IMG/VR virus record: IMGVR_UViG_3300045836_000135
Span: 1 to 22,925 of that record
DNA length: 22,925 nt
From: a virus
Direction: 5' to 3' (one strand)
A model generated the notes under the pieces. The model searched no databases, was not told where the DNA came from, and saw only the letters and a list, made by a program, of their open reading frames with translations. Shown in pieces: positions 1 to 22,925 of this stretch. Position numbers and translations under genes: made by a program. Every line of letters starts with the position of its first letter. Position 1 is the first letter of the stretch.

Positions 1-405
1 CGCGACGAGGTGCACGAGCGGGTGCACGACCTGGCGTGCTCGGCGAAGGTCACCGTGAGCTGGCCGCACGAGCCACCCCCCGACGAACGCCAGAGCGTCG
101 AGGCCACCCCGACCATCCGCGAGGAGCTGGCCGAAGCCGCGCACCTGGTCGCACCGCTCTACGACGCGTGCGGCTGGGGATGGGTCGACCAGGAGACCCG
201 TGAACTCCGGGTGCCGGCCGCCGCCGACATCGCCCTCGAACTCATCAACCGGCTGAGCGACCTGGGCCCGAACGGCTACATCGACTCCGGGCGCCTGGCC
301 GTCTCCCTGGAGCCCGGCGACGGCGAGGGCAACCACCGGTCGCTGCGGATTCTGCTGGAGATCGCCGACATCGAGATCGGGCCTGAGACCGGCGGTGAAG
401 CATGA
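1..405 (+). CDS. Hypothetical protein, 5' end outside the window
   Basis: The frame is open from the window edge. The first possible start inside is GTG at 10, but no ribosome binding site can be seen for it, so the gene probably begins upstream. The readable part is about 130 residues, acidic and soluble, with no signal peptide or membrane segment. A central stretch (about residues 40-100 from GTG 10) looks helical. I do not recognise a domain. The stop overlaps the ATG of the next gene (ATGA at 402-405), which suggests translational coupling within an early phage operon. Codon use matches the neighbours, so I am fairly sure it is coding. Function is unknown. Confidence 0.7.
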   Translation, partial: RDEVHERVHDLACSAKVTVSWPHEPPPDERQSVEATPTIREELAEAAHLVAPLYDACGWGWVDQETRELRVPAAADIALELINRLSDLGPNGYIDSGRLAVSLEPGDGEGNHRSLRILLEIADIEIGPETGGEA

Positions 406-659
406 CCGGCCCCGAGCACTACCGGGCCGCCGAGCGGCTCGCCGACCAGGCCAACCACTACACCTACGGCGACGGGGGCGACCCCGTCACCGGTGCGGCG
501 CTCGCGGCCGAGGCGCAGGTGCACGCCACCCTCGCGCTCGCCGCCGCAACCGCGCTGGGGCTCGCTGACGAACTGCCGTACCGCGACGAGAGAGCTTGGC
601 TCGAGGTCTGCGGGGAGAGCTACAAGCCCAGCGAGCAGACCGGCGAGGCCACCTCGTGA
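402..659 (+). CDS. Small hypothetical protein of actinophage type
   Basis: This 85-residue acidic, alanine-rich protein starts at an ATG overlapping the previous stop. The N-terminal HYRAAERLADQA segment and the central AQVHATLALAAATALG helix resemble a recurrent family of small proteins of unknown function that I recall from Streptomyces phages and actinobacterial prophages. No catalytic motif is visible. Its stop overlaps the start of the next gene, so it belongs to the same early cluster. The coding call is good. The family resemblance is from memory and the role is unknown. Confidence 0.75.
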   Translation: MTGPEHYRAAERLADQANHYTYGDGGDPVTGAALAAEAQVHATLALAAATALGLADELPYRDERAWLEVCGESYKPSEQTGEATS

Positions 660-790
660 TGCACCTCATCCACGCTGCGGTCGACCACGGGGCGCTCCTG
701 CCCCTGGTCGGCCTCGGCGGCCCACTCCTCATCCGCTACGCCGTCAAGCACGAGCAGCGGACCGCGCGCAGGAGGACCAATGTCCGCTGA
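659..790 (+). CDS. Very small putative single-pass membrane protein
   Basis: This 43-residue ORF starts at ATG 659, overlapping the previous stop (TGATG). A GTG one codon earlier is an alternative. Residues about 8-27 form a hydrophobic segment (ALLPLVGLGGPLLIRYAV), followed by a strongly basic tail (KHEQRTARRRTNVR), the pattern of a small membrane-anchored protein with its tail in the cytoplasm. The 3' end overlaps the next gene by 11 bases. Small membrane proteins are common in phage early regions, but the short length leaves some doubt that it is translated. Confidence 0.5.
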   Translation: MHLIHAAVDHGALLPLVGLGGPLLIRYAVKHEQRTARRRTNVR

Positions 791-1145
791 CCAGCTCCGA
801 CGTGCTGCCGCCAAGCTCCGCGAGACTGCCAAGGCGGCCACGCCCGGACCATGGCATCCGGCACAGCCGATGCTCACCGACATGGTCACCTCGCCTCTGC
901 TCGGCCACATCGCCGACTGCTCGGTGGGGACCGGCTACCGCCACCAGTCCCTTGAGGACGCTCGCTGGATCTCCCTCGTCAACCCCAGCCTCGCCGAGCC
1001 GCTGGCCCTCTGGCTGGAATTCGCCGCCGAGCACTGGCGCCCCGAGGCGATGCGCAAGCAGTACCCCATCCGGTTCGACCTACAGCACCGCACGATCGAG
1101 ATCGCCTGCGCGCTGCTCGGCGAGGAGGCCGAACCAGATGCGTAA
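780..1145 (+). CDS. Hypothetical protein, ATPGPW family
   Basis: This is a 121-residue protein with ATG at 780, preceded by the purine-rich GCAGGAGG at a good distance. The N-terminal helix and the ATPGPWHP motif (about residues 19-26), followed by ISLVNPSLAEPLALWLEF, resemble a widespread family of unknown function in actinobacteria and their phages, in which the motif reads A-TPGPW. No enzyme motif or membrane segment is seen. It overlaps its upstream neighbour by 11 bases and its downstream one by 8 bases. It is certainly coding, with no function assigned. Confidence 0.8.
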   Translation: MSADQLRRAAAKLRETAKAATPGPWHPAQPMLTDMVTSPLLGHIADCSVGTGYRHQSLEDARWISLVNPSLAEPLALWLEFAAEHWRPEAMRKQYPIRFDLQHRTIEIACALLGEEAEPDA

Positions 1146-1842
1146 CCCCACAAACCCCGAGGTTGAGCGCATCGCTCCCTCGGCGGCCACCAGCACGTCT
1201 GACCCCCGCGCTGGTGGCCAGCCGTCCAGGACCGGGCAGGGTGGGCCCGGCCTGGACGGCCCCCAGACGCGCGCCGCACTCGCGGTCGGCGCGCCGGCGA
1301 GCGGGCCGGACGCCCCTGGGGAGGAGAGCCCCGGCCCGCTCGTCATCGGGCTCGACCTGTCGATGACCGCGACAGGCATGGCCCACACCGACGGACACAC
1401 CGAGACGATCGCCACCATGGCAAAAGACGGCGACCTGCGACTCCGCCACATCCGCGTCCACATCGACGACTACCTCCACCGCAACCCCGTCGAACTCGTC
1501 GTCATTGAGGACGTGCCGCCCATCCGCGCCAACTCCCTCGCCATCATCGGCATGGTCCACGGCGTCGTCCGCGACCTGCTGTGGTTCTACGGAGCCCCGT
1601 ACGCCCTCGTCCCGCCTGCCAGCGCCAAGAAGTACGCCACCGGCCGAGGCAACGCCACCAAGCCCGACATGCGCATGGCGTTGTTCCAGCGCGCCGGACT
1701 CGACCTGCGCGACGACAACCAGGTCGACGCCTGGTGGCTGCGGGCCATGGGCCTCGACTACCTCGGCCAGCCGCCCGTCACCCTCCCCAAGGAGCAGCGG
1801 AAGGCGCTCGACAAGGTGGCGTGGCCGGAGGTGAGGCACTGA
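1138..1842 (+). CDS. ruvC: RuvC-like Holliday junction resolvase with N-terminal extension
   Basis: This is a 234-residue protein. From about residue 68 it has the RNase H fold signature of RuvC resolvases: GLDLSMTATG with D73, then VVIEDVPP with E124, then DDNQVDAWWL with D192/D193 and D197. These are the expected four metal-binding acidic positions. Such enzymes cut four-way junctions made in recombination or replication, and in phages they also clear branches before packaging. Residues 1-66 are a low-complexity Gly/Pro/Ala/Ser extension that cellular RuvC lacks. No ATG, GTG or TTG lies in frame between 1138 and the catalytic core, and GAGGAGG precedes the start by 9 bases, so I keep ATG 1138. 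A strong hairpin (1221-1260) lies inside the extension. Family confidence is high; substrate is inferred. Confidence 0.88.
   Translation: MRNPTNPEVERIAPSAATSTSDPRAGGQPSRTGQGGPGLDGPQTRAALAVGAPASGPDAPGEESPGPLVIGLDLSMTATGMAHTDGHTETIATMAKDGDLRLRHIRVHIDDYLHRNPVELVVIEDVPPIRANSLAIIGMVHGVVRDLLWFYGAPYALVPPASAKKYATGRGNATKPDMRMALFQRAGLDLRDDNQVDAWWLRAMGLDYLGQPPVTLPKEQRKALDKVAWPEVRH
1221..1260. repeat. Strong imperfect hairpin inside the RuvC N-terminal extension
   Basis: GCCGTCCAGG (1221-1230) pairs perfectly with CCTGGACGGC (1251-1260). Inside it CCGGGC (1232-1237) pairs with GCCCGG (1245-1250). This gives 16 G/C-rich base pairs with one bulged A (1231) and a 7-base loop. No T-run follows. It lies in coding sequence, so it may only reflect composition, or it may act as an attenuator or an mRNA processing signal. 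Confidence 0.6.
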
Positions 1843-2084
1843 TGCCCCGCCCGCGCCTCGGCGACCCAGCCCAACACGTCAACGACATCCGCAAGACCAG
1901 CTACGGCCCCGTCCCCGAGAAAGAGATCAGCTCCGGCCACGTCCTCGCCGGGATCGGCATCACCTACGGCCAAGACGACAGCGAGGCCGCCTGGGCGACC
2001 CGCTACGTCCACCGGCGCATCCAAGACCCCGCCGACCGGGAACTGATCCTCGACGCGCTCGGCATCACCGAGGAGACCGACTGA
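1842..2084 (+). CDS. Hypothetical protein, 80 residues
   Basis: ATG 1842 overlaps the stop of the resolvase gene (TGATG), and the GGAGGTGAGG just upstream (1827-1836) can act as the ribosome binding site. The product is 80 residues, soluble and mixed charge. The C-terminal half (DSEAAWATRYVHRRIQD, then ADRELILDALGI) is predicted helical and could be a small protein-binding domain. I recognise no family. Its place between a resolvase and a helix-turn-helix protein suggests a DNA-metabolism or regulatory accessory role, which is inference from context only. Confidence 0.75.
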   Translation: MPRPRLGDPAQHVNDIRKTSYGPVPEKEISSGHVLAGIGITYGQDDSEAAWATRYVHRRIQDPADRELILDALGITEETD

Positions 2085-2311
2085 TGGGCCGCACCGTCCA
2101 CCCGATCATCGCCGAGCTGGAGGCGATCCGCCGCCGCCAGGGCACCAGCATCGACCTCGCCGCCGGATTCGCCGGACTGTGCCGCCAAACGGTCTGGCAG
2201 ATCGAGACCGGCCGACGCGGCGCCCTCCTCGACAGCGTCAGCCGCTACGCCGCAGCCCTCGGCTACCGGCTCGACCTCGTCCCCATCAACCAGACGGGAC
2301 CCAGGCCATGA
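2084..2311 (+). CDS. Small XRE-family helix-turn-helix protein
   Basis: This 75-residue protein is almost entirely one Cro/C1-type (XRE) helix-turn-helix domain. Residues 6-20 form helix 1 (IIAELEAIRRRQGTS), IDLAAGFAGLCRQTVWQIETG carries the two DNA-contacting helices, and DSVSRYAAALGYRLDLV is the closing helix and strand. Such single-domain proteins act as phage repressors, Cro-like switches or antitoxins. No toxin-like partner is adjacent. It is transcribed in the same direction as the replication genes, unlike a classical lysogeny repressor, so a local regulator of this operon is more likely. ATG 2084 overlaps the previous stop. Confidence 0.8.
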   Translation: MGRTVHPIIAELEAIRRRQGTSIDLAAGFAGLCRQTVWQIETGRRGALLDSVSRYAAALGYRLDLVPINQTGPRP

Positions 2312-2931
2312 CTCCACCTGCCACCCCGGCCGCCAGCACCGACCGTGTCAAGAAGCTCCTGGTCGAAGGCAACACCATCACCGACGTTGCCCGATCCGCC
2401 CGCTGGCCAGAAGGCCGTGTTCGCGCCTTGGTCACCAGCATCCACGGCTGGCTCATCGACCCCAAGACCGACACCGTCTACCAGCCCGACGCCCAGCACA
2501 TGATCCCACGCCTCCCCGATGCCAGTCCCGCCGCCAAGCCGGACAAGACCGGGTCGGTGGACGAGCTCCTCGCCTACGCCGTCTGCCTCGACGACAAACG
2601 CATCCAGCGGGAGCTGACCAAGGCCCTCGACGCGATCGGCCGACTCCGCCAGACCGTCGAAGAACACGGCGCCCAAGCCGAGAAGGCCCGCGTCCTGCGC
2701 GCCACCATCACCGAGCTGGAGAAGCAGCTCGCCAACGCCAGAGCCGAAGCGAAACAGCTCGGCATCCGCACTCCGCGCCGCACCGAAACCGCGGTGGAGA
2801 CCGAGAGGCCGACCCTCGAGGAGCTCCGCGCGTTCGCCGCCGAGCGCGGCCTGCACTGCCCGCCCAAAGGGCGTGTGCCCCAAGCCGTCCGCACCGCCTA
2901 CCAGGAACAGAACGGAGCATCCGCCCAGTGA
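2308..2931 (+). CDS. Lsr2-like DNA-binding protein with coiled coil
   Basis: This is a 207-residue protein with three parts. Residues 11-48 look like a helix-turn-helix (ITDVARSARWPEGRVRALV). Residues about 98-150 are a heptad-rich coiled coil. Residues 168-200 (LEELRAFAAERGLHCPPKGR, then VPQAVRTAYQEQ) match the C-terminal DNA-binding domain of the actinobacterial nucleoid protein Lsr2, whose RGR minor-groove hook appears here as KGR. Lsr2 bridges AT-rich DNA and silences foreign genes. Phage relatives may counteract or mimic it, or organise phage DNA. The start is the ATG of the ATGA overlap at 2308. The tail assignment is fairly sure; the N-terminal part is less so. Confidence 0.75.
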   Translation: MTPPATPAASTDRVKKLLVEGNTITDVARSARWPEGRVRALVTSIHGWLIDPKTDTVYQPDAQHMIPRLPDASPAAKPDKTGSVDELLAYAVCLDDKRIQRELTKALDAIGRLRQTVEEHGAQAEKARVLRATITELEKQLANARAEAKQLGIRTPRRTETAVETERPTLEELRAFAAERGLHCPPKGRVPQAVRTAYQEQNGASAQ

Positions 2932-3644
2932 CCCGGATCGACCTGACCACCCGCGAGCTGCACGCCCTCATCCAGCCCGTCCTCCCGCACGCCTCCACCA
3001 GCGCTGACGACCCCCACCTGTCGGTCGTCCACCTCCAAACCCGCGACCAAGTGCTCTACGCCATCGCCACCGACCGGCTCACCCTCGGCGCCGCCCGCCA
3101 CCCCCTGGAGGAATTCGCCGAAGACTTCGACATCACCCTCGATCGCAATGACCTGGCTGTCGCGCTCCGACTGTTCACCTTCACCAAGGACGAAGACCCC
3201 AAGCTGAGCCTGCTCATCGACAAGCACCCAAGGCCGGTCGGCCGCGACCGCATCATCAACGCGCTCGGCCTGCGCATCGACGGGGAGGACGGCACCCGGC
3301 TCATCCTCCATGACTGCTCCTTCATCGACCAGAAGCCGTTCGCCGCCTGGCGAGAGCTGGTCGGCAAGGTGCTGCACCGCGCCACCCTCCCGGCCACACC
3401 CGCCGTGCTCCTTGCCCCCGCACTGCTGCCCAGGTGGGCCAAGGCCGCGGGCAAGGGCGAGCGGCTGACCGTCTTCGTCGGCCCCGAGCAGGGCGACCCC
3501 GTGCTGTTCGTCGTAGAGAACCACTTCATCGGCGTGTGGAAGCCCACCAGCCACCTCGACGGCGACGACGCCATGTTCCTGTTCGGCAACGCCTGGCGAA
3601 ACGAACTGCCCGCCGTCTCGAGCACGGCCGGAGCGGACTCATGA
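2928..3644 (+). CDS. DnaN-like sliding clamp (DNA polymerase III beta-like)
   Basis: This is a 238-residue protein with a GTG start overlapping the previous stop. Residues 12-60 (LHALIQPVLPHAS, then LSVVHLQ and YAIATDRLTLGAARHPL) follow the strand and TDR-x-LG pattern of beta-clamp domains. Near residues 183-206 TVFVGP and the HFIGVWKP segment resemble the closing strands of the last clamp domain in phage clamp homologues. Cellular DnaN is about 370 residues in three domains; this protein is clearly shorter, so it may form a ring with a different subunit number. It would tether a polymerase or nucleases to phage DNA. No polymerase gene is in the window, so a host polymerase partner is possible. 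The assignment is from pattern memory. Confidence 0.65.
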   Translation: MTRIDLTTRELHALIQPVLPHASTSADDPHLSVVHLQTRDQVLYAIATDRLTLGAARHPLEEFAEDFDITLDRNDLAVALRLFTFTKDEDPKLSLLIDKHPRPVGRDRIINALGLRIDGEDGTRLILHDCSFIDQKPFAAWRELVGKVLHRATLPATPAVLLAPALLPRWAKAAGKGERLTVFVGPEQGDPVLFVVENHFIGVWKPTSHLDGDDAMFLFGNAWRNELPAVSSTAGADS

Positions 3645-4444
3645 CCGACACGCTCCCCGCAGGCCTCGGCCCCACGGACATGCTCACGGACCTGATCAGC
3701 ATCTTCACCAGTGCGATCAACGGTCACGAACGGTCCCAGCAGAAGACCATCGGCCCCAGCGAGATCGGCCACCCCTGCGACCGCAAACTCGCCTACAAAC
3801 TCGCCGGCCACCCGCAGCGCACCGACGACCGCATCCCCTGGAAGCCGACCATCGGCACCGCCATGCACTCCTGGGCGCAGGAAGCCGTCGAACGCTGGAA
3901 CCAGGCCCAACCCGACTACAGCGAGAAAGGGCCCCGGTTCCTGCTCGAAGTACGCCTGGACGTCGGCGAGGCGGCCGGCGAGGTCATCCACGGGAACTGC
4001 GACATCTACGACACCCTCACCCGCACTGTCGGCGATTACAAGATCGTCGGCGCCAGCAGCCTCCGCAAGTACAAGAAGGAAGGGCCCGGCGACCAGTACC
4101 GCATCCAGGCCCACACCTACGGGCGCGGATGGGTCCGCCGTGGATACCCCGTCGAGCACGTCGCCGTCTGGTTCCTGCCGCGCGAGCACGAGTTCGACGC
4201 CAACTTCTTCTGGACCGAGCCCTATGACGAGCAGATCGTCATCGACGCCCTCAACCGGGTCGACGGCATCTCCAAGCTCGTCGGCGCTCTCGGCACCGGC
4301 GCCGCCTCGCTACTGAAGACCGCCGACGCCTGGTGCCGCTACTGCCCCTACTTCCAAGCGGGCTCACAGGACCTCTCCCGGGCCTGTCCGGGAGACGCGG
4401 GCGCGACCGCGCCCAGCAACACCCTGCAATCCCTCATCGCATAG
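3641..4444 (+). CDS. Cas4/RecB-like PD-(D/E)XK exonuclease with probable Fe-S cluster
   Basis: This is a 267-residue protein with the RecB/Cas4 nuclease motifs in order: SEIGHPCDRKLAYKLAG (40-56), H76 in AMHSWAQEA, D121 in GNCDIYD, D132-x-K134 in GDYKIVG, and the QYRIQAHTYGRG helix (152-163). Four cysteines (C46 before the nuclease core, and C232, C235, C249 after it) match the 1+3 cysteine layout that holds a 4Fe-4S cluster in Cas4 and AddB. Such enzymes resect DNA ends. Placed between a clamp and an SSB-like protein, it probably serves phage recombination or replication. No cas genes or CRISPR array are present, so a CRISPR adaptation role is not supported. ATG 3641 overlaps the preceding stop. 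Confidence 0.85.
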   Translation: MTDTLPAGLGPTDMLTDLISIFTSAINGHERSQQKTIGPSEIGHPCDRKLAYKLAGHPQRTDDRIPWKPTIGTAMHSWAQEAVERWNQAQPDYSEKGPRFLLEVRLDVGEAAGEVIHGNCDIYDTLTRTVGDYKIVGASSLRKYKKEGPGDQYRIQAHTYGRGWVRRGYPVEHVAVWFLPREHEFDANFFWTEPYDEQIVIDALNRVDGISKLVGALGTGAASLLKTADAWCRYCPYFQAGSQDLSRACPGDAGATAPSNTLQSLIA

Positions 4445-4495
4445 CAGCCAACCGAACAACAGCACACAGCTCACCGCACAACGAAGGAGAAGACC

Positions 4496-5110
4496 ATGAC
4501 GCTCGACGCAGCCAACGACTTCCTGATGGGCGGCGGAGTCGCCTCCGCCAAGTTCACCAACATCGGCGACTCGGTCACCGGCGTCATCTGCCGCCAGCCC
4601 GAGGTGCAGCAGCAGACCGACATCACCACCGGCGAGCCCAAGTACTGGCCCGACGGCAAGCCCCGCCAGCAGCTCCAGGTCCAGCTCCAGACCGACAAGC
4701 GCGACCCGGAGATCACCAACGATAACGGGGTGCGCGCCATCTACATCAAGGCCAACATGCAGAAGGCCGTCAAGGAAGCCGTGCTCCGTTCCGGCGCGAA
4801 GGGCCTGGAGGTCGGTGGCACCCTCACCGTCACCTACACCGGCGACGGGACCCCCTCACAGCGCGGGATGAACGCGCCCAAGCTGTACTCGGCGAGCTAC
4901 ATCCCGGCCCCGGCCGTGGCGGCGAACGAGTTCCTGAACCAGGGCGACCCCGCACCCGCCACCGCTCCAGCTCCCGCTCCAGCTCCCGCGCCAGTTCCCG
5001 CCGGAGTCGGCGCCGCACCCACAGCCGCTCCGAACGGAGTCAGCCCCGAGGCTCTGGCCGCACTCCAGCAGCTCACCCCCGAGCAGCGCCAGGCTCTCGG
5101 CCTCAACTGA
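4496..5110 (+). CDS. Putative single-stranded DNA-binding protein (OB-fold type)
   Basis: This is a 204-residue protein with ATG at 4496 after a good ribosome binding site (GAAGGAGA). Residues about 16-137 are rich in alternating strands (SVTGVICR, QLQVQLQT, RAIYIKANM, TLTVTYTGDG) as in an OB-fold. An Ala/Pro linker (about 151-179) leads to a short helical tail (PEALAALQQLTPEQRQALGL). The overall plan, folded core then disordered linker then tail, is like SSB, though the classical acidic DDDIPF tail is absent. Context (clamp, nuclease, primase-helicase) supports a ssDNA-binding role. It is the last gene before a hairpin terminator. Function is inferred, not motif-proven. Confidence 0.6.
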   Translation: MTLDAANDFLMGGGVASAKFTNIGDSVTGVICRQPEVQQQTDITTGEPKYWPDGKPRQQLQVQLQTDKRDPEITNDNGVRAIYIKANMQKAVKEAVLRSGAKGLEVGGTLTVTYTGDGTPSQRGMNAPKLYSASYIPAPAVAANEFLNQGDPAPATAPAPAPAPAPVPAGVGAAPTAAPNGVSPEALAALQQLTPEQRQALGLN

Positions 5111-5138
5111 CACCTGACCTGGGACAACTTCATACCGC

Positions 5139-5175
5139 GAGCCCCGCCCGGAGCCTTCATTGCCGGGCGGGGCTC
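5139..5175 (+). terminator. 13-bp perfect G/C hairpin between the SSB-like and primase-helicase genes
   Basis: GAGCCCCGCCCGG (5139-5151) and CCGGGCGGGGCTC (5163-5175) form a perfect 13-bp stem with an 11-base loop, 28 bases after the stop of the SSB-like gene. No T-tract follows. Such T-less hairpins are frequent in high-GC actinobacteria and may terminate, pause or stabilise the upstream transcript. It splits the replication cluster into two transcription segments, although no clear promoter is visible between the hairpin and the next start. Confidence 0.7.
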
Positions 5176-5209
5176 ACCCCTACCACATCGTGTGACTGGA
5201 GAGGTGCCC

Positions 5210-7714
5210 GTGAACAACGAGCAGGATCATGACGGGCTCCTCCACGCGGCCCTCGCCTTCGAAGCCGCCGGATGCTCCGTCGTCCCTGCGAGAACCGACG
5301 GCAGCAAGGCACCCGCCGCGTTCTGGAAGACCTACCAAACCCAGCGCCCCACCCCCGCCGAGCTCACCACCTGGCTATCGGACGGCGCCCACGACGGCAT
5401 CGGCCTCATCTGCGGCCCCGTCTCCGGCGGCCTGGAAATGCTAGAGCTGGAAGGCCGCGCCATCGCCCACCAGCTCGACGTGCAGCTCGCCGCAGCCCTC
5501 ACCGACCACGGCCTCGAAGACCTGTGGCATCGGATCGTCGCCGGATACCTCGAAGTCACACCGTCTGGCGGTATCCACATCCTCTACCGCGTAGAGGGCG
5601 AGCCACGCGGAAACCGCAAACTCGCCTCCCGGCCGGCCGCCGCCGAGGAGCTGGCCGACGCCGAGCGGGCCGTCCTCGGACGCCACCCCGACCGCATCTT
5701 CCCCCGCGTCCTCATCGAGACCCGTGGCCAGGGCGGCTATGTGATCGTCGCCCCCTCGGCGGGCCGTACCCATCCCTCCGGCCAGTCGTGGGCGCTCATG
5801 CGCGGCGGCCCGGCCAGCATCGTCACCATCAGCGAGGACGAACGCGACGCTCTCCATGCCATCGCCTCACTCCTGGACCAGATGCCCGATCAGCCCATCG
5901 CCGCACCTGCTTCCGGAGACCCGGCCTCGCACGAGGCCGAGGGCGGCCGCCCCGGAGACGACTACAACACCACCATCGACTGGACCGACATCCTCACCCC
6001 GCTCGGGTGGCGGCACACCCGCACCTTCGGAAAGGCCCGCGGCTGGTGTCGCCCAGGTAAGCCCGGTCCACACGTCTCCGCCACCACCGGCCGCACACCC
6101 GCCGACAACCTGTACGTCTTCTCCTCCAGTACCGAGTTCGACACCGAGAAGCCCTACAGCAAATTCGCCGCGTACGCCCTGCTGCACCATGGCGGCGACT
6201 ACGCGGCGGCGGCCAGCGCCCTGCGCGCCCAGGGATACGGACGCACCACCCCCACACGCCACGACGACGAAGACCTCGAATCCCTCATCGCCCCCGTCCA
6301 CCGCACCGAAGGGAACCTCGCCACCATCACCCCCCTGCCCACCAGCCGCCCACAGCTCCAGATCATCGAACGCACCCTGCCCCGCAGCGAGGACGCCAAC
6401 GCGCTCGCCCTGGTCGACCGGTACGGCGACACCATCCGGTACTGCCCTGACCGTGGCCGATGGCTCACCTGGGACACCAACCGATGGCAGTGGTGCGAGC
6501 CCGGCGGCGGCATCATCCGCGAACACGCCCGCCACATCGCCCGCGCCCTCCCCGCCGACCAGGCAGACGACCGCCGCTTCAAAGCCTCCAGCCTGTCCAA
6601 CCGCGGCATCGGCGCCGCCGTCCAGCTCGCCCAAACAGACGAACGCGTCGTCGTCCCGGCCGCCGACCTGGACGCCGCCCCGATGGCCCTCAACACCCCC
6701 CACGGCATCATCAACCTCACCACCGGCACCCTCACCCCGCCCGACCCGGCAGGGCTCCACACGCGCCTCACAGCCGTCCCCGCCGACCCGCACATGCCCA
6801 CCCCACGATGGGACGCGTTCCTCGCCGAAACCTTCGGCGGCGACACCGAGATGATCGGCTTCGTTCAGCGCCTCGCCGGATACTCCGCCTCGGCCGACGT
6901 CCGCCACCACATCCTCCCTTTCCTCCACGGCGCCGGACAGAACGGCAAATCAGTGCTCATGGACGTCCTGCGGCATCTGCTCGGCGACTACGCCACCACC
7001 GCCCCACCCGGGTTCCTCATGGAGAGCAGACAGGAACACTCCGCCGAAGTCGCCCGCCTCCAGGGCCTGCGCCTGGTCGTCGCCTCCGAGGTCAACCAGA
7101 ACGCGCGCTTTGACGAAGCCAAACTCAAGGAGCTCACCGGCGGCGACACCCTCACAGCCCGATTCATGCGCCAAGACTTCTTCACCTTCCAACCGACCCA
7201 CCATTTGTGGCTGATGGCCAACCATAAGCCCACCGTCCGCGCCGGTGGGGACTCTTTCTGGCGACGCGTCAGACTCATCCCCTTCAACCACCGAGTCCCT
7301 GATGAAAAGAAAATTGAGAACCTTTCCACATTGCTCGCGGGAGAGGAGGGACCAGGGATTCTCGCATGGGTCATACGAGGTGCCGTCAATGCCTTTGCGA
7401 ATGGTCTCGCAGAGCCTGAATCAGTTCTGAAAGAAACCCGTTCCTACGCTGAGGAAGAGGATCAGCTCGGCCGGTTCCTGGAGGACTGCTGCCACCTCGG
7501 CGGAGCCCCCCAGGTGCGGATGGAGACCAAGAAGCTCCGCGCCGCCTACGAAGCCTGGTGTGTCGGCGAAGGCGTCCGGCCGCTCCCCGCGTCGCCGTTC
7601 GGCCGGGAGTTGAAGGCGCGCGGGATCGACTCCGAGAAGTCCAACAGCAAACGCTGGTACCTCGGAGTCGCCCTCATCAACCAGGAAACCGAAGATCACT
7701 GGAGCGACCGATGA
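5210..7714 (+). CDS. Bifunctional primase-polymerase / SF3 helicase, P4-alpha type
   Basis: This is an 834-residue replication protein. Residues about 8-225 are an archaeo-eukaryotic-type Prim-Pol domain (motif I reads LELEG at 78-82, motif with H123 is SGGIHILYR). Residues about 490-700 are the D5/P4 primase-helicase region: Walker A GAGQNGKS (574-581), Walker B-like LRLVVASE (620-627), NHKP sensor (N671) and arginines R685/R686. The C-terminal part (about 745-834) looks like a winged helix of the type that binds origins. It would open the origin, unwind and prime phage DNA. I choose GTG 5210 because GGAGAGG lies 5 bases upstream; GTG 5192 is also open. Motif I has Glu where most family members have Asp. 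The stretch 7290-7445 has unusually low G/C at third positions. Confidence 0.92.
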   Translation: MNNEQDHDGLLHAALAFEAAGCSVVPARTDGSKAPAAFWKTYQTQRPTPAELTTWLSDGAHDGIGLICGPVSGGLEMLELEGRAIAHQLDVQLAAALTDHGLEDLWHRIVAGYLEVTPSGGIHILYRVEGEPRGNRKLASRPAAAEELADAERAVLGRHPDRIFPRVLIETRGQGGYVIVAPSAGRTHPSGQSWALMRGGPASIVTISEDERDALHAIASLLDQMPDQPIAAPASGDPASHEAEGGRPGDDYNTTIDWTDILTPLGWRHTRTFGKARGWCRPGKPGPHVSATTGRTPADNLYVFSSSTEFDTEKPYSKFAAYALLHHGGDYAAAASALRAQGYGRTTPTRHDDEDLESLIAPVHRTEGNLATITPLPTSRPQLQIIERTLPRSEDANALALVDRYGDTIRYCPDRGRWLTWDTNRWQWCEPGGGIIREHARHIARALPADQADDRRFKASSLSNRGIGAAVQLAQTDERVVVPAADLDAAPMALNTPHGIINLTTGTLTPPDPAGLHTRLTAVPADPHMPTPRWDAFLAETFGGDTEMIGFVQRLAGYSASADVRHHILPFLHGAGQNGKSVLMDVLRHLLGDYATTAPPGFLMESRQEHSAEVARLQGLRLVVASEVNQNARFDEAKLKELTGGDTLTARFMRQDFFTFQPTHHLWLMANHKPTVRAGGDSFWRRVRLIPFNHRVPDEKKIENLSTLLAGEEGPGILAWVIRGAVNAFANGLAEPESVLKETRSYAEEEDQLGRFLEDCCHLGGAPQVRMETKKLRAAYEAWCVGEGVRPLPASPFGRELKARGIDSEKSNSKRWYLGVALINQETEDHWSDR

Positions 7715-8043
7715 GCCTCTCCAGGGACAGCGGCAGGGACAGCAGGGACAACACAGGGACAGCAAAAAACGGCTGCTGTCCCTGGCGTTCCTCCAGCTCA
7801 CAGCCTTGTAGGGACAGCAGGGACAGCAAATGCTGGGTTCCCCGCCCAATGCGCGCGCACGCACACGCGCGCGCGCAGCAAACGGATAATGGGCGTTTTG
7901 CTGTCCCTGCTGTCCCTGATCGCATCTTGACCAGGGAAAACACCCAGGGACAGCAGGGACAGCACCCCTCCCCGCTGCTGTCCCTGCCTCCACAACCACC
8001 TCAACTGTGGACAACCTGTGGAAAACCAGGAGGGCAAGCATGA
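7711..8043 (+). CDS. Doubtful 110-residue ORF covering the iteron region
   Basis: An uninterrupted ORF starts at ATG 7711 (overlapping the helicase stop as ATGA) and ends in a TGA overlapping the ATG of the next gene (8040-8043). This double coupling is what real genes in this operon show. The protein, however, is low complexity (SRDSGRDSRDN, then QGQQGQ) because it merely translates the DNA repeats, and each repeat copy falls in different reading frames (RDS, AVP, QGQ). Codon choice is also unlike the neighbours. I think the DNA, not a protein, is under selection, but a translated product cannot be excluded. Confidence 0.25.
   Translation: MSLSRDSGRDSRDNTGTAKNGCCPWRSSSSQPCRDSRDSKCWVPRPMRAHAHARAQQTDNGRFAVPAVPDRILTRENTQGQQGQHPSPLLSLPPQPPQLWTTCGKPGGQA
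7723..7985. repeat. Twelve-copy 9-mer iteron array AGGGACAGC / GCTGTCCCT
   Basis: Direct copies begin at 7723, 7735, 7744 (AGGGACAAC, one change), 7755, 7810, 7819, 7946 and 7955. Inverted copies (GCTGTCCCT) begin at 7775, 7900, 7909 and 7977. Four pairs abut with no gap (7735/7744, 7810/7819, 7900/7909, 7946/7955), making 18-base double sites. Opposed copies also give stems of 11 bp (7754-7764 with 7774-7784) and 12 bp (7953-7964 with 7976-7987). No other such cluster was noticed in the window. Confidence 0.95.
7810..7917. repeat. 21-bp perfect inverted repeat around a Z-DNA-prone tract
   Basis: The double site plus AAA at 7810-7830 is exactly complementary to 7897-7917. Inside, CGCCCA (7843-7848) can pair with TGGGCG (7890-7895), and 7849-7877 is a run of strictly alternating purine and pyrimidine, mostly GC and AC steps. 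The whole could extrude a large cruciform or fold as a long hairpin when single-stranded, as at single-strand initiation sites. Confidence 0.9.
8006..8025 (-). promoter_or_regulatory. Two tandem DnaA-box matches
   Basis: TGTGGACAA at 8006-8014 is the complement of TTGTCCACA, the DnaA box consensus of Streptomyces. TGTGGAAAA at 8017-8025 is the complement of TTTTCCACA, which fits the general TTWTNCACA box. They have the same orientation with starts 11 bases apart, about one helical turn, just after the last iteron. Host DnaA could therefore help open this origin. Confidence 0.6.
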
Positions 8044-8414
8044 TCCCCACCTGGCTCCAAGCCCACATCGGCGACACCTGGCGCACCGCCTGCCTCCGCA
8101 CCTGCACCCGCTGCGGCGCCCCGATCCTCGCCGGCCTCGACGCACCCCGCGCAGGACTACCGGTGAAAGCCGACCCCACTCCACTCAATTCGTTGGGTGA
8201 GACCGTGGCTCTCCTCTCCGGCCAGACGACCTATGACCTCGTCACCGTGGCCGGGCGAAAGGAGTTGAACTACCGCGACCAGATCACCATTGCCGCACCA
8301 CGGCGTCACCCAGTCCTCGCCGCGCACAAGTGCGGGATGTCGTACACCGCATTCGCCGAACCCATGCCAATTCGGCCCACTGCTTATTCCCTTCCTGCCG
8401 AACCACCGTTTTGA
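8040..8414 (+). CDS. Hypothetical protein with CxxC and HxC sites
   Basis: This 124-residue protein starts at ATG 8040 after a strong AGGAGGG. An N-terminal CLRTCTRCG segment (about residues 18-26) and a later HKCG (about 96-99) could together bind zinc, with the middle formed by strands (LGETVALLSGQTTYDLVTV). Small proteins with this layout often follow primase genes in actinophages, but I cannot name the family. The second half uses more A/T-ending codons than the surroundings, suggesting a different origin. It directly follows the candidate origin and may be a replication accessory. Confidence 0.75.
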   Translation: MIPTWLQAHIGDTWRTACLRTCTRCGAPILAGLDAPRAGLPVKADPTPLNSLGETVALLSGQTTYDLVTVAGRKELNYRDQITIAAPRRHPVLAAHKCGMSYTAFAEPMPIRPTAYSLPAEPPF

Positions 8415-8425
8415 AAGGGGAACGC

Positions 8426-8686
8426 ATGATCTGCCCCACCTGCCGTTTCTGCGCCGACCGTGGCCTGCCGCACGTGTGCATCACTCGCGGCGAGTTGCCC
8501 GGCGAGCTCACCCTGAACGGGCTGCGCCTGGCCTACCGCGACGAGTGGCCCGCCCTCCAGCAGCAGCTCGCCGAGCACCCTGCCGCGCCGCTCGCCTGGT
8601 CGGCCGCCGACCTGACCGCCCCGACCCTGCGGCCCGTCCACCGGTCGTGGTGCGCGTGCGGCTGCCAGGCCCCGGCGGTGGCGTGA
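8426..8686 (+). CDS. Small cysteine-rich putative zinc-binding protein
   Basis: This 86-residue protein is read from ATG 8426 behind AAAGGGGA. It begins MICPTCRFCADRGLPHVC, a dense cysteine cluster (C3, C6, C9, C18 with H16), and ends with WCACGC (about residues 77-82). Six or more cysteines in so small a protein point to one or two structural zinc sites. The middle (LNGLRLAYRDEWPALQQQLAEH) is helical. It may bind nucleic acid or another protein. No family is recognised. Its stop overlaps the next ATG. Confidence 0.75.
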   Translation: MICPTCRFCADRGLPHVCITRGELPGELTLNGLRLAYRDEWPALQQQLAEHPAAPLAWSAADLTAPTLRPVHRSWCACGCQAPAVA

Positions 8687-8874
8687 TGCCTGCCCCGATG
8701 TTCGCCCGCACCATCGCCCCGTCGCTTCCGTGCGATGCCTGCCGCCGCGCCGGCCGCACCACCCGCGACGGAAAGCCGGTCCGCAAGCTCCAGATCCCCG
8801 CGCCCACCGGGTTCGGCCGGATCGTGGACGCCTGCCCGTACTGCGACAACCCGCCACAGCAGGTGAGCCGGTGA
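8686..8874 (+). CDS. Zinc-ribbon small protein
   Basis: This 62-residue protein starts at ATG 8686 in a TGATG overlap. CDAC (about residues 16-19) and CPYC (about 50-53) make a four-cysteine zinc ribbon, separated by a basic linker (RRAGRTTRDGKPVRKLQIP). The size and two-knuckle form are typical of small phage zinc ribbons that bind nucleic acid or modulate host proteins. No close family is recalled. The gene ends in an overlap with the next GTG start. Confidence 0.75.
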   Translation: MPAPMFARTIAPSLPCDACRRAGRTTRDGKPVRKLQIPAPTGFGRIVDACPYCDNPPQQVSR

Positions 8875-9062
8875 CCGACCCCGAGATCCTCACCGCCCTC
8901 GCCCCCCGCATGGCCGCCCAGCTCCGCGCCGACCTGCCGCACATGAGCGCCCCCACCATCGCCGCCTCCCTGCGGTGCGGCGCCGAACGGACCGACAATC
9001 CGCACCTGGTGACGCTGCTGGAGGCGGCGGCCGGGTGCCTGGAAGGAGCACCGGTCGGATGA
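8871..9062 (+). CDS. Small helical hypothetical protein
   Basis: This 63-residue protein starts at GTG 8871, overlapping the preceding stop (GTGA). It is alanine- and leucine-rich and seems fully helical (MTDPEILTALAPRMAAQLRA, then TIAASLRCG, then LVTLLEAAAGCLEG). It ends EGAPVG, encoded by the GAAGGAGCACCG element that also supplies the ribosome binding site of the next gene. Function is unknown. Confidence 0.7.
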   Translation: MTDPEILTALAPRMAAQLRADLPHMSAPTIAASLRCGAERTDNPHLVTLLEAAAGCLEGAPVG

Positions 9063-9358
9063 GTGACCTCGCACTCGCCCCCGACACCTGGGTGATCATC
9101 GCCCGGCAACTAGGCCGCATCGTCCGCGCTCACCGCTTCGGCTCCGTCTCCGGCTATGACGTGCAGGTCGTCCCCGAAACGCGCCTCGAAGGCTGGGCGC
9201 CGCACTTCGCCGACGCGTGGATCGTCAAGCCCGCCGTCGTCGGCGTCAACGTCTGCACCGAACGCCGAGGCCAGTGCTCCTGCGCCCTGGTCCACGCGCC
9301 ACATCCCGAGTGGCTACCCACCACCGACCACCTCGAAGGAGCACCGACCAATGCCTGA
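9059..9358 (+). CDS. Hypothetical protein, 99 residues
   Basis: ATG 9059 follows the GAAGGAGCACCG junction element and overlaps the previous stop. The protein has an N-terminal helix (TWVIIARQLGRIVRAHRFG), then strands around VSGYDVQVVPE and AWIVKPAVVGVNV, and a CTERRGQCSCALVHAP segment with three cysteines and a histidine that could hold a metal. It ends EGAPTNA from the second junction copy. I do not recognise a family. It sits in the run of small accessory genes behind the origin. Confidence 0.72.
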   Translation: MSDLALAPDTWVIIARQLGRIVRAHRFGSVSGYDVQVVPETRLEGWAPHFADAWIVKPAVVGVNVCTERRGQCSCALVHAPHPEWLPTTDHLEGAPTNA

Positions 9359-9680
9359 GGAGATCCTCCCGGCGCTCAGCAACATCCCGCGCCCCTCCTA
9401 CGACCTGACCTGCGGACGTCTCACCACCGACCCGGACGGCCACTGCCCGAAGCGTGCGACCTGGCACGTGATGTGGACCTCCGACGGCACCAACACCCTG
9501 TGCTGCGAGGAGCACATGACCGAGGCCAGGCAGCAGTGGGCGTTCTACGGGCGCCACCAGCTCGGGATGGCGTGCACGGTTGCGGGAGCGATCTTCCTCG
9601 ACGGCCGGTGCGTGCTCGACGAGGGCGACGGTCCGCGTGAGGCCGCCACCCGACTCACCGAAGGAGCACCGACCGCATGA
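9351..9680 (+). CDS. Putative zinc-binding small protein
   Basis: This 109-residue protein is read from ATG 9351, behind the second GAAGGAGCACCG element. LTCGRLTTDPDGHCPKRATWHVMW followed by TLCCEEHM (cysteines at about 21, 32, 51, 52 with H34-type and H55-type histidines nearby) has the spacing of a treble-clef or zinc-ribbon site. Phage and actinobacterial proteins with a C-x-P-A-xWH-x-C-x-H pattern like this are common but uncharacterised. A C-terminal half with GMACTVAGAIFLDGRCVLDE forms strands. It overlaps its neighbours by 8 and 4 bases. Confidence 0.73.
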   Translation: MPEEILPALSNIPRPSYDLTCGRLTTDPDGHCPKRATWHVMWTSDGTNTLCCEEHMTEARQQWAFYGRHQLGMACTVAGAIFLDGRCVLDEGDGPREAATRLTEGAPTA

Positions 9681-9889
9681 GCGTCAACGCCACCGGACCC
9701 CACATCCGCATCAGCCCCAACCATCCCGGGCGTCGCTGCCACCGGATCGAGGTCGACGGCCACGACATCCTCGACGGGCTCGAAGCCGAAGGCCGTCCCA
9801 GGCTGTGGATGCCCGAGGCGACCCGGGACGCGCTGATCGCCCTCGGCTGGACCGCGCCCGCTGACGAGGTCGAGGAGGGTGGATCGTGA
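9677..9889 (+). CDS. Small hypothetical protein
   Basis: This 70-residue protein starts at ATG 9677 behind the third GAAGGAGCACCG copy. Residues 8-35 form a strand-rich stretch (HIRISPNHPGRRCHRIEVDG, then HDILDGLEAEG), and the remainder is acidic. The pattern of a short beta sheet with an embedded DI-L-GL resembles small actinophage proteins that I recall only as hypothetical. There is no catalytic motif and no membrane segment. It ends in an overlap with the next GTG. Confidence 0.7.
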   Translation: MSVNATGPHIRISPNHPGRRCHRIEVDGHDILDGLEAEGRPRLWMPEATRDALIALGWTAPADEVEEGGS

Positions 9890-10200
9890 TCGACCCGCGC
9901 GCCGTCGCCGAAGCGGTCCGTGCTCGTGTCGCCGCCTACGTCGGCCACCCCCACCAAGATCCCCACAATGCCCCCGTGGCGGCCTCAGACGCCCCTACAG
10001 CCCCGAAACCCCCTCAGCCCACACCCGCACCAAGATCCACGATCACCAAGCCGTCAGCGGCCTTCTCAGCCTTCAATCCCTGCCTGGACTACCGGCACAC
10101 ACCCGACAGCGAACAGCCCGTGCTCGGACAACTCGCCGACCTCACCAAGGGCAGCACGCCCTGGGACGCCGCCCTCAAGCTCTTCGGAGGACCCGCATGA
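9886..10200 (+). CDS. Hypothetical protein with Pro-rich linker
   Basis: This 104-residue protein starts at GTG 9886 (GTGA overlap), behind the purine-rich GAGGAGGG. An N-terminal helix (PRAVAEAVRARVAAYVG) is followed by a proline- and alanine-rich linker (about residues 28-56) and a C-terminal helix region (TPWDAALKLFG). A two-module protein joined by a flexible linker suggests an adaptor or scaffolding role. No family is recognised. Its stop overlaps ATG 10197. Confidence 0.68.
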   Translation: MIDPRAVAEAVRARVAAYVGHPHQDPHNAPVAASDAPTAPKPPQPTPAPRSTITKPSAAFSAFNPCLDYRHTPDSEQPVLGQLADLTKGSTPWDAALKLFGGPA

Positions 10201-10394
10201 GAATCCGCACCGACGAAATCCCCGACCCACCCAAAGGGGACAGCGGCGGCCAATCCTGCGACGGCGGGAACTGTAACGCCGAATCAGTCGGATGGCGCTA
10301 CTACCCAGATCGCAAGGAATGGCTCCCCGTCTGCCACGGCCATTTCTTCGTGAAAGGTGTACCCGCCGTTTTCAGGAAGGCAGACCAGCCGTGA
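10197..10394 (+). CDS. Small cysteine-containing hypothetical protein
   Basis: This 65-residue protein starts at ATG 10197 behind GGAGG. It contains SCDGGNCNAESVGWRYYP (two cysteines) and LPVCHGHF (one cysteine, two histidines), enough ligands for one zinc site. The aromatic GWRYYPDRKEWLPV stretch suggests a compact fold. It resembles the metal-binding half of the protein at 9351-9680 in general pattern only. The stop overlaps the GTG start of the coiled-coil gene. Confidence 0.7.
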   Translation: MRIRTDEIPDPPKGDSGGQSCDGGNCNAESVGWRYYPDRKEWLPVCHGHFFVKGVPAVFRKADQP

Positions 10395-11191
10395 TCTTCC
10401 GCCGCCGCAACGCCGACGCCAAGAGGCTCAGGCTCTACTGGATCACCACAGCCGCCGATCGGCACACCATCGCCAAGCTGCGCGGTCAGCTCGCCGACAC
10501 CGAACGCAAGCTCGCCCTGGCGCTGCGATCCGAACCCGACGCGCCCGAAGGTTGCACCGCCGCCCTCCTCGGAACCACCCCCGATCCTCTCCCGGACGGC
10601 CGAACCAGCATTGGCCCCTGCGTACTCCACGCCCACTCGCATGACACCCACTGCTCGGCCGACGGCTACCTGTGGACGACGCCATACCCCGGCGACCCCT
10701 CCCGCATCCAGCGCATCTGGGAGGACTGGAAGGCCCGCGCCCAGCGTGCCGAGACCGACCTGAAGGACGCCAAGGCCACACGAATCCAGGACATCGAAGC
10801 GCTCACCCAGGCCCGGCTCGAACGCGACCAGGCCCGCATCCAGCTCAAGACCGCGCAGGCCGACACCAGAAAGGCCGAGGAACGCGCTGAGCGGGCCGAC
10901 AACCTCGCCGTCGCACTCGAAGACAGCCGGGCCAACGAGAAGCGGCTCCAAGCCCAGATCGTCGACATGACGGCCGAGCGCGACCGCTTCGCCGGACTCG
11001 CCGCCGACCGGATCAACGAGGCCGAGCAGGGCTGGCGGGAAGCCGAGGAGGTCCTGGAGTGCGTTCACGCCCTCGCCGAGCGGTGGAAGGCCAGCAAGTC
11101 CAACATCCGCGAGAGCGACGGCAAGGAGCTGGCGGCGATCCTGGGCAGTGATTCGGCCAGCGCATCCAGCGAGGACGGAGACAAGCAATGA
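10391..11191 (+). CDS. Coiled-coil hypothetical protein
   Basis: This is a 266-residue protein starting at GTG 10391 (GTGA overlap). An N-terminal basic segment and helix (residues 1-45) lead to a small region with two cysteines and several histidines (GPCVLHAHSHDTHC, about 75-88). From about residue 108 to 235 the sequence is a long, charged heptad coiled coil rich in Arg, Glu, Ala and Gln. It ends in a Ser/Asp/Glu tail. Such proteins may form oligomers or bridge complexes. It has no enzymatic motif. A scaffolding-like function is conceivable, but it lies upstream of the terminase, not next to the capsid gene. Confidence 0.75.
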   Translation: MIFRRRNADAKRLRLYWITTAADRHTIAKLRGQLADTERKLALALRSEPDAPEGCTAALLGTTPDPLPDGRTSIGPCVLHAHSHDTHCSADGYLWTTPYPGDPSRIQRIWEDWKARAQRAETDLKDAKATRIQDIEALTQARLERDQARIQLKTAQADTRKAEERAERADNLAVALEDSRANEKRLQAQIVDMTAERDRFAGLAADRINEAEQGWREAEEVLECVHALAERWKASKSNIRESDGKELAAILGSDSASASSEDGDKQ

Positions 11192-11562
11192 GGATCCCCG
11201 ACGAACTCCTGATCCTCGCCGAGAAGGCACGGTACTGCGAACCGACCGACACCTACACCTGGAACCGCGTCGCCCTACAGGTCCTCGCGGCCACGCTCCC
11301 AGCCCACGAGCAGATGGTGCGCCTCAAGCTCGTCGCCCACGGATGGGAGAACACCGCCCAGGCCGACAAGGACCAAGCCGAGATCGAGCGGCTCAGGGGC
11401 GCCATCGAACGCGTCCAGCAGCTCGCCGCCGAGCTCGACAAGGAATGCCCTTGGGCCGCCGACTCGCCCAACATCGCCCAGCGCATCCGCGAAGCCCTCG
11501 CCGGAGATGGGCAGGGCCCGCCGAATGATTCAGCAGGCGCATCGGATTATGGCGGACAATAA
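11188..11562 (+). CDS. Hypothetical protein with C-terminal coiled coil
   Basis: This 124-residue protein starts at ATG 11188 in an ATGA overlap. Residues 1-55 are helical (ILAEKARYCEPTDTYTWNRV, then ALQVLAATLPAHEQMVRLKL), followed by a heptad stretch (about 60-86, AEIERLRGAIERVQQLAAEL). It may pair with the coiled-coil protein encoded just upstream. Its last codons run through a less GC-rich stretch that includes the direct repeat GCGCATCGGA (11537-11546 and again 11568-11577). No family is recognised. Confidence 0.72.
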   Translation: MRIPDELLILAEKARYCEPTDTYTWNRVALQVLAATLPAHEQMVRLKLVAHGWENTAQADKDQAEIERLRGAIERVQQLAAELDKECPWAADSPNIAQRIREALAGDGQGPPNDSAGASDYGGQ

Positions 11563-11585
11563 CCACAGCGCATCGGAGGTGACCC

Positions 11586-12080
11586 GTGGCTGACGAGTCC
11601 CAACACCAGGCCAGCCCAACCCAGGGCCCTGACGGCAAGTTCGTCGCGGACCCTGCGGTTGCCGAGCGCGACCGGCGTGCGGCTGAGCTGCGCGGTAAGG
11701 GCTGGTCGTACCGGAAGATCGCCGCCGAGCTGAAGATCGACGTGCACACCGCTCACGACGCGGTTGAGCGTGCTCTGCGGGCGATCCGTGCGGAGGGTGC
11801 GGCGGAGGTGCGTCAGCTCGAACTGGAGCGTCTGGACCGCATGTACGAGGCGGTGGTAGGCGTGCTGGAGCGTGAGCACGTCACGGTGTCCAACGGGAAG
11901 GTGATCTACGTCGGCGAGGAGCCGCTGAAGGACGATGATCCGGTCCTGCGGGCGGTGGACCGGCTGCTGAAGATCCAGGAGCGCCGCGCCCGGCTCCTCG
12001 GCCTGGACGCCGAGCAGAAGGTCAACATGAGCGGCGGTCTGACGGTCGAGATCGTCGGCGTGAACGAGGAGGACCTGTGA
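11586..12080 (+). CDS. terS: Terminase small subunit-like DNA-binding protein
   Basis: This is a 164-residue protein with a GTG start at 11586 behind CGGAGGTG. Residues 33-65 are a clear helix-turn-helix (AELRGKGWSYRKIAAELKID, then VHTAHDAVERAL), followed by helices (70-95) and a C-terminal segment in which ERRARLLGLDAEQK precedes a short strand ending VEIVGVNEEDL, the layout of small terminases in many actinophages. The protein would recognise the packaging site and load DNA on the large terminase. The large subunit lies 1.8 kb downstream, which is unusual. Another DNA-binding role cannot be fully excluded. Confidence 0.75.
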   Translation: MADESQHQASPTQGPDGKFVADPAVAERDRRAAELRGKGWSYRKIAAELKIDVHTAHDAVERALRAIRAEGAAEVRQLELERLDRMYEAVVGVLEREHVTVSNGKVIYVGEEPLKDDDPVLRAVDRLLKIQERRARLLGLDAEQKVNMSGGLTVEIVGVNEEDL

Positions 12081-12409
12081 GCCTGGTCTACGAAGCCTGG
12101 TGCACCAACACCTCGTGTGCGGCCAGCAGCGAGCCGCACCAGCGCATCCCACTCCGCGAGGTCGCGCCTGGAGTTGTCGCCCGCTCGGCCCTGGCGTGCG
12201 TCCGGTGCCTGCACACCATGCAGGCTGACATCCGTACCGTCGACGACCCGCCAGACGATGCGCAGGGACGCATGGAGCGGGCCGAGTTGGCCAGCAACGT
12301 GATGTCTGAGCACCGCGAGGCGTTCTGCTGGCAGCAGCCACCGGGCCGGTTCGTCGCCTGTGACCGGGTCGCCCATCATCTGGGACGGCACTCGTGGGAG
12401 AGCGTATGA
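12077..12409 (+). CDS. Small protein with CxxxxC/CxxC zinc site
   Basis: This 110-residue protein starts at GTG 12077 (GTGA overlap). WCTNTSCAASS (cysteines about 9 and 14) and CVRC (about 41-44) suggest a zinc ribbon, and the later FCWQQPPGRFVACDRVAHHL segment has further Cys and His residues. No match to a named family is recalled. It is the first of six small genes between the two terminase subunits and overlaps its neighbours by four bases. Confidence 0.73.
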   Translation: MSLVYEAWCTNTSCAASSEPHQRIPLREVAPGVVARSALACVRCLHTMQADIRTVDDPPDDAQGRMERAELASNVMSEHREAFCWQQPPGRFVACDRVAHHLGRHSWESV

Positions 12410-12756
12410 AGCCGTTCGTCCTCGGCGACCCGGCCCGCGAGCCCGATCCGGCGTTCCTCGGCCGGTCGTTGCGGGTGTTGGAGTCCTACGACCTCAGAGT
12501 CAACTACTACTTCGACGAACGAGGCCGGCCGATCTGCCCGTGCTGCTGGGAGTCGATGTTCGAGACCGAGCCGGGCCGGTGGACCTGCCACGTGCAGCAG
12601 CGGTTCGCCGCGTTCGTCGACGACGTCATGGCGCGCATATTCGAGCCAGTGGACCGGCTACACGTCGCGGAGCCGCCGCACATCATCCTCGACACCCTCG
12701 CGCAGGCCGCCATCCGCGCGGCCGGAAACACTCCGACCACCTGGGAGCACCCTTGA
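12406..12756 (+). CDS. Hypothetical protein with CPCC motif
   Basis: This is a 116-residue protein. I choose ATG 12406, which overlaps the preceding stop; GTG 12394 is an in-frame alternative. After a helix (LGRSLRVLESYDLRV) comes CPCCWESMFETEPGRWTC (about 44-61), a cysteine cluster that could bind zinc, then a helical C-terminal part (VQQRFAAFVDDVMARIFE, then LDTLAQAAIRAAG). The function is unknown. Its stop overlaps an unusual TTG start of the next gene. Confidence 0.72.
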   Translation: MKPFVLGDPAREPDPAFLGRSLRVLESYDLRVNYYFDERGRPICPCCWESMFETEPGRWTCHVQQRFAAFVDDVMARIFEPVDRLHVAEPPHIILDTLAQAAIRAAGNTPTTWEHP

Positions 12757-13298
12757 AGAGCATTCTCGACGAGCGGGACCGCTGCGTCCTGTGCGGTTAC
12801 ACCTTCCCCGTCGGCCAGATGACCATGAACGACGGCGAGCAGTGGGAATGCGACGACATCGACGCCTGCGCCGACCGTGCCGGACACCGGCCCGCAGGAA
12901 CGAGCGAGGGTCTTGCGCAGGGACCTCGACGCGTCGAGGTGGACTGGAAGGCTCGCGCGCTCGAAGCCGAAGCGACCATCGAAGCCCTCACCGAGGGCGC
13001 AGCCGACGAGGCGCCCGCAGTGAGCGAGGTCCACACCGACGCGCAGTGGCTACGACGCTTCCTTGACATGCCCGCTGAGGAACGCTTCCAGCACATCGCG
13101 GAGCTGCGCCGCCAGTGCGAACGTGCCAACACCTGCTGGCGCCGAGCCCACGATGACCGCATCGAAGCTCTCACCGCGGCTCTCGCCCGGATGACGGCGG
13201 CACGCGATCACTGGGCGGCACAGTCCGGCCCGCTCGCCGCCCGCATCGCCCATGAGTTCTCCAAGGCGCTCAATCCGACCGCTGCGGGGCAGCCGTGA
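12753..13298 (+). CDS. Hypothetical protein with N-terminal zinc knuckle, TTG start
   Basis: This is a 181-residue protein. TTG 12753 gives a four-base TTGA overlap with the previous stop, like the other junctions here, and keeps the CVLCG knuckle (C11, C14) and later CDDIDAC cysteines that a downstream ATG (12820 or 12826) would remove or truncate. GGGAGC lies 8 bases upstream. The remainder is helical: VEVDWKARALEAEATIEAL, then AEERFQHIAELRRQCERA and a last helix near the C terminus. A zinc knuckle followed by helices suggests a protein-binding role. No family is recognised. Confidence 0.7.
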   Translation: MKSILDERDRCVLCGYTFPVGQMTMNDGEQWECDDIDACADRAGHRPAGTSEGLAQGPRRVEVDWKARALEAEATIEALTEGAADEAPAVSEVHTDAQWLRRFLDMPAEERFQHIAELRRQCERANTCWRRAHDDRIEALTAALARMTAARDHWAAQSGPLAARIAHEFSKALNPTAAGQP

Positions 13299-13606
13299 CC
13301 GAACAGCACGAGGACCTCGACAACCTCACTCGCGCCCAGCTCGACCAGCATGACGACCCCAGGCCCGCCGCCGTGATCCGCGCCCTGGACGAGTGGGTGG
13401 CGCGCACCCACGGCGTGCTCGGCGGTGCGCATCAGGTCGGGCTGTTCCTCGACCTGCTCGCCGACGCCGGATACCAGGTCGTACCGTCGCGGCCCGAGCT
13501 GGTGACGTTCAACATCGAGTTCACGCCCGAGGAGATCGCCGAGTTCGACGCACGGTTCAAGGCAGCCTTGAAGGAAGGCGTACGGATTTGGAGGAACGGC
13601 CTGTGA
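13295..13606 (+). CDS. Hypothetical protein, 103 residues
   Basis: This 103-residue acidic protein starts at GTG 13295 in a GTGA overlap. It is helical up to about residue 62 (AAVIRALDEWVARTHGVLGG, then QVGLFLDLLADAGYQVV). A strand and a helix follow (LVTFNIEFTPEEIAEFDARF). Fold and function are unknown. It lies between the zinc-knuckle gene and a membrane protein gene, within the insert that separates the terminase subunits. Confidence 0.72.
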   Translation: MTEQHEDLDNLTRAQLDQHDDPRPAAVIRALDEWVARTHGVLGGAHQVGLFLDLLADAGYQVVPSRPELVTFNIEFTPEEIAEFDARFKAALKEGVRIWRNGL

Positions 13607-13926
13607 TCGCCATCGCCATCTTCGCCGCGAGCATCGCCTACCTCTGCGCGTACCTGACGGTCGGCTGGAAGCTCGCCATGCGCGACATACCCAACGCCCG
13701 CCGTCGCGCAGAAGCCGCCTGGCACCACTCCGACATCGTGCGGACGAGCGTGAAGGAACAGACGGTCTGCATGGTCCTGTTCTGGCCGCTTCTGCTGCCC
13801 TGGCGGCGCATGAACACCAAGTTCGGGCATGTCATTGATAACCACGACCCGTCCGCTATCAATGAGCAGATCCGCGAACGTGACCAGCGCATCGCCGAAC
13901 TCGAACGCGAACTCGGCCTGAAGTGA
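13603..13926 (+). CDS. Small membrane protein with C-terminal coiled coil
   Basis: This 107-residue protein starts at GTG 13603 (GTGA overlap). The N terminus is a hydrophobic segment (IAIAIFAASIAYLCAYLTVG, residues 2-21). A second hydrophobic stretch (VCMVLFWPLLLPW, about 55-67) is shorter. The C terminus (about 88-105) is a charged helix with heptads (QRIAELERELG). It could be a two-pass inner-membrane protein with both ends on the same side. A membrane protein just upstream of the large terminase is unusual, and its role is unknown. Confidence 0.72.
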   Translation: MIAIAIFAASIAYLCAYLTVGWKLAMRDIPNARRRAEAAWHHSDIVRTSVKEQTVCMVLFWPLLLPWRRMNTKFGHVIDNHDPSAINEQIRERDQRIAELERELGLK

Positions 13927-15311
13927 GCACGTCGACCGTCGTCCGCTACGAACCGCGCGGAGCCGCCCGCACCCTCTTCTCCACGCGGGCGGCCGAGGTC
14001 CTGCTCGACGGCCCGGCCGGGACCGGCAAGTCGCTGGCGTGCCTGTGGCGCGTCCACCTGGCCGCCCTCAAACACCCCGGTATCCGCTGCCTGATCGTCC
14101 GCAAGACCGCCGTGAGCCTCGGCAGCACGACCCTGGTCACCTTCGAGCAGCAGGTCATCCAGACCGCCCTCGCCGAGCGGGTGGTGAGATGGTTCGGCGG
14201 GTCGCCGCGCGAAGCACCCTGCTACCGGTACGCCAACGGGAGCCGCATCGTCGTCGGCGGCATGGACAAGCCCGAAAAAATCATGTCCAGCGAGTACGAC
14301 CTCGTGTTCGCCGACGAAGCCACCGAACTCACCCTCACCGACTGGGAAGCGATCCAAACCAGGCTGCGCCACGGGAAGTTGCCGTGGCAGCAGGCCATAG
14401 CCGCCTGCAACCCAGGCCACCCGTCGCACTGGATGAACCAGCGATGCGACCAAGGCCTCGTCACCCGCCTGTTCTCCCGGCACCGCGACAACCCCCGCTA
14501 CTACACCGCCGCGGGCGAACTCACCGACGCCGGCCACGACTACATCGACGGGAAGCTCGGCTCGTTGACCGGTGTGCGGCGGCTCCGGCTGCTGGATGGG
14601 AAGTGGGCGGCGGCCGAGGGCCTGATCTACGAGGAGTGGGACCCTGCGGTTCACCTGCTCGACCGGTTCCCGATCCCGGATCACTGGGTGCGGTGGTGGT
14701 CGGTCGACTTTGGGTTCACGCACCCGTTCGTGCTCGGCTGGTGGGCCGAGTCGCCGGACGGACATCTGATCCTGTACCGCGAGATCTACATGACCGGCCG
14801 CCTCGTTGAGGAGCACGCCGAGCAGGCGCTCCAGCTCGTCACCGAGCCCGTGCCGGGCGTCGAGCAGCGGGACGAGCCGATGCGGCTGACGGTCTCGGCC
14901 GGGCGGAGGCGGTGGACGGAGCCGAGGCCGCGCGCCGTCATCTGCGACCACGACGCCGAGGGCCGCGCCACCCTGGAGAAGCACCTCGGCATGAGCACGG
15001 TGAAGGCCGACAAGCGGGTGAGCATCGGCATCCAAGCCGTCCAGGCCCGGCTGAAGGTACAGCGGGACGGGCTGCCGCGCCTCGGCATCATGCAGGACTG
15101 CGTCGTGGAGCGCGACCAGACGCTCGTGGACGCCAAGAAGCCGACGTGCACAGCCGAGGAGCTGCCGGGCTACATCTGGGCGATCAAGCCTGGTGGCGAG
15201 CTGAAGGAAGAGCCGCGCAAGGAAGAGGACGACGGGTGCGACCAGATGCGGTACATGGTCGCGGCGCGTGATCTGCGTGACCGGGCGCGGATGCGGTGGC
15301 TGACCAGCTAG
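13923..15311 (+). CDS. terL: Terminase large subunit (DNA-packaging ATPase/nuclease)
   Basis: This is a 462-residue protein with a GTG start overlapping the previous stop. The ATPase part has Walker A GPAGTGKS (30-37), Walker B LVFADE (127-132) and a coupling motif AACNPGHP (160-167). The RNase H-like nuclease part has D262 in WSVDFGFTHP, D342/D344 in VICDHDAEG and D440 in DGCDQMRYM. It translocates DNA into the prohead and cuts the concatemer. The length and motif set are complete, so it should be active. It follows the small membrane protein gene and precedes the accessory pair at 15326-16203. Confidence 0.95.
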   Translation: MSTSTVVRYEPRGAARTLFSTRAAEVLLDGPAGTGKSLACLWRVHLAALKHPGIRCLIVRKTAVSLGSTTLVTFEQQVIQTALAERVVRWFGGSPREAPCYRYANGSRIVVGGMDKPEKIMSSEYDLVFADEATELTLTDWEAIQTRLRHGKLPWQQAIAACNPGHPSHWMNQRCDQGLVTRLFSRHRDNPRYYTAAGELTDAGHDYIDGKLGSLTGVRRLRLLDGKWAAAEGLIYEEWDPAVHLLDRFPIPDHWVRWWSVDFGFTHPFVLGWWAESPDGHLILYREIYMTGRLVEEHAEQALQLVTEPVPGVEQRDEPMRLTVSAGRRRWTEPRPRAVICDHDAEGRATLEKHLGMSTVKADKRVSIGIQAVQARLKVQRDGLPRLGIMQDCVVERDQTLVDAKKPTCTAEELPGYIWAIKPGGELKEEPRKEEDDGCDQMRYMVAARDLRDRARMRWLTS

Positions 15312-15325
15312 AGGAGGATGCGGGG

Positions 15326-15802
15326 ATGGCGTTGGTGGAGTTCCTGCGGGCGCGGCTCGACGAGGACGAGGCGGCGGCGAACGCAGCGCCCGGATCGACG
15401 TGGACCACCTTCTCGCAGTCCGACATCGCGGGCGCCTCGGTCTACGACGAGCAGTGGCGGCTGCTCAGCCCGGCCCACTATGACCACGACAATGCGCTGG
15501 GTGCCAAGAGGGGCCCGCGATACATCGAAGACGCCCGCGATCAGCTCGTCGCCCACATCGCCCGCCACGACCCGGCGCGCGTGCTGGCCGAGGTCGAGGC
15601 CAAGCGGCGCATCCTTGATGAGCACACCAAGGACAGCATCTGCGTGGACGGCCGCGAGTGCTGCAAGCGCTGCGTGGTGGACATCGAGATCGCCTGGGAT
15701 GAGGCGTTCGCCGCAATGGAGCCGATCCCGTGCCCTACGGTTCGCTTGCTCGCCCTCCCGTACGCCGAGCATCCCGACTACCGGCAGGAGTGGCGGCCAT
15801 GA
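15326..15802 (+). CDS. DUF6221-like hypothetical protein
   Basis: This 158-residue protein is read from ATG 15326, with GAGGAGG 8 bases upstream; an in-frame GTG at 15296 lies inside the terminase gene and is less likely. The N-terminal MALVEFLRARLDEDEAAA and the HIARHDPARVLAEVEAKRRI segment are what I recall as the hallmarks of the DUF6221 family, which is widespread in actinobacteria and of unknown function. CCKRC (about 112-116) adds a possible metal site. It looks like cargo placed between terminase and portal genes. The family call is from memory. Confidence 0.78.
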   Translation: MALVEFLRARLDEDEAAANAAPGSTWTTFSQSDIAGASVYDEQWRLLSPAHYDHDNALGAKRGPRYIEDARDQLVAHIARHDPARVLAEVEAKRRILDEHTKDSICVDGRECCKRCVVDIEIAWDEAFAAMEPIPCPTVRLLALPYAEHPDYRQEWRP

Positions 15803-16203
15803 TGACCACCTGGCGGCCGTCGGCGAAGGAGGAGCACTACGGCCGCACCGGCGAAGCCACCTGGGACTGCACCGCCTGCTGCCTGGACGGCCACGAGGCA
15901 AGGGCACACAAGGGAAGGCTCGGCTACGCCCTGGGGCTCGACGGCCAGGTGGACATCTTCGAGTACGCCCCGTGCTTGCTGTTGGCCGCCGACGCCCTCA
16001 ACGACATCACCCAAGGCAGCCTTGACTTCCCACGGTTCGGTCACGTCGAGGGTGATCTTCTGCGGCTGGAAGCCAAGAACGGGACGTTGATCTACCGACT
16101 GACCAGGCAGCCACGCAACGACCGGCCGTTCGCCTACACCCCAGTCGTGGCTGAATTGTCCCCGATACAGGGGGATTTCTATCTGCTGGAGTGGCCGGAC
16201 TAA
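15799..16203 (+). CDS. Hypothetical protein, 134 residues
   Basis: The gene starts at ATG 15799 (an ATG follows at 15802), overlapping the previous stop. The N-terminal half has WDCTACCLDGH (three cysteines, one histidine). The rest is a mixed alpha/beta sequence (YALGLDGQVDIFEYAPCLLL, LRLEAKNGTLIYRLTR, then GDFYLLEWPD) typical of a small beta-rich fold. No family is recognised. It pairs with the DUF6221-like gene and is followed by a strong hairpin, so the two may form a discrete cassette. Confidence 0.75.
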   Translation: MMTTWRPSAKEEHYGRTGEATWDCTACCLDGHEARAHKGRLGYALGLDGQVDIFEYAPCLLLAADALNDITQGSLDFPRFGHVEGDLLRLEAKNGTLIYRLTRQPRNDRPFAYTPVVAELSPIQGDFYLLEWPD

Positions 16204-16211
16204 TCGCGGTG

Positions 16212-16262
16212 GTACGCCCCCGCCGAGCGTGTTCGGGGGTCCGCGCTATGGCGGGGGCGTAC
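16212..16262 (+). terminator. 13-bp perfect hairpin after the accessory cassette
   Basis: GTACGCCCCCGCC (16212-16224) pairs exactly with GGCGGGGGCGTAC (16250-16262). The 25-base loop can fold further by AGCG (16226-16229) with CGCT. It begins 9 bases after a stop codon. No T-run follows, as is common for actinobacterial hairpins. The most likely role is as terminator of the genes up to 16203 before a new promoter. Confidence 0.7.
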
Positions 16263-16296
16263 GACCTGCACCCCAGCCCAGGGTAACTAGCCGACC

Positions 16297-16350
16297 GAGA
16301 CATGATACGAGATCTGTCTCATGTCTCATAATTCGAGTATCATCCCGATC
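16297..16350 (+). promoter_or_regulatory. Operator-like inverted repeats with possible leaderless promoter
   Basis: This AT-rich patch has GAGACATGA (16297-16305) opposite TCATGTCTC (16319-16327), ATGATAC (16302-16308) opposite GTATCAT (16337-16343), and a tandem TGTCTCA repeat (16315-16328). TATCAT at 16338-16343 ends 7 bases before ATG 16351, the spacing expected of a -10 element for a leaderless transcript. No good -35 or ribosome binding site is seen. It probably controls the head gene operon. Confidence 0.55.
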
Positions 16351-16623
16351 ATGGCGTTCTTGGGCACCCTGCGCAGCAGCTACCGCACAGCGCGCCCTGA
16401 CGCATCCCCCAAGCCCAGGCGTAAGCCGCTCCTCGAACTCGCCGCCGTCGCCATCGGACGCACCGCCGCCAAGGCCGCCACCAAGACGAGCGCACTCCGC
16501 GGGTTCGTTCTCACGGCGGCCGGTCTCGGCCTGGTCGACGTCGGCGCGTTCGAAGCGCGGACGGTCGCCGGATGGATCGCCACCGGCGTCAGCCTGCTGG
16601 TTCTGGACTGGAAGCTCGAATGA
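16351..16623 (+). CDS. Small membrane protein upstream of portal
   Basis: This 90-residue protein is read from ATG 16351; ATG 16321 in the same frame is possible but lies within the operator-like repeats. Neither has a ribosome binding site, and the -10-like TATCAT favours 16351 as a leaderless start. A basic N-terminal third is followed by two hydrophobic stretches (about 49-62, FVLTAAGLGLVDVG, and 68-84, TVAGWIATGVSLLVLDW). Small membrane proteins just before portal genes occur in several actinophages, but their role is unknown. The stop overlaps the portal start. Confidence 0.7.
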   Translation: MAFLGTLRSSYRTARPDASPKPRRKPLLELAAVAIGRTAAKAATKTSALRGFVLTAAGLGLVDVGAFEARTVAGWIATGVSLLVLDWKLE

Positions 16624-18035
16624 CGAGCCTGATCGGGAAGCTCCTCAACGCCCGAACCGGCAGCACCGGCAGCACCAGCAGCGCGCCGCCCCTCGCCTAC
16701 GCCGGACGCACCAGCGCCAGCCTCTCCAGCCTCTACGGTGCCAGCGACCCCGAGACGTTCATGCGGACCTACGCCGCGAACGGCACCGTCTACTCCATCG
16801 TCAGCATGCTCGCCCGCCAGACCGGCAAAGTCGGCTGGCACCTGTACCGGCAGCAGCCCGTCGACGGACGCCGCCGCTACACCACCGGCGACAAAGGCTC
16901 AGACCAGCGCACCGAGGTCATCAACCACCTCGCCATCAGCCTGTGGAACCGCCCGAACCCCTACATGAGCGGCTACCAGCTCCGCGAGCTCTGCCAGACC
17001 TACCTCGACCTCACCGGCGAGGCGTACATCATCGTCGCCCGCGACGCCCGCGCCACCATCCCCACCGGCCTGTGGCCCGTACGCCCCGACCGGATGGAAC
17101 CCGTCCCGTCTGCCGAGAAGTTCATCGCCGGATATGTCTATCGCGGCCCAATGGGCGAGGCCGTACCGCTCCAGCCTGACGAAGTGATCATGGTGCGGTA
17201 CCCCAACCCGTTCGACATCTACCACGGGCTCGGCCCGATCCAGTCGATCCTCACCGACATCGACGCGGCCAAGTACTCCGCCGCCTGGAACCGGAACTTC
17301 TTCCTCAACAGCGCCGAACCCGGCGGCGTCATCCAGGTCGACCATCGGCTCGATGACGACGAGTGGACCGAATTCACCAACCGCTGGCGCGAAGGCCACC
17401 GCGGTGTCGGCGCGGCCCACCGTGTCGCGGTCCTCGAAGCCGGGATGACGTGGGTTCCCAACGCGCACAGCCTCAGGGACATGGACTTCGCGAACCTGCG
17501 CGGTGTCAGCCGGGACGTGATCCGCGAGGCGTTCGCGATGCACAAGGCCATCCTCGGCACCGTCGAGGACGTCAACCGGGCCAACGCGCAGACGGCGCAG
17601 GAGCACTTCGAGGCGTTCCTCATCCAGGACCGGTTGGACCGGTGGCGCGACGCCCTCAACTGCGCCTACCTGCCGCTGTTCGGCAGCACGGGCGACGGTG
17701 TCGAGTTCGACCACGACGATCCGGTCACCAGTAACCGCGAGGCCGACGCCCTGGAGCTCAAGAGCAAGGCGGAGGCGGCGCAGCGGCTCATCGACAGCGG
17801 TCTGAAGCCCGAGGACGTCCTCGAAGCGGTCGGCCTCCCAGCAATGGACGTCGTGGAACGGGCGACGCAGCTCCCCGCGGTGCCGCCCGCCTGGGTCCCC
17901 GTGCCGCCACCGGGCCCCGACGAGCCCGCAACTGGAACGGGCGGCGACGGCGGCCAGCAGCAAGGCGGCAACGGTGATCTGGAGGCGTTGATGCAGCAGC
18001 GGATGGCCGCGTGGAACTCGGTGATGGCCAGATGA
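16620..18035 (+). CDS. Portal protein, HK97 family
   Basis: This is a 471-residue protein with ATG 16620 in an ATGA overlap. Conserved portal signatures include NGTVYSIVSMLARQTGKVGW (54-73), LTGEAYIIVARD (131-142), the LQPDEVIMVRY segment (about 184-194) and GLGPIQSILTDIDAAKYSAA (203-222), as in HK97-type portals. The C-terminal Pro/Gly/Gln-rich linker (about 410-455) and terminal helix are typical of the clip and barrel extension. The portal forms a ring at the prohead vertex through which DNA enters and to which the neck binds. The length is within the family range. Confidence 0.93.
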   Translation: MTSLIGKLLNARTGSTGSTSSAPPLAYAGRTSASLSSLYGASDPETFMRTYAANGTVYSIVSMLARQTGKVGWHLYRQQPVDGRRRYTTGDKGSDQRTEVINHLAISLWNRPNPYMSGYQLRELCQTYLDLTGEAYIIVARDARATIPTGLWPVRPDRMEPVPSAEKFIAGYVYRGPMGEAVPLQPDEVIMVRYPNPFDIYHGLGPIQSILTDIDAAKYSAAWNRNFFLNSAEPGGVIQVDHRLDDDEWTEFTNRWREGHRGVGAAHRVAVLEAGMTWVPNAHSLRDMDFANLRGVSRDVIREAFAMHKAILGTVEDVNRANAQTAQEHFEAFLIQDRLDRWRDALNCAYLPLFGSTGDGVEFDHDDPVTSNREADALELKSKAEAAQRLIDSGLKPEDVLEAVGLPAMDVVERATQLPAVPPAWVPVPPPGPDEPATGTGGDGGQQQGGNGDLEALMQQRMAAWNSVMAR

Positions 18036-19549
18036 ACGTGATCGAGCGGTCCATGCGCCGCCTGTCCAACCTCGTCCAGCAGCCGCACGCCGGCGGATGG
18101 TACAAGGTCGTCCGCAACGACGCCGACGGCCCGACACGGATCGACATCTACGACGAGATCGGCGGCCACTGGCTGCTCGGCGGCGGTGTGACCGCAGCCG
18201 ACTTCGTCGCCGAGCTGGGCGCTATCACCGGCGACGTCGAGATCCACCTGAACAGCCCCGGCGGCGATGTCTGGGATGGTCTGGCCATCTTCAACGCGCT
18301 CGCCGGACGCCCCGGCAACGTCGTCACGGTCGTGGACGGGCTCGCCGCCTCCGCGGCCTCGGTCATCGCGCAGGCCGGGAAGACCCGGATCATCGCTCCC
18401 GGCGCGATGATGATGATCCACGACGCGTCCTCGGCCTGCGCGGGCAACGCCGCCGACATGCGGGAACTGGCCGACCTGCTCGACAAGGTGTCCGACAACC
18501 TCGCGGGCATCTACGCCGACCGGACCGGCCGCGCCGACGGCTGGCGCGACGCCATGCGCGCGGAGACCTGGTACACGGCCGATGAGGCCGTCGCCGCGGG
18601 TCTCGCCCACCGGCTCGCTGAGCGACCCGAGGACCAGGCGCTCGCTGCGGTGGCGCGATTTAACCTGTCCGGGTTCCGGATGCCGGACCGGATCGCCGTC
18701 CGGCTCACCGCCGCGTCGAAGCCGTCGCCTCAACACGGCCCCTTCACCGGCACCCACAGGCACGCTCATCACGCGTTCGGCGGCCAGGGTGACGACCAGA
18801 CGCATGAGCACGAGCACACCCACGACGGTGACGCCGACCACGACCACACGCACCCGACCGCGCACGCCCACACCCCTATGCAGGCCGGTCCGTACGAGCC
18901 TGAGCCGTACAAGCGCGGCGACGATGAGACCGTCGAGTGCCCGGCCTGCCACAAGGGCAACGCCCCAGACGCCCGGTACTGCGACCAGTGCGGCACCAAG
19001 CTCGTCGGCCGTGAGGACGTCACCGAGGACGAGCAGGCCGCCAAGAAGGCCGCGGCGAAGACCAGCCGGATTCTCGGCGTCGAGACGATGCCGATCCTCG
19101 ACCACGCCATGGCCATCCACCACACCGCCACCGTCGACGAGCCGTGGGACGGACCGGCCGCAGTCGCGGCGATGCCGAACGACGATGAAGTTCTGCGGTA
19201 CTGCCACGCATGGGTGTCGGACGAGGCGTGGGATATGGACCACAAGTCCGGTGACGACGATGCCGACGACAAGAAGGTCAACTACAAGTTCCCGCACCAC
19301 AAGACCAACGGTGGCCCCGCGAATTTGAACGCCTGCCGCAACGGTCTCGCGCGCCTGGAGAACTCCAAGATCCCCGAGTCCGACAAGGCCGGTGTCCGCG
19401 CGCACCTCCAGGCGCACCTGGACGACGCCAAGCCCGACCACGAGGAAGACGGCAACGGCGGCAGCAAGAACACGCTGCCGCACTGGCTCAACGACGACAC
19501 CGCGCCACCCCCGGCGTGGCTTATCCCCGCCAAGGAGGCGACACAGTGA
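18032..19549 (+). CDS. ClpP-like prohead protease with His-rich, zinc-ribbon and C-terminal domains
   Basis: This is a 505-residue protein with ATG 18032 overlapping the portal stop. Residues about 25-205 are an S14/ClpP-type protease: NSPGGDVWDG oxyanion loop (74-83), S107 in DGLAASAAS, H130 in MMIHDASS, and E178 where ClpP has Asp. Residues 241-282 are a His/Asp-rich run. Residues 303-323 are a zinc ribbon (CPAC and CDQC). Residues about 368-466 are a further domain (WDGPAAVAAMPNDDEVLRYC, then NYKFPHHKTNGGPANLNACR) like those appended to other phage head proteases. It matures the prohead by cleaving capsid proteins and the scaffold. The domain order beyond the protease is unusual, and the roles of the extra parts are unknown. 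Confidence 0.85.
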   Translation: MNVIERSMRRLSNLVQQPHAGGWYKVVRNDADGPTRIDIYDEIGGHWLLGGGVTAADFVAELGAITGDVEIHLNSPGGDVWDGLAIFNALAGRPGNVVTVVDGLAASAASVIAQAGKTRIIAPGAMMMIHDASSACAGNAADMRELADLLDKVSDNLAGIYADRTGRADGWRDAMRAETWYTADEAVAAGLAHRLAERPEDQALAAVARFNLSGFRMPDRIAVRLTAASKPSPQHGPFTGTHRHAHHAFGGQGDDQTHEHEHTHDGDADHDHTHPTAHAHTPMQAGPYEPEPYKRGDDETVECPACHKGNAPDARYCDQCGTKLVGREDVTEDEQAAKKAAAKTSRILGVETMPILDHAMAIHHTATVDEPWDGPAAVAAMPNDDEVLRYCHAWVSDEAWDMDHKSGDDDADDKKVNYKFPHHKTNGGPANLNACRNGLARLENSKIPESDKAGVRAHLQAHLDDAKPDHEEDGNGGSKNTLPHWLNDDTAPPPAWLIPAKEATQ

Positions 19550-20949
19550 CGATCACGATCCCCGACTCCCCGGCGGGGCTTGAGGAGTTCCTCAACGACC
19601 CGGGCAAGGTCAAGGACCTGTGGGCCAGCAAGGAGGCCCTCGCCGAGTTCGTGCAGGGCTACGCGAGCAAGGTCAGCAACGTCAACAAGGGCGACATCGA
19701 AGCGCAGATCAAGGAAGGCGCGCAGCTCGCCCTCGCCGAGATGCTGAAGGCCAACGGCTCCGACTCCCGGCCGCCCGTGGACATGTCCAACGGGCCCGCG
19801 CACAACCAGGCGCCCGAGATCAAGGGACTGCCCCGCAGCGCCCGCGCCAGCCTCTACAACAAGCGCGCCCCCGGCGCCCGCGCCAACGGCATCTTCGCCG
19901 ATCCTCCCGAGTTCTTCCGCGCCACCTGGGACCAGGCGCCGCACCGCTTCCGGGACTTCAACGACACGCTGCGGCCCAAGCTGTCCAAGCTCACCGAGAT
20001 CCAGAACAGCTACAGCTCGGAGATTCCGGGCGACGGCGGATTCCTCATCCCCGAGGACCTGCGGTCTGAAATCCTCCAGGTGTCGCTGGAGACCTCAATC
20101 GTGCGCCCGCGGGCAACGGTCATCCCGATGAACAGCCTGCGGGTGCCGATCCCCACGATTGACGACACCTCGCACGTCAACTCCATCCTCGGTGGCGTCG
20201 TCGCCTACTGGACCGAGGAGGCCGCGCAGCTCACCGAGTCGCAGGCCAGCTTCACCAGGGTCGTCCTCGACGCCAAGAAGCTGACCGCCTACGCGCCGGT
20301 CCCCAACGAGCTCCTGGCCGACGCCCCGGCGTTCGCCGGGTTCTTCGACGGGACGTTCCCGAAGGCGATCAGCTGGTACGAGGACCTCGGCTTCCTGGTG
20401 GGGACGGGCGTCGGTGAGCCGCTCGGTTTCATCAACTCGCCGGTGTCGGTTCAGGTCGCGGCTGAGACCGGCCAGCCGACCAAGACGATCGTCTGGGAGA
20501 ACGTCACCAAGATGTACGCCCAGATGCTCCCGACCAGCCTCAACCGTGCATGCTGGATCGTCTCGCCGGACACCTTCCCGCAGCTCGCCACCATGGCGCT
20601 GTCGGTCGGCACTGGCGGCGGCCCGGTGTGGATCGGCAACTATTCGGGCGGCCAGGGTGGTATGGACACCCCACCCGCGACCATCCTCGGCCGTCCCGTG
20701 CTGATCTCCGAGAAGGTCGGGCCCCTGGGAACCACGGGCGACATCACCTTCGCGGACCTGTCCTACTACCTCATCGGCGACCGGATGACCATGCAGGTCA
20801 GCGCGTCCGAGCACTACCGGTTCGCCAACGACCAGACCGCGTACAGGGTCATCGAGCGCGTGGACGGGCGCCCGTGGCTCCAGTCGGCCATCACCCCCCA
20901 CAACGGCGGTAACCAGCTCTCGCCCGTTGTCCAGCTCGCTTCCCGCTGA
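19546..20949 (+). CDS. Major capsid protein, HK97 fold
   Basis: This is a 467-residue protein with GTG 19546 behind AAGGAGG, overlapping the protease stop. Residues 1-140 are a helical scaffold-like delta region, and the mature part begins near the GDGGFLIPEDLRSEIL motif (162-177) usual at the E-loop start of HK97-like capsids. Later strands (ILGRPVLISEKVG, YLIGDRMTMQV) and the RVIERVDGRPW end fit the family. It builds the icosahedral shell after the protease removes the N-terminal delta part. The size is normal for an uncleaved HK97-type precursor. Confidence 0.93.
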   Translation: MTITIPDSPAGLEEFLNDPGKVKDLWASKEALAEFVQGYASKVSNVNKGDIEAQIKEGAQLALAEMLKANGSDSRPPVDMSNGPAHNQAPEIKGLPRSARASLYNKRAPGARANGIFADPPEFFRATWDQAPHRFRDFNDTLRPKLSKLTEIQNSYSSEIPGDGGFLIPEDLRSEILQVSLETSIVRPRATVIPMNSLRVPIPTIDDTSHVNSILGGVVAYWTEEAAQLTESQASFTRVVLDAKKLTAYAPVPNELLADAPAFAGFFDGTFPKAISWYEDLGFLVGTGVGEPLGFINSPVSVQVAAETGQPTKTIVWENVTKMYAQMLPTSLNRACWIVSPDTFPQLATMALSVGTGGGPVWIGNYSGGQGGMDTPPATILGRPVLISEKVGPLGTTGDITFADLSYYLIGDRMTMQVSASEHYRFANDQTAYRVIERVDGRPWLQSAITPHNGGNQLSPVVQLASR

Positions 20950-21004
20950 GCCAGCGGCAGTGACGCCCCGCTAACCATCCAAGTCACAAGGAGAGGCACA
21001 GCAC

Positions 21005-21430
21005 ATGGCAGGAATGGAAGGGCTTGGTCGCCAGTTCGACCTGATCCCGATTGCGGCCGGTCAGGCGATGAAGTTCCGTGGCGCGAGCGCCATCGGGTTC
21101 CTGTGCACCGGCAATGACACCTTCACCATCCGTGTCGGGTCGGTGTTCGGCACGGTGGCCACGTCGCCGGGCAGCATCATCACCCACTACTACCAGCGGG
21201 CCGACACCAACGGCACGCACGCCTGGACGAAGCAGACGCAGCCTGCTGCGGACAACGTCCAGCAGAGCAACGCCGGGTACACGACGTACTTCGAGGTGCT
21301 GACCAGCATGATCAGCGACCCGTACGACTACATCAAGGTCTCGGCAGCCGGGTCCGGCTTGGTCTGCGCGGTCCTGCACGATCTCGTGGCGCAGCGCAAG
21401 CCCGCCAATCTCGAAGTGCTCGGGAGCTGA
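21005..21430 (+). CDS. Hypothetical head protein next to capsid
   Basis: This is a 141-residue protein read from ATG 21005 (RBS AAGGAGAGG, 10 bases upstream). It is strand-rich (DLIPIAAGQAMKFRGASAIG, TFTIRVGSVFGTV, YFEVLTSM, YIKVSAAGSGLVCAVLHDLV) with no motif that I recognise. Position directly after the major capsid gene is where decoration proteins or head completion proteins are usually encoded. Function is inferred from context only. The 55-base gap before it shows no convincing promoter or terminator. Confidence 0.7.
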   Translation: MAGMEGLGRQFDLIPIAAGQAMKFRGASAIGFLCTGNDTFTIRVGSVFGTVATSPGSIITHYYQRADTNGTHAWTKQTQPAADNVQQSNAGYTTYFEVLTSMISDPYDYIKVSAAGSGLVCAVLHDLVAQRKPANLEVLGS

Positions 21431-21436
21431 CCCGCG

Positions 21437-21910
21437 ATGACGACGCTCATCCAGAACAAGGACGTCCGCCTCATCACGGCGGGCATCGCAGTCAGCAACG
21501 CGCTGCACACGACCCTGCCGCAGACGGCCGTCCAGAACATCTACACCGTGTCCGGCGGTCGGATTCTGCTGGTGGCGCTGACCGGGCAGGTCACCACGGC
21601 GATCGGCGCGACGGCGACCACCCTGAAGGTCACCAACACCCCCACCACGGGCACCGCGAGTGACATCGCGTCGGCGACCGCGATCACCTCCAAGGAGGCC
21701 GGCACGCTGCTCGGCCTTCCGCTCACCCCCGGCTCTGCGCTGGTGGTCGGCGCGAACGCGGGCGGGGCGGTCCAGGTGCCGGGCCATCAGGGATGGCTGG
21801 TACAGCCCGGCACGATCTCGGTCACCACCTCGGCGTCCACCACGGGCGGGATCAGCTATGACCTCGTCTACATCCCCTATGACGTCGGCGCGGCGGTGAC
21901 GGCGGTATGA
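21437..21910 (+). CDS. Putative virion decoration-type protein
   Basis: This is a 157-residue protein with ATG 21437. It is a Thr/Gly/Ala-rich all-beta sequence (IYTVSGGRILLVALTGQVTT, ATTLKVTNTPTTGTASD, ending ISYDLVYIPYDVGAAV) that resembles a family of actinophage structural proteins I recall only as hypothetical. The even spacing of strands suggests a jelly-roll or immunoglobulin-like domain, as in head decoration proteins. No catalytic residues stand out. It lies between the capsid-adjacent gene and the zinc-ribbon gene. Confidence 0.7.
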   Translation: MTTLIQNKDVRLITAGIAVSNALHTTLPQTAVQNIYTVSGGRILLVALTGQVTTAIGATATTLKVTNTPTTGTASDIASATAITSKEAGTLLGLPLTPGSALVVGANAGGAVQVPGHQGWLVQPGTISVTTSASTTGGISYDLVYIPYDVGAAVTAV

Positions 21911-21938
21911 CTCGGCTCGGCCTGGGGTGGGGTGACTG

Positions 21939-22415
21939 ATGGCGCTCTGGTACTGCCACGGCTGCACCGCTGCGTACGCGGTCGGCCTGCCCCAGTGCCC
22001 GCAGTGCGGGTCCAAGAACTACAGCGAGGAGGAGCCGATGCCGCACATCACCGCCGCAGGCGGTCCCAGCGTCAGCCCCGAGCAGGTGGAGGCCGAGCAG
22101 GCTGCCGCAGCCCATGCACACCAGGCGACGGCGGAGGCTGCCCCGGTCGCCGCGCCGGACCCGGCTGCCGAGACCAGGCCAGAGGCCGAGACGCCGACGC
22201 CGGAGCCGCCCCCGGCCGCCGCACCGAAGGCCGAGTGGGTTGACCACGTGGCCTCGGTGACCGACCTGGACCCCGAGGAGGCCAAGAAGCTCACCAAGCC
22301 GAAGCTCCAGGAGCTCGCCGAGCAGGCGGCGGCCGAGCAGTCCGCCCGCAGCCTTCCGTTCGGCGTGCAGATCACGGCCGAGGCTGAGGTGACCAGGCCC
22401 GAGGCGACGCCGTGA
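21939..22415 (+). CDS. Zinc-ribbon protein with disordered middle
   Basis: This is a 158-residue protein with ATG 21939 behind a GGGGTGGGG run. WYCHGCTAAYAVG and QCPQCGS (about C6, C9, C20, C23) form an N-terminal zinc ribbon. The middle (about 50-95) is an Ala/Glu/Pro-rich disordered stretch. A helical part (DLDPEEAKKLTKPKLQELAE) follows. I recall proteins with this start in the head-tail region of other actinophages, without assigned roles. Its stop overlaps the next GTG start. Confidence 0.75.
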   Translation: MALWYCHGCTAAYAVGLPQCPQCGSKNYSEEEPMPHITAAGGPSVSPEQVEAEQAAAAHAHQATAEAAPVAAPDPAAETRPEAETPTPEPPPAAAPKAEWVDHVASVTDLDPEEAKKLTKPKLQELAEQAAAEQSARSLPFGVQITAEAEVTRPEATP

Positions 22416-22789
22416 CAGTCGGCTTGGCGTCCGCTGCTGCCGCCGCGATCCTCGGCGTCTGGCGCGGCACCGCCTACGCCGGGGTGACCGCATACTGCAA
22501 GCTGCACATCGGTGATCCGGGCGCGGCCGGGACCGCCAACGCGAGCGCGGTCACCACCCGCAACGCGGTCACCTGGAACGCGCCGTCGGCCGGGCAGATG
22601 ACCCTGTCAGCGCTGGCCGCCTACTCGATGACCGCCTCGGAGACGATCACGCACGTGTCGCTGTGGGACAGCGCCACGGCCGGAACCTTCCTCGGCTCCG
22701 CCGCGCTGACCGTGGCCAAGACGGTGTCGAACGGAGACACCCTCACCCTCAACACCCTCACTATCGCCTACACCCCGCTCGCAGCCTGA
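22412..22789 (+). CDS. Putative tail-fibre or head-tail structural protein
   Basis: This is a 125-residue protein with a GTG start in a GTGA overlap. It is a Thr/Ala/Gly-rich, beta-predicted protein with the segment HIGDPGAAGTANASAVTTRN (about 31-50), then ITHVSLWDSATAGTFLGSAAL and VSNGDTLTLNTLTIAY. This pattern recurs in mycobacteriophage and streptomycete phage proteins often labelled tail fibre-like. The exact role is uncertain. It could instead be a head-tail connector accessory because of its place before the tail genes. Confidence 0.65.
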   Translation: MTVGLASAAAAAILGVWRGTAYAGVTAYCKLHIGDPGAAGTANASAVTTRNAVTWNAPSAGQMTLSALAAYSMTASETITHVSLWDSATAGTFLGSAALTVAKTVSNGDTLTLNTLTIAYTPLAA

Positions 22790-22829
22790 CCGACCCCGTA
22801 CCTGAGCCCTGGAGAGGGGGTGAACGACC

Positions 22830-22925
22830 GTGGCACCCAGCCTGATTGCGTCCTATGCCGTCCTGTCGGCGGGGACCGACACCAGCACCCTGACCACGCC
22901 GTCGTTCAGCCCCTCCGCGGGTGAG
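22830..22925 (+). CDS. Structural protein, 3' end outside the window
   Basis: From GTG 22830 a frame stays open to the window edge (32 codons): it reads APSLIASYAVLSAGTDTSTL and continues with TTPSFSPSAGE. The purine-rich GGAGAGGGGG upstream (22811-22820) may be its ribosome binding site, though at a rather long spacing. The small, Thr/Ser-rich start is typical of phage virion surface proteins of unknown role. A GTG at 22820 in another frame meets a stop within the window, so 22830 is the better reading. The gene is cut by the window edge, so its size is unknown. Confidence 0.5.
   Translation, partial: MAPSLIASYAVLSAGTDTSTLTTPSFSPSAGE

Follow-up and report, generated by a model that had tools for sequence, protein, structure and literature searches.

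The window analysed here spans the whole of a 22,925-base IMG/VR virus record, with genes for terminase, portal, protease and major head protein, and it raises the question of where this phage would start replication and which protein would select the site. An earlier note on this DNA proposed an iteron-rich origin behind a primase-helicase gene. On the comparative evidence described below, we consider it highly probable that positions 7723-8025 are the phage replication origin, of the kind recognised by its own SF3 initiator and in a GC-rich, DnaA-flanked, Prim-Pol variant.

Iteron array, inverted arms and DnaA boxes

The 325-bp intergenic region between the stop of the Prim-Pol/SF3 gene and a small gene at 8040 (7715-8039) holds 11 exact copies of AGGGACAGC, all within 7723-7985 and none elsewhere in the contig; shuffles of the whole window contained a mean of 0.28 copies and a maximum of 2. 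Seven copies lie on the + strand (7723, 7735, 7755, 7810, 7819, 7946 and 7955) and four on the - strand (7775, 7900, 7909 and 7977). A further copy at 7744, AGGGACAAC, differs by one change and brings the count to 12 iterons, eight direct and four inverted, exactly as the earlier note had counted and placed them. Iteron 1 (7723-7731, +) starts 9 bp past the stop codon, the position immediately 3' of the initiator gene that is typical of PICIs, and is followed by iteron 2 (7735-7743, +), the variant iteron 3 (7744-7752, +), iteron 4 (7755-7763, +) and the inverted iteron 5 (7775-7783, -). On the far side of the array, two iterons at a 9-bp period (7946-7963, +) precede the last, inverted copy (7977-7985, -).

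The centre of the array has a geometry that the earlier note missed. The iterons at 7810 and 7819, spaced at a 9-bp period, form a left arm (7810-7830, +), and the inverted iterons at 7900 and 7909, with the same period, form a right arm (7897-7917, -); the arms are 21 nt each, perfect inverses of each other and separated by 66 nt. This core (7831-7896), the proposed opening site, is GC-rich and is flanked by two iteron sets, 7723-7827 and 7900-7985. Inside it lies a tract of 29 nt, ATGCGCGCGCACGCACACGCGCGCGCGCA (7849-7877), also previously overlooked, in which purines and pyrimidines alternate strictly; the runner-up in the window is 13 nt long. Folded as a single strand, the arms and core are far more stable than their shuffles (z = -7.0) and form nested hairpins comprising the 21-bp stem and an inner CG hairpin.

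Just past the array are two DnaA boxes, TTGTCCACA (8006-8014, -) and TTTTCCACA (8017-8025, -), which had been pointed out before and prove to be the only TTnTCCACA sites in the 22.9 kb. The GC-skew change that had been suggested as a check is absent: skew does not switch sign across 7723-8025, which counts against an origin. The gene that follows (8040-8414, +, ATG at 8040) encodes a small protein with a CTRCGAPI cysteine motif; it matches PHROG 16156 (3.8e-13), a family with no assigned function, and may be a replication accessory. A small CxxCG-motif gene has the corresponding position in L003, L004, L005, L006, L007 and L010.

The Prim-Pol/SF3 protein and its counterparts in known replicons

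The gene at 5192-7714 (+, GTG start, 840 aa) encodes the proposed initiator. It matches the Pfam families Prim-Pol (PF09250, 2.7e-12), D5_N (1.4e-32) and DUF5906 (1.1e-11) and the PHROG DNA polymerase/primase (5e-167), bearing out the position of the array directly after a primase-helicase gene; its best relative in the bacterial genomes searched, from Actinomadura rudentiformis, is 63% identical. The D5_N match identifies the SF3/D5 helicase core of a P4-alpha-type initiator, and the N-terminus is a Prim-Pol rather than a Toprim (DnaG-like) primase. One N-terminal Prim-Pol motif (GLEMLELEGRA) appears to read E-x-E, with Glu kept in most relatives; D-x-D is usual at this motif. The last 150 residues form a winged helix in an AF2 model (pLDDT 84), and this domain (residues 756-840; 7457-7711, +) is the proposed iteron-binding element. 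The model aligns with RFX DNA-binding domains at Z 9.8-10.0 and with the P4 origin-binding domain 1ka8 at Z 8.4 (rmsd 2.6 over 76 residues), a likeness of fold only; the C-terminus also has a profile match to the ASFV primase C962R, and Pfam Pox_D5 was found in 32 of 67 members. The wing hairpin is encoded at 7631-7663 (+; model strands 124-127 and 130-134). In RFX1 the wing sits in the DNA major groove.

The designation of this gene as P4-alpha-type holds for the SF3 helicase and the C-terminal winged helix, which alpha shares by fold match, and fails for the primase, which is Toprim in alpha and an archaeo-eukaryotic Prim-Pol in the window protein, as in pRN1 ORF904. Because its N-terminus is a Prim-Pol without Toprim, the window protein probably works like P4 alpha without being a strict member of that family. 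The P4 crr element lies directly 3' of alpha and has type-1 repeats spaced 9 bp apart as well as inverted copies. In P4, however, ori and crr are more than 4 kb apart, whereas one array is seen in the window; the P4 core is AT-rich and that of the window GC-rich; and the repeats flanking the crr core point away from it, while the arms in the window point towards the core. The parallel with P4 drawn in the earlier note stands for a probable iteron origin bound by the phage's own protein, but the positional counterpart is crr and not ori, which is about 2 kb upstream of alpha. Iteron plasmids of the RepA/RepE type resemble the window in having clustered direct repeats with adjoining DnaA boxes; their initiator is not a helicase, and they have longer iterons and, as a rule, an AT-rich opening region.

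SaPI/PICI origins share the layout, being immediately 3' of rep with two iteron sets around a central region, and the Rep C-terminus recognises the iterons (PMC6092414, PMC7581432). They differ in that the window has DnaA boxes and a GC-rich core with an alternating purine-pyrimidine tract in place of an AT-rich one. This origin organisation has been called unique to PICIs (PMC7581432); the window-type layout occurs in tailed phages.

The protein architecture is matched by the archaeal plasmid pRN1, whose ORF904 likewise combines Prim-Pol, SF3 and winged helix in one protein with long inverted arms downstream: 21-nt arms and a 58-nt loop in pRN1, 21-nt arms and 66 nt in the window. The pRN1 origin is a stem-loop of 100 bp located 54 bp downstream, sufficient together with the replication operon and described as free of iterons; according to its authors the whole structure is essential, loop as well as stem, and the recognised motifs were 'not yet identified' (PMC4234260). 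The 21-nt arms of pRN1, TTATGTCCATAGTGTCCAACT (L376 5084-5183), are a tandem with a 9-bp period, and so are the arms of pRN2 (GGACCGATA GGACAGGAA) and pHEN7 (TGTCACCAC TGTCACAAC), with other words. An exact 6-mer repeat in an arm is expected by chance in ~0.7% of cases; the repeats are exact in pRN1 and pHEN7 and have one mismatch in pRN2. Since the arms of all three plasmids are 9-bp-period tandems, the pRN1 stem may itself consist of inverted iteron pairs. In L379 and L380 the arm tandems of the pRN1 family lie after the primase gene, each plasmid having its own word. The differences from the window are that pRN1 has only one iteron pair per arm, an AT-rich loop and an archaeal host.

Conserved layout and changing repeat words

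Searching relatives for the 9-mer AGGGACAGC itself, as the earlier note advised, was nearly empty because the word differs between lineages, whereas the layout is kept. Repeats after the same gene are of the AGTGACAG type in L003 and L009 (the latter also given as AGTGACAGCA), AGGGACCGAT in L005, AGTGCCCAGT in L008 and AGTGCCCCCA in L123. The possibility raised beforehand that related phages conserve the helicase and never the repeats thus does not apply: they carry arrays, with other words. DNA similarity searches of the array itself against phages returned nothing useful, and an exact scan of viral contigs for the tandem 19-mer found 37 stretches, most of which hold just two adjacent copies and are not arrays.

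We then defined a signature without any fixed word, consisting of an 8-mer pair at 9-10 bp, a core of 25-130 bp and the inverted pair, and searched 230 helicase loci (2.0 Mb, redundant sequences included). Matches were found at 109 of the 230 loci, against 1 in the shuffled 2.0 Mb. Of the 109, 66 come 7-433 bp past the helicase stop and 40 precede Prim-Pol in a Streptomyces clade that has Prim-Pol and helicase as separate genes, while the remaining 3 are at other places; distant D5 helicases (35-40% identity) likewise show the signature. When the iteron words of 51 non-redundant loci were aligned, they shared (A/T)GTGAC(A/G)GnT, pointing at the core. Its GTGAC recalls the RFX X-box, GTnRCC, a likeness that is only suggestive. 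In the Streptomyces loci L151-L200, AGCGACTGAA arrays were noted upstream of Prim-Pol, ~3 kb before the helicase stop (e.g. L164 2260-2700), with cores that are AT-rich plus alternating.

Two further features of the window recur among 77 loci. DnaA boxes number 13 in 34.65 kb of 3' regions versus 9 in 727 kb elsewhere, a density ~30-fold higher in the 450 bp 3' of the helicase gene; they are present in only 9 of the 77 loci, which counts against the origin reading. The longest alternating purine-pyrimidine run of the locus falls within about 400-450 bp 3' of the gene in 35 of the 77. Other observations also count against the origin reading: the window core is GC-rich where that of PICI origins is AT-rich, the Microbacterium-type loci L006, L007 and L010 have no array after the helicase gene, and the signature search gave no match in BPP-1, phiBT1 and EV3. 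Copies resembling GGTGAGCAGT are visible by eye in EV3. Several Microbacterium-type members have candidate arrays 4-12 kb away from the gene; repeat clusters of AGGGCGC or AGTGACC were seen at ~+4.65 kb from the helicase end in L302, ~-10.5 kb in L301 and ~-9.5 kb in L306.

Across the family, covariation with the repeats shows a modest preference for the C-terminal domain over the helicase core (partial Mantel 0.158 vs 0.094). Wing columns were not prominent in family-wide column mutual information, where kinship dominates the signal.

Wing residues, iteron words and a proposed mechanism

A relation between wing and word emerged among 30 cluster-K-like mycophages whose helicases are 84-100% identical to that of L230. 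Their array word is XXXACAGAT, with a variable triplet XXX, and the triplet follows the wing: VAxNG-type wings go with AGC, VAxHG with GGC, xVSNS with AGT, xVxNG with AGA and MPVRG with TCT, a pairing that holds in 30 of 30 phages with zero exceptions. At least 15 triplet changes map onto a helicase tree built without the wing, and independent pairs agreed in 5/5, 5/5 and 6/7 cases, each test alone being near the limit for so few pairs. The association predicts that base 1 is A with Asn and G with His, and that base 3 is T with Ser, A with Val-x-Asn-Gly and otherwise C; the cluster K words expected with Asn and His at the wing tip would be AGCACAGAT and GGCACAGAT, respectively. Fixed on the first 30 phages, the rule was right for all 13 additional members of the subfamily that have its wing types; several of them are near-identical to the first set, but Nergal, CrimD, BarrelRoll, Peel and Zavala share only 4-27% of 20-mers with it. 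It does not cover the three more distant phages DismalFunk, Strobilo and Cheetobro. In aligned phage pairs, identity drops at the wing and recovers past the array; since the switches thus travel as a cassette, linkage could inflate the association. The wing-tip residues N818-S819 of the window protein (7643-7648) occupy the positions that track iteron sequence in the mycophages, but the rule is not directly transferable to it because the register of the variable bases differs.

Some further observations concern these mycophage arrays and their annotation. In L271, L272, L281, L286, L289-L291, L296 and L297, arrays of AGTACAGAT or AGAACAGAT retain 1-2 copies of AGCACAGAT. Many mycophage records list the proposed origin as a hypothetical protein directly after the primase-helicase, namely L384 (1510-1866, Peel gp70), L385 and L389-L393, and likewise L121 (6479-6829, Ximenita gp75); the corresponding stretch carries no gene in CrimD, BarrelRoll and Stinson. 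The terms 'iteron', 'replication origin' and 'origin of replication' are absent from the text of the cluster K genome paper, and the repeats that it describes are start-associated sequences, other than the array repeats (PMC3203893).

Our confidence in the origin reading derives from the signature at 109 of 230 loci, the common core word, the winged-helix model and the wing-iteron pairing, together with the DnaA-box enrichment, the purine-pyrimidine runs in 35 of 77 loci, the proven origin of pRN1 and the SaPI/PICI-like position. The array, its geometry and conservation, the box enrichment, the domain model and the mycophage association are established at the level of sequence. The comparative data support well the earlier claim of an origin bound by the phage's own helicase, the binding itself being our inference. 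In the mechanism we propose, the C-terminal winged helix of the upstream-encoded protein would bind the AGGGACAGC iterons, with a specificity set at least partly by the wing, and two initiator complexes, presumably hexamers, would sit face to face on the two inverted pairs with their 9-bp spacing. The SF3 motors would then melt the core, perhaps aided by the structure-prone alternating tract and, in the case of this phage, by host DnaA bound to the two flanking boxes. Priming would fall to the Prim-Pol domain and further synthesis to host polymerase. The description of the locus as a self-contained replicon goes too far, because the DnaA boxes point to a host contribution and none of the window proteins scanned could be identified as a replicative polymerase.

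The repeats might instead be operators through which the initiator or a repressor regulates the downstream operon, with replication starting elsewhere. The small gene at 8040 does follow the array closely, the GC skew is unchanged across it, and iteron-binding initiators often autoregulate. We nevertheless think this very unlikely: the DnaA-box enrichment and the pRN1 origin fit replication, and the array, which precedes Prim-Pol in the Streptomyces clade and takes other positions in several Microbacterium-type phages, tracks the initiator gene and no fixed downstream gene. That it accompanies the helicase in phages, prophages and archaeal plasmids alike also argues against a partition, packaging or recombination site, to which we give scarcely any credence; such sites too carry clustered inverted and direct repeats, but a partition protein was not seen among the window proteins scanned and the terminase gene is 6 kb distant.

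Somewhat less remote, though still improbable, is a reading in which the DNA stem-loop as such matters most and is recognised by its structure, as proposed for pRN1-type proteins. The strong single-strand folding (21-bp stem and inner CG hairpin) and the requirement for the whole pRN1 stem-loop, loop included (PMC4234260), speak in its favour. Against it, the stem leaves out 8 of the 12 iterons, the arms of pRN1, pRN2 and pHEN7 keep the 9-bp tandem with differing words, and in the mycophages base identity follows the wing residues while the geometry stays fixed. DNA structure could nonetheless aid opening alongside the iteron recognition that we favour.

P4 crr and the SaPI/PICI origins make this a known kind of origin; the Prim-Pol actinophage variant and the wing-iteron rule look new with respect to the open-access literature. 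None of the actinobacteriophage records examined has an annotated replication origin, and few such genomes carry one. The word-independent signature finds candidate origins beside many Prim-Pol/SF3 genes, including regions called small hypothetical proteins. We see an even chance that the Prim-Pol/SF3 replicons of phages, prophages and archaeal plasmids, pRN1 included, share one ancient origin design with a wing-set word that diversifies quickly because the RFX-like wing and the array switch together as a cassette, in keeping with the residue-to-base rule. In that design, iterons spaced 9-10 bp apart would form inverted pairs next to the initiator gene, and the 'stem-loop' of pRN1 would be an origin of this type that has gone unrecognised; the geometry offers an answer to the question of its recognised motifs (PMC4234260). 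The wing-iteron rule provides a direct and cheap test of how these initiators choose their origins and of what sets related phages apart, and could also lead to replicons that exclude one another.
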